A stretch of DNA of 64,000 nt. It comes from Sinimarinibacterium flocculans (GTDB taxonomy: Bacteria > Pseudomonadota > Gammaproteobacteria > Nevskiales > Nevskiaceae). Location: positions 1 to 64,000 of the forward strand of contig NZ_QICN01000013.1 of NCBI RefSeq assembly GCF_003201205.1, in the 5' to 3' direction. The notes under the pieces are model-generated. The model had not been told where the DNA came from and did not search any database. It saw only the letters and a list, made by a program, of their open reading frames with translations. A program made the position numbers and the translations under genes. Positions 1 through 64,000 of the stretch are shown in pieces. How positions within the stretch are numbered: the first letter of the stretch is position 1; each line of letters starts with the position of its first letter.

Positions 1-98
<98 letters not shown>

Positions 99-186
99 TC
101 AGGCTCCGATCTTCTTGGGTCACGTGGCTAAAAAAGGAACAGCTCGATGGCCGCCGGCTTCTGCAAGTCCGCGACCGTCAAAATCT

Positions 187-275
187 GGTGCCCACCACTG
201 GAATCGAACCAGCGGGACTCGCTTCGCTCGTTCCCGCATGGCGGGCCATCTTCGCGCGGTCGCTGGTTCGATTCC
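187..275. repeat. Duplicated 3' half of tRNA-Thr plus inverted T-arm copy
   Basis: Bases 187-215 are an exact 29-base copy of 298-326, the CCA end, acceptor strand and T-arm of the adjacent tRNA-Thr gene. Bases 261-275 repeat the T-arm part (201-215) in inverted orientation, so 201-275 can fold as a long hairpin around a GC-rich core that itself contains short inverted repeats. No other tRNA arms are present, so this is not a second tRNA gene. It lies between tRNA-Thr and tuf, where the spacing is normally short. A tRNA 3'-end duplication is what integrase attachment sites leave behind, but no integrase is present. Confidence 0.75.
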
Positions 276-297
276 CAACCACCGCGCGTACCGAAAC

Positions 298-373
298 TGG
301 TGCCCACCACTGGAATCGAACCAGCGACCTCACCCTTACCAAGGGTGTGCTCTACCGACTGAGCTAGGTGGGC
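298..373 (-). tRNA. tRNA-Thr (GGT anticodon)
   Basis: Read on the minus strand, the gene starts GCCCACC and ends GGTGGGC plus ACCA, giving a perfect 7-bp acceptor stem. The D-arm (CTCAGTCGGTAGAG), anticodon loop CTTGGTAAG with GGT anticodon and T-loop GGTTCGATTCC are all present. Length is 76 bases with an encoded CCA. It is the last tRNA before tuf. Confidence 0.97.
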
Positions 374-400
374 AAATGTTCTCTAAACGCTGCTACTTAC

Positions 401-474
401 TGGAGCGGGTGAAGGGAATCGAACCCTCGTCGTAAGCTTGGAAGGCTTCTGCTCTACCATTGAGCTACACCCGC
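401..474 (-). tRNA. tRNA-Gly (TCC anticodon)
   Basis: The minus strand starts GCGGGTG, pairs with CACCCGC at the 3' end, and finishes TCCA. The anticodon stem-loop holds CTTCCAA, giving anticodon TCC, and the T-loop GGTTCGATTCC is canonical. It is 74 bases long with encoded CCA, 27 bases upstream of tRNA-Thr in the same transcript. Confidence 0.97.
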
Positions 475-503
475 TTCACGCCGCAACAGCGACACACTAT
501 CTA

Positions 504-589
<86 letters not shown>

Positions 590-630
590 GCCGGGCCTGC
601 CGAGGCGCATGCGCCCCGAAAGGGCCGCGT

Positions 631-659
631 ATTGTCTTCGTGTCAACCCACTGCGTCAA
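631..659 (-). promoter_or_regulatory. Predicted sigma-70 promoter of the tRNA-tuf operon
   Basis: On the minus strand TTGACG (659-654) and GACAAT (636-631) are separated by 17 bases and followed immediately by a GC-rich stretch (ACGCGGCCC). The expected transcription start is about 35 bases before tRNA-Tyr. A GC-rich discriminator is typical of stable-RNA promoters under ppGpp (stringent) control; that regulation is inferred. The rest of 590-805 shows no gene. Confidence 0.55.
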
Positions 660-805
660 GGCAAACCGTGCACCTGCCTTCCATGGCGCGACAGCGCTCG
701 ATTTTCAGCCCCCTGCCCGCCCCTCCATGGCGGGCGCCGCCTCCTTCGCCCTGATCCACTCCCGGCGGATAGGCATGCGCCCATTGGACTTCCGGCCCGT
801 CCGCC

Positions 806-3322
806 TCACCCCCGCGGTTTGGCGCGCCGGGTCGGCGCCGCCGCCAGCGGATCCTCGGGCCACGGGTGCTTCGGATAACGTCCGCGCAGGTCCTTGCGGA
901 CGTCGGCATAGCCGCGCGCCCAGAATCCGGCCAGATCCCCGGTCACGGCCACCGGCCGCTGCGCCGGGGACAGCAGGTGCAGCACCACCGGCACGCGACC
1001 ATCGTCCACCGCCGGATGCCGCGCGCAGCCGAACAGCTCCTGCAGCCTGACCGCGAGCACCGGCGGCTCGGGCAGACGGTATTCGAGGCGGATGCGCGAA
1101 CCGGTCGGCACCTCGAAATGCGTGGGTGCCAGCCGGTCGAGACGCTGCTGCCGGGGATAGTCGAGCTGCAGGCGCAGGATCGCCGCCAGGTCCAGCCGGG
1201 CCAGATGATCGCGCCGGGTAACGCCGTCCAGATGCGGGCGCAGCCACGCATCGAGACCGTCCAGCAGTGCCGCGTCGCCCAGGTCGGGCCAGTCCTCGTC
1301 GGCACGCCAGGCGCGCAGCGACATCACCCGGGCCTGCAACTGGCGCGCCGCTTCGGTCCACGGCAGGGCTTCCAGGCCCAGGGCCCGCACGCCCTCGCAC
1401 ATCGCATGGGCCATGGCGTGCGGATCGGCCTTCGCCAGCGGTTTGCGCGAGACGAGCAGGGCGCCGATCCGCATCTGGCGTTCGGCGACGACGGCCTGCG
1501 TCTGGCTGTCCCAGTACACCCGCGTGTCCTCGACCGGCGGGTGATCCTGCAGCAGCCGGACCTCGTCCGCCGCGCAGGCGAAGCGCACGCGGCGCGCGCC
1601 GCGGCGCGTGCCGGCATCGACGCTCCAGTGCGCGATCGCCAGCCACTCGCGGACCGACAGCGCATCGGACGCCGGCAGCGTGGCCTCGCCGCCGTCGGCG
1701 CACTGATAGGCTGCGTCGCGCCCGTCGCGAACGCCCGGACGGCGACGGGCGATGCGCTCGGGGTAGGCCCAGGCGACGACGCGCGCCACGTCCGCTGCCT
1801 CCAGACGCGCAGGCTCGGGCGTCGTGTCGGCCTCGACGTCGAGCAGACGCAGCATCTGTCGCACTGCCTCGCGCACGCGCCGCTGCGCCGCCGCGTCCCC
1901 GCGTCCCCGCAGATAGCGCTCGACCGCATCGACGAGATCGGCGCTGCCGGCATCGCGTTCGTCGAGCACCGCCGCCACCCAGCAGGCCAGTGCGCCGAGG
2001 CCGTGCTCGCGCGCGCGCAGCAGCATGTGCGCGCGTCGGGGCGTCGCCGGCAGACGCACAAGTGCGCGCCCGTGAGCGCTGATGCGGCCGTCGTCGTGCA
2101 GCGCCTCGAGTCCGCGCAGCAAGTCGCGCGCATAGGCCCACGCCGCCTCCGGCGGCGGGTCGAGCAGGGCCAGCGCGGACGGATCGGTCACGCCCCAGGC
2201 GGCCAGTTCGAGCGCGAAGCGCGTCAGGTCGGCTGCGAGAATCTCCGGCGTGTCGTGCATCGGCAGGCCGGCATGCTGCTCGCGGCTCCACAGGCGGACA
2301 CAGACGCCGGGGCCGAGACGCCCGGCGCGACCGGCCCGCTGGTCGGCCGAGGCCCGCGAGACGCGCTCGGTATCGAGCCGGTTGGCCCCGGCACCGAGAT
2401 CGAAGCGCGCCACGCGCACCAGCCCGCCATCGACCACGGTGCGCACCCCTTCGACCGTCAGACTGGTCTGCGCGATGTTGGTCGCCAGAATCACCTTGCG
2501 TCGACCGCCGGCATCCGCCAGCAACGCCGCATCCTGCTCGCGCGGCCCGAGCTCGCCGTACAGCGGATAGACGCCGATGGCGTCGGTCAGGCGCTCGCAC
2601 AGCAGCGCCTGGGCCGCACGGATCTCGCGCGCACCCGGGAGGAAGGCGAGGATGTCTCCGTCCGCTTCGCCGCTCCCGCTCTGCTGCAGGACCTGGGTTG
2701 CGGCCTGCGCCACCGCGCTGCCGTGATCGAGATCGGCGCGAACCGCGACGTGGCGGACCTCCACGTCGTGAAGGCGTCCGCCGCTCTCGATCACCGGCGC
2801 TCCGCCGAGCAGCGTCGACACGCGGGCAATGTCCAGCGTGGCCGACATCACCAGCACCCGCAGATCCGGGCGCAGGTTGGCGCGCGCATCAAGCGCGAGC
2901 GCCAGCGCCAGATCGCCGTCGAGCGAGCGCTCGTGGAATTCGTCGAAGATCAGCAGGCCGACGCCCGGCAGCTCCGGGTCGGCCTGCAGCCGTCGCGCGA
3001 GCAGGCCCTCGGTCACGACCTCGATGCGCGTGCGCGCCGATACCTTGCGCTCGAAACGCACCTGATAGCCGACGGTCTCGCCAACGGATTCGCTGAGCAG
3101 ACTGGCCATTCGTGCGGCCGCCGCGCGCGCAGCGACCCGGCGCGGTTCGAGCATGACGATGCGTTGCCCGGCGAGCCAGGGTTCGTCGAGCAAGGCCAGC
3201 GGCACCACCGTGGTCTTGCCTGAGCCCGGCGGCGCCGACAGCACCGCGCAGCCCTGCGCCAGCGCCGCACGCAGACGCGGCAGCGCGTCGAGAACCGGCA
3301 GCTCGGGAAGATCGAAAGTCAT
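806..3322 (-). CDS. hrpB: ATP-dependent RNA helicase HrpB
   Basis: A DEAH-family superfamily 2 helicase of 838 residues, close to the usual 810-850 for HrpB. The N-terminal half carries the Walker A motif APPGSGKTT near residue 33, a DEFH box (IFDEFHERSLDGD), motif III MSATLD and, in the second RecA domain, DQRAGRAGR (motif VI). The C-terminal third, ending with a PKHPWPEDP segment, matches the HrpB-specific C-terminal domain that distinguishes it from HrpA. HrpB's cellular substrate is poorly defined. It stands alone, with tRNA genes downstream and pilin-like genes upstream, all on the same strand. Confidence 0.95.
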   Translation of the reverse strand: MTFDLPELPVLDALPRLRAALAQGCAVLSAPPGSGKTTVVPLALLDEPWLAGQRIVMLEPRRVAARAAAARMASLLSESVGETVGYQVRFERKVSARTRIEVVTEGLLARRLQADPELPGVGLLIFDEFHERSLDGDLALALALDARANLRPDLRVLVMSATLDIARVSTLLGGAPVIESGGRLHDVEVRHVAVRADLDHGSAVAQAATQVLQQSGSGEADGDILAFLPGAREIRAAQALLCERLTDAIGVYPLYGELGPREQDAALLADAGGRRKVILATNIAQTSLTVEGVRTVVDGGLVRVARFDLGAGANRLDTERVSRASADQRAGRAGRLGPGVCVRLWSREQHAGLPMHDTPEILAADLTRFALELAAWGVTDPSALALLDPPPEAAWAYARDLLRGLEALHDDGRISAHGRALVRLPATPRRAHMLLRAREHGLGALACWVAAVLDERDAGSADLVDAVERYLRGRGDAAAQRRVREAVRQMLRLLDVEADTTPEPARLEAADVARVVAWAYPERIARRRPGVRDGRDAAYQCADGGEATLPASDALSVREWLAIAHWSVDAGTRRGARRVRFACAADEVRLLQDHPPVEDTRVYWDSQTQAVVAERQMRIGALLVSRKPLAKADPHAMAHAMCEGVRALGLEALPWTEAARQLQARVMSLRAWRADEDWPDLGDAALLDGLDAWLRPHLDGVTRRDHLARLDLAAILRLQLDYPRQQRLDRLAPTHFEVPTGSRIRLEYRLPEPPVLAVRLQELFGCARHPAVDDGRVPVVLHLLSPAQRPVAVTGDLAGFWARGYADVRKDLRGRYPKHPWPEDPLAAAPTRRAKPRG

Positions 3323-3458
3323 GGCGTCGTCAGCCGCGCAGTGTAGCGAGCACGCCGCGCCCCGGGACTGAGCCGAAGTTCTTTGCCCAAGGCATTCGCC
3401 GCTTCACTCCCCGGGCGCCGCTCGTCACCGGAGCGGGGCCCGCAGGCCGGGGACTCGC

Positions 3459-5279
3459 TCATTCCACGAGCGTCGCAACCCCCAGATTGCAGCTCAACCG
3501 CGCGCCGATCTCGGCGTTGGCCAGATTGACACCGAGAAGATCCAGCAGGCCGTTGAGGACGGGATCCAGCAACGGGCTCAGCAGGCTGCCCAGCAGTGCT
3601 CCGACCACCCCCAGCACGGCTTCCAGCAGATTGCCGAGCAGACCGGAGTTCAGGACTTTCACTTCCAGCTCGAGTCCGGCGAGGGTGTCCGTCAAGCTGC
3701 CGACGATATCCTGTGCCGAGATATTCTGGTACATCGCCGCGGTCTCCGCAGCGCCGATTTCCGGCAGCGGATCCGGATTGGCCGGGGTGGCGGAGTAGGT
3801 CAACGATCGGCTGGATCCGGCCACCGGCACATTGGCGGCGATGCCGATTTCGGCCACCGGGATCCCGAGAACCTTGAGCGAAAGAATGTTCAGCACATCA
3901 GCGTCCGGGAACGGCGTGCCGGAGCCGAAGAAGTCATTGAGGTCTGCGGCGCTGAAGGTGCCGATCGCCAGGCGGGCCAGCGCGGTCTCGGTATCGACCT
4001 CCAGCGCCTTGTCGCCGTTGAGGGCGCACTCATAGCCAGTCACGTAAGCTTCCGCGCCCCCTACATCCACGCCGACATCGAGATCGCTGTCCAGCACCTG
4101 GAGATCGAGCAATGGCAGGGCGTCGAGAACCTTGTTCAAAAAACCGATCACCCCGAGATCCACGCTCACCAGCGCCCGCACCTGTGCCGTACGCACATAG
4201 ATTCGGCGCTCGCCTCCCTTGGGGTCGGCCGGATCGATCAGGGCCGGGTTGCCGATGACTGAAATCTGTGGTGGCTCAACCACCGAAGCGGCGATGCGGA
4301 TGCCGAGCAACCCGGGAACATTCACACCCACGTCGGCGGCCAGCGCATGCTCCTGACTGGCCACCTGTACGAGCGCCTGCAGCAGATCGAAAGCGTTCAG
4401 TCCCAGATTCAGGCCGGAGGCTTCGCCGCCCGTCTGCAGGGTCAGCAAATCACCCAGGCGGATCGGCAGCGGCGGCAGGCCAAGGCTCAGCAACTGCGCC
4501 CCGAACGCCGACAGCACGACTCCGGCCGTGCTGCCGCTGCCCACTGCCTCGATCTGGGCCTGAATCAGGTTGAGCAGGTCCACCTCGGCATCGAGCAAGG
4601 CGTCGTAGCCGCCAACCTCGAGATCGACGTCAATGCCCTCCAGAAACGCGACGTTGTCGAGGAACTCCAGGAGACTCACGTTGACGTTGGCGACACCGTC
4701 CCAGCCGACCACGGTGAGCGCAACGTTGCTGCCCAGCAGTGCGCCGAGCAGGGCATTGACCACACCATCCTGCAAGGTCGCCACCGTCGAGCGGATGTTC
4801 AGCGCCGCCTGCGGCGTGCTGATCGTGGCGGTGGCCCGGCGGCTGATCTGCGGCGTGGCGATGAATGGCATGACGCCCGGGGGCGTACCGGAAATCACCA
4901 CCTCGACAGTGTCGTGCAAACTGACGTCACCGCCAGTGTCCAGTCTCGGCGTCTCAAACGGCCGCCAGCGTCCGCAGGTGACCACGATCTGATAGTTTTT
5001 TCCGCCCAGATTATTCGCGGCTGCGAGTTCTGCCGCCGGCCGGGCCGTGCCACCGCAGGATTGCAGTCCGGCCTCGTCGTAGAGGTCCCGGGCGCCCGCG
5101 ATTGCAGCCAGGTCGGCTGCCTTCTGATACTCGATATCGTAGTAGTAGAGCAGGCCGATGTCGGCCAGCGAGAGCATGATCACCAGCACGCTCAGGCTGA
5201 TGGCCGCGAAGACGCTGGCCGAACCCTTCTGGCCCTTTTTGATCACCGGGAGGCGGGATCGGAAAGCCGTTCTCTGCAC
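3459..5279 (-). CDS. TadG-like pilus-assembly / DUF2134 protein
   Basis: A 606-residue protein with one membrane segment near residues 22-46 (ASVFAAISLSVLVIML) followed by YQKAADLAAIAGARDLYD, the TadG/von-Willebrand-type minor pilin signature. The remainder is a long extracytoplasmic region rich in Leu, Val and Gly with recurring segments such as LLDLQVLD, LLDPVLNGLLDLLG and LLGSLLSP. The family anchors or modulates Flp/Tad pili. The two TadE-like genes lie just upstream in the same operon (12 bases between genes). No Tad ATPase, secretin or prepilin peptidase is in the window. The N-terminal assignment is firm; the role of the C-terminal region is unknown. Confidence 0.8.
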   Translation of the reverse strand: MQRTAFRSRLPVIKKGQKGSASVFAAISLSVLVIMLSLADIGLLYYYDIEYQKAADLAAIAGARDLYDEAGLQSCGGTARPAAELAAANNLGGKNYQIVVTCGRWRPFETPRLDTGGDVSLHDTVEVVISGTPPGVMPFIATPQISRRATATISTPQAALNIRSTVATLQDGVVNALLGALLGSNVALTVVGWDGVANVNVSLLEFLDNVAFLEGIDVDLEVGGYDALLDAEVDLLNLIQAQIEAVGSGSTAGVVLSAFGAQLLSLGLPPLPIRLGDLLTLQTGGEASGLNLGLNAFDLLQALVQVASQEHALAADVGVNVPGLLGIRIAASVVEPPQISVIGNPALIDPADPKGGERRIYVRTAQVRALVSVDLGVIGFLNKVLDALPLLDLQVLDSDLDVGVDVGGAEAYVTGYECALNGDKALEVDTETALARLAIGTFSAADLNDFFGSGTPFPDADVLNILSLKVLGIPVAEIGIAANVPVAGSSRSLTYSATPANPDPLPEIGAAETAAMYQNISAQDIVGSLTDTLAGLELEVKVLNSGLLGNLLEAVLGVVGALLGSLLSPLLDPVLNGLLDLLGVNLANAEIGARLSCNLGVATLVE

Positions 5280-5291
5280 TGGCGCATGCCC

Positions 5292-5810
5292 CTACAAGTT
5301 GGCGACCGCACAGCCGGTCAGCGTATCGAACAGGCCGCCGCCCACACTGCCGACCATCGGCAGGGTGATGGGCGGCAAGATTCGGACGAGGTCATAGGGA
5401 AAGCGCACCTCGACACGCACCAACCCGGCTGCACCGTCGGTGCCGCAGCCCCCTCCATCGACACGGATGCGGGGCAGCACCTCACTCTGCAACAAGGCCA
5501 GGCGTTCCGCGTACTCGCCGCTATCCGCGGTCATCGCCAGCGACACCGCCAGCGAGTTGATGACCTGCTGTTTGATCGAATCCTTCTGTGTCTCTGTCAG
5601 CGTCTCGAGGCTGGACACTCCAGGCAACACCACGAGGGCGCGGGCGCCGTCTGTGGCCGCACGTGAAACCACCAGCTGGGCGTAAAACAGAACACCGAAG
5701 CTGATCAGGATGTACAACACCAGCACAAAGATCGGCAGCACCAGCGCAAACTCCACGACTGCCGCGCCGGATTGTCGCGGCTGCCGGACGTCCTTCAGGG
5801 GGCTGTTCAC
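5292..5810 (-). CDS. TadE-like minor pilin (second copy)
   Basis: A 172-residue pseudopilin-like protein. The N-terminus has a short basic stretch, then QSGAAVVEFALVLPIFVLVL, the TadE motif (small residues, Glu five residues into the hydrophobic segment), and one transmembrane helix. The only start codon in frame before this motif is the GTG at 5810, which overlaps the TGA stop of the upstream gene in a GTGA arrangement, indicating translational coupling. The C-terminal part contains two Cys (GGCGTDG and TGCAVANL) that may form a disulfide. It acts presumably with the neighbouring TadE- and TadG-like proteins in a surface pilus. Confidence 0.82.
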   Translation of the reverse strand: MNSPLKDVRQPRQSGAAVVEFALVLPIFVLVLYILISFGVLFYAQLVVSRAATDGARALVVLPGVSSLETLTETQKDSIKQQVINSLAVSLAMTADSGEYAERLALLQSEVLPRIRVDGGGCGTDGAAGLVRVEVRFPYDLVRILPPITLPMVGSVGGGLFDTLTGCAVANL

Positions 5811-6397
5811 AACGTGAACCCCCGGGCGTCGATCAGCAGACGCCCCTGCCCGGTCAGCTCGTCCGGAGTCACCAGCCCCAGGCCAGGCAGACGCGGGACG
5901 AAGGGTGCGGCGGCGTAGTCGTAGCGCACGGTGACCACGATCTGACAAGCCGAAGCACCGCAGTCCGGCGGCGCTACGGCCGGACAGGCCTGCTGGTCGC
6001 AACTGGCCGAGGTGGCGTCGGTGCACTCGGCGCCGTCCGGGCAGATGCGCGCCACCACCTGCAGCGCCGTCGATCCATCGCGCAGCATCCAGCTCGCCTG
6101 CGCTGTCGCGACACCAAAGGCGGCTTTCAGCCGCTCGTTGAACTGATGTTGCTGCCGGTCCTCCGGATCGCAGGGAGCGCCCATCGCCTGCGCGCAGCTT
6201 TGCAGTGGATAACGCTGGGCGGCGCGCGCGCCGCTCTCTGCGGCATGCTGCAACCCGAGCCGCATCAGGAAGATCAGGCCGTAGGTCAGCGCGCCGTAGA
6301 ACAGGACGAGCATGATCGGCAGCACGAATGCGAACTCGATCGCCGTCGCGCCGCCCTGCCTGTTGTTGCCGATCGTCCTGAATCCGTAGCTGCGCAT
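5807..6397 (-). CDS. TadE-like minor pilin (first copy)
   Basis: A 196-residue protein. The ATG at 6397 gives MRSYGFRTIGNNRQGGATAI followed by EFAFVLPIMLVLFYGALTYG, the TadE transmembrane motif. Downstream come AAESGARAAQRYPL and a Cys-rich segment (ECTDATSASCDQQACPAV, PPDCGASACQ) suggesting two or three disulfides in the exported domain. It is the first gene of the three-gene pilin operon. A longer reading frame upstream in the same phase is low-complexity Arg-rich translation and was not used. Confidence 0.82.
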   Translation of the reverse strand: MRSYGFRTIGNNRQGGATAIEFAFVLPIMLVLFYGALTYGLIFLMRLGLQHAAESGARAAQRYPLQSCAQAMGAPCDPEDRQQHQFNERLKAAFGVATAQASWMLRDGSTALQVVARICPDGAECTDATSASCDQQACPAVAPPDCGASACQIVVTVRYDYAAAPFVPRLPGLGLVTPDELTGQGRLLIDARGFTL

Positions 6398-6572
6398 CCT
6401 GGGTCCCCGCCGGTCCTGCGTGGACGCCGCTCCTGCACCGGGGAACCGGCACCTGGAGCCGTGCGTCCTGCACTCGGCTACACGATGCCCGGCCGGTGAC
6501 CGGCATGGAGGGATGGCCCGCCCAGCGGGGGCGGCCGGCCGACGAGTTGCGCGGACGACCGTTTGTCGCCGA

Positions 6573-7346
6573 TCAGCGGTCGTCGGCGAGCACGCGCAGG
6601 CCTTCGAGGACGAGGTCGGGCCGGTGCTCCCAGTCGCCGTGCAGATGCGGCAGCAGTACGCTCGCATCGCCGCCCGTGACGATCCGCCTGACAGCGGCGG
6701 TCGCCGACAGTGCCCGGTCGATCGCGCCAAGGCACGCCAGCATCGCGCCCTGACTGACGCAGGCCTCGGTGTCGAGGCCGAGGCCTGCGTGATAGGTGGT
6801 GCCCTGCTCGCGCGTCGCGAAGCGGGTCTGTCCCAGAACGGCGCGCTGCTGGGTCAGCAGACCGGCGGCGATGATGCCGCCAAGGTGGCGGCCGGCTTCG
6901 TCGAAGCCGTCGACGGTCAGTGCAGTGCCGGCATCGACGATGCAGGTTGCGACCCGGTGCTCGCTCCAGGCCGCAACCATGACCAGCCAGCGGTCGACGC
7001 CGAGTCGCGCCGGCTCGGCGTAGCCGTTGCGCAGGCCACGCCACTGTTCGGCGCTGCGGGCGAAATGCGGTGCACGGCCGAAGCGTTCGCGCACCGCTGC
7101 GGCCAGCGGCGCTTCGTTGGCGGGGCCGGTGACATGCGAAATCCAGACCTCGGCCGGCTGCACCGGCGCCAGGCTCGGCAGCGCCACGGCGGGCTCGCCG
7201 GCATGGACGATCACGCCGCAATCGCCGAGACCGGCGTCGGCCTGCCACGCCCACTTGAGTCGCGAGTTGCCGATGTCGAGCAACAGTCGCGGCGCATGGA
7301 TCTGCGCCTTGCGGTTCCGCGGCGACCGTGCCGGGGCGTCGGTCAC
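6573..7346 (-). CDS. coaX: Type III pantothenate kinase
   Basis: Phosphorylates pantothenate in the first step of coenzyme A synthesis; belongs to the ASKHA fold. At 257 residues it has the usual length. The phosphate-1 motif LLLDIGNSRLKW is near residue 22, the GVDRWLVMVAA segment near 115 and the DAGTALTVD motif near 137. Its ATG overlaps the birA stop (ATGA at 7346-7343). Pairing of coaX with birA is common in gammaproteobacteria and betaproteobacteria (the Bvg accessory factor arrangement). It is the last gene of a four-gene operon. Confidence 0.95.
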   Translation of the reverse strand: MTDAPARSPRNRKAQIHAPRLLLDIGNSRLKWAWQADAGLGDCGVIVHAGEPAVALPSLAPVQPAEVWISHVTGPANEAPLAAAVRERFGRAPHFARSAEQWRGLRNGYAEPARLGVDRWLVMVAAWSEHRVATCIVDAGTALTVDGFDEAGRHLGGIIAAGLLTQQRAVLGQTRFATREQGTTYHAGLGLDTEACVSQGAMLACLGAIDRALSATAAVRRIVTGGDASVLLPHLHGDWEHRPDLVLEGLRVLADDR

Positions 7347-8317
7347 GACGCGATCCGCAGGCTGACTTCGCCCGAATGCAGGCGATGGCGGGTCCCGGCG
7401 GCATCGACCAGCAGCGCGCCATCGTCGTCGATGCCGCGGGCGACGCCGTCGAGCACCCGATCGCCGAGCTGGACCTTGACGGCGCGCTCGCGAGTCGCAT
7501 CGAGTTCCTCCCAGGCCTGGGCGTGGGGTGCGAAGCCACGGCGCGGATAGTCGGCCAGCAGCGTCGCCAGCGCGCCGAGCAGGTCGGCGGCCACGGCATT
7601 GCGCGACGGCACCGCGTCGAGCAGCTCAGGCAGGTTGACCCAGGGCTGCGCGATGTCGCTGGCCTGCTGGGCCTGCAGCGCCAGGTTCAGGCCGATGCCG
7701 ACGACGACGCGGCAACTGCCGCCGCCTTCGCCGCGATGTTCGATCAGGATGCCGGCCAGCTTGCGACCGCCGGCCACGAGGTCATTCGGCCACTTGACCT
7801 TAACGGCCGCTGCGCCGAGCGCGCGCAGGCGCTGCGCGCAGACGACGCCGACCGCAAGCGGTAGCGCGGTCAGCTGCGCCGGCATCGCCTCGAACGACCA
7901 GGCGACCGACAACGCGAGCTGGGCCGCGAACGGCGTGACCCAGTTGCGGCCGCGGCGACCACGCCCGGCGGCCTGGTATTCGGCGAGCAGGGCCTGCGGA
8001 TCGTTGCCGGCGTCGGCTGCCAGCAACTGCGAGTTGGTCGAGTCGGTGACCGTGACGACCTGCACCCGCAGCGCGTGACCCAGCGCGGCCTGCAAGCGCG
8101 CCTGATCGAGCCGCTCGATCGGGCTTGCGAGTCGATAGCCGAGGCCGTGGCGGGCCTCGACGGCGAGCTGCCAGTCCTTGAGTCGTTCGACACGCTTGGC
8201 CAGCGCGGCGCGGCTGATTCCGCAGGCGGCCGCGAGCTGCTCGCCGGAATGCCAGGCGCCGTCGGCCAGGCGGTCGACCAGGGCCAGCAGTTCGGTCTCG
8301 CTCAGCGACTGTGCCAT
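7343..8317 (-). CDS. birA: Biotin-[acetyl-CoA-carboxylase] ligase / repressor BirA
   Basis: Makes biotinyl-AMP and biotinylates the carboxyl carrier protein; the N-terminal winged helix also represses biotin genes. The 324 residues contain a helix-turn-helix (residues 10-62, GEQLAAACGISRAALAKRVE), the ATP/biotin loop GRGRRGRN, the motif KVKWPNDL and a C-terminal SH3-like domain. The ATG at 8317 starts MAQSLSETE, within the end of plsY (16-base overlap). A full HTH implies the bifunctional regulator form. Downstream it overlaps coaX. Confidence 0.95.
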   Translation of the reverse strand: MAQSLSETELLALVDRLADGAWHSGEQLAAACGISRAALAKRVERLKDWQLAVEARHGLGYRLASPIERLDQARLQAALGHALRVQVVTVTDSTNSQLLAADAGNDPQALLAEYQAAGRGRRGRNWVTPFAAQLALSVAWSFEAMPAQLTALPLAVGVVCAQRLRALGAAAVKVKWPNDLVAGGRKLAGILIEHRGEGGGSCRVVVGIGLNLALQAQQASDIAQPWVNLPELLDAVPSRNAVAADLLGALATLLADYPRRGFAPHAQAWEELDATRERAVKVQLGDRVLDGVARGIDDDGALLVDAAGTRHRLHSGEVSLRIAS

Positions 8318-8949
8318 CGCCGCAGCACCATCGCCTTTTCGAAACGATGCTCGTTGCCGGCGAGCAGACGGCGCAGGTTGTCGCGATGCTTCCACACCAC
8401 CAGCGCGGTCATCGCTAGCGTGAATGCACCGGCATCGGAGAACAGGCCGGCGGCGCTGAAGCAGGTCACGATCAGCACCGCGATCAGGGCCGACATCAAC
8501 GTCGCCAGGCTGACATAGCCGGTCAGCATCACCACCAGGGCGAAGCCGGCGAGCATCCACGGCAGCGCCGCGCCCATCAGCGCGCCGAACACGCCGGCGA
8601 GCGTGGCCACGCCCTTGCCACCGCGAAACCCGGCGGTGATCGGGTAGCAGTGGCCGACCGCGACCGCGACGCCGCACAGATAGGCCTGCTGGCGGCGATC
8701 GAGCAGCGGCTCGCCGAGGCCCGGCAGCGCCGGCACGACCACACTGGCGACCACGCCCTTGATCACGTCGATCGCGAGCACGCCGACGGCGAAGCGCGCG
8801 CCCTGGGTACGCAGTGCGTTGGTCGCACCGAGATTGCCGCTGCCCTGGGTGCGCAGGTCGACGCCGCCGCGCAGCCAGCCGACGATCTGGCCGCCCATGA
8901 TCGTGCCGATCAGGTAGGCCAGCGCGGTCTGCCAGACCGGGTCGATCAT
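8302..8949 (-). CDS. plsY: Glycerol-3-phosphate acyltransferase PlsY
   Basis: An integral membrane enzyme transferring acyl groups from acyl-phosphate to glycerol-3-phosphate in phospholipid synthesis. The 215-residue product starts at the ATG at 8949 (MIDPVWQTALAYLIGTIMGG). All three family motifs are visible: GSGNLGATN, GHCYPITAGFRGGKG and KHRDNLRRLLAGNEHR, set among about five or more membrane segments. The start overlaps the stop of the M61 peptidase gene (ATGA), which argues for this start over an ATG 39 bases upstream. Confidence 0.95.
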   Translation of the reverse strand: MIDPVWQTALAYLIGTIMGGQIVGWLRGGVDLRTQGSGNLGATNALRTQGARFAVGVLAIDVIKGVVASVVVPALPGLGEPLLDRRQQAYLCGVAVAVGHCYPITAGFRGGKGVATLAGVFGALMGAALPWMLAGFALVVMLTGYVSLATLMSALIAVLIVTCFSAAGLFSDAGAFTLAMTALVVWKHRDNLRRLLAGNEHRFEKAMVLRRWHSR

Positions 8950-10730
8950 CGCGCACCCCCGAACCAGGCGTCGCGGCGCGCACGGCAATCGGCATCGACC
9001 TCGGCGAGGCTCAGCGTCCAGGTGTCGGCGGGCGGCGCCACCGGGGTCAGAGTCAGCGCCAGCAAGCGGTCGTCGCGGAACAGGTGCAGGCTCACGTCAC
9101 GGCCCGGTTCGAGTCGCGCCAGCACCTCGGGCCAGCGACCGCCGGCGCGCAGGCCGTCGAGCGCGAGCAGCTGATCGTCCGGATGAACGCCGGCGCGCGC
9201 GGCCGGCGCGCCGCTGTGGACATGACGGACCCGCGCCTCGCCCGCGCGCAGCGTCAGCCCGCACCAGGACCGCGCCGGCTTGCCACTGTGGCGGCCACCC
9301 CCATCGCCGATCACCGCCGCCCGGCGTTCGACCTTCACCCCGAAATCCGCCAGCAGTTCGACCAGCGGCAGCGGCTCGGTCGAGCGCAGCGCCAGGTCGA
9401 AGAACGGTCGCAGGTCGACCGTCGACAGCTCGTTGGTCAGCGCCTCAAGTCCGCCTTCGGGCACCGGTACGCCGTCCCTGCCCCAACGTTGCCAGGCGGC
9501 GCGCATCACCGCGTCGAGACTGCTGCCGCCATCGCGGCGCAGCAGCAGGTCCAGGCACAGCGCGACCAGCGCGCCCTTGACGTAGTAGCTCACCGTCGCG
9601 TTCGGCGTGTTCTCGTCGGGCTGGTAGTACTTGGTCCAGGTCTCGAAGCTCGCATCGGCCAGATGCTGCACACGCGTACCCGGCGCACGCTCGATGCGCG
9701 TCGCGTTCTCGGCCAGCAGGTCGAGCCAGGTCGGCGCGTCGATGATGCCGGCGCGCAGCAGCAGCAGGTCGTCGTAGTACGAGGTGATGCCCTCGTAGTG
9801 CCACAGATCGCGGGTGTAGGCCTCGGCGCCGAGATCGGACTCGGCGAAGCGCTGCGCAGTGATGCGCTTGACGTTCCACAGGTGGAAGTACTCGTGGCTG
9901 CATAGCCCGAGAAAGCCACGGTAGTCCTTGCCGCATTCGTCGTCGCCCACCCGCGGCAGGTCCTTGCGCGCACAGATCAGCGCGGTCGAGCTGCGATGTT
10001 CGAGCCCGCCATAGCCGTTGCCGACGACATTGGTCAGGAACAGGTAGCGCTGCAGCGGTGGCTCGCCACCGAACAGCGCCCGCGCCGTCACACAGATCCG
10101 GGTCAGATCGTCGGCCAGCCGTTCGCCGTCGGCCTCACAGCGGCCGGCGAGCACCAGCGCATGCGGAATGCCATCGACATCGAAGCCGATCTCGCGGAAA
10201 TCGCCCATCTCGACCGGGTGATCGATCAGCGCCTCGTAGCCATCGGCGCAATAGCGCCCGAATCCATCGGCACCGGTCTGGGCCGGATCGAGCGTGGTCG
10301 CCACCCGCCAGTTGCGGCAAGCCTCGTCCTCGGGCGGCAGCAGCTCGACCTCGAAGGCGCCGGTCTCGCAGCCCTCGGGGCAGTAGAACAGCGAACTGCC
10401 GTTGAAGAAGCCACGCTCGGTATCGAGATAGGCCTTGCGCACCGAGACATCGAATGCAAACACCCGATAGCGCAGTTCGAGCGTGCCCGACGCCGGGGCG
10501 CAGCGCAGGCTGCGCTTGTCGAGGCGCTCGACCGCGACCGGCTTGCCGTCGCAGGTCGCGACGACATCGACGACGTGCTTGGCAAAATCGCGCACCAGGT
10601 AGCTGCCGCGCAACCATGACGGCAGGCGGAAGACCTGACCGCGGGGGTCAGGCCGGTCGACCCGGCACAGGACTTCGAACAGATGCTCGCGCGGCTGCGC
10701 GATGCTCACGGTGTAGCGGACGGCGCTCAT
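8946..10730 (-). CDS. M61 family glycyl aminopeptidase with PDZ domain
   Basis: A zinc metalloaminopeptidase-like protein of 594 residues. It has an N-terminal beta domain, a thermolysin-like catalytic domain with HEYFHLWNVKR at residues 279-289 (HExxH) and a downstream WHYEGITSYYDD that supplies the third zinc ligand, and a C-terminal PDZ domain (about 490-570). M61 enzymes prefer N-terminal Gly or Ala. No signal peptide is evident, so a cytoplasmic location is likely. It is the first gene of the coupled operon leading to plsY, birA and coaX. Confidence 0.93.
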   Translation of the reverse strand: MSAVRYTVSIAQPREHLFEVLCRVDRPDPRGQVFRLPSWLRGSYLVRDFAKHVVDVVATCDGKPVAVERLDKRSLRCAPASGTLELRYRVFAFDVSVRKAYLDTERGFFNGSSLFYCPEGCETGAFEVELLPPEDEACRNWRVATTLDPAQTGADGFGRYCADGYEALIDHPVEMGDFREIGFDVDGIPHALVLAGRCEADGERLADDLTRICVTARALFGGEPPLQRYLFLTNVVGNGYGGLEHRSSTALICARKDLPRVGDDECGKDYRGFLGLCSHEYFHLWNVKRITAQRFAESDLGAEAYTRDLWHYEGITSYYDDLLLLRAGIIDAPTWLDLLAENATRIERAPGTRVQHLADASFETWTKYYQPDENTPNATVSYYVKGALVALCLDLLLRRDGGSSLDAVMRAAWQRWGRDGVPVPEGGLEALTNELSTVDLRPFFDLALRSTEPLPLVELLADFGVKVERRAAVIGDGGGRHSGKPARSWCGLTLRAGEARVRHVHSGAPAARAGVHPDDQLLALDGLRAGGRWPEVLARLEPGRDVSLHLFRDDRLLALTLTPVAPPADTWTLSLAEVDADCRARRDAWFGGAR

Positions 10731-10780
10731 CGGGCGGCGGGTCGGGACAGGGCGCGTATTATGCCGGCGACCGGCCGCGC

Positions 10781-11485
10781 TCAGAGACGCCCGAAGACCC
10801 GGCGCATGAGTTCCGTGCCGCGTGCGCGCGGATCGCGGCGGATGCGCGCCTCTTCGGCCGCCATCAGATAGAAGACGCCGTCGACGGTCTTCTGCGTGAT
10901 GTACGCGTCGAGGTCCAGCTCGCGGATGCCGGAACCGCGCAGCAGCACGCCGTAGTCGCCGATCAGATCCCTGTAGCGCTGCGTCACGCCGATGCGCGCG
11001 CCGGTGGCCTCGACATAGGGCCGCAGATACGCCACCAGCGCTTCGCCGTGGCTGGCCCGGAAGTGCTGCGTCACGGCATCGTCGCTCCCGTCGAGCAATG
11101 CGCGCACGTCGTCCAGCGTCATCTCGCGCACCGCGGCCGCGAGTGCTTCCGCCGCATACGGCACGGCCTGCTCGGCGACGGCGTTCAGCGAGTGGTGGAA
11201 TTCGTCGACCTTGCCGCCGGCGCCGAGCTTGCGCAGGGTCTCGGCAGGCCGCGCCAGCGCTGCCGGCATCGGCACCCGCACCGCGGCGTTGCTCCAGTAG
11301 CCGTTGACGCGCCCGAGTTGCCCGACCGCCTGCGCGGCGCCCTGCAGCAGTGCCTCGCGCACGGCATCGGCGGGTGCCGTTTCCGGCAGCGGCGCCAGCG
11401 CAACCAGCGGGTCCTCGGCGGAAGGAGAGACCGCGCAGCCCGCAGCCGCCAGGCCGACCACCACCGTCAACGCGATTCGGATCAT
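10781..11485 (-). CDS. DUF4197 lipoprotein
   Basis: A 234-residue exported protein starting at the ATG at 11485. A short signal (MIRIALTVVVGLAAAGC) ends in a lipobox with Cys, so it is probably a lipoprotein. The body has the DUF4197 pattern: ALLQGAAQAVGQL, VRVPMPAAL, and a C-terminal YITQKTVDGVFYLMAAEE followed by RIRRDP. The function of the family is unknown. It lies between two unrelated genes on the same strand with 50 bases to the M61 gene and 43 to the metallohydrolase gene. Confidence 0.85.
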   Translation of the reverse strand: MIRIALTVVVGLAAAGCAVSPSAEDPLVALAPLPETAPADAVREALLQGAAQAVGQLGRVNGYWSNAAVRVPMPAALARPAETLRKLGAGGKVDEFHHSLNAVAEQAVPYAAEALAAAVREMTLDDVRALLDGSDDAVTQHFRASHGEALVAYLRPYVEATGARIGVTQRYRDLIGDYGVLLRGSGIRELDLDAYITQKTVDGVFYLMAAEEARIRRDPRARGTELMRRVFGRL

Positions 11486-11528
11486 CGGGCCCACTCCAGA
11501 ACGGACCGGCGCCGCCCGATGCCTGGCT

Positions 11529-13154
11529 TCAGGGGGGCGCCAGGAAGATCGGGTTGCCGAGCGTCGTCCGCGAGGCGGTGTCGCCGGTCTCGATACGCCA
11601 CATGGTACCGAGAGCGCCCTCGCTGCGCAGGTGGCGCCCGATCTCGCGCACCTCGCTGAACGGATCGGCATCGATCGCCGTGCTCGCCACCAGGGTGCCG
11701 TTGCGATACCAGTACAGGCGCTGGCCCTCGCCGGCGCGGACCGTGACCTCGGCGCGCGCGGTCTGCGTCTCGCCGATGCGCAGCGTGTCGCCGAAGATGG
11801 CCGTCTGGCCATCGTCCACCGTCGCGCGAAACTCCAGGGTCGGGCTGCCGGCCACTCCGCGTGTGCGCACATAGGCGTGACCCGCGCGGATCGCCGCCTG
11901 CAGCGCCGGTCGCGACAGGGCATCGGCGAAGACTGCGGTGACCGAGGAGCCGTAGCCGCGACGCGCCCGTTCGGCATCGTCGGGTTCGGTCCCCTTGGAA
12001 TCGGAACCGGACACCCCGGTGATGCGATAGCCCTGTGCCAGCCGCTCGTCCCACAGCCGGATCGCGGTGCGCATGAACGGGTTCTCGATCTGCAGGCCGG
12101 GGACCGGAATCCCCAGATCGGCGGCGGTGGCCATGACCGGCCCGTTCAGGATCTCGATCGTGTCGACCTGACTACAGTCGATGTCGTCGCCGAGCGTGAA
12201 TTCGCAACCGCGGCAGAAGTTCTCGAACAGCAGCCCGGGAAAGCTGGTGGGGTGATTGACCTGGAACAGGGCGCCATCGGCCACCGCCGCGCGCTGCACC
12301 TCGCCCAGGCGCACATCTTCGAAACCGTGGCGGTACTCGATCGTCGACGGCGTTTCGCCGTGGGTGCTGGCGTGGCCGAAGTAGGTGATGATCTCGCGTC
12401 CCGGCCAGATCAGCAGGTCCGGGTTCGCCCGTTGCACCGCACCGAGCGTGCGCCAGTGCTCGCCGGTGACGTACTCGGTGACCATCAGGAAATCGAGCTG
12501 CGCCGCACGCGCCTGCGCCACGAAACCGGTCCAGTCCGGCGCATTGGCGTTGGAGTGGTAGGCGTGCATGTGAAAATCGCCGTGGTACCACGCCGGGCCC
12601 GCCCGGGCGACGTGCGTCGGGTCGACCGGATCGTCAGCAGGGGCGGCGCCCGCGGCGGCCTTGCAGTCGATCTCCAGCGTCCACGCCGCGCCCTGCGGGG
12701 AGACCGCGGCGATGCCCAGCTCGGCATGCCACACGCCGGCCTCGATCGCGCCCGGCACATAGCCCCGTTCGGCACGCGCAGCCTCGACGAAGACCGGGGC
12801 CTGGCCGAGATCGATTCGGCCTTGGCGCGAGCCGGACCAGCCGCGAAAGCCGGCCGGGCTGCGATAGCCGTCCGCGTCCCACAGACCGAGGTCCAGCATC
12901 GTCGCCGTCAGCGGTGTGCCCGGCAGCGCGCCGGACTCGCTCCAGCCGTAGGCCAGTTCGACGCGACCGGTGCCGGGCGCAACGGCGAAGGGCTGCAGCC
13001 GGTAGGTCTTCGCGTCGGCCGTCGTCACGCGCCCGTCGAAGCGAAGCGGCGCCGCCTCCGGCGCGCACAGGGGCAGGTCGGCGGGCAGCGCAGGGGGCGT
13101 CGAGCCGCCGCAGGCGGTCAGACCAAGAGCGATCAGCAGGATCGGCAGGCGCAT
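11529..13154 (-). CDS. CehA/McbA-type PHP metallohydrolase lipoprotein
   Basis: A 541-residue lipoprotein with the signal MRLPILLIALGLTACGGS. After an N-terminal beta-rich region (residues about 30-215) comes a PHP-type metal-dependent hydrolase domain: HGDFHMHAYHS supplies His ligands, VTEY follows, then HGETPS, QVNHPTSFPG and SGSDSKG. The CehA/McbA and DUF3604 families contain carbamate or phosphoester hydrolases, but substrates are known for few. A C-terminal segment (RLYWYRNGTLVAS) resembles the wall-proximal beta domain of DUF3604 proteins. A second protein of the same broad family lies at 27015-29009. It is divergent from the esterase gene at 13225. Confidence 0.85.
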   Translation of the reverse strand: MRLPILLIALGLTACGGSTPPALPADLPLCAPEAAPLRFDGRVTTADAKTYRLQPFAVAPGTGRVELAYGWSESGALPGTPLTATMLDLGLWDADGYRSPAGFRGWSGSRQGRIDLGQAPVFVEAARAERGYVPGAIEAGVWHAELGIAAVSPQGAAWTLEIDCKAAAGAAPADDPVDPTHVARAGPAWYHGDFHMHAYHSNANAPDWTGFVAQARAAQLDFLMVTEYVTGEHWRTLGAVQRANPDLLIWPGREIITYFGHASTHGETPSTIEYRHGFEDVRLGEVQRAAVADGALFQVNHPTSFPGLLFENFCRGCEFTLGDDIDCSQVDTIEILNGPVMATAADLGIPVPGLQIENPFMRTAIRLWDERLAQGYRITGVSGSDSKGTEPDDAERARRGYGSSVTAVFADALSRPALQAAIRAGHAYVRTRGVAGSPTLEFRATVDDGQTAIFGDTLRIGETQTARAEVTVRAGEGQRLYWYRNGTLVASTAIDADPFSEVREIGRHLRSEGALGTMWRIETGDTASRTTLGNPIFLAPP

Positions 13155-13174
13155 GTAGCCAGTGTAGGTCAGCA

Positions 13175-13200
13175 GCCCGACCGCCTGATGACGGTCGGGC
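13175..13200. promoter_or_regulatory. Perfect 9-bp palindrome between divergent genes
   Basis: GCCCGACCG (13175-13183) and CGGTCGGGC (13192-13200) form a perfect inverted repeat with an 8-base loop. It sits in the 70-base gap between the divergent metallohydrolase and esterase genes. There is no T-tract, and a terminator would make little sense here, so an operator is possible but unproven. Confidence 0.35.
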
Positions 13201-13224
13201 CCGCGGGTTGGGTATGCTTGGCCG

Positions 13225-14148
13225 ATGACCGAAACCGCTCCGCGCCTGTCGCTGCGCTCGCACCTGTTCCGCCTGGCCGTGCGCAAACTCATCGCCCCGG
13301 CGCTCGACACCGCGCGGCCGATCGCCGCGCGGCGCGCGCGGCTCGAACAGTCGGCGCGCTGGTCGCGGCTGCCGCTGCCGCCATGCACGCGGGTGGAGCC
13401 GGCGACCTTCCGAGGCGTACCCGGCGACTGGGTGCGCAACACCCGCCGCCCGTCGCCGCGCACGCTGCTCTATCTGCATGGCGGCGGCTACCAGGTCGGC
13501 TCGCCGCAGATCTACCGCGAGTTCGCGGCCCAGCTCGCGCGCCGCTGGCAGGCGCAGGTGGCGTTGATCGACTATCGCCTTGCGCCCGAACACCCGTTCC
13601 CGGCGGCCACCGACGATGTCTTCGCTGCGTACCGCTCGCTGCTCGAACAGGGCGTCGATCCGCGGACATTGATCGTCGCCGGCGATTCCGCCGGCGGCGG
13701 CCTGACGCTGGCGTGCGCGCTGCAGGCGCGCGACGCGGACCTGCCGCCGCCGGCCGCGCTGGTCGTGTTCTCGCCGTGGGTCGACCTGACCGTCAGCGGC
13801 CAGTCGGCCCTCACGCGCGAGCACGACGACATGCTCGTCAGCGAGCACCTTCGCGTGGCCGCCGCCGACTATCTGGGCGGCGCGGCGCCGCAGACGCCGC
13901 TGGCCTCGCCGCTCCATGCAGACCTGCACGGCCTGCCGCCGACACTGATCCAGGCGACCGACAACGAGGTGCTGTGCGACGACGCGCGCCGCCTCGCGGA
14001 CGCCTTGCAGGCCGCCGGTGTCGAGGCGCAACTGCGCCTGTGGCCGGGCCTGTTCCACGTCTGGCAGCTGTTCGCGGGCAAGCTGCCGGAAGCCGATGCC
14101 GCCGTCGTCGAGGCCGCCGCCTTTCTCGACGCACGCATGACCGTCTGA
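13225..14148 (+). CDS. Alpha/beta hydrolase, hormone-sensitive-lipase family
   Basis: A 307-residue carboxylesterase-like enzyme. The oxyanion-hole motif YLHGGGYQVGS is near residue 86, IDYRLAPEHPFPAA follows, and the nucleophile elbow is GDSAGGG near residue 155. The acid (D in QATDNEVLCDD) and His (LFHVWQLF) of the triad are near the C-terminus. No signal peptide is visible, so it is cytoplasmic. This family hydrolyses short-chain acyl esters; the physiological substrate cannot be told. It begins a rightward run of genes. Confidence 0.92.
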   Translation: MTETAPRLSLRSHLFRLAVRKLIAPALDTARPIAARRARLEQSARWSRLPLPPCTRVEPATFRGVPGDWVRNTRRPSPRTLLYLHGGGYQVGSPQIYREFAAQLARRWQAQVALIDYRLAPEHPFPAATDDVFAAYRSLLEQGVDPRTLIVAGDSAGGGLTLACALQARDADLPPPAALVVFSPWVDLTVSGQSALTREHDDMLVSEHLRVAAADYLGGAAPQTPLASPLHADLHGLPPTLIQATDNEVLCDDARRLADALQAAGVEAQLRLWPGLFHVWQLFAGKLPEADAAVVEAAAFLDARMTV

Positions 14149-14167
14149 CCCGCGATCGGAGCGCGCC

Positions 14168-15052
14168 ATGCACGTCCTGCGTACCTGCCGGATCCTTGCA
14201 CTCGCCGCAGGCGCCGCTGCAGCCGCCATCGCATGGCCGGCGACAGGCGCGACGGAAATCGCGGCCGATACCCGCTACGAGGGCCCGCAGACGCTCAGTG
14301 TCGCGGCACTGGGCGTGGAGATGACGATTCCCGCCGGGTGGATCGCGCAACTGCCGTCCGGCTCCGAGGTCATGGTGGTCGGATCGACGCGACACCAGGG
14401 CTTCGTGGTCATCGGTGCCGACGAGCTCGACGACGCCGGGGTTCGCGAAACCCTGCACGGACCGCTGCCGCTCGGCGGCGGCGTCACCCTGCTCCCGGTC
14501 GGCGAGCCGGAACGCCGCGACGGCACCTATGCCGCCCGGTTCACCGTTCAGGGGGGACAAGCCGGCATGCAGGCCAGCGGTCGCGCCATCGTCGGCCGTC
14601 ACGGCTACAGCGCCTACCTGCTCGCGGTCTATCCCGAGGCGGAGGCCGGCGACCTCGGGTCATTGCTGGACAGCCTGACGGCCTCCGTGCGCCTGCAGGC
14701 CCCTGCGGCGGGCGCGGCGACGCGCACCGAAGGGACGGGCACGCTCAGCCCGGCGGTGGCCGGGCAGAAGATCACCCGCTTCTACTCCGGTTCGGGGTAT
14801 TCCGAGTCGGAGACGATCCACCTGTGCAGCAACGGCACCTACTACCGGGGCTTCGAGGCCGGCGGCTTCACACCCGGCGTCGCCAGCGGCGCGGTCGCGA
14901 GCCGCAACGCCGGCACCTGGAGCACCCCGCCGGGACAGCTCGTGCTGCGTGCACCGAATGGCTCGACCTCGACCTACTCGATGCGCGTCGAGGGCAGCAA
15001 GCTGCTGCTCGACGGCACGCGCTGGTTCCGCGAGCCCACCGCCTGTGAGTAG
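14168..15052 (+). CDS. Exported protein of unknown function
   Basis: A 294-residue protein I do not recognise. A signal peptide (residues 1-27, ending ATGATE) is clear. The middle holds a domain with TIPAGWIAQLPSG and a repeated beta pattern. After a linker at about 180, a second domain has HLCSNGTYYRGFEAGG and GTWSTPPGQLVLRAP and ends with LLLDGTRWFRE. The last part looks like a small beta-barrel or lipocalin-like fold, but this is only a visual impression. GGAG lies seven bases before the ATG. Expected location is the periplasm. Confidence 0.75.
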   Translation: MHVLRTCRILALAAGAAAAAIAWPATGATEIAADTRYEGPQTLSVAALGVEMTIPAGWIAQLPSGSEVMVVGSTRHQGFVVIGADELDDAGVRETLHGPLPLGGGVTLLPVGEPERRDGTYAARFTVQGGQAGMQASGRAIVGRHGYSAYLLAVYPEAEAGDLGSLLDSLTASVRLQAPAAGAATRTEGTGTLSPAVAGQKITRFYSGSGYSESETIHLCSNGTYYRGFEAGGFTPGVASGAVASRNAGTWSTPPGQLVLRAPNGSTSTYSMRVEGSKLLLDGTRWFREPTACE

Positions 15053-15138
15053 TCCGGGTCCGTCGCGTATGCTTTTGCGATGGACAGACCTGCTTCGCCG
15101 CTCCCGGCGCCGTGCGGTGCCGCCCGGAGGCGCGCCGC

Positions 15139-16020
15139 ATGAGCTATTCCCGCTGGCGCGACTCCGGCCTGCGCTTCGCATTCAACGGTCACGACATCTT
15201 CTATCAGCGTCATGGCGCCGGTAACACCGCGCTGCTGCTGATTCACGGATTTCCGACGGCGTCCTGGGATTACGAGGCCGTCTGGCCCGGCCTGTGCGCA
15301 CAGTTCGAGCACGTGCTGGCACCGGACCTGCTCGGCTTCGGCTTCTCGGCGAAGCCGCCGCGGCATCGCTACACGCTGGTCGAGCAGGCCGATCTGTGCG
15401 AGCAACTGCTCGCGCGCTGCAGCGTCAGCCGCGTCCACCTGATCGCCCACGACTACGGCGTGAGCGTGGCGCAGGAGCTGCTGGCGCGGCAGCTCGATCA
15501 GCCGGAACGCGAAACCACCGTGCTGTCGGTGGTGCTGCTCAACGGCGGGCTGTTCCCGGAGACGCACCGTCCGACCGGCACGCAGAAGCTGCTGAAGAGT
15601 CCGCTGGGTCCGCTGATGGTGCCGCTGATGGGCGAGCGCCGCTTCGGCCGCGCGTTCTCGAAGGTCTTCGGCGCGCAGACACGACCCTCGCCGATCGAGC
15701 TGCACGATTTCTGGCAGCTCATCCGCTGCAACGACGGCCGCCGCGCCATGCCGCGGCTGCTGCGCTACATCGACGAGCGACGTGCGCAGCGCGCGCGCTG
15801 GGTTGGCGCACTGACCCGCACGCCGGTGCCGCTGCGCCTGATCAACGGCCCGGACGATCCGGTTTCGGGCGCCCACATGGCGCGCCGCTACGCCGAGCTG
15901 GTGCCCGATGCGGACATCGTCTCGCTCGAGGGCATCGGCCACTACCCGCAGGTCGAGGCGCCCGATCGCGTGCTGCGCGCGATCCTCGACTTTCACCGCC
16001 GGCGCGTGGGCGGCGGCTGA
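15139..16020 (+). CDS. Alpha/beta hydrolase, MEST-like (Asp nucleophile)
   Basis: A 293-residue soluble hydrolase. GGAGG at 15126-15130 places the start at the ATG at 15139 (MSYSRW) rather than 27 bases earlier. It has LLIHGFPTASWDYE, DLLGFGFSAKP, the nucleophile elbow AHDYGVSVAQELL, LLNGGLFPETHRP, RCNDGRR, RARWVGAL and GIGHYPQVE. From memory, this string of motifs follows vertebrate MEST/PEG1 almost block by block. The nucleophile position holds Asp as in epoxide hydrolases and haloalkane dehalogenases. No substrate is established for the MEST group. Confidence 0.88.
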   Translation: MSYSRWRDSGLRFAFNGHDIFYQRHGAGNTALLLIHGFPTASWDYEAVWPGLCAQFEHVLAPDLLGFGFSAKPPRHRYTLVEQADLCEQLLARCSVSRVHLIAHDYGVSVAQELLARQLDQPERETTVLSVVLLNGGLFPETHRPTGTQKLLKSPLGPLMVPLMGERRFGRAFSKVFGAQTRPSPIELHDFWQLIRCNDGRRAMPRLLRYIDERRAQRARWVGALTRTPVPLRLINGPDDPVSGAHMARRYAELVPDADIVSLEGIGHYPQVEAPDRVLRAILDFHRRRVGGG

Positions 16021-16098
16021 AACCGCTCGCGCTGGAATCCGTCTGCCTGCGCCGATAAGCTCGACGCCGGGGTAGTGGCACCTCTGGGGACGCGGCGG

Positions 16099-17427
16099 AT
16101 GAACGAAGACACGACCAGAACCGATGCCGGCGGTCGCGCTCGTCTGCCCGACGCGCCGCCCGAACGCATCGGCAAGTACACCTTGCGTGGCGAGATCGGC
16201 CGCGGCGCCTGCGGCGTGGTCTACAAGGGCTTCGATCCCTTCGTGCGCCGCGAGGTGGCGATCAAGGTCGCACTGCAGGACGCCGCCGCCCGCGGCGACG
16301 CCGAGCACGAGCGTGCGTTCTTTGCCGAAGCGCACGCCGCCGGCATGCTGCAGCATCCGCACATCGTTTCGCTCTACGACGCCGGCGTCGAGGACGAGCT
16401 CAGCTACATCGTCATGGAGTTCATCGACGGCCAGACCCTGTTGCCGATGTGTCGCCCGAACACCGCGCGCATGCCGCTGGAACAGGTGGTCGAGATCGGC
16501 ATCAAGTGCGCCCGCGCCCTGCATTTCGCGCACGGCAAGAACGTCCTGCACCGGGACATCAAGCCGAGCAACATCATGCTGACCCGCGACGGCACGCCCA
16601 AGGTCATGGATTTCTCGATCGCGGAGATCGGCGGCGGCGACGCGTCGGGCAAGCGCAACCTCGTCGGCTCACCGCTGTACATGTCGCCGGAGCAGGTGGC
16701 GCGCGCACCGCTCGGGCCGGGGACCGACCTGTACTCGCTGGGCGCGGTGCTGTTCCAGTTGCTCACCGGCATGCCGCCGTTCTCGCATGCCGAGATTCCC
16801 GAGCTGTTCCGGGCGATCCGCGGCCAGCCGGCACCCGACGTGCGCACGCTGCGGCCCGACGTCCCGGAGGCCCTGTCGAAGATCGTCACCCGGCTGCTGC
16901 TGAAAGACCCGGAGCAGCGCCCCTCCAGCGGCGACGAACTTGCCGCCGCACTGGGACGCGTCGTCGACCGCCTGCGCAGCGACGGCCAGCGCAGCAACCG
17001 GCGCGATTCGCGCGACTCGATCCGGCGACTGCACTTCTTCAGCGCCTTCTCCGACGACGAAGTCGACGAGATCCTCAACGCCAGCACGATGGCGACCTAC
17101 TCACCCGGCGACATGCTGATCCGCGAAGGCGAGATCGACAACGCCTTCTTCATCATCGCCGTCGGCGCCGCCGATGTGCTCAAGGGCGGCAAGCTGATCA
17201 ACCGGCTCGAGCGGGGCGACTGCGTCGGCGAGATCGGCTTCCTGTCGGCGACGCGGCGGACCGCGACCGTCACGGCGACCACCAGCCTGCTGGCGCTGAA
17301 GATCAACGCCGGGCTGATGGAGCAGGTCTCGCGCGACTGCCAGCTGCGCTTCTACAAGGTGTTCACGGAGACGCTGATCTACCGGCTGTCGCTGACCAGC
17401 GCCAAGCTCTCGGCGCTCAGCGGCTGA
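16099..17427 (+). CDS. Ser/Thr protein kinase fused to cyclic-nucleotide-binding domain
   Basis: A 442-residue cytoplasmic protein. Residues 25-290 are a Hanks-type kinase: GRGACGVVYKG loop, VAIK with Lys56, HRDIKPSN with Asp153, and GSPLYMSPEQV. The DFG motif reads DFS (171-173), which keeps the Mg-binding Asp. Residues 305-440 are a Crp-like cyclic-nucleotide-binding domain with a phosphate cassette GEIGFLSATRRTATV containing the conserved Glu and Arg. There is no membrane segment or PASTA region. It resembles an inverted protein kinase G in layout, suggesting control by cAMP or cGMP. The next gene, a membrane protein, begins 5 bases after its stop and may be a partner. Confidence 0.93.
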   Translation: MNEDTTRTDAGGRARLPDAPPERIGKYTLRGEIGRGACGVVYKGFDPFVRREVAIKVALQDAAARGDAEHERAFFAEAHAAGMLQHPHIVSLYDAGVEDELSYIVMEFIDGQTLLPMCRPNTARMPLEQVVEIGIKCARALHFAHGKNVLHRDIKPSNIMLTRDGTPKVMDFSIAEIGGGDASGKRNLVGSPLYMSPEQVARAPLGPGTDLYSLGAVLFQLLTGMPPFSHAEIPELFRAIRGQPAPDVRTLRPDVPEALSKIVTRLLLKDPEQRPSSGDELAAALGRVVDRLRSDGQRSNRRDSRDSIRRLHFFSAFSDDEVDEILNASTMATYSPGDMLIREGEIDNAFFIIAVGAADVLKGGKLINRLERGDCVGEIGFLSATRRTATVTATTSLLALKINAGLMEQVSRDCQLRFYKVFTETLIYRLSLTSAKLSALSG

Positions 17428-17431
17428 CGGC

Positions 17432-18094
17432 ATGCACCGGCACCTGCGCGAAGCCCTGCTGTTCCACACCGCGTTCTTCGTCGCGGCCGCCGCGGCCATC
17501 GCGCTGACGCCGATGCGCGCCTTCGGCAGCGTGCTGCTGATGGCCGCCGTCGCCTACCAGATCGCGCTGCCCGCCTGGAGCCTGATGCGCGGCCACGGCG
17601 ACTGGCTGGCGCTGTGGGCGTTCCTGCTGCCGTTGTCGCTGTGCCAGCCGCTGGCGGACTGGGTCCTGGTCGACGTCGCGCAGACACTGACGTTTCCCGA
17701 CCACGGCATCTACCGCATCGGCGGCGCGGTGCCGCTGTACTTCTGCGGGCTGTGGACGATGGCGCTGTTCCCGGTGCTGCTGGCGGCCCAGCACAGCCGC
17801 CGGCCCTGGCTCGCGGTGACGGGCGCGGGCTTGCTGGTGTTCGCCGCCTGCGAGTGGATCGCCCGCCCGCTCGGCCTGTGGCATGCACGCAACGTCGCGA
17901 CCGTGGCCGGCGTCGCCGTCTACGTGCTGACGGCCGAAGTGCTGCTGTGCTGGGCGGCCCTGGCCGCGTATCGCGGCACGCGCGGATCGGCGCTGCCGGT
18001 GCGCGTGGGCGCGGCAGCCGGCGTGAGTCTGCTGTACACCGGCGCCCTGCTGTGGGCGCTGCTCGTCGTCGATCCACTGTTCAGCCGGGGCTAA
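17432..18094 (+). CDS. Multipass membrane protein of unknown function
   Basis: A 220-residue hydrophobic protein with about six to seven predicted membrane helices (for example residues 8-28, 30-50, 60-80, 95-118, 125-142, 155-178, 193-212). Features include LSLCQPLADWVLVD and FPDHGIYRIGGAVPLYF between helices. I do not recognise a characterised family. It starts 5 bases after the kinase stop, so the two are almost certainly cotranscribed. It could be a target or sensor for the kinase; that is inference. Confidence 0.82.
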   Translation: MHRHLREALLFHTAFFVAAAAAIALTPMRAFGSVLLMAAVAYQIALPAWSLMRGHGDWLALWAFLLPLSLCQPLADWVLVDVAQTLTFPDHGIYRIGGAVPLYFCGLWTMALFPVLLAAQHSRRPWLAVTGAGLLVFAACEWIARPLGLWHARNVATVAGVAVYVLTAEVLLCWAALAAYRGTRGSALPVRVGAAAGVSLLYTGALLWALLVVDPLFSRG

Positions 18095-18143
18095 GCGCTC
18101 CATCCTAGGCTGACGCCCATATCCTGACCCCCGGGGGCACCCA

Positions 18144-18698
18144 ATGAGCCTGAATCCCTTCCTGCGCGTCATCGCCGTCACCTCGCTGGCCGCCTGGCTG
18201 GCGGCCTGCGCGCCCGAGGCGCCGCAGGACGCCGTCGCCGAGGCCGAACCCACCGCGGAGCCGACGGCAGAACCCACGCCGGAGCCGACACCGGTACCGA
18301 CGCCGGCACAGGCCGCGGCCGCCAAGCCGCGCCCGGCTGCGCCACCGCAACCGCGGCCGACCGTCTGCGCCGATTGCGGCACCGTGGCCGCCATCACCCC
18401 GGTACAAGTCAAGGGTGAAGGCAGCGGTGCCGGCGCCGTCGCGGGTGCCGTCGCGGGTGGCGTCGCCGGCCATCAGGTCGGCGGAGGGCGCGGCAAGGAT
18501 CTGGCGACCGCGGCCGGCGTGATCCTCGGTGCGATGGCCGGACACGAAGTGGAAAAGCGCGTGCGCTCGACGACGGTCTACGACGTCAGCATCAACATGG
18601 ACGCCGGCGGCCAGCGCGTGGTCCGCGTGATCGATCCCGCCAGTATTGCCATCGGCACGCCGGTGATCGTCGAGGGCAACAACATCCGCCTGCGCTGA
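18144..18698 (+). CDS. Glycine-zipper (17 kDa antigen/SlyB-like) lipoprotein
   Basis: A 184-residue outer-membrane lipoprotein candidate. The signal peptide ends LAAWLAAC, followed by a Pro/Thr/Glu-rich linker of short PTAEPT-type repeats (residues 27-60) and then CADCGTVAAI. A glycine-zipper segment GAGAVAGAVAGGVAGHQVGG (about residues 95-115) and a second AGVILGAMAGHE follow, typical of the Rick_17kDa/SlyB superfamily. The C-terminus ends GTPVIVEGNNIRLR, as in many proteobacterial homologues. A rho-independent terminator follows directly. Confidence 0.9.
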   Translation: MSLNPFLRVIAVTSLAAWLAACAPEAPQDAVAEAEPTAEPTAEPTPEPTPVPTPAQAAAAKPRPAAPPQPRPTVCADCGTVAAITPVQVKGEGSGAGAVAGAVAGGVAGHQVGGGRGKDLATAAGVILGAMAGHEVEKRVRSTTVYDVSINMDAGGQRVVRVIDPASIAIGTPVIVEGNNIRLR

Positions 18699-18720
18699 CA
18701 CCGAGCGCCGCATCCGCAGA

Positions 18721-18752
18721 CCCCGCGTCCGTCTGACGCGGGGTTTTTGTTT
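18721..18752 (+). terminator. Rho-independent terminator after the glycine-zipper gene
   Basis: CCCCGCGTC (18721-18729) pairs with GACGCGGGG (18735-18743) around a 5-base loop and is followed by TTTTTGTTT. It ends the rightward run before purD, which therefore needs its own promoter. Confidence 0.9.
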
Positions 18753-18805
18753 GCGCGACCGTTTGTAGCTACCCTAGCGCCCCTTTTTCGCGCCGGAGCG
18801 CCGCC

Positions 18806-20110
18806 ATGTCGCAAGCCATCAAGGTCCTGGTCATCGGAGCCGGCGGCCGCGAACACGCGCTGGCGTGGAAGCTCGCGCAGTCGCCGCGGGTGTCCGAGGT
18901 GCTCGTTGCCCCCGGCAACGCCGGCACGGCGCGCGAAGCCGGCTGCCGCAACGTGGCGGTGAGCGCGGAAGACGTCGCCGGCCTCGTGGCGCTGGCGCAG
19001 CGCGAGCAGGTCGGCTTCACCGTCGTCGGTCCCGAGGCGCCGCTGGCGCTGGGCGTGGTCGATGCCTTCGAGGCCGCCGGCCTGCGCATCTTCGGACCGC
19101 GCCGCAAGGCCGCGCAGCTCGAAGCCTCGAAGGCCTTCACCAAGGACTTCCTCGAACGCCATCGCATCCCCACCGCGCAGTACCGCGTGTTCACCGAGAT
19201 CGAGCCGGCCGTGGCCTACATCGCCGGGCGCGGCGCGCCGATCGTCGTCAAGGCCGATGGCCTGGCCGCCGGCAAGGGCGTGGTCGTCGCGCAGACGGTG
19301 GACGAGGCGCAGACCGCGGTGCGCGACATGCTCGGCGGCACGATGCTCGGCCAGGCCGGCGCGCGCGTGGTCGTCGAGGACTTCCTCGACGGCGAGGAGG
19401 CGAGCTTCATCGTCGTCGCCAGCGGTGCGAACACCGAGCCGCAGTACGTGGCGCTGGCCACCAGCCAGGACCACAAGCGCATCGGCGACGGCGACACCGG
19501 CCCGAATACCGGTGGCATGGGCGCCTATTCGCCGGCCCCGGTGGTCACGCCGGAGATCCACGCCCGCGCCTGCCGCGAGGTCATCGAGCCGACGCTCAAG
19601 GGCATGGCCGCGGAAGGCGCGCCGTTCACCGGCTTTCTCTACGCCGGCCTGATGATCAACGGCCGCGGCGAACCGCGCGTGCTCGAGTTCAACGTGCGCA
19701 TGGGCGACCCGGAAACCCAGCCGATCCTGTACCGGCTCGACTCCGACCTGCTCGACCTGCTCGAAGCCGCCGTCGACGGCACGCTCGACCGGGTGCAGCC
19801 GCAGTGGTCGGCACAGCCGGCGCTGGGCGTGGTCATGGCCGCCGGCGGTTATCCGGGCACGCCGCGCAAGGGCGATGCGATCAGCGGCCTCGACGCCGAT
19901 CTGGGCGCCGCCAAGGTGTTCCATGCCGGCACGACCGAGCGCGACGGCCAGGTCGTGACCAGCGGCGGCCGCGTGCTGTGCGTGGTCGCCCGCGGCGACA
20001 CCGTGCGCGCCGCCCGGCAGACCGCCTACGCGGCGGTGAAGCAGATCGGCTGGGACGGCGTGCAGTACCGCAGCGACATCGGCTATCGCGCGATCGCGCG
20101 CGAGGACTGA
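18806..20110 (+). CDS. purD: Phosphoribosylamine-glycine ligase
   Basis: Catalyses the ATP-dependent joining of glycine to 5-phosphoribosylamine in purine synthesis. The 434 residues have the full GARS layout: an N-terminal VLVIGAGGREHALAWKL, an ATP-grasp domain with IVVKADGLAAGKGVVVA and GPNTGGMGAYSPAP, metal-binding EFNVRMGDPETQ, and the C-terminal domain with GVVMAAGGYPG. It stands alone here, without purH beside it, and converges with the SnoaL-like gene 3 bases away. Confidence 0.97.
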   Translation: MSQAIKVLVIGAGGREHALAWKLAQSPRVSEVLVAPGNAGTAREAGCRNVAVSAEDVAGLVALAQREQVGFTVVGPEAPLALGVVDAFEAAGLRIFGPRRKAAQLEASKAFTKDFLERHRIPTAQYRVFTEIEPAVAYIAGRGAPIVVKADGLAAGKGVVVAQTVDEAQTAVRDMLGGTMLGQAGARVVVEDFLDGEEASFIVVASGANTEPQYVALATSQDHKRIGDGDTGPNTGGMGAYSPAPVVTPEIHARACREVIEPTLKGMAAEGAPFTGFLYAGLMINGRGEPRVLEFNVRMGDPETQPILYRLDSDLLDLLEAAVDGTLDRVQPQWSAQPALGVVMAAGGYPGTPRKGDAISGLDADLGAAKVFHAGTTERDGQVVTSGGRVLCVVARGDTVRAARQTAYAAVKQIGWDGVQYRSDIGYRAIARED

Positions 20111-20113
20111 CGC

Positions 20114-20605
20114 CTACGCGCCTTCGGGCAGTCGCTTGCCGTGTTTGGCGAGCCAGTGCGCCGTGATGTTCGGCGCCTGCTCGAACGGCGTGACGATCTC
20201 GAAGATGCGCTCGTAGGTCGCGCGCTGGATCAGCCAGCGTCCGTCGCGCTTCACGTAGGTGTCGCGGTACAGCGCCGAGCCGTCGGTGACGATCTTGCGG
20301 CGCAGGTCGCAAAACCAGTCCTTCAGGTACCAGATGCCGGTGGCCTCGGTCGGCGAGGTCACGGTGATTTCCGGATGGTTCACGTGATGCAGCGCGATCG
20401 CCTCGGCATGGAACGCATACTCGAGCGCGCCGATGATCTCGTCGCGGCCCTGCGCCTCGAACAGGTAGCTGCCGCCCTGGTAGCGCACGCTGGCGTCCTC
20501 GGCGAACAGCTCGCGCAGTTCGACGATGTTGGCCATGTCGATGCAGCGGCAGTAACGGTACTTGAGCTGACGGATCAGCTCGATGTCTTCCAGCGGCAGA
20601 CTCAT
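20114..20605 (-). CDS. SnoaL-like / NTF2-family protein
   Basis: A 163-residue protein of the cone-shaped NTF2 fold. The N-terminus IELIRQLKYRYCRCIDMANI with a following LFAEDASVRY is the SnoaL_4 pattern. HHVNHPEITV and DTYVKRDGRWLIQRATYERI are the conserved later strands. Such proteins include dehydratases and isomerases acting on steroid or polyketide rings, as well as non-catalytic binders. It is the distal gene of a three-gene leftward set with an SDR and a flavoprotein, a composition often seen in steroid or bile-acid catabolism. The paralogue at 44329-44832 shares the IRRLKARY pattern. Confidence 0.88.
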   Translation of the reverse strand: MSLPLEDIELIRQLKYRYCRCIDMANIVELRELFAEDASVRYQGGSYLFEAQGRDEIIGALEYAFHAEAIALHHVNHPEITVTSPTEATGIWYLKDWFCDLRRKIVTDGSALYRDTYVKRDGRWLIQRATYERIFEIVTPFEQAPNITAHWLAKHGKRLPEGA

Positions 20606-20618
20606 CCCACGCTCCCCT

Positions 20619-21386
20619 TCAGATGCCGAAGCCGCCGGACACGTTGATCTTCTGTCCGGTCACGTAGCCATTGGTGGCGAGGAACACCGCGGCGTTGCCG
20701 ATCTCCTCGGGCTTGCCCCAGCGCTTGATGCACAGCAGCTTCTGCGTCTCGTCGGTCCACTTCTGGTCGAAGACGCCGCGCTTGAGCAGTTCGAGGAACA
20801 TGCCGGCCTCGATGACGCCGACCAGCACCGAGTTCGCACGGACGTTGAAGCGGCCTTCTTCCTTGGCGATGCCGGTGATCAGCGCCTCGTTGGCGGCCTT
20901 CGGGGCCACCGACAGGCCATCCTTCGCCGGCCACCAGACGTGGCCCGCTGAGCCCAGATGCACGTAGGACCCGCCGCCGGCCTCGCGCAGATGCGGCAGT
21001 GTCGCCTGCACCGCGTTGAAGAAGCCGTGCACCTCGATGTCGATGGATTTCTTCCACAGCTCGGCCGAGGTCTCGGCGATGTGCACCTGCTCGACCACCG
21101 GGCCGGCCGCCCAGACCACGGTGTGGATGCGTCCGTGGGCGGCGACCGCCGCCTTCACCGCCGCCTCGACCTGTGCGGCCTCGCGCACGTCGGCCGCGTG
21201 GATCGTCGCCTTGCGTCCGCCGCTGCCGATGTCGGCCGCGACCTTCTCGGCGACGTCCTGCTTGGAGCGGTAGACGATGGCCACGTCCGAGCCGGCCTTG
21301 CCGAAGCTCTTCGCGACCTCCTGGCCGATGCCGCCGCTGCCGCCGAACACCAGCGTCGCGCCTGCGGGAAATGCCGGCTGTGTCAT
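20619..21386 (-). CDS. SDR-family protein lacking the catalytic Tyr
   Basis: A 255-residue classical-length short-chain dehydrogenase with the cofactor motif VFGGSGGIGQE and the C-terminal GYVTGQKINVSGGFG. The active-site region reads HLGSAGHVWWPAKDGLSVAP and then KAANEAL: the Lys is present, the Ser 13 residues before the Tyr position is present, but the Tyr position (Lys minus 4) is Ser. The structural Asn of helix alpha4 also appears changed (IDIEVHGFFN where NVxG is usual). The protein may bind NAD(P) without classical dehydrogenase activity, or use another acid. It lies 14 bases from the SnoaL-like gene. Confidence 0.88.
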   Translation of the reverse strand: MTQPAFPAGATLVFGGSGGIGQEVAKSFGKAGSDVAIVYRSKQDVAEKVAADIGSGGRKATIHAADVREAAQVEAAVKAAVAAHGRIHTVVWAAGPVVEQVHIAETSAELWKKSIDIEVHGFFNAVQATLPHLREAGGGSYVHLGSAGHVWWPAKDGLSVAPKAANEALITGIAKEEGRFNVRANSVLVGVIEAGMFLELLKRGVFDQKWTDETQKLLCIKRWGKPEEIGNAAVFLATNGYVTGQKINVSGGFGI

Positions 21387-21449
21387 GAATCGGTCTCCTC
21401 ACCGGATGATCTGATCGCCGGATGATGCGTGCGCGGCGACGGCCGGGCG

Positions 21450-22940
21450 TCACCCTTTCGCGTGAGACGCCGCGGCGAGCCCCGCCTGCCGCCCGAAGAA
21501 GGTCGCGTCGGCCAGCGACATGCCGGAGCTGTAGCCCGCACCCCAGCGCGGCAGGCCACAGGCGGTGCGGCCAGCGGCATACAGCCCGGGGATCGGCCGG
21601 CGCGACGCATCCAGCACCTCGCCGCTCGGCCGCGTGTCGAGGCCGCCGAGCGTGAAACTGAAATAGACGGCGTGGTCGATGCGGCAGTCGAGCGCGACGA
21701 ACGGCGGCTGCGTCAGCGGCTTGAGCCACTTCGGCTGCTTGCGGAACAGCGGGTCGCGCCCTTCCGCGGCGTGGCGGTTGTAGACCGCGACGGTGCCGGT
21801 CAGCGAACCGGCGGGCAGTTCCAGGTCGCGCTCGACTTCGTCCCAGGTCTCGCCGGCGGCGCCGATACCGATCTTCGCGAACTCGCTGAAGGCCGGCTCG
21901 GCGTAGATGTCCTGGTCGAGCAGCAGCCAGAAGCGCGTGCCGCTCTGCTGCAGGATGTGCTGCGCGGTGCGGCCGTGGTAGCCGTCCTCGTTGACGAAGC
22001 GCTGGCCCTGCTCGTTGACGAAGATGCCCTTGATCAGCTGCTCGGGCGGATACCAGGGCAACGTCACGAAGCCCTCGCTCATGTGGATCGCGTGCCCGCC
22101 GACGCTCTGGCCGAGCTGGATGCCGGAGCCATCGTCGACGGTGCCGATCGGCATGTTCGAGCGCGCCATCTGCGGGGCGTGCTGGCGGATCATGTCGCGG
22201 TTCATCACGAAACCGCCGGCGCACAGCACCACGCCGCGCTGCGCACGCGCGCAGCGGTCGACGCCGGCGCTGCGCAATACCATCCCGCAGACGCGGCCGT
22301 CGTCGTCATTGATCAGCGCCTGCGCGCGTGTGTCGTAGCGCACCTCGACCGGCAGCTCGGCGACGCGTGCGGCCAGCGTGTCCATCAGCAGCTTGCCGCC
22401 GCCCAGGCCCTCCCACTGCGGTGTGTGACCGCGCGGGCACGGCTTGGCCTGCTCGCAGAACGGCCAGGCCTGCTCGCTGCCGCTCCAGATCAGGCAGTCG
22501 TCGGTGAACGGTTCAACGATGCGTTCGGCGATGAACGAGTTCTTGTAGACCAGCCCCTGCGCCTGCAGCCACTCGAAGTGCGCGAGGCTGTGGTCGGCGT
22601 ACAGCCGCACCTTGTCCGCATCGGCATCGGGACCGCCGGCGAGCATCAGGTAGCGATACAGGTCCTCGGTGTCGTCGGAGAAGCCCGCGGTGCGCTGCTG
22701 CAGCGTGCCGCCGGAGCCGCCGACGTAGATCTCGCCGCCGGACAGAGCCGAGGTGCCGCCATGCGCGGACGCGGCCTCGACCAGCAGCGTGCGCGCACCG
22801 GCGCGCGCCGCCTCGATCGCGGCGCAGGCACCCGCCGCGCCGAAGCCGACGACGATGACATCGGCCTCGCCGTCCCAGCGCGCGACCGCCGCCGCCCGGC
22901 ACGGACGGTTGCGCGAATACGGCAGCGTCTGTTCCACCAC
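21450..22940 (-). CDS. FAD-dependent oxidoreductase, KstD/fumarate-reductase type
   Basis: A flavoprotein of about 496 residues. It has a dinucleotide-binding motif VIVVGFGAAGACAAIEAARA, then GGTSALSGGEIYVGG (FAD-binding and substrate-loop region), and ends with GLYAAGRTACGLPRWGAGYS SGMSLADATF, the typical C-terminal FAD motif. The family includes 3-ketosteroid delta-1-dehydrogenases and fumarate reductases. The start is chosen at GTG 22940 (or the next GTG at 22937) because GGGGAG lies 4-7 bases upstream; an ATG at 23021 would add an unlikely Arg-rich tail. With the SDR and SnoaL-like genes it suggests steroid or terpenoid ring oxidation. Confidence 0.87.
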   Translation of the reverse strand: MVEQTLPYSRNRPCRAAAVARWDGEADVIVVGFGAAGACAAIEAARAGARTLLVEAASAHGGTSALSGGEIYVGGSGGTLQQRTAGFSDDTEDLYRYLMLAGGPDADADKVRLYADHSLAHFEWLQAQGLVYKNSFIAERIVEPFTDDCLIWSGSEQAWPFCEQAKPCPRGHTPQWEGLGGGKLLMDTLAARVAELPVEVRYDTRAQALINDDDGRVCGMVLRSAGVDRCARAQRGVVLCAGGFVMNRDMIRQHAPQMARSNMPIGTVDDGSGIQLGQSVGGHAIHMSEGFVTLPWYPPEQLIKGIFVNEQGQRFVNEDGYHGRTAQHILQQSGTRFWLLLDQDIYAEPAFSEFAKIGIGAAGETWDEVERDLELPAGSLTGTVAVYNRHAAEGRDPLFRKQPKWLKPLTQPPFVALDCRIDHAVYFSFTLGGLDTRPSGEVLDASRRPIPGLYAAGRTACGLPRWGAGYSSGMSLADATFFGRQAGLAAASHAKG

Positions 22941-23038
22941 GTCTCTCCCCGACAGGCCGTGGCGGCACTCTCGCAGAGCGAAACGGTCGCGGGCTCGTCC
23001 GGATGCAGCAGGCGCCGGCAACGGGCAATATCCTGCCG

Positions 23039-23614
23039 ATGCATCCCCGTCCTTCCCTGTTCCGTGCGCGCCCGGGGCCTTCGGCTTTCCGCGTCGTGCT
23101 GCTGCTCGTTGCGATGATCGCCGGCGGCTGCGCCTCCGTCCCCTGGTCCACCTTGCTCCAGCTGCGGCAGCTCGACGAGCAGCGCTGGAGCCGGATCGAT
23201 CCCGCCGAAATCCGCGTGCGCGTCACCCTGCCACCGGAATTCGTGGTCGACGCCGAGGGTTCGCACCTGCAGGTGCGGCTCGACACCCGCGCCGGCAGCT
23301 CGCAGTCGCGCTTGCAGCTGCAGGCGATCGGCCAGCACCGGCGCCAGTCGCCGGCCGGCCTGCTGCGCGACAGCCGCGTCGAGCAGCTCACGGAATATCG
23401 CCTGACGGACGCGGCGCAGCTCGACTTTGCGCGCCTGCAGACGCTGGCGGCCAGGGGCGCCTACGAATCGTCCGACATCGAAGTGAAGGTGCGCTTTGCC
23501 GAGACGCCGGACGACACGCGCGAAGCGGAGCTGACCGTCGAGGTGCAGCTGTTCGCCGCCGAAGGCTACTTCACGCTGATCGACGCCTACACCCTGCAGC
23601 TCGACGCCCGCTGA
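23039..23614 (+). CDS. Putative lipoprotein of unknown function
   Basis: A 191-residue protein with a signal peptide whose hydrophobic part VVLLLVAMIAGGC ends in a lipobox Cys. The mature part begins ASVPWSTLLQLRQLDEQRW and consists of alternating beta strands with no domain I recognise. The start is taken at the ATG at 23039 (MHPRPS); an ATG 36 bases upstream is in frame. It is divergent from the flavoprotein gene, whose start it faces, and converges with the gene at 23639. Confidence 0.75.
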   Translation: MHPRPSLFRARPGPSAFRVVLLLVAMIAGGCASVPWSTLLQLRQLDEQRWSRIDPAEIRVRVTLPPEFVVDAEGSHLQVRLDTRAGSSQSRLQLQAIGQHRRQSPAGLLRDSRVEQLTEYRLTDAAQLDFARLQTLAARGAYESSDIEVKVRFAETPDDTREAELTVEVQLFAAEGYFTLIDAYTLQLDAR

Positions 23615-23638
23615 GGCCCGCGCGATGCGGGCGGGCGC

Positions 23639-24142
23639 TCAATACGACTGACCGCGATAGGTCCGCTTGGGCTTGGGCGCAGCGTCCGTCGCCGGATCTT
23701 CGTCGCCCGACGTGCTGGGCGAAGTCGGTGCATCGATGGCCACGCCGCGGTAGGTGCGCTTGGCACTGAGTTGTGCGGCGGCCTGGCGCGCCGCGGCTTC
23801 CGCATCGGCACGGGCGCGCGCCAGCGCGCGTTCGATCGCGCCCTGCAACGTCTGGATCAGCACCTGCATGCGGATCGGTCGCGCGATGTCGACGTCCACG
23901 CGCAGATGTCCGGCAAAGCGGATGACCTCCCGGGGGCGAAGCTGATGCAGTCCTTCGAGCGTCTTCGCCGTGAGCGGGTGGTCGACATCGGCGACGACGA
24001 TGGCAGCGTCGTCGACCTTGGTCCACTCCAGGTCCGCCGGCAGCAAGGCCGGCCCGGATACCGCGCTGATCGCCGCCAGCAACACACGTCGTTCGTGGTC
24101 GCCGACGCCGAGCAGCGCCACCGTGACGGACGGCCGTGGCAT
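23639..24142 (-). CDS. Small protein with two KRTYRG motifs, unknown
   Basis: A 167-residue cytoplasmic protein I do not recognise. The first 85 residues alternate strands and helices (VTVALLGVGDHERRVLLAAI, DDAAIVVADVDHP) and look like a receiver-like or small nucleotide-binding fold without its motifs. An Ala/Arg-rich helix (residues 95-125, probably coiled coil) follows. The tail carries KRTYRGVAID and, at the C-terminus, KRTYRGQSY, separated by an acidic Ser/Thr/Pro linker. Short YRG-containing motifs recall the DUF4278 type, but this is weak. It is the last gene of the leftward DUF3604-HupE operon, 85 bases after the LolA-like gene; that gap holds a small GAACCC/GGGTTC hairpin. Confidence 0.72.
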   Translation of the reverse strand: MPRPSVTVALLGVGDHERRVLLAAISAVSGPALLPADLEWTKVDDAAIVVADVDHPLTAKTLEGLHQLRPREVIRFAGHLRVDVDIARPIRMQVLIQTLQGAIERALARARADAEAAARQAAAQLSAKRTYRGVAIDAPTSPSTSGDEDPATDAAPKPKRTYRGQSY

Positions 24143-24227
24143 CGCTCGCTCGAACCCCCGCTCGAACCCAGTACGGGTTCAAGCTCAGCAAGATCGGTGC
24201 CATGCCCGCGCCGACCGCGGGCCGGGG

Positions 24228-25031
24228 TCAGCGTGCGAGGTAGAAGCGCTCCGGATCGAAGTAGCGCGCCGGTGTCTCCTGCTCGGTGCGCACGTCGAGC
24301 ACACGCAGCACCGTGTGACCGCCGTCGACGAGGTCCGTCATCGTCATCGATCCCACATACCAGTGGCCGTTCGACTGGACCATGGCATCGGGATCGGCAC
24401 GCAGTCGCTTGACCACGCGCTCGCCCTCCAGGAACTCGAGCTGCCGGGTCAGGCAGGTGCGCCGATCGACCCAGCCGCGCACGCCGGTGTAGCGCGCGCC
24501 GGCATCGGCCTCGGGCGCGAAGCTCATCAGCCACGCCGGCTCGCCGTCGAGCTCGGCCTCGCCCTCGAAACGCGGCGTCGCGTCGCTGAAGGCGTTCTGC
24601 ATCTGCTTGAACTCGTAGTAGCTGAAGTTCGTGCCCAGCAGCGCGCCGTCGGCGAACTCGCCGCTGACGCGGCGGACCCGCTTCACCGAGGGCAGATAGA
24701 CCCACATGCCGTCGCGCTCTTCCTCTTCGGCCTGGCGGACGAGGTAGGCCGCGCCGTCGAGATAGTCCGGGGCATCGATGAGCAGCGTCGCCCGCACCAG
24801 CGGGTAGCCGGACTCGACGCCCTCGCGCTGCGCATACAGCCGCCCGCGCAGCACGCGCTCGCCCCCCTTGGGATCGGTGGCCGTCATCTCGATCTGCTGG
24901 ATGCGCAGCCGGTCGGGCACGCTGGCCTGCATGCACGCCAGCACCGCACCGAGATCGGCCTGCGCCGCACCCGGCAACGCCAGCCCCAAGGCGATCAGGA
25001 TCGCCGCCCCCACCCTCCGATCGTTGTTCAT
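24228..25031 (-). CDS. LolA-like outer-membrane lipoprotein-sorting protein
   Basis: A 267-residue periplasmic protein with signal peptide MNNDRRVGAAILIALGLALP ending AQA. The mature region has the features of the outer membrane lipoprotein-sorting (LolA-like) family: GRLYAQREG, MWVYLPSVKRVRRVSGEFAD, GTNFSYYEFKQM and a late RVLDVRTEQETPARYFDPER. Such proteins often accompany RND exporters of the MMPL type; here no exporter is present, and it follows a HupE-like gene by 41 bases. The ATG at 25031 is chosen because it precedes the signal peptide; the frame stays open upstream. Confidence 0.86.
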   Translation of the reverse strand: MNNDRRVGAAILIALGLALPGAAQADLGAVLACMQASVPDRLRIQQIEMTATDPKGGERVLRGRLYAQREGVESGYPLVRATLLIDAPDYLDGAAYLVRQAEEEERDGMWVYLPSVKRVRRVSGEFADGALLGTNFSYYEFKQMQNAFSDATPRFEGEAELDGEPAWLMSFAPEADAGARYTGVRGWVDRRTCLTRQLEFLEGERVVKRLRADPDAMVQSNGHWYVGSMTMTDLVDGGHTVLRVLDVRTEQETPARYFDPERFYLAR

Positions 25032-25072
25032 CCCTGTCTCCCTTAGTGTTCCGCCCGTCGTCGCCTGCGCCG

Positions 25073-26074
25073 TCAGAGCCACAGAACCGCCCCACGGTCC
25101 CAGCACCAGTAGGCCGCACAGCTGCCGATACCGTACGCCGCCGCGACCCGCGCCGCCATCCATCCACGCTGCCGGAATCCCGCCCGTCGCCACAGCGCGG
25201 CGATACCGAACGCGACGCCGACGGCGACGAGCTGGCCGAGCTCGATGCCGAGATTGAAGGCCAGCAGCGCCTGAGGAATCTCGTCGAGCGGCAACCCGGT
25301 TTCGGCCAGCGCACCGGCGAAGCCCAGGCCGTGCAGCAGGCCGAAGCCCGCGGCCATGGCCCAGGGCGGCGACCGCCGCGATGCCGGCGCCTCGCTACGG
25401 CGCAGGATCGCCGTCGCCAGCCACAGGATGCTGGCAGCGATCGCCAGCTCGGTCAGCACCGGGCTCACGCGCACCAGGCCCAATGCGGCCAGGCTCAGCG
25501 TGACGCTGTGGCCGAGCGTGAACGCCGTGAGCGTCCACACCAGCCGGCGCAGCCCGGAGACGAGCAGCAGCAGGCCGAGCACGAACAGCAGATGATCCGG
25601 ACCGAGCAGCAGGTGTTCGATGCCCAGCGCCAGGTACTGCAGGAACACCGGCACCGCCGCGTCGGCGGGGGCGATCACGTGCACGCTGCGTCCGGCCTCT
25701 AGCAGCACCTGCTGCGCCGCGCCGTGCAGCCACTGGATACGCAGGATCACGTTGATGCCGGCGCGCTCGAGTCCATCGACGCCGATCCGGCGATGCACGA
25801 TGCCGCCGGGGCAGCGCAGCGCCCAGTGCTCGACCCAGGCCGCGTCGCCGTCGACGGCCGTGCCCAGCTGGCGCTGCGCCGTGCAGCCGTCGGGCCACTG
25901 CGGCTGCAGCGGCGCCCCGGGTGTGCGCACGCGCGAACTGCGCCAGAGCACCTCGTAGTGGTCGGGCGCCGTTTCGTGCACCGACAGCAGCGCCGGCGCC
26001 AGCGGGTGTGCTCCGGCCGTCGCGGCCAGCAACAGGCCGGCGGCGGCGATCAGTCCGGACAGCGCCCCGCGCAT
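25073..26074 (-). CDS. HupE/UreJ-family membrane protein
   Basis: A 333-residue inner-membrane protein. A signal peptide and an extracytoplasmic N-terminal domain (to about residue 150) precede six or so membrane helices. Family motifs are GIEHLLLGPDHLLFVLGLLL, TAFTLGHSVTLSLA, FGLLHGLGFAGAL and NLGIELGQL; the His and Asp residues within helices are the expected metal ligands. HupE/UreJ proteins are thought to move nickel or related metals, but this long two-domain version is uncharacterised. The ATG overlaps the upstream parvulin gene by one base (TGATG). Confidence 0.9.
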   Translation of the reverse strand: MRGALSGLIAAAGLLLAATAGAHPLAPALLSVHETAPDHYEVLWRSSRVRTPGAPLQPQWPDGCTAQRQLGTAVDGDAAWVEHWALRCPGGIVHRRIGVDGLERAGINVILRIQWLHGAAQQVLLEAGRSVHVIAPADAAVPVFLQYLALGIEHLLLGPDHLLFVLGLLLLVSGLRRLVWTLTAFTLGHSVTLSLAALGLVRVSPVLTELAIAASILWLATAILRRSEAPASRRSPPWAMAAGFGLLHGLGFAGALAETGLPLDEIPQALLAFNLGIELGQLVAVGVAFGIAALWRRAGFRQRGWMAARVAAAYGIGSCAAYWCWDRGAVLWL

Positions 26075-27012
26075 CAGCCCGACTCCGCGCCGGCGGCGAA
26101 CGGGGAAAGTTCGACGCGATAGCGCGCGCGCAGCGCCTGCAGCGCCGCCTGCCTGCGCTCATCGCGCTGCGAGACCGCCCAGGCGGTGGCGGCGCGCGCG
26201 CCGACGCGCGCGAGATCCGGCGAACGCGCCTCGACGCGCGATTCGACGAAGACGAAGTGCATGCCGAACGTGGACCGCAGCGGTCCGACCCACTGCGCCG
26301 CGGGTACGGCGGCGAGCGCGTGCGCGAAATCCGTGCCGTAGCGCCGCGCCAGTTCGGCCTCGCTGGCCGGGGGCTGGCGTGCGCCGAGCGGAAAGGCATC
26401 GCCGAGCGCGTGCGGGACGCCCCCGCGCACAAGCTCGGCCTGCACCGCCGCGATGCGCGGATCGTCCGCGTCCGCGAACCAGATCTGGCGGAAGCCGTGC
26501 CGCGCCGGTCCGGCATAGCGCGTGTCATGGTCGTGGACGTAGGCGCGCAGCGTCGCCTCGTCGGGCACCGCCGGCGCCAGCACGCGACGCTCCATGACCT
26601 GCAGCAGGCGCCGTCGCACGACCGGATCGCTGCGCGACATGCCGAGCGCGCGCGCCTCGAACAGCAGGGCGTCCTCGCTGGCGCGACGCTCCGGAAACAC
26701 GAAGCGCATGTTCGCCAGCAGGCGTGCACGCGCGACCGGGTCGACGCCATCGAGTTCGAGCCGCAGGGCTTCGGCGAGCAGCAGCTCTTCGTCGACCGCC
26801 CGCGCGAGCTGCGCCTGCCACTCCGCATCGGCGGGTGCGCGGTCGAGCTGACGGCGCCACTCCGCATGCAGGTTCGCCTGCATCGCGGCGTCCACCGTGA
26901 TCACCGCATTCGCGGGTGCCGGCGCATCCGCGCGCCACGCGTGCTCGGCGGCGAACAGCAGGCCGCCGATCAGCGCGAAGTGCAGCAGGGGCTGGCGCAG
27001 TACGCGTCGCAT
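26074..27012 (-). CDS. Membrane-anchored parvulin-type peptidyl-prolyl isomerase
   Basis: A 312-residue protein with one N-terminal transmembrane helix (LLHFALIGGLLFAAEHAWR) that leaves the rest in the periplasm. An all-helical SurA/PrsA-like chaperone region follows (VDEELLLAEALRLELDGVDP). Residues about 165-265 form a PPIC rotamase domain (FRQIWFADADD, then GPLRSTFGMHFVFVESR). It probably folds or escorts an exported partner. The gene sits 2 bases from the DUF3604 gene stop and overlaps the HupE start, so these three proteins are made together, and one of them may be its client. Confidence 0.85.
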   Translation of the reverse strand: MRRVLRQPLLHFALIGGLLFAAEHAWRADAPAPANAVITVDAAMQANLHAEWRRQLDRAPADAEWQAQLARAVDEELLLAEALRLELDGVDPVARARLLANMRFVFPERRASEDALLFEARALGMSRSDPVVRRRLLQVMERRVLAPAVPDEATLRAYVHDHDTRYAGPARHGFRQIWFADADDPRIAAVQAELVRGGVPHALGDAFPLGARQPPASEAELARRYGTDFAHALAAVPAAQWVGPLRSTFGMHFVFVESRVEARSPDLARVGARAATAWAVSQRDERRQAALQALRARYRVELSPFAAGAESG

Positions 27013-27014
27013 GC

Positions 27015-29009
27015 TCAGTCGGTTCCGGGCGCGTACCAGATCGGCGAGGTCCAGGCGCGTTCCTGCACGGTCCTGGGATAGTCCGCGTCGCAGCAACCGG
27101 CCCATTCCTCCGGTACCGCGTCCGGATCGCTGCAGTCGATGCCGGCGGCGACGCACTGGCGCGTGGCCCAGCGGCACCCGGGGTTGTCGATCACCCGCGC
27201 GTACCAGAACGCGGACTGCGCAGGGTCGAAATCCGGGTCTTCCCAGACGGCGCACAGGCTCGAGAAGCCGTTGCCGCTGGTCTCGCAGTTGGCGAGGTTC
27301 ACGCTCGCGCCGTTGTCCGGGTCGCCGGCGACCTCGTAGACGCGCTCGTGGCGGCCATCGGCATCGACCCAGCCCTTGACGATCTGGATGCGCTGCAGCG
27401 GCTCGGCCGGATCGCCGGGCGCGCCCGGATCGCGCAGCGCCGACACCGCGAAGCGCGGTCGCGCCGCGACGGGCGACGACAGATCGCCGCCCATCGGCAC
27501 GCCCTGCGCGTAGCCGGTCTCGACGAGATCGCCGCGCGCGCACAGATCGGGCGGCAGCGTCCAGCCGCCGAAGAAGCGGACGACCGGGCGGTGTCCGCTG
27601 GTCGCGTAGGCTTCGCGTCGACGCAGCGCCGCGAACAGCGCAACGCGCGTGTTCTCCTCGGCCCAGACCACGGCCAGCCCGCCGGGACTGTTCTCGATCA
27701 GGTCCGGCAGACCGGCCGGCAGCTCGTTGCGCGCGCCACCGCCGGCGCCGCCATGCCCGGGATAGGCCGCCTCCGAGGTCAGGCCGGGCGTGCCCAGATG
27801 CGTGTCCGAGCTGCCGACGAAGCCGTACTTGAAGGGATTGGCGCCGAGCGTGCGCTCCAGCGCCAGGCCCTCGGCGAGCGCATTGCGCAGGAAATCCTGT
27901 TCCAGCGGCGCGCCGCTCGCCGACGGGCTGATCTGGCTGCCGATGAAGTTGCGGTAGGCCAGCAGCTCGAAGCCGCAGAGCTCGTCGTTGGCACCGGCAC
28001 CCACCGTCCCCAGGCATTCGGACTGACCCTTGTGCTGGTAGATCTCGGCAAGCGGCTCGTTGGCTTGGCGGATCTGCGCGAACTCGCGGGTGTAGTCGTT
28101 GTTGAAACGGTCCTGGGCCTCGAACATCAGGCCGCCCGACAGATTGGAGTTGTGCGGAATCGTCAGGTAGTCGCAGCCCTCGACCTGCGCGCACTGCTCG
28201 TCGAGCGCCTGCCACAGCAGTTCCGGCCGCGGATACTCCTGGTAGGCCGGCGGAATCTGCGGCACGACGTCGCTGCGGAAGATGACGTTGCGATGCAGGT
28301 TGTTTGACAGCGGCGCGCCGGTCCACTCGTAGCCGACAAAGGTCGTGAAGCGGCACTCGTCGCTGCCGTCATTGAAGGTCGCCGCTGCGAGCTGGATGTC
28401 CTGCCAGGGCGTCATCGCCGCGTCGAGGCAGATCTGGCCGCCCAGACCGCAGTACGGCAGTCGCGGGATGCTGCCACCCGTGCCAACGATGGGCAGGTCC
28501 GAGATCAGCGGAATATCCGGCGGTACCGGGAACTGCGGCAGCTCCGGCAGACCGACCGCGGCGAGATTGAAGATGATGAACGACTGATCCGGGAATCTGC
28601 GGTAGAGGATGCACTCTGCGCCGTAGTAGCCCAGATAGTCCGGGTTGGTGCAGATCTCGGTCTCGCCGAACAGCTCGGCGTGGTCGGTGACCGCGGCAAA
28701 ATCCAGCGGCCGCGCCAGCTGGGTCGTGCGCAGCGGCTCGCCGTTGGCGTCATACGGCTGGATGCCGAGGCGCTCGCCGGCGGCGAAGCGATAGGCCTCG
28801 TGCGGGCCGACGATCGTGCCCTGCGTATTCGCATCCAGCGAATAGCGCGTATGCACGTGCAGATCGCCGAAGTACGGATTGCGCAGCGCGCTGTAGCCGA
28901 CGCAGCGGCCGCTGCCGTCCGGCGGCGTGTCGACCTGCGTCGTGCTGTCGCCGCAAGCGGCGAGCAACATGCCGGCGAGCAGTGCCGCCGAGTGTTTCGT
29001 ACCTCTCAT
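27015..29009 (-). CDS. DUF3604 (PHP-like) lipoprotein
   Basis: A 664-residue lipoprotein. The ATG at 29009, behind a GAGAGAGGGG Shine-Dalgarno, gives MRGTKHSAALLAGMLLAACG with a lipobox. The frame upstream of this translates an intergenic repeat and is not coding. DUF3604 features are YFGDLHVHTRYSLDANTQG, AVTDHAELFG, TFVGYEWTG, IPHNSNLSGG and GSSDTHLGTPG, which hold the expected metal-binding His and Asp. The C-terminus has several Cys pairs. The family is thought to hydrolyse phospho- or sulfoesters, but this is unproven. It is the first gene of the envelope operon. Confidence 0.9.
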   Translation of the reverse strand: MRGTKHSAALLAGMLLAACGDSTTQVDTPPDGSGRCVGYSALRNPYFGDLHVHTRYSLDANTQGTIVGPHEAYRFAAGERLGIQPYDANGEPLRTTQLARPLDFAAVTDHAELFGETEICTNPDYLGYYGAECILYRRFPDQSFIIFNLAAVGLPELPQFPVPPDIPLISDLPIVGTGGSIPRLPYCGLGGQICLDAAMTPWQDIQLAAATFNDGSDECRFTTFVGYEWTGAPLSNNLHRNVIFRSDVVPQIPPAYQEYPRPELLWQALDEQCAQVEGCDYLTIPHNSNLSGGLMFEAQDRFNNDYTREFAQIRQANEPLAEIYQHKGQSECLGTVGAGANDELCGFELLAYRNFIGSQISPSASGAPLEQDFLRNALAEGLALERTLGANPFKYGFVGSSDTHLGTPGLTSEAAYPGHGGAGGGARNELPAGLPDLIENSPGGLAVVWAEENTRVALFAALRRREAYATSGHRPVVRFFGGWTLPPDLCARGDLVETGYAQGVPMGGDLSSPVAARPRFAVSALRDPGAPGDPAEPLQRIQIVKGWVDADGRHERVYEVAGDPDNGASVNLANCETSGNGFSSLCAVWEDPDFDPAQSAFWYARVIDNPGCRWATRQCVAAGIDCSDPDAVPEEWAGCCDADYPRTVQERAWTSPIWYAPGTD

Positions 29010-29031
29010 CCCCTCTCTCCCACTGTGGTCT

Positions 29032-29110
29032 GTCATTCCCGCGCAAGCGGGAATCCAGGACGCAGACACGTGCCTCGCGATCACTGGATGCCCGCCTGCG
29101 CGGGCATGAC
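29032..29110. repeat. REP doublet of the GTCATTCCCGC family
   Basis: GTCATTCCCGCGCAAGCGGG at 29032 and its partial inverse CCCGCCTGCGCGGGCATGAC ending at 29110 are two imperfect palindromes facing each other around a 25-base spacer. This matches the widespread proteobacterial repeat whose translation gives PACAGMT. It lies between the DUF3604 and hydrolase genes. A degenerate copy lies at 56873-56947. Confidence 0.85.
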
Positions 29111-29127
29111 GTCTCCGATCGCGCCTC

Positions 29128-30090
29128 TTACCGGCTCTCGCCCAGCGGCTGCAAAAATGCCTGCACCGCTGCCAGCGTGCGCGCCGGATCTTCCTCGTGC
29201 GGCACATGGCCAAGCTCGTCGAACATCACCAGCTCGCTGCCGGCAATGTCCTGATGAAAACGCTCGCCGTCGGCCGGCGGAATCAGGCGGTCCTGGCCGC
29301 CCCACAGAATCAGCGTCGGCACCGTCAGCTCGCGGATGCGCTCGGACCCGGGACCGGCCTGGGCCTGGGCGAAGCGCTGGCGCAAAGCCTCGCGGTTGCC
29401 GGCGCGCAGCGTCAGCTCGTAGTAGCGGTCGACCAGCTCCGGCGTGACCTTGCCCGGATCGCCATAGACGTTGCGCACGCTCGCATCGATCATGCCGCGC
29501 GGCAGCGTGACCCGCATCAGCGGCGCCAGCCACGGCGTGCGCGCGATGCGAAAGCCGATCGGCACGTCCTCGGGCTTCAGCGGGTAGCCGGCGGCATCGA
29601 CCAGCACCAGCGCCGCAACCCGCCGCGGATGCGCGAGCGCGGTCTGCCAGGCGACCTGGCCGCCGAAGGAATTGCCGGCAATGATCGCGCGACGCACGCC
29701 GAGCCGATCGAGCAGCGCGACCACGGTTTCGACATAACGCTCGATCCGGTAGACGCCGTCCGGCGTCGGCCCGGTCAGACCGAAGCCGGGCAGATCGAGG
29801 CGGATCACCCGACGCTGCTCGCTGAGGCCGGCGGCCCAGCCATCCCAGGTATGCAGCGACGCCGAGGTCCCGTGCAGTAGCACGATCGGCGTGGTGCCCT
29901 TGCGCGGCCCTTCGTCGCGCAGGTGCACGCGCATGCCGCCGATGCGCACGAACTCCGACGGCGGCGGCGCCCAGCGCGCGCTCAGTTCCTCGACGCTGCG
30001 GTCGGGCGCCCAGCTCAGCACCAGGGCGGTGCCTACGGTCAGCACCAGCAGCAGGCCGACGCCGAACAGAAAGCGATAGAAGACGCGCAT
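29128..30090 (-). CDS. Membrane-anchored alpha/beta hydrolase
   Basis: A 320-residue hydrolase with one N-terminal transmembrane helix (FLFGVGLLLVLTVGTALVL). The fold has VLLHGTSASLHTW (oxyanion hole), GNSFGGQ (nucleophile Ser), WGGQDRLIP (Asp) and ELGHVPHEEDP (His), so a complete triad. It is followed after 12 bases by an SDR on the same strand. The substrate is unknown; the anchor suggests action at the membrane on a hydrophobic ester or C-C bond substrate. Confidence 0.9.
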   Translation of the reverse strand: MRVFYRFLFGVGLLLVLTVGTALVLSWAPDRSVEELSARWAPPPSEFVRIGGMRVHLRDEGPRKGTTPIVLLHGTSASLHTWDGWAAGLSEQRRVIRLDLPGFGLTGPTPDGVYRIERYVETVVALLDRLGVRRAIIAGNSFGGQVAWQTALAHPRRVAALVLVDAAGYPLKPEDVPIGFRIARTPWLAPLMRVTLPRGMIDASVRNVYGDPGKVTPELVDRYYELTLRAGNREALRQRFAQAQAGPGSERIRELTVPTLILWGGQDRLIPPADGERFHQDIAGSELVMFDELGHVPHEEDPARTLAAVQAFLQPLGESR

Positions 30091-30102
30091 ACCGGTTCGG
30101 CC

Positions 30103-30876
30103 TCAGCTCTTGTTGACGTTCGCGGCGTCGAGAAATGCCGGCCGCTCGCCGCCGCCGTGCAGCATCAGGTTCGTCCCCGAGACATAGGCTGCGGCATCCG
30201 AGGCCAGCCAGACGCAGGCGGCGCCGATGTCGGCCGGCTCCGCCAGCCGCTGCAAGGGGATGGTCTTGGCGACGGCGGCGACGCCGGCCTCGTCGCCGTA
30301 GTGCAGCGCCGACAGCTCGGTGCGCACCGGTCCGGGACTGACGCTGACGACGCGCACCTTCGGCGCCCATTCGACCGCGAGCGACTGCACCAGGCTCAGC
30401 ACCGCCGCCTTCGAGGCGCCATAGGCCGCAGTGCCCGGCGACGGCCGCAGCGCACTGACGCTGCCGACGAACTCGATCACGCCGCCGCCGTCCTGCCGCT
30501 GCATCAGCGCGTTGGCCTTCTGGGCGAGATGGAACGGCGCCAGCAGGTTGAGCGCGAAGATCTTCTCGTGGAAGCGCGGCGAGGCGGTGTCGGCCATCGC
30601 GAACGGCGCCCCGCCGGCGTTGTTGACCAGCACGTCGAGCCCGCCGAGACGCTGCTCGATCTGCGCGAACAGCGCATCGACGGCCGCGGTATCGCGCACG
30701 TCGCAGGCGATGAATCCGGCGGCACGGCCGCCGTCTGCAACCGGCTCGGCCGGTGCCTCGCGGCCGCAGATGACCACCTCGGCCCCGGCGCGCAGGAACG
30801 CCCGGGTGATGCCGCGGCCGACGCCCTTGGCGCCGCCGGTGACCAGAACACGCTGTGCTGCCCCCTGCTGCGACAT
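30103..30876 (-). CDS. Short-chain dehydrogenase/reductase
   Basis: A 257-residue classical SDR. TGGAKGVGRG is the cofactor motif, NNAGGAPF follows, and the active site has Ser in VGSVSALRPS and YGASK with the 13-residue spacing. The C-terminus ends SGTNLMLHGGGERP. Context is upstream of the membrane hydrolase and divergent from the meta-cleavage genes at 31034, so an alcohol or ketone of that catabolic route is a likely substrate. Confidence 0.92.
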   Translation of the reverse strand: MSQQGAAQRVLVTGGAKGVGRGITRAFLRAGAEVVICGREAPAEPVADGGRAAGFIACDVRDTAAVDALFAQIEQRLGGLDVLVNNAGGAPFAMADTASPRFHEKIFALNLLAPFHLAQKANALMQRQDGGGVIEFVGSVSALRPSPGTAAYGASKAAVLSLVQSLAVEWAPKVRVVSVSPGPVRTELSALHYGDEAGVAAVAKTIPLQRLAEPADIGAACVWLASDAAAYVSGTNLMLHGGGERPAFLDAANVNKS

Positions 30877-31033
30877 GAATCCTCCTGTGCGAAGCGCATC
30901 CTAGGCGATGCGGCCGGCGCACCCGTAGTCCAATCGGGTGAAGCCGCCGATTTGCGCGCTGCGGGACCATGCGCCCCTCACCGCCGCAGCGGCCTGCGCG
31001 CCTGCGCGCCGCACGACCGGACGCCACCTGCCC

Positions 31034-31864
31034 ATGTCCAGCAAGCCCATTCCCGAGCATCAGTACGCGACGCTGCCCAACGGCTATCGCATCCACTACC
31101 TTGATGAAGGCAAGGGTCCGGTCGTCGTGTTCCTGCACGGCTCCGGCAACGGTGCCAGCGGCTACTCCAACTTCAAGCACAACTACCCGGCGCTGGTCGA
31201 GGCCGGCTACCGCGTCATCGTCCCGGACATGATCGGCTTCGGCTACTCCGACAAGCCGGACGACGTCGAGTACCCGCTGGACTTCTTCATCGAGTGCATG
31301 AAGCAGTTGCTGGACGTGGTCGGTATCGGTCGCTACACCCTGGTCGGCAACTCGCTCGGCGGCGCCGTCGCCCTCGGCTTCGCACTGGCCCATCCGGATC
31401 ACGTCGAGCGCCTGGTGCTGATGGCGCCGGGCGGCCTCAACGACCTGCCGGATTATCTGGCGATGCCGGGCATGGCGATGATGTTCGGCCTGTTCAACTC
31501 CGGCGAGCCGGTGACCGAAGCGCGGATGAAGGAGTTCTTCCGCAAGGCCTTCGTCGTCGATCCCGACTGCGTGACCGACGAACTGGTGCGCGAGCGCTTC
31601 GGGATCATGAAGCTGCAGAACCCGCAGGTCATCAAGACCATGAAGGTGCCGAACATGACCGATCGCCTGGGTGAGATCGGCTGCCCGGCGCTGACGCTGT
31701 GGGGCCTCAACGAGAACATGATGCCGGACAGCGGCATCATGAAGCTGGCCAAGGGTCTGAAGAACGGCCGCATGGTGCTGGTGCCCAACTGCGGGCACTG
31801 GGTGATGATGGAGCACCGCGAACTGTTCAATCGCATGGTGCTGGATTTCCTGCGCAACGGCTGA
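31034..31864 (+). CDS. Meta-cleavage-product C-C bond hydrolase
   Basis: A 276-residue alpha/beta hydrolase of the BphD/TesD/MhpC group. It has FLHGSGNGASGYSNF, DMIGFGYSDKP and nucleophile GNSLGGAVALGFALAHP, and His in CGHWVMMEH. The acid position reads WGLNENMMPDSG where WGRDDRxxP is usual, so Asp may be replaced by Glu. The start at 31034 (MSSKPIP) is chosen by homology; earlier ATGs give Arg-rich sequence. The next gene starts 2 bases after its stop. It would split a ring-fission product into hydroxypentadienoate and an acid. Confidence 0.9.
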   Translation: MSSKPIPEHQYATLPNGYRIHYLDEGKGPVVVFLHGSGNGASGYSNFKHNYPALVEAGYRVIVPDMIGFGYSDKPDDVEYPLDFFIECMKQLLDVVGIGRYTLVGNSLGGAVALGFALAHPDHVERLVLMAPGGLNDLPDYLAMPGMAMMFGLFNSGEPVTEARMKEFFRKAFVVDPDCVTDELVRERFGIMKLQNPQVIKTMKVPNMTDRLGEIGCPALTLWGLNENMMPDSGIMKLAKGLKNGRMVLVPNCGHWVMMEHRELFNRMVLDFLRNG

Positions 31865-31866
31865 CC

Positions 31867-32664
31867 ATGGCGATCTCCGACGACCGCATCGCCGCACTCG
31901 GCGACGAACTGTTCACGGCACTGCGCACGCGCGCGGTGCTCGCGCCGCTGACCGAGCGCGAGACTGGCATCGACATCGAGGACGCCTACCGGATCTCGCT
32001 GCGCTTTCTCGAACGCCGTACCGCCGAGGGCGAGAAGGTCGTCGGCAAGAAGATCGGCGTGACCAGCAAGCCGGTGCAGGACATGCTCGGCGTGCACCAG
32101 CCGGACTTCGGTTTTCTGACCGACCGCATGTGGGTGAAGAACGGCGCCGTCGTCGGCATCGCGGGCAGCGGCCTGATCCAGCCGCGTGCGGAAGGCGAGA
32201 TCGCCTTCGTGCTGAAAAAGGACCTCAAGGGCCCCGGCGTCACCGAGGACCAGGTGCTCGACGCCACCGACTACGTCCTGCCGTGCTTCGAGATCGTCGA
32301 TTCCCGCATCAGGGACTGGAAGATCCGGATCCAGGACACCGTCGCCGACAACGCCTCCTGTGGCGTCTTCGTCGTCGGCGACGATCGCGTGAAGCCGCAT
32401 GCCCTCGATCTCGCCGCGGTGAAGATGGACATCACCAAGAACGGCGAGCACGTCGCCTCCGGCCTCGGCTCGGCGGTGCAGGGGCATCCGGCGACGGCCG
32501 TCGCCTGGCTCGCCAACACGCTCGGCCGCTACGGCATTCCGTTTCTGAAGGGCGAGATCATCCTGTCCGGTTCGCTGGCGCCCTTGCTGCCGGCGAGCCC
32601 GGGCGACCGTTTCCACATGACGCTGGCCGGCATCGGCGAGGCGTCCATCGGGTTTGAAGCATGA
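31867..32664 (+). CDS. mhpD: 2-keto-4-pentenoate (2-hydroxypentadienoate) hydratase
   Basis: Adds water to 2-hydroxypenta-2,4-dienoate to give 4-hydroxy-2-oxovalerate. The 265-residue protein belongs to the fumarylacetoacetase fold: [29 protein letters not shown] (metal-binding Glu residues) and CFEIVDSRI are clear, and the tail has [20 protein letters not shown]. It begins 2 bases after the hydrolase and its stop overlaps the next start (ATGA). Confidence 0.94.
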
Positions 32665-33566
32665 AAAAGATCAAGTGCGCCATCATCGGTCCCGGCAACA
32701 TCGGCACCGATCTGCTGTACAAGTTGCAGCGCTCGAAGGTTCTGGAGCCGGTGTGGATGGTTGGTGTCGATCCGACGTCCGAGGGCCTGGCGCGCGCACG
32801 GCAGATGGGCTTGAAGGCGACCGACCAAGGCGTCGATGGGATGCTGCCGCACGTCAAGGAAGATGGCGTGCAGATCGCCTTCGACGCGACCAGCGCCTAT
32901 GTCCACAAGGACAACTCCGACAAGCTCAATGCGCTCGGCGTGATGATGATCGACCTGACGCCGGCCGCGATCGGGCCGTACTGCGTGCCGCCGATCAATC
33001 TGAAAGAGCACGCGGGCAAGCGCGAGATGAACGTCAACATGGTCACCTGTGGCGGCCAGGCGACGATTCCGATGGTCTACGCGGTGTCGCGCGTGCAGAA
33101 GGTCAAGTACGCCGAGATCGTCGCGACGGTGTCGAGCAAGTCGGTCGGCCCCGGCACGCGCAAGAACATCGACGAGTTCACCCGCACGACCGCCGGCGCG
33201 GTCGCGCGCATCGGCGGCGCCGATGAAGGCAAGGCGATCATCGTCATCAATCCCGCCGATCCGCCGATCATCATGCGCGACACCATCCACTGCCTGACCG
33301 TGGATGCGCCGAAGCAGAAGGAGATCGAGCAGTCGGTGAAGGACATGGTCGCCGAAGTGCAGAAGTACGTGCCCGGCTACACCCTGGTCAACGGCCCGGT
33401 GTTCGACGGCAACCGCGTGACCAGCTTCATGCAGGTCGAGGGCCTGGGTGACTTCCTGCCCAAGTACGCCGGCAACCTCGACATCATGACCGCGAGCGCG
33501 ACGCGCACCGCCGAGATGTTCGCGGAGGAAATCCTGTCCGGCCGGCTGACGCTGGAAGCGGCATAG
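32661..33566 (+). CDS. mhpF: Acetaldehyde dehydrogenase (acetylating)
   Basis: Converts acetaldehyde, CoA and NAD to acetyl-CoA. The 301 residues have [11 protein letters not shown] for NAD, the catalytic Cys in [12 protein letters not shown] (about residue 131), [17 protein letters not shown] and the C-terminal [19 protein letters not shown]. It forms a channelling complex with the aldolase DmpG/MhpE, encoded just downstream after a palindromic repeat insertion. Confidence 0.95.
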
Positions 33567-33577
33567 AACCCGTCACT

Positions 33578-33706
33578 CCCCTCTCCCGTGAGCGGGAGAG
33601 GGGTCGGGGGAGAGGGCCGCGCGCAGCGCGGGACACACACCGACGCGCCTGCGGCGCGCCCTCTCCCGGCCCTTTCGGGCCACCCTCTCCCGCAGGCGGG
33701 AGAGGG
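33578..33706. repeat. Paired palindromic repeat inside the meta-cleavage operon
   Basis: CCCCTCTCCCG (33578) and CGGGAGAGGGG (33593-33603) form one perfect stem, and 33683-33706 forms a second stem of the same sequence (CCCTCTCCCG...CGGGAGAGGG). Between them are GGCGCGCC-type GC palindromes. The unit separates mhpF from mhpE, an otherwise tightly packed pair. A single-stem relative lies at 54137-54162. Confidence 0.85.
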
Positions 33707-33734
33707 AAGCAGAAGCGATGCAAGGAGTATCGAG

Positions 33735-34796
33735 ATGAGCCAGAACCTCAAGGGCATCAGCATCAAGGTGCATGACATGTCGCTGCGCGACGGCATGCAC
33801 CCCAAGCGCCACCAGATCACGGTGGAACAGATGAAGAGCATCGCCAAGGGTCTCGACGAAGCGGGCTGCCCGCTGATCGAGGTCACGCACGGCGACGGCC
33901 TCGGCGGCGCGTCCGTGAACTACGGCTTTCCCGCCGCGACCGACGAGGAGTACCTGCGCGCGGTGATTCCGTTGCTCAGGCAGGCCAAGGTCTCGGCACT
34001 GCTGCTGCCGGGCATCGGCACCGTCGATCACCTGCGCATGGCGGCCGATTGCGGCGTGACGACGATCCGCGTCGCCACGCATTGCACCGAGGCCGATGTC
34101 TCCGAACAGCACATCAACCTCGGCCGCAAGATGGGGCTCGACACCGTGGGCTTCCTGATGATGGCGCACATGATCGAGCCCGAGCAGCTCGTCGAGCAGG
34201 CGCTGCTGATGGAGTCCTACGGCGCCAACTGCCTGTACGTGACCGATTCCGCCGGCTACATGCTGCCGGACGACGTGACCGCGCGGATCGGCCTGCTGCG
34301 CGAGAAGGCCAAGCCGGAAACCGAGATCGGCTTTCACGGCCATCACAACCTGTCGATGGGTGTCGCCAACTCGATTGCCGCGGTCGCGGCCGGTGCGCGT
34401 CGCATCGACTGTGCCTGCGGCGGCATGGGCGCCGGTGCCGGCAACACGCCGATGGAGGTTTTCGTCGCCGTGTGCAATCGCATGGGCATCGAGACCGGCG
34501 TCGACGTGTTCAAGATCAGCGACGTCGCCGAGGATCTGGTGACGCCGATCATGGACTTCCCGGTGCGCATCGACCGCAACTCGCTGACCCTCGGTTACGC
34601 CGGCGTGTACTCCTCGTTCCTGCTGTTCGCGAAGCGGGCCGAAGCCAAGTACGGCGTGCCGGCGCGCGAGATTCTGCTCGAGCTCGGTCGCCAGAAGATG
34701 GTCGGCGGCCAGGAAGACATGATCGAGGACACCGCGATCACGATGGCCCGCGCGCGCGGGCTGCGGGACAAGGCCCCCGGGGCCAGCGCCGCCTGA
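33735..34796 (+). CDS. mhpE: 4-hydroxy-2-oxovalerate aldolase
   Basis: Cleaves 4-hydroxy-2-oxovalerate to pyruvate and acetaldehyde. The 353-residue protein is a DmpG-type HMG-CoA-lyase-fold aldolase: [12 protein letters not shown] (metal Asp and catalytic His), [29 protein letters not shown] (metal His pair) and the C-terminal communication domain. AAGGAG at 33722 is 8 bases before the ATG at 33735. Its partner MhpF lies upstream. Confidence 0.96.
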
Positions 34797-34807
34797 CGAA
34801 CCTCGCG

Positions 34808-35353
34808 ATGGGCGCGGACACGTCGGGGCCGATCCGCCAGCTCGCCTACGTCGTCGACGATCTCGACGCGAGCATCGATCGCTGGGTGCGGCTGCACGGC
34901 GTCGGCCCGTGGACGGTGTTCCGCAACGCGGCGATGCGCGGCAGCTGCCGCGGCGAGCCGACCGAGGTGCGCATGCACGTCGCGCTGTCGTACCGCGACG
35001 AGCTGCAGATCGAGCTGATCCAGTCGCTGAGCCGCACACCCTCGCCGTACCAGCATGCCGACGGCCGGCCGCGCCGCGGCATGCATCACATTGCCTGGCA
35101 TTCGACGGATCTGGATCGCGATATCGCCGACGCGAAACGGCGCGGACTGGCTCCGGTCTTCGAGGCCGGCAACGGTGTCGTGCGCGTCGCAGACTTCGAA
35201 GCGCCGGATGAATCCGGCCCGCTGTACGAGCTGATCGAAGCGGTGCCGGCGGTACTCGACGGCTTCGCCGACGGCTGCCGGCAGTGCGCCGACTGGGACG
35301 GCATCACGGCAATCGCGGCGGACTTCGATCTCGGCAAGCCGGCATCGCCATGA
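34808..35353 (+). CDS. VOC (glyoxalase-like) superfamily protein
   Basis: A 181-residue protein of the vicinal-oxygen-chelate fold. RQLAYVVDDLDASIDRWVRL opens the first repeat, with GVGPWTVF after it; RGMHHIAWHSTDLDRDIADA opens the second, where His ligands are visible. IELIQSLSRTPSPY follows the pattern of the Glyoxalase_4 subgroup, which includes isomerases and proteins of unknown role in aromatic and steroid gene clusters. It is too small for a ring-cleavage dioxygenase. It starts 11 bases after mhpE and overlaps the SDR start (ATGA). Confidence 0.86.
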   Translation: MGADTSGPIRQLAYVVDDLDASIDRWVRLHGVGPWTVFRNAAMRGSCRGEPTEVRMHVALSYRDELQIELIQSLSRTPSPYQHADGRPRRGMHHIAWHSTDLDRDIADAKRRGLAPVFEAGNGVVRVADFEAPDESGPLYELIEAVPAVLDGFADGCRQCADWDGITAIAADFDLGKPASP

Positions 35354-36315
35354 TCCGCCGCTGGATCGTGCGCCCGCGTCATGCGCGCCCTTGCCGGCTC
35401 GATGGCCGCCGCATCACCGGCGCCGCACCCGGGTCGATCGGCTACGAGACTGCACGCCAGCTCGCCGCCTGGGGTGCGGATGTGGTCGTCACCACACGTC
35501 GCGAGCCGCAGGCGCTGGCCGAACACCTGCGCAGCGCCGTTGCCGGAACCGCAGCCGGCGCCGGGGATCGAGGCCGCGTCGATGCGCAGGCACTGGATCT
35601 GGCTGACGCGGCATCGGTCGAGCGCTTCGCCGCGTGGCATGCGGACACCTGCGATCGGCTCGATGTGCTGATCAACAACGCCGGCATCCATCTCGATCTG
35701 CTGTCGAAGTGGAAGCAGCCGCAGCTCAGCGCCGACGGCCACGAGATCCACTGGCGCACGAACTACCTCGGCACGATGCACCTGACGCAGCGTCTGCTGC
35801 CGCAGCTTGAACGCAGCGGGAATCCGACGCGCCCGGCACGTGTCGTCAACGTCGTCTCGCAACTGCACGACAAGGGCGGCAATGCCGGCCTGTTCGACCA
35901 GACGCGGCCGTATAACTCCTGGGTCGCCTACGGCAACTCGAAACTCGCGCTGGTGCATGCGAGCTTCGAGCTGCAGCAGCGCTATCGCGCGCGGGGCGTG
36001 CAGGCCTATTGCCTGCATCCGGGCGCGGTGTTCACGCACATCGCCGATCGCGGCCTCGAGGGCACCGGCACAATCGAGAACATTCGCAAGTTCTTCGCCC
36101 CGGTCGAGGCCTTCTTCCTGCTGACCCCGGCCGAAGGCGCGCAGACCTCATTGCGTTGCGCGACCGACGCGCACGCCCAGGGCGGCCACTACTACCGCAA
36201 TTGCGCGGTCGCCGCGCCGAGCATGGACAGCGCCGATGCCGCGGTCTCGTCACGCCTGTGGGACCAGACCTGCGCGTGGATCGACTCGCTGGCACCGACA
36301 CCTGCAGCGCACTGA
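35350..36315 (+). CDS. SDR of the retinol-dehydrogenase-like type
   Basis: A 321-residue short-chain dehydrogenase, longer than classical members and with the RDH/WWOX pattern. The cofactor motif is ITGAAPGSIGYETA, followed by NNAGIHLD and YGNSKLALV with catalytic Tyr and Lys; Ser lies in VNVVSQLHD. LHPGAVFTHI follows. The start at 35350 overlaps the VOC gene stop and is preferred to upstream ATGs in frame, which would read through that gene in another phase. Confidence 0.88.
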   Translation: MIRRWIVRPRHARPCRLDGRRITGAAPGSIGYETARQLAAWGADVVVTTRREPQALAEHLRSAVAGTAAGAGDRGRVDAQALDLADAASVERFAAWHADTCDRLDVLINNAGIHLDLLSKWKQPQLSADGHEIHWRTNYLGTMHLTQRLLPQLERSGNPTRPARVVNVVSQLHDKGGNAGLFDQTRPYNSWVAYGNSKLALVHASFELQQRYRARGVQAYCLHPGAVFTHIADRGLEGTGTIENIRKFFAPVEAFFLLTPAEGAQTSLRCATDAHAQGGHYYRNCAVAAPSMDSADAAVSSRLWDQTCAWIDSLAPTPAAH

Positions 36316-36329
36316 ACCCGGAGCATCCG

Positions 36330-36809
36330 ATGCCTCGTATCGATGTCACTGACGATCTCGGCAGCTGGATGGCCCTGCGCCCGGACATGGCGCCGGGCCT
36401 GGTCGCGTTCAGCGATGCGGTCTACGGCCGCAGCCAGCAACCGCGGCGGGTGCGCGAAATCGCGCGCATGCGCATCGCGCTCGCCAACGAATGCGAGGTC
36501 TGCCGCAACGCGCGCTATGCCGACGGCGCCGACGACGGCATCGATGAGAGCTTCTATGCCGACGCCGCCGACTGGCGTCGGTCGCCGCGCTTCGATTCTC
36601 GCGAACGCCTCGCCGCCGAATACGCCGAGCGCTTTGCCGCCGATCACGTCGCCCTGCGCGCCGATGACGACTTCTGGCTGCGCCTGCGCGCGGCCTACAG
36701 TGACGCCGAGATCGTCGACCTGGCGATGTGCTGCGCGCTGTGGCTGGGCACCGGCCGCACGATGCGCACGCTCGACGTCGGCCAGAGCTGTGCGCTGACC
36801 CTGCGCTGA
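36330..36809 (+). CDS. Carboxymuconolactone decarboxylase-like (AhpD fold) protein
   Basis: A 159-residue all-helical protein. ALANECEVCRNARYA carries the E-C-x-x-C motif of the AhpD/CMD family, with a helix RVREIARMRI before it and SDAEIVDLAMCCALWLGTGR after it. CMD-like proteins are decarboxylases or thiol peroxidases; the CxxC favours a redox function. It follows the SDR by 14 bases in the same catabolic operon. Confidence 0.88.
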   Translation: MPRIDVTDDLGSWMALRPDMAPGLVAFSDAVYGRSQQPRRVREIARMRIALANECEVCRNARYADGADDGIDESFYADAADWRRSPRFDSRERLAAEYAERFAADHVALRADDDFWLRLRAAYSDAEIVDLAMCCALWLGTGRTMRTLDVGQSCALTLR

Positions 36810-36848
36810 CGCGCGTCCGCTCGGGCGCTGCAGCCGTAGAGAACCGAC

Positions 36849-37727
36849 ATGAAAACCCGACGATTGCCCGCCGTGCTGCTGATCGGCGCGACCGCATGGC
36901 TCGCCAGCGCCTGCGGCAGCCGCCACATCGACAAGCCGGATACGCCGCCTCCGCCGCCGGTGCAGGCGACGTACACGATCGCGCGCGACATCCGCTTCAC
37001 GCCGGACGATTGGCCGCAGCCGCTGCTCGCCGACCTCTACCGTCCGGACGGTCCCGGCCCGCATCCCTCGGTGCTGCTGATTCATGGCGGTGCGTGGAAG
37101 CGTGGCGATCGCGAGCAGGTCGAAGGCCTGGCTGAGCGGATTGCCGAGCGCGGCTATCTGGTCGTCAACACGACCTACCGCCTGGTGCCGGCGTACATCT
37201 ATCCGGCGCAGCTGCAGGACATCCAGCAGGCCCTGCGCTGGATGCGCACCGACGGTCGCCACCACGGCATCGATCCGCAGCGCATCGGCGCGTTCGGCTA
37301 CTCGGCCGGCGGTCATCTGGCCGCACTCGCCGGTCATGTCGCCAACGATCCGCGCCTCGGCGATCCGCAAACCCGGGTGCAGGCGATCGTCGCCGGCGGC
37401 ACCCCGGCCGATCTGACCCTGTACGAAGGCGGCAAGCTGGTCCCGGCGTTTCTCGGCGGCAGCCGCGAGCAGATTCCCGAGCGCTTCCGCGAAGCCTCGC
37501 CGGCGTTTCATGTCGACGCCGCAGACCCGCCGGTGTTCATCTACCAGGCGACGCTCGACTACCTCGTGCCGCTGGCGCAAGCCGAGCGTTACAAGTCAGC
37601 GCTCGACGAGGCCGGCGTCGTCAACGAGCTGTTCCTGATCCGCGGCCATGGCCACATCAGTGGCTTCTTCGCCGATGGGGCCGCGGTTGAGGCAGCGTTG
37701 GCCTTCCTCGACCGCCACCTTCGGTGA
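36849..37727 (+). CDS. Esterase-like alpha/beta hydrolase lipoprotein
   Basis: A 292-residue lipoprotein (signal LLIGATAWLASACGS). A Pro-rich spacer leads to a BD-FAE/esterase domain: LLIHGGAWKRGDR (oxyanion hole), VVNTTYRLVPAYIYPAQLQD, GYSAGGHLAALAG (nucleophile Ser), YQATLDYLVP (Asp) and RGHGHISGFF (His). It acts outside the cytoplasmic membrane, perhaps releasing an acyl group from a substrate before uptake. It converges on the yheS gene 12 bases away. Confidence 0.9.
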   Translation: MKTRRLPAVLLIGATAWLASACGSRHIDKPDTPPPPPVQATYTIARDIRFTPDDWPQPLLADLYRPDGPGPHPSVLLIHGGAWKRGDREQVEGLAERIAERGYLVVNTTYRLVPAYIYPAQLQDIQQALRWMRTDGRHHGIDPQRIGAFGYSAGGHLAALAGHVANDPRLGDPQTRVQAIVAGGTPADLTLYEGGKLVPAFLGGSREQIPERFREASPAFHVDAADPPVFIYQATLDYLVPLAQAERYKSALDEAGVVNELFLIRGHGHISGFFADGAAVEAALAFLDRHLR

Positions 37728-37739
37728 CGCCGGCGCGGT

Positions 37740-39362
<1,623 letters not shown>

Positions 39363-39397
39363 GGGGCGCGGAGTGTACGCGCCCAGCGCCTGCCGAT

Positions 39398-39475
39398 GGT
39401 GGGTTTCGCTGTGCTCTACCCACCCTACGGGCACAAGGCGACTTGTAGGGTGGGTAGAGCGCAGCGAAACCCACC
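39398..39475. repeat. REP doublet (GGTGGGTTTCGCT family)
   Basis: GGTGGGTTTCGCTGTGCTCT and following bases to 39428 face an inverse copy (39445-39475) across a 16-base spacer; 30 of 31 positions pair. It is the first REP of the RAYT locus and lies just upstream of yheS. Confidence 0.92.
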
Positions 39476-39487
39476 GATACCTCACGC

Positions 39488-39562
39488 TCACTCGCCGACA
39501 TCGATCTCCGAAATGCCGGTGCCGCCCCAATCGAGCGGCAGCACGCCATCGCGCACGTAACG
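39488..39562 (-). pseudogene. C-terminal remnant of a second REP-associated transposase
   Basis: Read on the minus strand the last 24 codons before the TGA at 39488 give RYVRDGVLPLDWGGTG plus ISEIDVGE. The intact transposase nearby ends RYVRDVLLPLDWGDAG plus GPDLSAGE, so the first part is nearly identical. Nothing upstream of 39562 continues the similarity. It is therefore a truncated relic of a tandem or earlier transposase gene. Confidence 0.85.
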
Positions 39563-39602
39563 AATAGCCGTTTATCCGTCGCACGATCCGCACACAGTGC
39601 CC

Positions 39603-39633
39603 GTAGGGTGGGTAGAGCGCAGCGAAACCCACC
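39603..39633. repeat. Single REP, same family as 39398
   Basis: GTAGGGTGGGTAGAGCGCAG and the following GCGAAACCCACC repeat the 39445-39475 arm exactly. It lies 11 bases past the stop of the intact transposase. Confidence 0.92.
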
Positions 39634-39644
39634 GGACTGCACCT

Positions 39645-40172
39645 TCACTCGCCGGCACTCAAGTCCGGGCCACCCGCGTCACCCCAATCGAGCGGCAGCA
39701 GCACATCCCGCACATAGCGATGAAACGACGAATGCGGCCAGTCCTGCACACGCTGCACGTACCCGTGCTTCACCGGGTTGTAGTGAATGTAGTCGACATG
39801 CGCCGCCAGATCGCGCTCGTCGCGAATCAGGTGCTCCCAGTAGCGCCGCTGCCAGATGCCGCGCTCGCCATGCCGGCGACGGCTGGCGGAGCGCGGTTCT
39901 GTATCGGGGATAGCTGCAGAAAACCCAGCCTTGATGCGGCGCCAGCGCTTGGGGAAGTCACAGTCGCCGGCCGGCATCGTCCAGACGCCGTGCAGATGAT
40001 CGGGCAGGACGACCATGGCGTCGATGCGAAAAGGGTGGCGCCAAAGTTCAGTTCGAAACGCACTGCGCAGCAAGTCGATGCGATCCGTCAGCAGAGTGCG
40101 GCGACGATCGGCCAGCGCGACCGTGAAGAAGTAGCTGGCACCGGGAACGGCGGCGCGGAGATAGTTCGGCAT
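39645..40172 (-). CDS. REP-associated tyrosine transposase (RAYT)
   Basis: A 175-residue Y1/HUH-type transposase of the IS200/IS605-like RAYT group. PGASYFFTVALADRRR opens the domain, VVLPDHLHGVWTMP holds the HUH metal motif, and AHVDYIHYNPVKHGYVQ contains the catalytic Tyr. The C-terminal WPHSSFHRYVRDVLLPLDW is typical of RAYTs. REP copies flank it at 39603-39633 and 40179-40207 in opposite orientations, the standard REPtron arrangement. It probably binds and mobilises these REPs; it seems intact. Confidence 0.94.
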   Translation of the reverse strand: MPNYLRAAVPGASYFFTVALADRRRTLLTDRIDLLRSAFRTELWRHPFRIDAMVVLPDHLHGVWTMPAGDCDFPKRWRRIKAGFSAAIPDTEPRSASRRRHGERGIWQRRYWEHLIRDERDLAAHVDYIHYNPVKHGYVQRVQDWPHSSFHRYVRDVLLPLDWGDAGGPDLSAGE

Positions 40173-40178
40173 GTCCCC

Positions 40179-40207
40179 GGTGGGTTCGCTGCGCTATACC
40201 CAGCCTA
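40179..40207. repeat. REP copy in the RAYT leader
   Basis: GGTGGGTTCGCTGCGCTATA and following CCCAGCCTAC match the 39398 arm with one deletion and two changes, in inverse orientation to 39603-39633. It lies 7 bases upstream of the transposase start and just after the end of the RetSat-like gene. Confidence 0.85.
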
Positions 40208-40212
40208 CGCGG

Positions 40213-41832
40213 CTACGCGGGCTCCGGCGGCTGCCATTGCTTGAGCAGCTTGAACACGCGATCAGCGCGCCGGCCCATCATCGCTGCAGTGGTCATCACG
40301 CCGCCGAGCAGGGCGCCGCCGACGCCGGCGGTGACGACATCCTGGCCAGTCAGGTACAGGTTCTTGACCGGCGACACCGGGTGCAGCCATTTCTGCTCGA
40401 AGCGTCCCAGATCGTGGTCGAGGCCGTAGATCTCGCCGCGATCGTTCATCTGGAACCACTGCGTCGACAGCGGCGTCGACAGCTCGCAGTACTCGAGCTT
40501 GTCGCGCAGCTGCGGCATCTGCGCGTACAGCGCTTCGAGCAGGCGCTCGGTGAAGCGTGCCTTCAGGGCGTCGTAATCCTCGCCGCGTTGGTTCCAGGTC
40601 TTGTCGGCCCACGGCGCGAACCACTCGTAGCGACCCAGGGTGATCACCTCGACCGTGCTCTTGCCCGGATAGTGCTGGTCCCACTCGGGGTCCTTGGCCG
40701 ACGGAAACGAGATGTACACCATCGGCAGCGCATTGAACGGATCGTCGATGAAACGCTTCAGGTTGCCTTCGTGATCGGCGCTCGGATAGATCCACAGGTT
40801 GGTGCGCGGCAGACCGAGTTCGGCGGCGCTGCCGCGAAAGCCGGCGTAGACGCACAGGTGCGCGGCCGATGGCCGGACCTCGTCGAGCTTGCTGGCGTAG
40901 CCGTGCTGTTCACGCACCTCGGCGGACAGCAGCTTGCCGTAGGTGATGCGGGCACCGGCGTTGCTGACGACGGTTTTCGCGCGGAGGCTGCTGCCGTCGC
41001 TCATCTGCACGCCGACCGCGCGACCGTCTTCGACCAGGATCTGCTCGACCTTGGCGTAGGTGAAGACTTCGCCGCCGGCCTGACGGATCACCGGAATGAT
41101 GCCGTCGGCGATCTTCCACGAGCCGCCGACCGGGTAACAGCCGCCGTCGAAATAATGCTTGGCAACGGAAGCATGCATCAGGAACGCCGCGTCGCGCGGC
41201 GGCAGGCCGTAGTCGCCCCATTGCCCGGTCAGCACCGCAATCAGCTGCTGATTCTGTGTCAACGATTCGAGCACCGCGCGCGTCGACATGAAGCACTCGC
41301 GCGGCACCCGCAGCGGACGCAAGGCCTCGGCAGCGCGGGCGAGGATCGGCGGCATCGCCTGCCCCGAGAAGTAGGTCTTCATGCTGCGGGCGACGCGCAT
41401 CACCAGGTCGAAGTAGGCATCGATCGCCGCAGCCTCGTCCGGGAAATGCGCCTTGAGTGCAGCCTTCAGGTTCTCGCGGCCGGCAACGAAGTCGTAGGCC
41501 TTGCCGCCGACGATGATGCGGTCGTAGACCGCGTCCATCTGCGCCCAGCGGATCCGTCCATCGGAGATCACGTCGAAGATGCGACGCAATGCGGCGTGGG
41601 GCTTGTGGACCTCGCCGATGTAGTGGACGCCAACGTCCCACTCGTAGCCTTCGCGCTCGTAGGAATGGGTGAAGCCGCCGGCGGTGTAATGCTGCTCGAG
41701 CACGCACACCTTGCGGCCGAGTCGCGACAGCAGTGCAGCACACGCCAGCCCGCCGATGCCCGAGCCGATCACGATCACGTCGTAGTCGTTCGCTGCGCGC
41801 CCGGGACGATACCGCCGGCCGGTTCTTTTCAT
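40213..41832 (-). CDS. FAD-dependent oxidoreductase, RetSat/phytoene-desaturase type
   Basis: A 539-residue flavoprotein. After a short basic N-terminus comes DVIVIGSGIGGLACAALLSR, then VCVLEQHYTAGGFTHSYEREG, a typical FAD-binding start. YPVGGSWKIADGIIPVIRQA and VVSNAGARITY are the conserved middle blocks, and the end has LYLTGQDVVTAGVGGALLGG. All-trans-retinol 13,14-reductases and carotenoid desaturases share these features. The ATG at 41832 is preferred to one 48 bases upstream. The substrate is likely a polyisoprenoid or steroid-like lipid; not determined. Confidence 0.9.
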   Translation of the reverse strand: MKRTGRRYRPGRAANDYDVIVIGSGIGGLACAALLSRLGRKVCVLEQHYTAGGFTHSYEREGYEWDVGVHYIGEVHKPHAALRRIFDVISDGRIRWAQMDAVYDRIIVGGKAYDFVAGRENLKAALKAHFPDEAAAIDAYFDLVMRVARSMKTYFSGQAMPPILARAAEALRPLRVPRECFMSTRAVLESLTQNQQLIAVLTGQWGDYGLPPRDAAFLMHASVAKHYFDGGCYPVGGSWKIADGIIPVIRQAGGEVFTYAKVEQILVEDGRAVGVQMSDGSSLRAKTVVSNAGARITYGKLLSAEVREQHGYASKLDEVRPSAAHLCVYAGFRGSAAELGLPRTNLWIYPSADHEGNLKRFIDDPFNALPMVYISFPSAKDPEWDQHYPGKSTVEVITLGRYEWFAPWADKTWNQRGEDYDALKARFTERLLEALYAQMPQLRDKLEYCELSTPLSTQWFQMNDRGEIYGLDHDLGRFEQKWLHPVSPVKNLYLTGQDVVTAGVGGALLGGVMTTAAMMGRRADRVFKLLKQWQPPEPA

Positions 41833-41992
41833 GTCCACCCCAGATGACTCCCCGGCGCATCTTAGACCGCACACAGGCACGGCGCTGCGCTCACCTGCAT
41901 CCGCGCTATGCTGGCCGCCGGGGAGAGATCAGCGCCATATCAATGGCGCACGGTTGGGAGCGCGGCATGCGCACAGGGTCGGCGGCAACGCC

Positions 41993-42679
41993 ATGCACCG
42001 GACACAGCAGATGATGCGCTGGCCGTTTTCGCGCGCGCAGCCGGCGGCTGTCCCGGAACCGGTGCGCCACCGACCGTATCAGGACGAGCTGGCCGACCGG
42101 CTGTACAACCTGCTGTTCTGCGACGATCTCGAGCTGGCGCGGCGCGAGCCCGGCCCGCTGTCCGGGCCGTGGCGGCTGCTGATGGGCCCGCCGCCGCGAA
42201 GCAGTGCGCTGCAGACGATCGCCGCCGCCAGCAATGCCGACAGCCGGGCGCGGGCGCTGGCCGCGTCCCTGCTTCGCGCGCGCGGCGCCTCGATCGTGCG
42301 CCTATGCACTCTCGGCGTGGTCGTCGAGGTCGCCTTGCCGCAGGGTCTCGAATCGCTCGCCGCCTACGCTGACGGCGCGGTGCGCTACATTGACGCCACC
42401 GGCGACGCCGCAGTCTTCGACAGTGGCCCGGATGAGGCGCGCAAGCTGGCGCGCGAGATGGTTGCGCACGGCGAGACGTTCGCCCAGCGTCGCGAGGCCT
42501 GGCTGCAGCCGCGCCTGCCGCCGCCGCGTGGCGGCGAGCTGCGGGTCAGCGTGCTCGTGACCGACGGCCCCCGTTTCGTCGACGGCTCTTTTGCCTCGCT
42601 GCAGACCGATTCCGATGTCGCCGCGATCGTCGGACGCGCAACCCGGCTGCTGCGCCGGCTGCAGCAGCGCAGCCGCTGA
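41993..42679 (+). CDS. Hypothetical protein
   Basis: A 228-residue protein with no domain I recognise. HRPYQDELADRLYNLLFCDD, then PGPLSGPWRLLMGPPP, suggests a cytoplasmic alpha/beta protein; GVVVEVALPQGLESLAAYAD and VSVLVTDGPRFVDGSFASL recur as strands followed by helices. The start is taken at the ATG at 41993, which fits the first structured region; the frame is open further upstream. It converges with the solute-binding lipoprotein gene. Confidence 0.7.
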   Translation: MHRTQQMMRWPFSRAQPAAVPEPVRHRPYQDELADRLYNLLFCDDLELARREPGPLSGPWRLLMGPPPRSSALQTIAAASNADSRARALAASLLRARGASIVRLCTLGVVVEVALPQGLESLAAYADGAVRYIDATGDAAVFDSGPDEARKLAREMVAHGETFAQRREAWLQPRLPPPRGGELRVSVLVTDGPRFVDGSFASLQTDSDVAAIVGRATRLLRRLQQRSR

Positions 42680-42688
42680 ACACCTGCC

Positions 42689-43495
42689 TCAGTTCTGATA
42701 TTTCGCGATCAGCTGCGCCAGCGAGCCATCGGTCTTGCGCTGCATCAGCGCACGGTCGAGCCGCTTGAGCACGGCCTCGTCGACGCCAGCCTGCGAATAC
42801 ATCAGTGACACCTCGCCACTGTGGATCTGCAGCGGATGGCGACTGATGCGCTGGTCGAGGCCCTTGCGCCGCAACACTGCGGCGGCGACGAAGGGGTCGT
42901 CGAGCAGGGCATCGACCTCGCCGCCGGCCAGCCGTGTGTAATTCAGTTCGACGATCGGCGCCGACACGAAAGCCTTGCCAGTCTGCTCGCCGAGAATCAG
43001 CTGGGTCGCCGCCTCGCCGTAGTAGTAGCCGTCGGTCACCGCAATGCGGCGCTCGTCCGCAACCAGCTCGGCAAGCCCTTGGGCGGCGTAGGCGTCGGCA
43101 TCCTCGGCGCGCGTATACAAAGCGAACGATTCGCTGCGGTAGGCTGGCGAGAAATGGGCGAAGGCACGCCGCTCTTCGGTCGGTGTCGCCGCCATCAGCA
43201 CGTGAGTTTCGCCCTCACGCAGGCGCCCGAGCAACTCCCCCCAGTTGCCGCGGATGAACTCGAGTTCGCAGTCAGCGTCGCCGCCGATCAGGCGGATGAT
43301 CTCGACGTCGAGCCCCTGCATCGAGCCATCGGCGCCCTCGTACTGGTAAGGCTCCCAGGGGTCCCAACCGACCCGCAGCTTGCACGGCGGTGGCGTCGCC
43401 GCAGCAACGGTCTGCGCCTCGACCGCGGACTCACGCTGACAGGCCGCCAGCGCCAGCGACAGGACCAGTGGGGTCAACCAGCTCCAGATGCGCAT
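42689..43495 (-). CDS. Solute-binding lipoprotein, SBP_bac_3 family
   Basis: A 268-residue lipoprotein (signal LSLALAAC). The mature protein has the family-3 periplasmic binding fold: LRVGWDPWEPYQY at the start, GLDVEIIRLIGG, WGELLGRLREGETHVLMAAT and the second-domain GYYYGE. It resembles amino-acid-type receptors, but no permease or ATPase gene is adjacent. Orphan binding proteins of this type can also act as sensors. It is transcribed away from the YqhA gene neighbour on the same strand. Confidence 0.9.
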   Translation of the reverse strand: MRIWSWLTPLVLSLALAACQRESAVEAQTVAAATPPPCKLRVGWDPWEPYQYEGADGSMQGLDVEIIRLIGGDADCELEFIRGNWGELLGRLREGETHVLMAATPTEERRAFAHFSPAYRSESFALYTRAEDADAYAAQGLAELVADERRIAVTDGYYYGEAATQLILGEQTGKAFVSAPIVELNYTRLAGGEVDALLDDPFVAAAVLRRKGLDQRISRHPLQIHSGEVSLMYSQAGVDEAVLKRLDRALMQRKTDGSLAQLIAKYQN

Positions 43496-43628
43496 CTCGA
43501 TGCCTCCTCGTGCATGCCGGATCGCGCTTTGTGCGGGGCATTATGCGCCTGCGCGATCGGGATTCCACTCGGATGCACGCGGCCGGCAAATGGTTGCAGG
43601 TCGCGTCAGCGCACAAGATCCGGCTGGA

Positions 43629-44216
43629 TCAGTGCCCGGCCTTCGTGCGGGTGATGCCGGCCTGCATGATACGGTCGGTCCAGGCGATACCGATCGCCGA
43701 GACGATGAAGGCCATATGGATGATGGTCTGCCACATGACGCCTTCTGAGGTCGTGTTGGTGCACTTCACGCCTGCGGCCACCTCTGCGCACAACGGCAAT
43801 GCGCCCACCGATCCGGCCTCGATGAAGGTCTTGAGCAGGTGGATCGACGAGATGCCGATGATCGCCATCGCCAGCTTGACCTTGAGCACCGAGGCATTGA
43901 CGTGGCTGAGCCATTCCGGCTGATCCGGATGGCCCTGCAGGCCGAGCCGGGACACGAAGGTCTCGTAGCCGCCAACGATGACCATCACCAGCAGATTCGA
44001 GATCATCACCACATCGATCAGCGCGAGCACGATCAGCATGATCTGCTGCTCGCTGAGTTCCAGCGAGCCGTGGATCAGGTGCCACAGCTCCTTGCCGAAC
44101 AGGATCACGTAGACGACCTGGGCAACGATCAGGCCGAGATACAGCGGCAGCTGCAGCCAGCGCGAGGAAAAGATTAGGGCCGGCAGCGGGCCGAGCTTGG
44201 TATTCGGGTCGGACAT
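43629..44216 (-). CDS. yqhA: YqhA-family (UPF0114) membrane protein
   Basis: A 195-residue inner-membrane protein with four helices (about residues 20-42, 58-82, 112-132, 160-178). The motifs [38 protein letters not shown] and YETFVSRL are the YqhA/TIGR00645 hallmarks. The function of the family is not established. It has normal length for the family. Confidence 0.92.
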
Positions 44217-44328
44217 GGCGAGGGGACGCGGCGGCGTCGGGTGAGGGCGATGGGGGGACAGCGGGCCCGAATCATAGCAGGGCCACCGTCGTCGCCGATG
44301 ACGCCGCGCTGCCTCGCTGGCGCGGGCC

Positions 44329-44832
44329 TCAGGCCGCGGCTGGCGGCTTGCCCGCCATCACCACCTTGATCGCGTCGGCATCGAGCTTCAGCACCATCAG
44401 CGAGGTGCTGAAGAAATGTGTCTTGACCATCTTCCACTCGCCGCCAACGCGCCGGTAGCCATCCTCGTACCAGCCGGCGAGCTGGGTCAGGGTGTTCTCC
44501 TGGGTGTTGATCAGGCCGTACTGCAGGCTCCACGTGGCGCGCGCGGTCGTCGCGTCGACGATTTCAATCTGCGGATTGACGCCGTGGTGCATCTCGACCA
44601 TGTGCGGATGGCAGCCGACCTCGACGTAGATCTTCACCAGCGCATCGGCGTTGTCGAAGCGGCCGATCGCGTCATAGAAGATGTCGATGCTGCCGTCGGC
44701 AAAGCACGAGCGCATCGCCGTCGGATCCTTGCGGTCGCAGGCGACCAGGTAGCGCGCCTTGAGCCGACGGATCGCCTCGATGTCCTCCAGCGCCTGCACC
44801 CGCGCCGCGATGTCCTGTCCGCTCATCTGCAC
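44329..44832 (-). CDS. SnoaL-like / NTF2-family protein
   Basis: A 167-residue NTF2-fold protein. [20 protein letters not shown] is the SnoaL_4 entry helix; [28 protein letters not shown] and [20 protein letters not shown] follow. It resembles the protein at 20114-20605 in layout but has a longer N-terminus. The start could also be the ATG two codons later. A dehydratase, isomerase or binding role in degradation of cyclic compounds is possible. The 234 bases to the kinase gene show no further gene. Confidence 0.88.
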
Positions 44833-45066
44833 TCTCCGATAAAGGAATCGCCGCAGTTGAACCCAGCACGTCGGACGGCGAATCCCCCGTTCGGCTGAAC
44901 CGGCCCGTCACCGCGGCGGACCCTACTGCAAACAGGTGACGCTGCCCCCAGGGCTGGCGTCTACCGTGCAAACTCAGGCATAACACGGCCTGCGGAGCCG
45001 CTTCGTCACGATTCGAACCGGCCCGGAGGAGAGGTGCGGGGGACATGACAGGCAAGGGGGTCGCCG

Positions 45067-45612
45067 ATGGCAGCCAATGAAAAGCGCGGGCGCAAGCGCG
45101 GCTCGGTGCTGCGCAAGCTGCTGAATACGCTGGCGGTGGTGATCGCCATCGCTGCAATCGGGCTTCTGGTATTCCTCGCCCGGCAGGCGCAGACCGTCGA
45201 CAACGAGTTGCACTTGCAACGCCTCTACAACGTGCGCGCGGTCGACGCGTTGGACGTCGGGCTCAATCGCGCCGTCACCCAGGTCGGCGTCAGTACGATG
45301 GTCAACGTGGCCGACACCCGCGCGGTGACAACCGCCCAACTCGGCGATGCGCTCGATGCACTGGAAAACGGTGCGGCGGGCCTGAGCGGACTCAGCCCGC
45401 CGATCGACGAGGCACTGGTGCGCTTCCTCGATACCGTCGAATCAAAGTTCGAGCTGGCCTTCGATTTCGAGGCGCGCAACATTCGCACCAACCAGCTGTT
45501 GATCGCGGCATGGACGCGGTGCCGGTCGCCGCGGACGCCCTGCTTGCCGAGGTCGATGCGACCACCGCAGAAACACTGGCACCGCTGCTCGCACAGATTC
45601 GCACCGAGGTGA
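45067..45612 (+). CDS. Sensor kinase N-terminal part (frameshifted)
   Basis: The first 148 codons encode a transmembrane helix (residues 18-38, TLAVVIAIAAIGLLVFLARQ) and the first half of an all-helical extracytoplasmic sensor region. At about 45509 the phase is lost: QLLIAA would continue as [16 protein letters not shown] in the next frame, which begins at the ATG at 45510. The remaining 33 codons here (TRCRSPRT onward) are Arg/Pro-rich out-of-frame sequence ending at 45612. A single missing base explains the split. No slippery heptamer is seen at the junction. Confidence 0.75.
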   Translation: MAANEKRGRKRGSVLRKLLNTLAVVIAIAAIGLLVFLARQAQTVDNELHLQRLYNVRAVDALDVGLNRAVTQVGVSTMVNVADTRAVTTAQLGDALDALENGAAGLSGLSPPIDEALVRFLDTVESKFELAFDFEARNIRTNQLLIAAWTRCRSPRTPCLPRSMRPPQKHWHRCSHRFAPR

Positions 45613-46925
45613 CCACCTTCGGCGTCGTCCAGACCCCGCTCAATGAGGCAAGCATCCGCCAGTTGCTCGACGATATCGCCGCTGCCGTCGATGGCCAGCC
45701 AGAACCGGTCCTGGCCGCTGCGCAACGCCTGCGCACCGCTGCGAGCAACGTCATCGCCGACAAGAAGGAGCTGGTCGAGCGTGTCTCGGAGTTCCTGTCC
45801 AAGCCAACAGCCGAACTGCTGCAGGCCACCGAGGCGTCTTACATGGCTTGGCACGGGACCCAGGTCGCCGTTGCCAACCAATACCGCCAGTGGCTGGTCG
45901 CCTACGCAGCAATCCTGCTGCTGATCCTGGCTCTGGTCGGCATCCGCCTGGTGCGCAGCTTCCGCGAGCTCGACGAGGCCAACGATCATCTCGAGGAGCA
46001 GGTCGAAGAACGCACCCACGATCTCAGCGACGCGCTCAAGGAGCTGAAGGCCTCGCAGGCGCAGCTGATCCAGTCGGAGAAGATGGCTTCGCTCGGCCAG
46101 ATGGTTGCGGGCGTCGCCCACGAGATCAACACGCCGCTCGGCTACGCCCGCAGCAATGCGGAGATCGTGCGCACGTCCCTGGGCGACCTTCGGGCACTGG
46201 TCGACGCGCAAAGTCGCGCGCTCGACCTGATGACCCACGAGGAGACCGATGTCGAGCAGGTGGCCGATGCGCTGGCGACGGCCCAGGGCATCGGCGAGTC
46301 GCTCAACGCCACCGAACTGACCGGCGAACTCGACGCCCTGCTCGGCGATACCGAGCACGGCCTCAAGCAGATCGCCGAACTGGTCGGCTCGCTCAAGGAC
46401 TTCTCGCGCGTGGATCGATCGCGCAGCGACCTGTTCGATGTCAACGACGGCATCGACGCCTCGTTGAAGATCTGCCAGAACCAGCTCAAGCACCGCGTCG
46501 AGGTGGTCCGGACCTACGGCAAGCTGCCGCAGATCGAGTGCTCGCCGTCGCAGCTCAACCAGGTCTTCCTGAACCTGATCAACAACGCCGCGCAGGCGAT
46601 CGACGGCGAAGGCAAGATTCACATCCACACGACGCCGACGCCCAGCGGGGTTTCGATCCGGTTCCTCGACAACGGCTGCGGCATGAGCGAGGAGGTCCGC
46701 GCGCGGATCTTCGAGCCTTTCTTCACGACCAAGCCGGTCGGCAAGGGGACGGGCCTGGGCTTGTCGATCGTCTATCGCATCATCGAGGATCATGGCGGTA
46801 CCATCGAGGTCCGCTCGACGCCGGGTAAGGGCAGCGAGTTCAACATCGAATTGCCACTCAAGCAGCACTCCAACAATCCGGCGCGCGAGAGCACCCGCGA
46901 CGCTACCCAAGCCGTCACCGCCTGA
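45510..46925 (+). CDS. Sensor histidine kinase, C-terminal part (frameshifted)
   Basis: A 471-residue product read from the ATG at 45510. Residues 1-125 are the rest of the helical sensor region, 129-148 the second membrane helix ([20 protein letters not shown]), 150-190 a coiled coil, and about 190-225 the HisKA domain with phosphoacceptor His204 ([13 protein letters not shown]). The ATPase domain has an N box ([11 protein letters not shown]), G1 (DNGCGMS), F box (FEPFFTTKP) and G2 ([10 protein letters not shown]). The first membrane helix is encoded in the other frame. The cognate regulator begins 15 bases after the stop. Confidence 0.85.
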
Positions 46926-46939
46926 CCCGGAGCAAACCC

Positions 46940-47878
46940 GTGACCGAAACTTCTGACGTCGCCGCCCCCAAGGCCCGCGTCCTGTTCGTCGACGACGAGC
47001 CGCGTGTGCTGACGACGATGCGCATGCTGTTTCGCGCGAACTATCAGGTGTTCACGGCCGAGGGCGGACCGCAGGCGCTCGAACTGCTCAAGACCCAGCC
47101 GATCGACGTCATCGTCAGCGACCAGCGCATGCCCGGCATGACCGGTATCGAGATGTTGCGCGTGGCCCGGGAACTCAACCCGAACGCGATGCGCATCCTG
47201 CTGACCGGCTATTCGGATCTCAGTGCGATCATCGGCTCGATCAACGAGGGCGAGATCTTCCGCTTCGTCAGCAAGCCCTGGGCAAACGAGGAGCTGACGA
47301 CGACGGTTGCCCGCGCCGTCGCGGCCGCCCGCGCCAGCGAGGCCGCCGCGGCGGCTGGCGATGCGCCGGCGCCGGTCGGGCCGCCGCCCGGCGTGCTGGT
47401 GCTCGATGACGACCCGACCGTACCGTCGAAGATCCAGGACATCCTCGGCGGCGACTTCCGGGTCGTCGGCGCAACGACGATGGACGAGGCCGTCGGCCTG
47501 ATGGAACGCGAGCGCATCGGTGTCGTCATCTCGGAGACCCGGGTGCAGTCGAGTCCCGTGATCGGCCTGATCGGTACCCTGAAGCAACACCACCCGGAAC
47601 TGGTGTCGGTGATCCTGACCGACCGCGCCGATGCCGGCACCGCGATCGAGCTGATCAATCAGGGCCAGATCTACCGTTTCATCACCAAGCCGATCCACGA
47701 CAGCCAGTGCAAGATCACGGTCAGCTCTGCGCTGCGCCATCATCACCGGCTCGCGCAGAGCCCGGAGCTGCACCAGCGCTACGAAGTCGCCGCGCCGCCG
47801 CCGACCGCCAGCGCCCCCGCCGGCAAGCTGATGGACCGGATTCGCGGTCTGCGCACAGTGGTGAAGCGCTGGGTGTGA
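46940..47878 (+). CDS. Response regulator with two receiver domains
   Basis: A 312-residue protein with a GTG start (46940) 10 bases behind CCGGAGC. The first receiver (residues 12-130) is complete: acidic pair in LFVDDEPR, phosphoacceptor Asp61 in VSDQRMPGM, Thr in LLTGYSD and Lys in FVSKPW. After a Pro/Ala linker the second (151-270) has LVLDDDP and FITKPIH, but the acceptor position reads VVISETRVQ, with Glu199 in place of Asp. No DNA-binding or enzymatic output domain is present. It resembles RpfG-type receivers without the HD-GYP part. It is the partner of the kinase just upstream. Confidence 0.92.
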   Translation: MTETSDVAAPKARVLFVDDEPRVLTTMRMLFRANYQVFTAEGGPQALELLKTQPIDVIVSDQRMPGMTGIEMLRVARELNPNAMRILLTGYSDLSAIIGSINEGEIFRFVSKPWANEELTTTVARAVAAARASEAAAAAGDAPAPVGPPPGVLVLDDDPTVPSKIQDILGGDFRVVGATTMDEAVGLMERERIGVVISETRVQSSPVIGLIGTLKQHHPELVSVILTDRADAGTAIELINQGQIYRFITKPIHDSQCKITVSSALRHHHRLAQSPELHQRYEVAAPPPTASAPAGKLMDRIRGLRTVVKRWV

Positions 47879-47883
47879 ACGCG

Positions 47884-47985
47884 CATGTCTTTGCGAGTGC
47901 CAGTGGCACTCGCAATGCGCGTGAACGCCCGGCCAAGGATGGCCGGGCAACTACTCAACGGTGCGCCGCTACGCCAGGGATGGCC
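47884..47985 (+). repeat. About 100-bp dispersed intergenic repeat, copy A
   Basis: Two hairpins in series: GAGTGCCAGTGGCACTC, then GCCCGGCC-AAGGAT-GGCCGGGC, followed by CTACTCAACGG and CGCCAGGGATGGCC. The same order recurs at 54012-54115 on the other strand. It fills most of the 220-base gap between the regulator and the DUF1214 gene and shows no coding potential. Confidence 0.8.
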
Positions 47986-48098
47986 TGACGATAGAAGCAA
48001 TCGCGAGGATTCCGGCGTCTCCTACAAACAGGTGAAGCCCCCGCGCCGGCCCGCGCTTACCGTCTGACGCTCACGACCACGATGAGGAGACGGGCGCC

Positions 48099-49208
48099 GT
48101 GTCAGCGAAGGATGACGTCATCTCCGGGCGCGCCTGGGAAGAATTCTGCGACACGCTCAAGCGCGCCGGCCAGCAGATCCTGCGACCGGAGGCGCCGGTC
48201 AGCGAACTCGATCGCGCCGAGGGCTGGCGCTATCTGACGCGCCTGCTGCGCATCGGCCTCGAGATGCATCTCGAATGCGCCGATCCGGATTTTCCGGCGT
48301 TCTTCATGCCCTCGCACGAGACCGGCAAGATCGGCGCCGACAATCCGGACAACCTGTACCTGATGGCGCGGATCAACGGCGCCAACCAGTACGTGCTGCG
48401 CGGCACCCGCGGCACGGTGTCCTACCTGTCGATCGGCACGCAGAAGGGTGGCTACGAGACCGACGGCAAGATGGAGCCGACCGGCTTTCTCGACGCCAAG
48501 GACCTGGCCCTCGATGACGAGGGCCGCTTCGAGGTCATCGTCAGCGCCGAGCAACCCGCCGGTGCGAAGAACTGGCTGCGCATCGAGGCCACGTCCAACG
48601 CCGTGCTCGTGCGCCAGACCTTTCTCGACCGCAAGACAGAACGCCCGGCGACGATCCACATCGAACGCCGCGGCAGCGATGCGCGTCCGCAGCCGCTGAG
48701 CGCGGCGCGCATCCAGCAGGCCCTGCAGCGCACCGCCGGCTTCGTCGACGGCACCGCAACCGTGTTCGCCAACTGGGCGCAGTCCTACCTGCCGCATCCC
48801 AACCAGCTGCCGCTCGCCGACCAGAAGGTCTGCCAGGCCGCCGGCGGCGACCCCAACATCGTCTACTACCACTCGTACTGGCAGCTCGCCGATGACGAAG
48901 CTCTGGTGATTCACCTGCCGCGCATTCCGGACTGCCGTTTCTGGAATCTGCAGATCAACAACTGGTGGATGGAATCGCTCGACTACCGCTACCACCGCGC
49001 GCACTTCAACAAGCACAGCGCAACGATGGCCGCCGACGGCAGCGTCACGCTGGTGCTGGCGCACCGCGATCCGGGCGTCGCCAACTGGCTGGAGACCGCC
49101 GGTCACGACCGCGGCACGATGTGCCTGCGCTGGGTCGGGTCGAAGGAGAACGTCGATCCCGAGCTGCGCGTGGTCAAGTTCAGCGAACTGAAGAAGAGCG
49201 CAGCATGA
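48099..49208 (+). CDS. DUF1214 domain protein
   Basis: A 369-residue protein with a GTG start 8 bases after GAGGAGA. There is no signal peptide. Typical blocks are YLMARINGANQYVLRGTRG, YLSIGTQKGGYE, and in the C-terminal DUF1214 core VYYHSYWQLADDEALVIHLP, FWNLQINNWWMESLDYR and HRDPGVANWLETAGHDRGTM. Such proteins often occur with or without an N-terminal DUF1254; here only DUF1214 is seen. Their biochemical role is unknown. Its stop overlaps the sulfotransferase start (ATGA), so the two are coupled. Confidence 0.9.
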   Translation: MSAKDDVISGRAWEEFCDTLKRAGQQILRPEAPVSELDRAEGWRYLTRLLRIGLEMHLECADPDFPAFFMPSHETGKIGADNPDNLYLMARINGANQYVLRGTRGTVSYLSIGTQKGGYETDGKMEPTGFLDAKDLALDDEGRFEVIVSAEQPAGAKNWLRIEATSNAVLVRQTFLDRKTERPATIHIERRGSDARPQPLSAARIQQALQRTAGFVDGTATVFANWAQSYLPHPNQLPLADQKVCQAAGGDPNIVYYHSYWQLADDEALVIHLPRIPDCRFWNLQINNWWMESLDYRYHRAHFNKHSATMAADGSVTLVLAHRDPGVANWLETAGHDRGTMCLRWVGSKENVDPELRVVKFSELKKSAA

Positions 49209-50374
49209 ATCCGGCGATCCGTTTCGACCCCGACACCCTGCTCGCCGAAGCGCAGGCGAAAACCGGCCTGTCCGACTTCGGCGAGCCCTCGTTCCGCGAA
49301 GGTCTGCGCGTGTTCTGTGCGGCACTGGAGCGCGACGCGAAGCTCTCCGACTTTGGTCGCGGTCTGCTGCACCAGAAAGTCATCGAGCTGCTGACCAACC
49401 GGCTCGGCATCGAGGACTGGTACCGGCGCCATCCCGAAATCGACGACGAGGTGATTGCGGCGCCCATCGTCATCGTCGGACTGCCACGCACCGGCACGAC
49501 GCTGCTGCAGCGCCTGCTGGCGCAGGACCCGCAGTTCTATTCGATGCCGTGGTGGGAGTCGCGCTACCCGGTGCCCTTCCCCGGTGAATCGCTGGCGGCG
49601 CCCACCCAGCGCATCGAACAGGCACGCGCCGAAGTGACGGTCATGGTCGAGGCCATGCCCAAGCTGCTGTCGATCCACCCGATGGATGCCGACCAGGCCG
49701 ACGAGGAAGTGATGCTAATGGAGCACAGCTTCATCGCGGCGATGAACACCTACGCCTGCATCCCCTCGTACATGGACTGGCTCGCGCAGACCGACGAGCG
49801 CCCGGCCTACGAGTACCTCAAGCGGATGCTCAAGTTCCTGCAGTGGCAGAAACGCCAGCGCGGCATCAGCGCACAGCGCTGGGTGCTCAAGGCGCCTCAC
49901 CACCTGCTGCGCATCCATCTCGTGCTCGAGCTGTTTCCCGGCGCGAAGATCGTGCAGACCCATCGCGATCCGGTCGACACGATTCCGTCGATCGCGAGCT
50001 TCCTCGACACGCTGTGGCGTATCTACAGCAACGACGTCGATCCGACCGCGGCCGGTCGCGAATGGAGCGCACTGATGGCACGCGCGTTCAAGCATGTCAT
50101 GCAGGTGCGCGACACCAACGCGGCCCCGTTCTTCGACGTCGATTTTCTCGACACGGTCAAGAAGCCGCTCGATGTTGCGCGCGCGATCTACGCCTGGGCC
50201 GGCCTCGAGCTGAGTCCGGATGCCGAGGCTGCGATGCAGCGCTGGCTCGACGTCAATACCCGCAACACCCGGGCCGCGCACGAGTACGACACCAGCCAGT
50301 TTGGGCTGACAGCAGGGCAATTGAAGGAACAGTTCGCCGAATACCGCGCGCGCCATATTGCCAGCACGGTTTGA
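49205..50374 (+). CDS. Sulfotransferase-family protein
   Basis: A 389-residue protein. IVIVGLPRTGTTLLQRLLAQ (about residues 92-111) is the 5'-phosphosulfate loop of PAPS-dependent sulfotransferases, and KIVQTHRDPVDTIPSIASF matches the 3'-phosphate motif. KAPHHLLRIHLVLELFPGAK precedes it. Such large bacterial members are found in steroid- and lipid-catabolic neighbourhoods, where the acceptor is unknown. It is coupled to the DUF1214 gene and followed after a repeat by an SDR. Confidence 0.9.
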   Translation: MNPAIRFDPDTLLAEAQAKTGLSDFGEPSFREGLRVFCAALERDAKLSDFGRGLLHQKVIELLTNRLGIEDWYRRHPEIDDEVIAAPIVIVGLPRTGTTLLQRLLAQDPQFYSMPWWESRYPVPFPGESLAAPTQRIEQARAEVTVMVEAMPKLLSIHPMDADQADEEVMLMEHSFIAAMNTYACIPSYMDWLAQTDERPAYEYLKRMLKFLQWQKRQRGISAQRWVLKAPHHLLRIHLVLELFPGAKIVQTHRDPVDTIPSIASFLDTLWRIYSNDVDPTAAGREWSALMARAFKHVMQVRDTNAAPFFDVDFLDTVKKPLDVARAIYAWAGLELSPDAEAAMQRWLDVNTRNTRAAHEYDTSQFGLTAGQLKEQFAEYRARHIASTV

Positions 50375-50409
50375 TGTCGTTGCCGCTCGAATACCTGTCG
50401 ACGTTTGTT

Positions 50410-50513
50410 CCGTTCGCCCCGAGTGCCGCGCAGCGGCGTATCGAGGGGCATTGCAGCCTGAAGCCTGTGCGGCGTCTCGATACGCGCCTTGCGGCGCTAC
50501 TCGACGCGAACGG
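50410..50513. repeat. Long imperfect palindrome with inverted terminal arms
   Basis: CCGTTCG at 50410 pairs with CGAACGG at 50507-50513, and GCGTATCGAG pairs with CTCGATACGC inside. The layout is like the proteobacterial CCGTTCG...CGAACGG intergenic repeat. It occupies most of the gap between the sulfotransferase gene and the SDR. Confidence 0.7.
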
Positions 50514-50561
50514 ATCGTCGTTCGGTCACCTGCCCCATTCGCATACAACGAGGAGAACCCC

Positions 50562-51353
50562 ATGCTGCTCAAGGACAAGGTCGTCATCGTCTCCGGCATC
50601 GGCCCGGGCCTGGGCGTCAAGCTCGCGATCGAGGCCGCGCGCGAAGGCGCGAAGGCGCTGGCGATCGGCGCCCGCTCGGCCGACAAGCTCGACGACGCCG
50701 CCCAGCGCATCGCCGAGATCAATCCGGCTTGCAAGGTGCTCAAGCAGGTGACCGACATCACCAAGCCCGCCGACTGCACGGCGATGGTGGCCGCTGCCAC
50801 CCAGGCCTTTGGCCGCATCGACGCGCTGATCAACAGCGCGTTCTTCCACGGCAACATGGACTACGTCTCGAGCGCCAATCTCGACGAGTGGCAAGAGGTC
50901 ATCAACACCAACCTCATCGGCACGCTGCGCCTGACCCAGGCGGTGTTGCCGCAGATGAAGAAGCAGGGCGGTGGCGCGATCGTGATGATCAACACCATGG
51001 CCGCTCGCGTGCCGCCGCCGCTCGGCGAAGCCGGCTACGCCGCATCCAAGGCCGCGCTGGCCAACTCGGTGAAGTACCTGGCCAAGGAGGTCGGCCCTGA
51101 CAACATCCGCGCCAACAGCATCCACATGGGCTGGATGTGGGGCGCGCCGGTGCAGGGCTACTTCGAGTGGCAGGCACATGAGCAGAAGACCACGGTCGAT
51201 GCGCTCAAGGAGAAGATCGCCCGCACGATTCCGCTCAACCGCATTCCCACCGACGACGAATGCGCCCGCGCCGCGCTGTTCCTCGCGTCCGACTACGCCA
51301 GCGCCGTGACCGGCGCGGCGCTCGACGCCAACGGCGGCGCGTTCATGCCCTGA
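50562..51353 (+). CDS. Short-chain dehydrogenase/reductase
   Basis: A 263-residue SDR starting at the ATG at 50562 behind AGGAGA. VSGIGPGLGVKLA is the cofactor motif, YAASK the Tyr-Lys pair and ANSIHMGWMWG the following block. The position 13 before Tyr, normally Ser, reads Met in INTMAARVP, with Thr one residue earlier that might substitute. The C-terminal VTGAALDANGGAFMP is normal. Catalysis is likely but may be modified. It lies downstream of the DUF1214-sulfotransferase pair. Confidence 0.9.
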   Translation: MLLKDKVVIVSGIGPGLGVKLAIEAAREGAKALAIGARSADKLDDAAQRIAEINPACKVLKQVTDITKPADCTAMVAAATQAFGRIDALINSAFFHGNMDYVSSANLDEWQEVINTNLIGTLRLTQAVLPQMKKQGGGAIVMINTMAARVPPPLGEAGYAASKAALANSVKYLAKEVGPDNIRANSIHMGWMWGAPVQGYFEWQAHEQKTTVDALKEKIARTIPLNRIPTDDECARAALFLASDYASAVTGAALDANGGAFMP

Positions 51354-51457
51354 GGATGCTGCGCCCGGTCATTCCGGACACGCCAGAAGCGTGATCCGGC
51401 ATCCGGGCCCGCCGTCGCATCCGCGCGAGTCACGAAGCGGCCCGCGGCCCCGTCCGC

Positions 51458-51937
51458 TCAGGCGCCGGTCACATGGCCTGCAGCTTGGCGCATGTGTCGT
51501 CGGTTGCGATACACCCAGGCGCCGCCGCCGACGAACACCGCGAGGGTTCCGGTGATGATCGACGGCCAGTAGGCGATTCCCGGGATGCGGAACACCGCCT
51601 CCGCCACGGCCGCCGCGATCAGGCCGACGAACGACCACGACATCAGCTCCCAGTGCAACGGCAACCAGCCGCCGCGCGGACGCCGCAGCATCACCGGCAC
51701 TGCGCCGGCCGTCAGCGTGGCCAGCGACAGCAGTGCCGCGATGTGAAACGGCCCGAAACTGCCATCGCGCGCATAGAGCATCAGCGCCGAACCGTTCAGC
51801 GCCAGCATCGCGCCGATGTAGACGTAGCCGAGCCGCCGATGCACCGGCGTGCCGCGCCGGATCGAAAAGATCACCACGCCGACCGCGATCGCGAGTACCG
51901 AGAACAGCACGTGGATCGTCGCAATCGGCCCGCTCAT
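51458..51937 (-). CDS. DUF2306-type membrane protein
   Basis: A 159-residue protein with four to five membrane helices. IHVLFSVLAIAVGVVIFSIR, then GTPVHRRLGYVYIGAMLALN, is the DUF2306 pattern, including conserved His residues that may bind heme or metal. The C-terminus is short and basic. It starts the leftward cluster of small membrane proteins or stands alone; 27 bases separate it from the DUF2200 gene. Confidence 0.85.
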   Translation of the reverse strand: MSGPIATIHVLFSVLAIAVGVVIFSIRRGTPVHRRLGYVYIGAMLALNGSALMLYARDGSFGPFHIAALLSLATLTAGAVPVMLRRPRGGWLPLHWELMSWSFVGLIAAAVAEAVFRIPGIAYWPSIITGTLAVFVGGGAWVYRNRRHMRQAAGHVTGA

Positions 51938-51964
51938 GGAACCCTCCTTGCCGTCGCCATCGCG

Positions 51965-52315
51965 CTACTGCCGAAGAATCTTGTGCATGGCCTTGCCTTT
52001 CGCCAGCTCGTCGATCAGCTTGTCGAGGAAGCGAATCTTCTGCATCAGCGGGTCTTTAACGTCCTCGACGCGCACACCGCAGACCACCCCGGTGATCAAC
52101 GCACAGTTCGGATGCATTGTCGGCGCCTCGGCGAAGAAGGCTGCGAAATCGGCCTGTCGCTCGATCTGCCGCTGCAGGCCAGCGGCGTCATAACCGGTCA
52201 GCCAGCAGATGATCTGGTCGACCTCGACCCGCGTGCGGTTCTTGCGCTCGGCCTTCTGCACATACATTGGATAGCCCCTGGCGAAGGGCATCGTGAAGAT
52301 GTGATGTTCGGTCAT
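51965..52315 (-). CDS. DUF2200 family protein
   Basis: A 116-residue cytoplasmic protein. [32 protein letters not shown] and [20 protein letters not shown] with the ending [20 protein letters not shown] are the family pattern; the function is unknown. The start ATG at 52315 overlaps the stop of the upstream membrane-protein gene (ATGA). Confidence 0.9.
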
Positions 52316-52746
52316 GTGCGTCGCTCCATGCCCGCTGCGCCGGAGGCCTGCACCCGCCCGCGGAGTCGGGCGGCGACCCACGGCGCGAGCAGCGTCACCG
52401 CGAGGACCAGCGGCCACAGGTTCCCACCCTGGAACGTGTAGGCGCTGAACAAATCGGCCCAGGCCTTGTGCTGCACCAGCCTGCCGAATCCGAACTCGAA
52501 TGCCAGCGTCAGCCCCAGCCAGAACAGGCCGATGAGCCGCCATTCACGCGCCGGCAGAGCACCGAACCACGGCACCGCAAGCCAGGCCACCAGCAGGATG
52601 CCCACCGACAGGAGTACGCCGCTCGACACCAGTGCAGCGACATCTCCGAACATCGGCAGCAGCAGCTTCTCCCTGAGCATGCCGTTGAGCATGGCGAGCA
52701 TCAGGATCGCCACCCACAAGCCCGATGCCTTGAACGCTGCATTCAC
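52312..52746 (-). CDS. Small membrane protein of unknown function
   Basis: A 144-residue hydrophobic protein with four membrane helices (about residues 9-30, 36-62, 68-88, 112-130). The segments [35 protein letters not shown] and [14 protein letters not shown] suggest a conserved family found beside DUF2200-type genes, but I do not recognise a name with certainty. It is coupled to the DUF2200 gene and 6 bases from the next upstream gene. Confidence 0.8.
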
Positions 52747-52752
52747 CCGAGG

Positions 52753-53211
52753 CTACCGCTGCGCCCGCGCCTGCCAGAGGATCAAGGCGAAGGCCACGAA
52801 GGCGAGCACCGAGAGATTCAGCAGCACCGCGACGATCCACTCCATCCAAGGCGCAGCCCCACCCGGCATTGCTGTGCCTGAAACGACGAACATCTGTCGC
52901 GCACTCCACAGGCTGGCAAGCTGCGCCCCGAGCCAGTTCGCATAGAAACCAGAGAGCAACGTCCACTTGATGATCAGCGCTTTTCGGCCCGACACCCCGA
53001 TCAGCCGCCAGGCTCCGGCAAGACCGAACAGCACCGCGCCTTCGAGCAAGCCGATGCTGTGTGCGCTCAGTGCCGCGCTCGGCGCCTTCGCGAACAGCGT
53101 CGTGAACCCGGAAACGAGTCCGAGCACGCTCAGGAGTGCGGCGTGCCAGACGAGTGTGCGAGCGAGGTGACGCTGCGCGTCGGCATTCGAATCAGTAATT
53201 GTTGGCGTCAT
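52753..53211 (-). CDS. Hydroxylaminobenzene mutase-like membrane protein
   Basis: A 152-residue four-helix membrane protein. ALSAHSIGLLEGAVLFGLAG, FYANWLGAQLASLWSARQMF and the late VAFALILWQARAQ match the HabA/HabB hydroxylaminobenzene-mutase family as I recall it. Those enzymes rearrange hydroxylaminobenzene to 2-aminophenol during nitroarene breakdown, but many homologues have no shown activity. It opens the leftward three-gene membrane cluster. Confidence 0.75.
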   Translation of the reverse strand: MTPTITDSNADAQRHLARTLVWHAALLSVLGLVSGFTTLFAKAPSAALSAHSIGLLEGAVLFGLAGAWRLIGVSGRKALIIKWTLLSGFYANWLGAQLASLWSARQMFVVSGTAMPGGAAPWMEWIVAVLLNLSVLAFVAFALILWQARAQR

Positions 53212-53337
53212 GTCGGCCTTCCGTTCAGAACAGCACCCCCAGGCGTTGTCCGATTTAAAAGCCGATCAGGCCAGTGGGCAAGGGGCTCGGCGAGCTCGGC
53301 CAGCGTTGTTCCAGCGGTGTGCTTCTGTCGCTGGAGG

Positions 53338-53360
53338 GTCGCGGCTGAAGCTGCTCCTAC
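53338..53360. repeat. REP-like fragment (GTAGGAGCAGCTTCAGCC type)
   Basis: On the minus strand the sequence GTAGGAGCAGCTTCAGCCGC (plus GAC) matches a REP core known from Pseudomonas and Xanthomonas. Only one arm is present. It lies in the 200-base gap between the mutase-like gene and ytfJ, beside an AT-rich stretch (about 53370-53415) unlike the rest of the window; no gene is seen in this gap. Confidence 0.6.
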
Positions 53361-53411
53361 AGGGAAGAGGGATTGTGCTTATTTGTTGACTATTAGTTGT
53401 TATTATTGTTT

Positions 53412-54017
53412 TTATTGCACTTTGCCTTGGGAGCTGCACGGACGGGCCTGCAGGGCGTCATCGATGCGGCCGAGGAATTGCCGGACCTGCTCGGCGCTGA
53501 AGGCGCCCTGGTGGTGCTTGACGATCTGGCCGCCGCAATCGTGGAGCAGGACGTGGATGTCGCCTTCGGCGAGGTCGAGCGCTTGGCGTGCCGCGCCTTG
53601 TTCGTCGACGACGAGATGGGCGGCCGGTTTGAGTTTCTTCTCGTCGCTGAGCTTGGTCTCGACCATCAGGCCGGCGCCGAAGGTGGCGTCGTCGAGATTG
53701 ACGATGGTCGTGGAGACGAGGCCGCGGGCTTCGTCTTTGCGGCTGCGCATCGCGGCTTCGAACAGGCGCAGGTCCTTGCGGCTGGACGGGCGTGCGGGCA
53801 GCACCATCAGCAGACCGGCGCGCGCGGTTGGCGGCAGCGGTGCGAGTTGCCAGGGCTGGTAGCGGACGTCGCCTTGCGCGTCGAGCAGCAGTTCGCCGCG
53901 GGTGTCGATCATCAGCGCGGGAAGCGTGCGGACATCGGCATGCGCATGGGTCCATGCGAGTGCACTGGCGAGCAGTGCGACGGCGGAAATGTCCTTCGCA
54001 AGCGTTGTCCTGGCCAT
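53412..54017 (-). CDS. ytfJ: YtfJ-family periplasmic protein
   Basis: A 201-residue exported protein with a signal peptide ending THAHA. The thioredoxin-like body has GELLLDAQGDVRYQPWQLAP, TTIVNLDDATFGAGLMVETK, LVVDEQGAARQALDLAEGD and GAFSAEQVRQFL, matching E. coli YtfJ in order. The family is thioredoxin-like but lacks the CxxC. The start codon ATGGCC at 54017 lies exactly at the end of repeat copy B. Confidence 0.86.
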   Translation of the reverse strand: MARTTLAKDISAVALLASALAWTHAHADVRTLPALMIDTRGELLLDAQGDVRYQPWQLAPLPPTARAGLLMVLPARPSSRKDLRLFEAAMRSRKDEARGLVSTTIVNLDDATFGAGLMVETKLSDEKKLKPAAHLVVDEQGAARQALDLAEGDIHVLLHDCGGQIVKHHQGAFSAEQVRQFLGRIDDALQARPCSSQGKVQ

Positions 54018-54115
54018 GCGTGGCGCGACCTTGTCCCGTTGAGAGTGCCCGGCCCGGCCATCCCTGGCGTGGCGTTCGGGATCTCGGCAAGTGCCACTGG
54101 CACTCGTAAAGACGC
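54012..54115 (-). repeat. About 100-bp dispersed intergenic repeat, copy B
   Basis: Minus-strand homologue of 47884-47985: GCGTCTTTACGAGTGCCAGT, the second block GAACGCCACGCCAGGGATGG, ACTCTCAACGGG and CGCCACGCATGGCC occur in the same order and spacing. Its last bases contain the ytfJ start codon and it therefore forms the whole ytfJ leader. Confidence 0.8.
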
Positions 54116-54136
54116 AATTCCTCACCTTCTCCCCCA

Positions 54137-54162
54137 CCCCTCTCCCGCCTGCAGGAGAGGGG
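54137..54162. repeat. Single-stem CCCCTCTCC palindrome
   Basis: CCCCTCTCC (54137-54145) pairs with GGAGAGGGG (54154-54162). It is the same family as the paired element at 33578-33706 and lies just after the stop of the TonB receptor gene. There is no T-tract, although the hairpin could still help end transcription. Confidence 0.75.
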
Positions 54163-54174
54163 AAACGGCTGACC

Positions 54175-56796
54175 TTATTCATAGCGGTAGATCACGTCGA
54201 CACCGACAGCGCGCGGCTCTCCCCACACCACCGCGCGGTCCGCCTGCGGCAGGTTGTCTACGATGCTGAGCTCATATTCCTTGTCGAGCAGGTTTTTCCC
54301 CCACAAAGCCAAATCGAGGCGTCCGTGGTTACCGACTCTCAGGTCATTGAGCATCAGTCGCGCGCTATATAAGCCGTACCCCTTGAAGGCCGTCAGGCCG
54401 CGGCGCTCTTCGACAATGACCAAACCTTTGCGCTCACCCACATAGTTCCAGCTGCCGTAGGCGCGCAGATTTCCCCAACCAAAATCGGCAACGTTCCAGT
54501 CGATGTACGCCACGCCCGAATGCGGCGGAGCCTGAATGAACGGAAACAGATTGGCGACGTTATTGCCTTCGATATCGATGACTTCCTTGACCTCCGCGTC
54601 AAGATATCCATATTGAAAGCCCACCATCAGGCTTGCAGCGGGAATGAATGCGCCTTCCAGTTCGAAGCCCGTAATGCGAGCTTTGCCCGCATTGCGGGAC
54701 TTGGTGTCAGAGATGGTGCCCGCAATCAGGAAGTTGGTCTGCATGTCGGCGTAGTCGGTGTAAAACGCCGCTCCGTTAAGCCGTAAGGCTCGTTCAAACC
54801 ACTCACTCTTGAGTCCAATTTCCAGTGATTCGACACGCTCTGGCTTGAAGCCGTCTACGAACCCAAAACCGTAATTCGTACCATCGGATGCCGCGCCCGA
54901 CTCGCCCGAGACCTGTGGATCGCGCAGGTTAAAGCCGCCACTTTTATAGGCAGTGGAATATGACAGATAGGTACTCGCGGTATCACTGAGATCGAATTGC
55001 ACGCTTGCTGATGGCGAGAAATCTTCGTACACGCTTCGAGCGGTCACGCCGACAAAATCGTCTGCGCTGCCAGCGAGTTCCGCCGGAACCGGGATCGGCA
55101 GCAACCCGAGCTCTGCAAGACGCACCTCGATGTACTGCCTTTGAATGAAGTCCTTGTAAGCATCTCGCTCGTCGCGCGATGCCCGCATTCCGACCGTCAG
55201 GTTGAACCGCTCGTCGAAGATGCCAGGGCGAAAGCTCAGCTGCCCGTACGCAGCATAGGCCTTGTTCTCGATGCCATAAAAATAGTCCCAGTAAGCCGCG
55301 ATCCGCGGCAGGACGTTGTTCTGCAGCAAGGAACGCAATGCCGTCGGCAGCAGGCCAAGCACGACATCAGCCTGCTGCGGATCGACGGTGGCGCTTTGGA
55401 TGTGATGGAAGGGACCGCCGTCCTCACTGCCCTTTTCAGTAAAGTAGTACAAGCCTGCAATGTAGTTGATCCGATCGCTGAACAACGATCCAGTGAATTG
55501 CAATTCGTGCGACCACTGCTCCTGTTCGGTTCTAGGAATCACCAGCGGCGTGGGGCCACCATTCGCAAACCGCGCGGAAACGCTGTCAAACGCATTGGTA
55601 TCGACCCTAAACCCGCCAAAGCCCGATCCACCGCTGAGATCGGCGTACTGGTTGTCGATCAGCTCCCGATAAGCGCCGATGTATTTCATCTGCACAGAGT
55701 CGAACTGCTGGGCCAGCGTCAAGGTGTGGCCGCTAACTCTGGCGCTCGATGCTTGCATGGGCGATGCCGAAGCCAGCGCTTCGAGGCGCCGGTCGGAGTA
55801 AACGGAGTTCGCAACTGCATACGGCTTGAAGAACTCCGCCAAGCCATGATCGGTTTCCGGCAACAGAACCCCTTGATAGAGGTAGTTGACGTACTCCAGA
55901 TCGGTGTACTCGTACCCGTAATCGACAGTCAGACCGTCGGTGGGCAGCCAGCGCGTGTCGAAGCGCAGGCCCAGCGCCCGCCGGTCGCCGAAGTCCCGAC
56001 CCTCGCCGGTATTTTCAACAAAACCGTCGCTGCGGCGGGCAACCAGGGCAAGCTTGACTGCCAAGTCATCAGTCAGCGGCACGTTGATCGAGCTGCGCGC
56101 GGAGAGCAAGTTGCGCTCGCCGACGGTGAGCTTGTGCTGCATGTTGAACGCCAGCGGATCGGGGCGCTTGGAGATGACATTGATCGCGCCGCCGGTGGAG
56201 TTGCGCCCATAAAGAACACCCTGCGGCCCACGCAACACTTCCATTCTTTCGACATCCGCCAGGTCCAGGGCGAGTCCCACCGACCGAGCCAGATAAACGC
56301 CATCGATATAAATGCCGACCGCCGGATCCTGCGTGACCTGAGAGTCGTTGACGCCAACGCCTCGAATCGCGATACGCAGAGTTGTTGCGGACAATGGGAA
56401 CGGCTCGATGATCATGCTCGGAACGTTGGTGCCCAGATCCTCAAGCCCGCCAATGCCGCGCAGCTCGAGTTTCTCGGCGCCGAAGGCCTCCATCGAAATC
56501 GGCGTGTCCTGCAGCGTCGAGGTCTTCTTCTGTGCGGTGACGATGATTTCCTCGAGCTGCCGGCTGCGCTCAGGCTGACGCCCGACCTCGGGTGTCGGAG
56601 TGGGCTGCGCGACTTCGATGAAGTCTTCGTAAACGTCATCATCGGCAGTGGCGGCTTTATCCGTCTCTGCGGGCGGTAGCGACTCGCTTGCGACGCCCTC
56701 TTGCAGCAGCAGCAAGTCAAGTTCGTCCTGCGCCGACACCGGCGTTTGTACGAGCACATACATCACTGCGAGCAGCACTTTTGAGGCCAGCCTCAT
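54175..56796 (-). CDS. TonB-dependent outer-membrane receptor
   Basis: An 873-residue outer-membrane transporter. A signal peptide ends VSA; a variable acidic region follows to about residue 80, then the plug begins EEIIVTAQKKTSTLQDTPIS. The plug continues with VGIYIDGVYLARSVGLALDL, VEVLRGPQ-type ERMEVLRGPQGVLYGRNSTG and GAINVISKRP. The beta-barrel ends DVIYRYE with a terminal aromatic pattern. Receptors of this kind in Sphingomonas and steroid degraders import bulky hydrophobic compounds rather than iron complexes. It is followed downstream by ytfJ and preceded by the flavin reductase gene on the same strand. Confidence 0.94.
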   Translation of the reverse strand: MRLASKVLLAVMYVLVQTPVSAQDELDLLLLQEGVASESLPPAETDKAATADDDVYEDFIEVAQPTPTPEVGRQPERSRQLEEIIVTAQKKTSTLQDTPISMEAFGAEKLELRGIGGLEDLGTNVPSMIIEPFPLSATTLRIAIRGVGVNDSQVTQDPAVGIYIDGVYLARSVGLALDLADVERMEVLRGPQGVLYGRNSTGGAINVISKRPDPLAFNMQHKLTVGERNLLSARSSINVPLTDDLAVKLALVARRSDGFVENTGEGRDFGDRRALGLRFDTRWLPTDGLTVDYGYEYTDLEYVNYLYQGVLLPETDHGLAEFFKPYAVANSVYSDRRLEALASASPMQASSARVSGHTLTLAQQFDSVQMKYIGAYRELIDNQYADLSGGSGFGGFRVDTNAFDSVSARFANGGPTPLVIPRTEQEQWSHELQFTGSLFSDRINYIAGLYYFTEKGSEDGGPFHHIQSATVDPQQADVVLGLLPTALRSLLQNNVLPRIAAYWDYFYGIENKAYAAYGQLSFRPGIFDERFNLTVGMRASRDERDAYKDFIQRQYIEVRLAELGLLPIPVPAELAGSADDFVGVTARSVYEDFSPSASVQFDLSDTASTYLSYSTAYKSGGFNLRDPQVSGESGAASDGTNYGFGFVDGFKPERVESLEIGLKSEWFERALRLNGAAFYTDYADMQTNFLIAGTISDTKSRNAGKARITGFELEGAFIPAASLMVGFQYGYLDAEVKEVIDIEGNNVANLFPFIQAPPHSGVAYIDWNVADFGWGNLRAYGSWNYVGERKGLVIVEERRGLTAFKGYGLYSARLMLNDLRVGNHGRLDLALWGKNLLDKEYELSIVDNLPQADRAVVWGEPRAVGVDVIYRYE

Positions 56797-56872
56797 CTTT
56801 TCTCTCTCCAGTTTGCGGAGAGCGCCAACGTCGAAGCGCTCGAATGATCACGGGTCACGGCCCCGAGTCCTC

Positions 56873-56947
56873 ATGCCTGTGCAGGCGGACATCCGGTACC
56901 GGAAACTGCGCCCCACGCCCCTGATTGCCGCTTTCGCGGGAATGGCG
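56873..56947. repeat. Degenerate copy of the GTCATTCCCGC REP doublet
   Basis: TCATGCCTGTGCAGGCGGAC at 56873 and CTGATTGCCGCTTTCGCGGG ending near 56942 correspond to the two arms at 29032-29110 with several substitutions. It fills the gap between the flavin reductase stop and the TonB receptor start; nothing else is seen in 56797-56973. Confidence 0.65.
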
Positions 56948-56973
56948 TTGCCGGAGCTGAGACTCGCGATCGA

Positions 56974-57975
56974 TCAGCCCTTGCGCTCGCCCTCGCCTGA
57001 TTGCCACAACACATCCGCCGCGCTTTCATCGACGACGCCCAGCAGGCGGTTGAGCGTCGTCTTGAGAATCACTGCATCGCCGGTGCCGAGTCGTTCGAGC
57101 ACCTGCGATTCGACCGCCTTGGCTGCGGCGATCAGCCGAATCGCCGCTTCGCGTCCGCCATCGGTCAATTCGAAGCCGTCGGCTGCGGTGCGTCGGGCGA
57201 AGCCACGTTCGACCAGGCCATCGAGGGCGCGCTGACGGTTGGCGTCGAGCACGCCGGCCAGGCCCTCGGCGATCTGGCCCTCGGTCAGCAGCGGCTTGAG
57301 GGTCAGCGTCGACAGGACGTAGAACTCCATGTCGTCCAGACCTTCGTGGTCCAGAAACGGACGGATCTGCGCGAAGAACCGGAAATGGCTGCGGCCAAGC
57401 AGATAGCCGAGAAAGTCCTCGCCGAAGCTGCCTGCCAGATGCGCGCTGCGCGGCTTGATATCGGGCGGATCGCGGCGCGTCGCGTGCGCGTACTTGCCGC
57501 CATGGAAGACTAGCGGCGCGGCCTCGTCGCGGTCAAAGCGCAGCACTTCGCCGATGAAGATCAGGTGATCGCCGCCCTGGTATTGCGTGGCGGTACGGCA
57601 CTGGAAGCGCGCGGCGCAGCCACGCAGCAGCGGCACCCCGCCCTCGCCTTCATCGGTGTCCAGGCCGGAGAACTTGTCCTCGCCGCGCCGCGCGAACCGG
57701 CCCGACAGGTCTTCCTGATCGGAGCCGAGCACATGCACCGCCCAATGCAAAGCGTTGCGAAACGCATCGAAGCTCATCGCGTTGTTGGCCAGGCTCCACA
57801 GCACCAGCGGCGGGTCGAGCGATACGGAGTTGAAGCTGTTGGCGGTCAGGCCGATCGGCGTGCCATCCGCGGCGCGCGCGGTGATGATAGTCACGCCGGT
57901 GGCGAAAGTACCGAGCGCCTTGCGGAACTCCGTTGGATCAAACGACTCGCTGCTGGGCTGCAAGGACTGGGTCAC
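56974..57975 (-). CDS. Flavin reductase fused to a MarR-like domain
   Basis: A 333-residue protein. Residues 14-165 are the flavin-reductase-like split-barrel domain: FRKALGTFATGVTIITARA, GLTANSFNSVSLDPPLVLWS and FHGGKYAH. Residues about 180-325 form a winged-helix MarR-like region (MEFYVLSTLTLKPLLTEGQI, VERGFARRTAADGFELTDGG). From memory, the reductase component C1 of Acinetobacter p-hydroxyphenylacetate hydroxylase has this layout, with the MarR-like part holding the reductase back until substrate binds. It would feed reduced flavin to a monooxygenase that is not in the window. The ATG overlaps the DUF1302 stop (ATGA). Confidence 0.92.
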   Translation of the reverse strand: MTQSLQPSSESFDPTEFRKALGTFATGVTIITARAADGTPIGLTANSFNSVSLDPPLVLWSLANNAMSFDAFRNALHWAVHVLGSDQEDLSGRFARRGEDKFSGLDTDEGEGGVPLLRGCAARFQCRTATQYQGGDHLIFIGEVLRFDRDEAAPLVFHGGKYAHATRRDPPDIKPRSAHLAGSFGEDFLGYLLGRSHFRFFAQIRPFLDHEGLDDMEFYVLSTLTLKPLLTEGQIAEGLAGVLDANRQRALDGLVERGFARRTAADGFELTDGGREAAIRLIAAAKAVESQVLERLGTGDAVILKTTLNRLLGVVDESAADVLWQSGEGERKG

Positions 57976-59882
57976 AGGTTGTACTTGATCGTGAAGGTCG
58001 CGTAGTCGCGATCCGTAACCGGGTTGGATGGAATCGGGCTATCGCGCACTGTCTTGGCGGGGTTGCCCAAGAACCAGTTGTAACCTACGGCGACCTCCAG
58101 ATTCTGCAAGTACTGCGCGCTGACCGACAGCCCGGCGCGCCGGTCGCCCTCACCGAAGAGCGCGCCAAAGCTGCCAGCCACCGATGCATAACCATCAACC
58201 GCATGCGCGTACGCTATCGGCGTACCGATATCCCAGCCGGGAAAGACGTTACGACCCTTCGGTAGAATCAGCGTTTGGAACGCCCACGCATTGCGGTCAT
58301 AGAACAACTGACGGCCATCACCGCGCGGGACCTGCCCGTTAAATGCTGCGATCGGGTCAACGTTGTCCACATACAGGTACGAGACTTCTGACGCGATCGC
58401 GACTTCGTCAAAGAACAGCGCGCGCGGATTGGTCACGTACAGTGCGGAAATATTGCCCTGCCATGCCTCAGCCCGCGTAAATACCGGGCTAAGGACACCG
58501 GAGATGTCGGCTGCAGCGGAGGTATCAATGCCATCGCGATAGCTGATATCGCCGGCGACGCTGAGTCCGAACAACGTCGTAGACCAGCTCATCGCTATCA
58601 TTTCGATATCATCAAAGTACTTGACGTTGTAACTCACTGGCGCAGCCTGATTCAGCAGCGCCGTGGTCAGCGGAACGCCGGCAATTTCACCGATCACCGG
58701 AAACCCGAAGTTCAGGTTCACCGTTGGATTGTGATTGTGATAGCGCAAGTAGTAGACGCCGGCGCTGGTCTCTGGGGTAACTTGAGCCTTGAAGCCAAGC
58801 CCCCACTGACCATCCTTGTCCGGACGAATGTCACTTTGACGTGGCACATTGATCGTCCTCGGCGCATTGAGAAGCACCCCGCCCAACCCACCGCCGAGTT
58901 GACACGCAAAGCTCAACGGACCCAGCAAGCCCGGGCAGTTGTCGACATAGGCCGGATTACCGGAACCGTAGACCATCTCGGCGCCCGGTCCGACGACATC
59001 GGCCACCGAGAAGAAGTCTCCGGCAGGAAACACTTCGGTCGGCCTGTACTCAAGCTGGTAGTACCCCATAAGCGAGAAGTCATAGCCGAACGCAATCGTC
59101 GCCGAAACTTGATGCACTGGCAGCAGAATTTCCTTGATCTCGGCACCCGGAAGAAATGCTTTGGTGGCATCGTTCGGGCTCTGTGCGCTGGCGATATTGG
59201 GGAAAAACAGGCTCTCACCCCAAGCTACGAGGTGCTTGCCAAAACGCAGGCTCAGCGCAACCGTGTCGGTCAACATGAAGTCGCCGTACACGAACGCATC
59301 CAGCGTCCGCGACCTCTCGCCGTTGTAATAGCGAGCCCCGTCGGAGAAACGGTCGAAATCGCAATTGAGGCGATCGGCCGCACAGGCCAGCGTGTTGGGC
59401 GCGTAATCGTCGAGATTGCCCGGGTCGACTGGATCGCGATCGTTACGCCCATGGACCACCCAGTCATAGAAGGCCGAGCCGCTGTACACCAAGCCAATAT
59501 TTTCACGGCGCAGGCTGACCTCATAAACCGCCGTCAGCCGGTTGTTGATCGGGCTGCCGCGGTCAAAAGCACGGTTGCCGTCGTCGATGTTGATGGTCGT
59601 CGGCAGCCCCGTATTAGTGAACCCAATAATTTGCTGACCGTTAGGCAGCAGCGCTGCACGAAATGGGTCCACCGGGCCATCAACCAGCGCGCCGTGTGCG
59701 TCCTGCATCCGCGCGGCGAGACTGTAAGTGGTCGTAAGCTTATAACTACCATCAATGCCCGCAAATAGATCAAAAGACCCCGCTCCCGCGGGGCCGCAGA
59801 AGACGCTCGCGCCGGCAAGGAGCAGAAGCTTCCGTATTGGCCAAGTGTCGCGCAGATGGCGCTTGATCAACTGCCCCCTCAT
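57972..59882 (-). CDS. DUF1302 outer-membrane protein
   Basis: A 636-residue protein. AGGGAG five bases before the ATG at 59882 decides the start over two upstream ATGs. A signal peptide (LLLLAGASVFCGPAGA) precedes a region rich in beta strands: GSFDLFAGIDGSYKLTTTYS, RFGKHLVAWGESLFFPNIAS and KAQVTPETSAGVYYLRYHNH. It ends TFTIKYNL with the aromatic-hydrophobic beta-barrel signature. DUF1302 proteins usually travel with DUF1329 and are linked to uptake of steroids or hydrophobic compounds. It is the first gene of the operon with the flavin reductase and perhaps the TonB receptor. Confidence 0.92.
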   Translation of the reverse strand: MRGQLIKRHLRDTWPIRKLLLLAGASVFCGPAGAGSFDLFAGIDGSYKLTTTYSLAARMQDAHGALVDGPVDPFRAALLPNGQQIIGFTNTGLPTTINIDDGNRAFDRGSPINNRLTAVYEVSLRRENIGLVYSGSAFYDWVVHGRNDRDPVDPGNLDDYAPNTLACAADRLNCDFDRFSDGARYYNGERSRTLDAFVYGDFMLTDTVALSLRFGKHLVAWGESLFFPNIASAQSPNDATKAFLPGAEIKEILLPVHQVSATIAFGYDFSLMGYYQLEYRPTEVFPAGDFFSVADVVGPGAEMVYGSGNPAYVDNCPGLLGPLSFACQLGGGLGGVLLNAPRTINVPRQSDIRPDKDGQWGLGFKAQVTPETSAGVYYLRYHNHNPTVNLNFGFPVIGEIAGVPLTTALLNQAAPVSYNVKYFDDIEMIAMSWSTTLFGLSVAGDISYRDGIDTSAAADISGVLSPVFTRAEAWQGNISALYVTNPRALFFDEVAIASEVSYLYVDNVDPIAAFNGQVPRGDGRQLFYDRNAWAFQTLILPKGRNVFPGWDIGTPIAYAHAVDGYASVAGSFGALFGEGDRRAGLSVSAQYLQNLEVAVGYNWFLGNPAKTVRDSPIPSNPVTDRDYATFTIKYNL

Positions 59883-60283
59883 TGCAACTCCCTGTGGATC
59901 GTTCATTAACCCCTCGTTGCGGAATGTAGGAGCAAGCAAAAGCCTCGGCATCATCCGAACTGATTATTGAGGCGCCCACACCGACCCTGGTTGTACAAGG
60001 GAGGGGCAGACCCTTGCCGGCGTCCGATCCGGCGCTGCCTTGCAGCCAGGCGTAGTGCGCTCTTGGTCATGCCGTTGACAAGATTCGCTTGCGGTGAGTC
60101 AACGCCGATCGATACGACGAGGTACAGTCCTCGGGCGTCAGCAAGCTCTACGGCGGCGACGGCAGTCGGCTGCCGATGAGCCTGCGGCTCACGCGCGTGG
60201 TCGGGGCCGCGCGGAGCACCACAGTCGTCTGGCAGCGACGCGTTCGCACCTGATCACGTCGCGCGCATGTGATGGAGCACCGC
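59883..60283. other. Divergent intergenic region without a gene
   Basis: Four hundred bases between the divergent DUF1302 and GH92 genes. No coding pattern is seen. CGTTGAC (60073-60079) and GTCAACG (60098-60104) form a 7-bp inverted repeat, a possible operator. A weak TTGACA at 60075 lacks a convincing -10. GGAG at 60274 is the ribosome site of the GH92 gene. Confidence 0.5.
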
Positions 60284-62947
60284 ATGGCCCACCTTACCAC
60301 CCGGCAACTTTGGCGAACGGCCGGCATCGCCGGCATCTCGATCCTGGGCGCGTGCGGCGGAAGTGATGCGCCCGTCGCAGAAGGTGGCGGCGCCGCGGCC
60401 GACGCGGCAGCTTTGGTCAACGTCTTTCGCGGGACCCAGCCGGGCGCGCCGGACCAGGGCACCGGTGGCGGTGCCGGCAACACCTTCCCCGGCCCGGTCG
60501 TGCCTTTCGGCATGATCAAGCTGGGTCCGGATACGCTGCCCGCCCAGGCCAATTTTGGCGGCGGCTATGCCTACGATGACGACCGCATCCGCGGCTTCTC
60601 GCTGACGCGCTTTTCCGGCGCCGGCTGCTGGGGCTATCGCGATGTGCCGATCATGCCGACGACCGCGCCGATCAACCGCTCGCCAGCCAGGCCGCTGTCC
60701 TCGAATCTGAACCCAATGCACGTCGCGAATTACTCGCACGACGAGGAGGAGGGGGCGCCGGGCTATTACCGCGTGACCCTCAATCCCGCCAGTGACGCAC
60801 CAATTGATGTCGAGCTTACCGCCGCCACCCGCGCGGCACAGATGCGCGTCACCTTTCCGGAAAACGCCGAGCACGCCAGCCTGCTCTTCGATCTCGGTGG
60901 CTCGGTCATGGGTGTGCGCAATGCCGAGGTGACCATTGATCCAGAGCGCGGCGAGATCAGCGGCTCGCTGCTGTCCGGCGATTTCTGCTTTCACCCGCAT
61001 CGCTACCGGCTGCACTTCGTCGCTCGCTTCGATCGTCCGATTGCCTCACACGGCACCTGGCGCCGACAACTGCTGCAGCCCGGCGGCACTTCGGCCTCGG
61101 ATGTCTCGCTGGTACCGCCCGGCGACCTCCTGGCGATCCCGAACCTGCTGACACTCGGGCAGAACTTCGGCCTTGGCGGGGACCTCGTCGATACTGCCTC
61201 GGTCGGCGCCTGGGCCGCGTTCGACGCGCACGAGCAGCGCGAAGTGACGATGCGCGTGGCGATCTCCTTCGTCAGTCGCGACAACGCGCGCGCCAACCTC
61301 GACGCGGAGGCCGAGGGTGTCAGCTTCGATGCCATGCGCGCGAACGCCCGGGCCCGCTGGAACGACAACCTGGAGCGTATACAGGTCGAGGGCGGCAGCG
61401 AGGCCGACCGACGCACCTTCTACACCAGCCTGTATCACGCGCTGATCCACCCCACGACCTTCACCGATGCCAACGGTGAATACATGGGCATGGACGCGCA
61501 GGTTCATGTCGCTGATGGCTACACGCAGATCACCGACCTGTCCGGCTGGGACATCTACCGCGCGCACGTGCAGCTGCTGTCGATCATCGCGCCGGAGCGC
61601 GCCCGCGACCTCCTGCATTCTCTGATCGCCAACGCGCGCGAGTCCGGGTGGCTGCCGAAGTGGCCGGTCGGCAACGGCCATACCGGCAGCATGACCGGAG
61701 ATCCGGCACCGATACTGATCGCCAGCGCCCATGCCTTGGGTGTGCGCGACTTCGACACCGCTGCAGCGCTGGCCGCCATGGTGCGCGGCGGCACCGAACT
61801 CGGGCGCAGCGAGAACGCCGGCTATGTACAGCGGCCGGTGATCAACGAATACCTGCAGCTGGGCTATGTGCCGCACGAGCGCAATGCCAACCAGCTGACA
61901 CAGGTCGTGGATGCGATGCTGCGCGCCTATCCGCTCCTGGGTCTCGATGGCACCGAGCCGCTGGTCACCGTGCTCGACGCGGTTCTCGGCGGCGCCAGCG
62001 CGTTGCTCGATGCGGTGCCCGGCCTGGACGTGCTGCCGGTGCCGAGCGGCGTCGACGATCTGACGCTGGCCTGGGGCTCAGCCGGCACGACCATCGAGTA
62101 TGCCAAGGCCGACTTCGCCATTGCCTCGCTGGCCGGAGCGCTCGGCGAGACGGCGGTTTGCGAGGATTTTCTCGCCCGCTCCGGCAATTGGCGCAACGTC
62201 TTCGATCCCGATCTCGGCGCGATGCGGCCGAAATGGGCCAGCGGTCTGTGGCTGGCGCCCTACGACCCCGCCTTCAACGACATCTTTTCGAGCATGGGCT
62301 TCGCCGAAGGCAATGGCGTGCAGTACACCTGGAGCGTCGGCCACGACCCGGCCGGATTGATCGCCCTGTTGGGCGGTCAGGCGGCGGCGGTGGCGCGACT
62401 GAGCGAGCATCTGACCAAACTCAACGACGGTTTTTCCTCGCCCCATGCCTTTCTCGGCAACGAGCCGTCCTTCTACACGCCGTGGCTGTTCAACTGGATG
62501 CAGCGGCCGGATCTCACCCAGGCCACCGTGCGCCGCGTGCTGTTGGAACTCTTCAACGACGGCCCGGGCGGTTATCCCGGCAATGACGATCTCGGCACGA
62601 TGTCGGCGTACTACATCTTCTCCGCCCTCGGCTTTTACCCCTTCCAGCACGGCCAGGACACGCTCGCGCTGAGTGCGCCGCTGTTTCCGCGCATCACGCT
62701 GCGCCGCGCGCGCGGCGATATCGTCATCACGGCGCCGGGCGCCTCACACAGCCGCGGCTTCGTTGCCGGGCTGCGTGTCAACGGCGGGGAGCACGAGCGG
62801 CCCTGGCTGCCTTTCACCGAGCTGGTCGACGGTGGTCGACTGGACTATGTGCTGGCCGACACGCCACAGGCATGGGGCAGCGATGCCGGCGCCGCGCCGC
62901 CTTCCTTCAGTGCAGACAGCGTGGCACGGTTGTGCCTGAGACCTTGA
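60284..62947 (+). CDS. GH92-family glycoside hydrolase lipoprotein
   Basis: An 887-residue lipoprotein (signal TAGIAGISILGAC). The N-terminal beta domain starts NVFRGTQPGAPDQGTGGGAG and NTFPGPVVPFGMIKLGPD, the GH92 hallmark. The (alpha/alpha)6 domain has LSGWDIYRAHVQLLSIIAPE, WPVGNGHTGSMTGDPAPILI, TTIEYAKADFAIASLAG (acid Glu region) and GNDDLGTMSAYYIFSALGFY. Between GYVPHERN and TTIEYAKAD lies an unusual insertion of about 70 residues rich in Leu, Val and Asp (LLDAVPGLDVLPVPS). GH92 enzymes are calcium-dependent exo-alpha-mannosidases. The ATG at 60284 fits GGAG six bases upstream. Confidence 0.93.
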   Translation: MAHLTTRQLWRTAGIAGISILGACGGSDAPVAEGGGAAADAAALVNVFRGTQPGAPDQGTGGGAGNTFPGPVVPFGMIKLGPDTLPAQANFGGGYAYDDDRIRGFSLTRFSGAGCWGYRDVPIMPTTAPINRSPARPLSSNLNPMHVANYSHDEEEGAPGYYRVTLNPASDAPIDVELTAATRAAQMRVTFPENAEHASLLFDLGGSVMGVRNAEVTIDPERGEISGSLLSGDFCFHPHRYRLHFVARFDRPIASHGTWRRQLLQPGGTSASDVSLVPPGDLLAIPNLLTLGQNFGLGGDLVDTASVGAWAAFDAHEQREVTMRVAISFVSRDNARANLDAEAEGVSFDAMRANARARWNDNLERIQVEGGSEADRRTFYTSLYHALIHPTTFTDANGEYMGMDAQVHVADGYTQITDLSGWDIYRAHVQLLSIIAPERARDLLHSLIANARESGWLPKWPVGNGHTGSMTGDPAPILIASAHALGVRDFDTAAALAAMVRGGTELGRSENAGYVQRPVINEYLQLGYVPHERNANQLTQVVDAMLRAYPLLGLDGTEPLVTVLDAVLGGASALLDAVPGLDVLPVPSGVDDLTLAWGSAGTTIEYAKADFAIASLAGALGETAVCEDFLARSGNWRNVFDPDLGAMRPKWASGLWLAPYDPAFNDIFSSMGFAEGNGVQYTWSVGHDPAGLIALLGGQAAAVARLSEHLTKLNDGFSSPHAFLGNEPSFYTPWLFNWMQRPDLTQATVRRVLLELFNDGPGGYPGNDDLGTMSAYYIFSALGFYPFQHGQDTLALSAPLFPRITLRRARGDIVITAPGASHSRGFVAGLRVNGGEHERPWLPFTELVDGGRLDYVLADTPQAWGSDAGAAPPSFSADSVARLCLRP

Positions 62948-62961
62948 ACGAGGAGTAGACC

Positions 62962-64000
62962 ATGCGCCGCTATTCCCTTCTCGCGCACACGACGGGCAGG
63001 TCGCTGCTGCTGGCAGCGTTGCTGACGCTGTCCGCCTGTGGCAACAGCAGCGATGACGGCGAAAGCGGCACCTTCCTTGCCGTGACCTACAACGTGGCCG
63101 GTCTGCCGCTGCCGGGCGTCATCACGGGCGAAGACCCCGCAGCCAACGCCCCACTGATCAGTCCATTGCTCAATACCTACGACCTGGTGCTGCTGCAGGA
63201 GGACTGGGGCGACCCCCTTGCCTTTCTGGAGGAAGCGGGCGTGGTGCCGGCCGGCACGCAGCCGGGCATTCTCGGCTTTCATCACCTCGTCGTCGCCGAG
63301 GCCGACCATCCCTACCGTTCCGAGCCGGCACCGTTTCCGCTGCTCGATCTGGGGCTGCGACGCGGGCTCGACGGAGTGCTGGGCCCGACCTTGCTGGGCG
63401 ACGGCCTCAACCGCCTGTCGCGCAGCCCCTTCGGGCCGCTCGAGCGGATCATGTGGCGTCAGTGCAATGGCTCGATTCTGGTGACGCCGTTGGAGGAACT
63501 GCTCGACGTACTGCTCGACAACGTGCCTGGCCTTGATTCGCTACTCGCGCCGTTGAACCTCACCGGCGACGAAGGGCTGATCGATGACGGCTCCACCGAC
63601 TGCGCCGCGCTGAAAGGCTTTTCCGTGGCGACGCACGAGATGGCACCGGGCGTTTTCGTCGATGTCTACAATCTCCACGGTGACGCCGGCGGCAACGACC
63701 GCGATATCGACGTTCGGGTGGACAACTTCGAACAACTGGCGGATTTCCTGCTCACCCACTCCGAGGGGCGGGCAGTGGTGCTCGGCGGAGATACCAACTT
63801 GTCCTTCGAAAGCGACCGTCGCCCGCGGCAACGCGACACCGATGGCAGCACCTGGGCACGCTTCCAGGCGCGCACCGGGCTGGTCGATGTTTGCGCCGTG
63901 CTGGCGTGCGGCGACCAGGACGAACTGCGTGCCCAGGGCTTCAAGAACATCGACCGCTTTGCGTACCGCAGCGGCGGCGGCGTCGAACTGCGTCCTCTCG
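62962..64000 (+). CDS. Endonuclease/exonuclease/phosphatase-family lipoprotein, 3' end missing
   Basis: The first 346 codons run off the window end. AGGAG six bases before the ATG at 62962 supports the start. The signal LLAALLTLSAC has a lipobox. The EEP fold shows AVTYNVAGLP (Asn), LVLLQEDWGD (catalytic Glu), VDVYNLHGDAGG (His) and VLGGDTNLSFES (Asp and Asn). A segment LLDVLLDNVPGLDSLLAP, inserted between early and later motifs, resembles the insertion in the GH92 neighbour. Members include sphingomyelinases and inositol-phosphate phosphatases. It follows the GH92 gene by 14 bases. Confidence 0.9.
   Translation, partial: MRRYSLLAHTTGRSLLLAALLTLSACGNSSDDGESGTFLAVTYNVAGLPLPGVITGEDPAANAPLISPLLNTYDLVLLQEDWGDPLAFLEEAGVVPAGTQPGILGFHHLVVAEADHPYRSEPAPFPLLDLGLRRGLDGVLGPTLLGDGLNRLSRSPFGPLERIMWRQCNGSILVTPLEELLDVLLDNVPGLDSLLAPLNLTGDEGLIDDGSTDCAALKGFSVATHEMAPGVFVDVYNLHGDAGGNDRDIDVRVDNFEQLADFLLTHSEGRAVVLGGDTNLSFESDRRPRQRDTDGSTWARFQARTGLVDVCAVLACGDQDELRAQGFKNIDRFAYRSGGGVELRPL

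Follow-up and report, generated by a model that had tools for sequence, protein, structure and literature searches.

Gene content of the locus

The window analysed here is a stretch of 64,000 nucleotides from Sinimarinibacterium flocculans (contig NZ_QICN01000013.1, positions 1 to 64,000), in which the surroundings of the operon resemble a ring-cleavage catabolic cluster. The features considered are:

29033..29109, strand not applicable: inverted REP-like palindrome pair, separating the upstream hydrolase gene from the DUF3604 gene
27015..29009, minus strand: DUF3604 gene, 664 aa, ATG at 29009, lipobox LAAC
26074..27012, minus strand: PPI gene (SurA/PrsA-like parvulin), 312 aa
25073..26074, minus strand: HUP gene (HupE_UreJ_2 permease), 333 aa
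24228..25031, minus strand: LolA_like gene, 267 aa, lineage-specific operon addition
23639..24142, minus strand: KRTYRG-tailed protein gene, 167 aa, probably outside the system

The coordinates bear out the preliminary description of five leftward genes, the DUF3604 and parvulin genes being 2 bases apart, the parvulin and HupE_UreJ_2 genes overlapping by one base (ATGA), and gaps of 41 and 85 bases preceding the LolA_like and KRTYRG genes respectively. The five-gene operon as a unit, also proposed there, was dropped because the last two genes do not travel with the core formed by the first three. Of the 18 orthologous loci belonging to the window's family and order, 11 have LolA_like (PF17131, 102.5 bits against a cut-off of 30) adjoining the core, compared with none of 42 other loci; the gene is a lineage-specific addition found only in that order. 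Neither Pfam nor NCBIfam matches the KRTYRG protein at E 0.1, and its gene is present at none of the 60 other loci of the core; homologues 30–44% identical occur in 8 of 36 relatives, none beside the core operon, and the gene is probably a bystander outside the system. The REP-like pair consists of two copies that exactly match a palindrome pattern derived from the window stretch (0.03 expected; hairpin z-score -4.7) and is not part of the system.

Predicted folds and conserved residues

The DUF3604 protein matches PF12228 with 538.5 bits (Pfam search, cut-off 20.4) and comprises a lipobox signal peptide, a PHP-fold metallohydrolase domain and a C-terminal beta domain. Its AlphaFold2 model (pLDDT 90.9) folds as a PHP metallohydrolase, the best PDB match being the PHP-like phosphoesterase 3e38_A (Z 15.7, rmsd 3.7, 228 aligned), followed by 2anu_E (Z 15.0) and 3e0f (Z 10.0), with unrelated rows reaching only Z 3.9; PDB sequence searches with DUF3604 and with HUP returned nothing useful. 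Residues H51, H53, H110, E228, H239, H286, E322, D402 and H404 are invariant in 74 sequences and D109 is conserved in at least 90% of them; the HxH, DH, H and DxH residues are presumably the PHP metal-ligand motif set. The CehA/McbA model NF038032 scores the protein at 16.1 bits, below its cut-off of 80. DUF3604 appears to be a metal-dependent hydrolase; possible substrates are esters, phosphate compounds and sulfate-related compounds that feed catabolism. Its designation as a lipoprotein is correct for the window and does not generalise: in a non-redundant set of 123 DUF3604 proteins, a crude pattern applied to approximate start sites detected a lipobox in 41. No Tat motif was found among the 123.

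PPI matches PF13145 (Rotamase_2) with 32.9 bits (cut-off 27), its profile (A6) matches structures of SurA, 'cell-binding factor 2' and PrsA (best E 5e-12, to SurA), and its sequence suggests an N-terminal membrane anchor with a PLxHFxxxG-type motif. Parvulins have two catalytic His. The second is invariant in this family (77/77), while the first is Q in 42 and H in 35 of 77 sequences; the window copy does not have both, the first being replaced by Q. The class is sharply bounded, with core copies scoring at least 225 bits in one piece and the next parvulin 82, and the window PPI is recovered by the core-class profile as two pieces of 196 and 120 bits.

HUP matches PF13795 (HupE_UreJ_2; 152.6 bits, cut-off 24.5) and consists of a signal peptide, a periplasmic beta domain (about 23-135) and a membrane domain bearing the HX5DH motif typical of HupE. 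This motif (H154, D160, H161) is present in 76/76 HUP sequences, in which H189, H248, E278 and Q281 are also invariant. The mature N-terminal residue is H in 65 and D in 11 of 76, and the window protein, with a predicted mature start at A|HPLAP, would begin with His. Foldseek with the whole HUP model (pLDDT 91.2) gave no match at E 0.001, the matches listed being unrelated and mostly MHC. VIA, a second structural comparison, aligned residues 24-134 with ZrgA (8f1b; Z 10.3, rmsd 2.8, 104 aligned) and the periplasmic domain with PA4063 (7ahw; Z 9.9), such matches spanning Z 9.7-10.3; as modelled, HUP carries a ZrgA-like periplasmic domain. The top VIA row, to a chloroplast TOC-TIC chain, is a helical match covering the membrane domain (residues 139-333; Z 10.7, rmsd 4.4). 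The Anglerase periplasmic-domain reference 9GCE did not match the HUP profile (A5) at E 10 and was absent from the VIA fold rows listed.

Co-occurrence of DUF3604, PPI and HUP

DUF3604, PPI and HUP lie in one stretch at 47 of 60 other loci (46 if one DUF3604 fragment is excluded). Across a phylum sample of 299 genomes, with DUF3604 counted at 200 bits or above, DUF3604 occurs in 22, core PPI in 23, both in 21 and neither in 275 (Fisher P 6e-29, species tree uncorrected); PF12228 was absent from all 14 named control genomes. HUP adjoins all 27 core PPI copies in the 23 genomes, and among the 30 best-scoring HupE_UreJ_2 loci only one has PPI within its 1.5-kb flanks, itself a trio. Exceptions comprise DUF3604 without core PPI (G121), PPI-HUP without DUF3604 (G294) and DUF3604 present only as a fragment (G151). 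The 21 shared genomes hold 34 DUF3604 and 25 PPI copies, numbers that are lower bounds because not every candidate was scored; DUF3604 is never the fewer and reaches a ratio of 4:1. One of the four DUF3604 copies in genome G267 has an internal stop.

Solitary DUF3604 genes in Myxococcota, Acidobacteriota and deltaproteobacterial MAGs were considered as a refutation of this association and set aside, PPI lying elsewhere in most of the 39 genomes concerned. At E <1e-30, PPI is present in 35 of these 39 genomes, which come from Myxococcota, Acidobacteriota and other groups; the four without a strong PPI are all MAGs, two of them having none at 1e-10. HUP shares a stretch with PPI in only 27 of the 40 PPI regions fetched from them, and therefore may not be obligatory in these genomes; inspection by eye of 13 loci revealed no recurring gene that takes the place of HUP behind PPI. 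A second, diverged branch has the trio in 8 of 11 regions of another class and once in the window's own genome, with DUF3604 missing from the stretch in 6 of 15 second-branch HUP regions, these 11 and four others. Identity matrices of 86 trios give r of 0.73, 0.74 and 0.87, and those of 56 trios of the first branch, the window's order being left out, 0.56, 0.63 and 0.76 (0/2000 permutations each, species tree uncorrected in both).

It might be argued that three separately useful envelope genes have simply been co-inherited on plasmids or islands, with no mutual action. Trios are indeed plasmid-borne in Sinorhizobium, Rhizobium and Rhodobacter, and gene order and orientation vary between loci; 2 of 6 plasmid regions opened have DUF3604 without annotated PPI or HUP. 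However, the co-occurrence holds in both diverged branches and also when the genes are unlinked, as in many MAGs of other phyla and in two genomes that keep the PPI-HUP pair with DUF3604 located 41 kb away (G215) or on another contig (G247), and we regard such loose linkage as very improbable. The preliminary description would have been undermined if DUF3604 were common without its four neighbours: this is the case for LolA_like and KRTYRG, but not for PPI and HUP, and it is likewise the DUF3604-PPI-HUP core, rather than all five genes, that is conserved in unrelated genomes far beyond the lineage.

DUF3604 has also been reported in Chlamydia (PMC11925237), and a table mention in the available part of that transposon work is what literature searches on DUF3604, PF12228 or IPR022028 returned; searching for the genes in combination brought up no relevant work and no description of the trio.

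Genomic neighbours and alternative readings

Of 147 stretches, 16 contain sulfatase genes, recognised by eye and with a model derived from these genes. In the 22 DUF3604 genomes, four PF00884 genes (two in one genome) are found no more than about 1.1 kb from a trio gene, compared to an expectation of 0.4 for a 2-kb distance (Poisson P 7.5e-4) and of 0.9 for 8 kb (P 0.012); as this test used 34 hand-counted gene clusters and a distance chosen after the fact, the link is suggestive only. At one locus (L255) an alkyl-sulfatase gene abuts a second-branch PPI-HUP pair. SDR, CoA-ligase and acyl-CoA dehydrogenase-like neighbours, named by eye, also recur. Together with the catabolic setting of the window, the sulfatases adjoining trios and these recurring genes would fit a partnership in which DUF3604 hydrolyses an extracellular substrate, PPI folds DUF3604, and HUP imports the product or a counter-ion rather than the enzyme's metal. 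We consider this improbable, as HupE-type ligands are kept in every HUP sequence beside a ZrgA-like domain, and the neighbours differ by lineage while PPI-HUP stays constant.

Alternatively, DUF3604 may serve metal scavenging, breaking a metal-binding compound or releasing bound metal outside the cytoplasm, with the HUP domain capturing the ion, the permease importing it and PPI acting only in folding. Nickel permease activity is known for HupE (Brito 2010, cited in the available text of PMC12537917), the available text of PMC9820375 describes ZrgA, whose fold comes closest to that of the HUP periplasmic domain, as a zinc-uptake component, and a short classical HupE gene adjoins the trio at three loci (L113, L126 and L129), all of which favour this reading. 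We nevertheless think it unlikely: up to four DUF3604 accompany one PPI-HUP pair, a TonB-receptor-like cluster (named by eye) appears in only 6 of 147 stretches, where sulfatases and CoA-linked catabolic genes (the latter by eye) are the commoner neighbours, and a scan of 2.16 Mb for Zur-like boxes, in itself uninformative, gave 18 matches with 1-2 mismatches, a count that has no chance estimate, with no visible clustering ahead of trios.

A candidate folding and metal-supply pair

The presence of the trio together across several phyla points to an undescribed system that equips an exported enzyme with metal. We propose, with a probability of roughly one half, that DUF3604 enzymes are folded and supplied with metal in the periplasm by a dedicated pair, PPI and HUP, a reading that builds on the gene sets, co-occurrence, copy numbers, predicted folds and conserved ligands established here. 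The earlier suggestion of a metal-fed exported hydrolase with a folding factor and a membrane supplier is thus retained for DUF3604, PPI and HUP and abandoned for LolA_like and KRTYRG; the three-gene form, with HUP as the putative metal source, is well supported because of the near-perfect co-occurrence, the position of HUP beside 27/27 PPI, the PHP fold and the metal-binding-type domain.

Under this proposal DUF3604 would be exported by Sec in an unfolded state, as a lipoprotein in the window, and PPI, a parvulin-fold chaperone at the inner membrane, would receive and fold it. HUP would metallate DUF3604 on the periplasmic side: the ion, with Zn or Ni as best guesses, would be held by the ZrgA-like domain together with the N-terminal His (or Asp) and moved by the HupE-type membrane domain. 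HupE-type proteins are known as importers, and a Sec-exported enzyme needs metal in the periplasm; we count the importer role against periplasmic metal supply by HUP. A single PPI-HUP pair could serve several DUF3604 enzymes per genome.

More tentatively, PPI and HUP together may be a maturase reserved for exported hydrolases of PHP fold, the first such described, in which a membrane chaperone is coupled with a metal channel and the enzyme is charged with metal during periplasmic folding. It would be present in two old branches (the first in several phyla), with a single pair serving a set of DUF3604 paralogues and perhaps further exported metallohydrolases, such as the alkyl-sulfatase encoded at L255. 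To our knowledge, metal acquisition by exported metalloenzymes outside the cytoplasm is poorly understood, and a widespread enzyme rarely found without a particular chaperone and metal permease offers a system in which the question can be tackled genetically. Testable roles follow for DUF3604 and for the PPI-HUP pair and, if the proposal is true, the recently described N-terminal-His permeases gain a biological client.

Comparison with known systems

Among the systems closest to HUP are the Anglerase permeases Ang-1 and Ang-2, which, in the available text of PMC12537917, share its signal peptide, mature N-terminal His, C-terminal HupE/UreJ-2 domain and beta-sandwich periplasmic domain, with ZrgA (8F1B) the nearest fold in both. 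However, the HUP periplasmic domain is shorter, its N-terminal residue is Asp in 11/76 sequences whereas that of Ang-1 is reported to be 100% His, and the neighbours of Ang-1 and Ang-2 named in section 8 of that paper include no parvulin and no DUF3604. The zinc proteins ZrgA and PA4063 have the fold of the HUP periplasmic domain but, according to the available text of PMC11481552, are separate proteins of Zur-regulated MacB/ABC-type operons.

Among folding factors, PPI resembles SurA, PEB4 and PrsA in a profile match spanning the N-terminal and parvulin domains, but lies in an operon with one enzyme and a permease and has Q or H as the first His. DUF3604 shares the PHP fold and the HxH/DH/H/DxH ligands with PHP hydrolases (3e38, 2anu and the CehA/McbA carbaryl hydrolase), but is exported and adds a C-terminal beta domain. 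Finally, HUP and the HupE nickel permease of hydrogenase operons both have the HX5DH motif and, on the proposed reading of HUP, an accessory role beside a metalloenzyme, although the partner of HUP is an exported enzyme of PHP fold and HUP itself has an extra periplasmic domain.

Conservation of the operon

All five leftward genes of the preliminary description were found where it had placed them. Pfam matches bear out the names given to the first four, while in the profile searches the fifth (KRTYRG) protein had no Pfam or NCBIfam match (E 0.1).

Genes of the operon in the window
29009-27015, - strand, DUF3604 gene; Pfam match
27012-26074, - strand, parvulin (PPI) gene; Pfam match; 2-base gap after the DUF3604 gene
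26074-25073, - strand, HupE_UreJ_2 (HUP) gene; Pfam match; 1-base overlap with the parvulin gene
25031-24228, - strand, LolA_like gene; Pfam match; 41-base gap after the HupE_UreJ_2 gene
24142-23639, - strand, KRTYRG gene; 85-base gap after the LolA_like gene

Models built up from the window proteins were used to scan 60 fetched loci, comprising 18 orthologous loci (from the window's family and order), distant DUF3604 matches from the phylum, and paralogues from relatives and the window's genome. The proposed unit of five genes was thereby reduced to three: DUF3604, PPI and HUP lie within one stretch in 47 of the 60 (46 without L092, which has a DUF3604 fragment), the LolA-like gene adjoins the trio in 11 of the 18 orthologous loci and in no other of the 60, and KRTYRG was found in none. 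Rough classing of 116 PPI copies gave the order DUF3604-PPI-HUP in 43 and PPI-HUP-DUF3604 in 11, the remainder having one or no partner detected directly adjacent on the same strand, with some undercounts since frames overlap. The trio also occurs on plasmids of Sinorhizobium, Rhizobium and Rhodobacter; two of six plasmid regions carry DUF3604 with no annotated PPI or HUP nearby in an incomplete gene table. Two loci hold apparent remnants: a single open frame with pieces matching DUF3604 and HUP (L093:6037-7038, genome G031), and a stop-bearing DUF3604 fragment adjoining an intact PPI-HUP pair (L092:7178-7384, genome G151).

Among the best 80 of 582 loci in a scan of named genomes, many of them from Myxococcota, Acidobacteriota and deltaproteobacterial MAGs, the closest named relatives found were Sinimarinibacterium (70% identity in DUF3604), Solimonas (68%) and Hydrocarboniphaga (64%). 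The flanks of the operon (21450-23021 and 29128-32664) resemble ring-cleavage catabolism, with an FAD-binding dehydrogenase, SDRs, alpha/beta hydrolases and a hydratase-like gene; an alpha/beta hydrolase gene on the operon's far side is retained in relatives. The gap separating an alpha/beta hydrolase gene from DUF3604 contains two inverted REP-like palindromes predicted to form a strong hairpin (29033-29109, z -4.7), and a weaker copy lies at 56923-56945.

Co-occurrence of the three families

One set of 299 genomes from the phylum was searched three times. DUF3604 (counted at 200 bits or more, leaving out weaker matches in G031, G127, G151 and G202) occurs in 22 of them, core-type PPI occurs in 23 and both occur in 21, these 21 spanning 11 families by the tool's labels (Fisher P 6e-29, uncorrected for relatedness). 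The exceptions were G121, with DUF3604 only, and G294 and G151, with core PPI and no counted DUF3604. Core PPI copies score at least 225 bits in one piece and the next best parvulin 82, the window's own match being split into two pieces of 196 and 120 bits. HUP adjoins all 27 core PPI copies, and PPI is present at one of the 30 best-scoring HupE_UreJ_2 loci, itself a trio. In G215 and G247 the PPI-HUP pair is present though far from DUF3604. The 21 genomes hold at least 34 DUF3604 and at least 25 PPI copies, with ratios up to 4:1 (lower bounds); one DUF3604 copy in G267 carries an internal stop.

In the Myxococcota, Acidobacteriota and deltaproteobacterial MAG loci DUF3604 often seemed solitary. 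We searched with the PPI model the 39 genomes behind 40 of the 80 scanned loci; in 33 of these 40 the stretch lacked a core PPI. PPI matched in 37 of the 39 at 1e-10 and in 35 below 1e-30, the four others all being MAGs. HUP shared the stretch in 27 of 40 PPI regions from these genomes and DUF3604 in 21, and thus DUF3604 is tracked there more strictly by PPI than by HUP, which was sought in the PPI stretches.

A second branch

Four further loci (L253-L256) pair a weaker PPI with a longer HUP. In L253, from the window's own genome, the pair and a distantly related DUF3604 gene (87.7 bits) point in divergent directions, and no DUF3604 lies within the stretch in L254-L256. The second-branch HUP matched in 12 of 241 genomes of another class at 1e-35, and 11 fetched regions contained a second-type PPI in 10 and a DUF3604-like gene in eight, the full-length proteins being about 740-800 aa and one gene being cut by a contig end. 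Distances between branches exceed those within them, clearly for DUF3604 and PPI and slightly for HUP, in a second-branch set of nine, one of which (L283) has a first-type PPI. Over 86 trios the distance matrices of the three families correlate (r 0.73, 0.74 and 0.87). Two further trios are present in the window's genome, a first-branch one (G000:C4:320090-323845, L086) and a second-branch one (G000:C2:151685-155311, L253).

Proposed mechanism and substrate

We consider the three-gene system to be real (probability about 0.9). We give roughly even odds to a mechanism in which PPI folds the exported DUF3604 protein and HUP supplies its metal in the periplasm. One PPI-HUP pair would then provide a maturation service shared by several DUF3604 enzymes, which we favour over a metabolic partnership because PPI is near-obligate, PPI-HUP pairing is constant in the phylum sample, and there are several DUF3604 copies per pair. 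Maturation is weakest as a reading at the direction of metal flow and at the PPI copies without an adjoining HUP.

Sulfatase-type genes lie near DUF3604 or the trio, some directly abutting, in 16 of 147 stretches (L089, L102-L104, L121, L123, L124, L131, L169, L171, L197, L206, L230, L237, L241, L242), and in a check of DUF3604 genomes four PF00884 genes lay no more than about 1.1 kb away, compared with an expectation of 0.4. Together with catabolic genes named by eye among the trio neighbours, these suggest organic ester or sulfate breakdown. Two second-branch PPI-HUP pairs with no DUF3604 nearby (L255:4739-6583 and L256:12559-14466) have other hydrolase genes in their vicinity. An alkyl-sulfatase gene of metallo-beta-lactamase fold adjoins the pair in L255, and in L256 a gene for a PhoD-type phosphatase lies at a distance of about 4 kb; both enzymes are possible other clients. 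Classical short HupE-like genes near three trios (L113:13429-14025, L126:7617-8870, L129:13024-13623; one from Rhizobium leguminosarum) are a possible hint of nickel.

Protein features and comparison with known systems

The predicted DUF3604 structure (pLDDT 90.9) has a PHP domain matching 3e38 (Z 15.7) and 2anu (Z 15.0), and its PHP-type ligand residues are invariant. Of 123 DUF3604 proteins, 41 contain a lipobox by a crude pattern, and none shows a twin-arginine motif. The hydrophobic stretch at the N-terminus of PPI includes P, F and G residues that hardly vary (75/77 each), and PPI matches structures of SurA, PrsA and 'cell-binding factor 2' (PEB4). Its second parvulin His is invariant and the first is strictly Q (42) or H (35), making isomerase activity doubtful in half of the family, including the window protein.

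The term 'anglerase' is used in PMC12537917 (2025) for HupE/UreJ-2 permeases that carry an N-terminal-His domain; they are reported to bind Cu or Ni, with ZrgA as nearest fold. Section 8 of that paper names neither parvulin nor DUF3604 among their gene neighbours, and no other account of DUF3604 was found in the literature searched. A profile search with HUP gave no match to the solved anglerase domain (9GCE) at E 10. In the predicted HUP structure (pLDDT 91.2) the periplasmic domain resembles the zinc proteins ZrgA (Z 10.3) and PA4063 (Z 9.9), and the membrane domain keeps HX5DH, H189, H248, E278 and Q281 in 76/76 proteins. Following the inferred signal-peptide cut, the mature protein starts with H in 65/76 and D in 11/76, with no others. 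Residue 24 of the HUP model pairs by position with ZrgA residue 36; extrapolation from this would place H23 close to His35 of ZrgA, which is among the ligands at the conserved zinc site (PMC9820375). HUP is probably an anglerase-type permease or a near relative.
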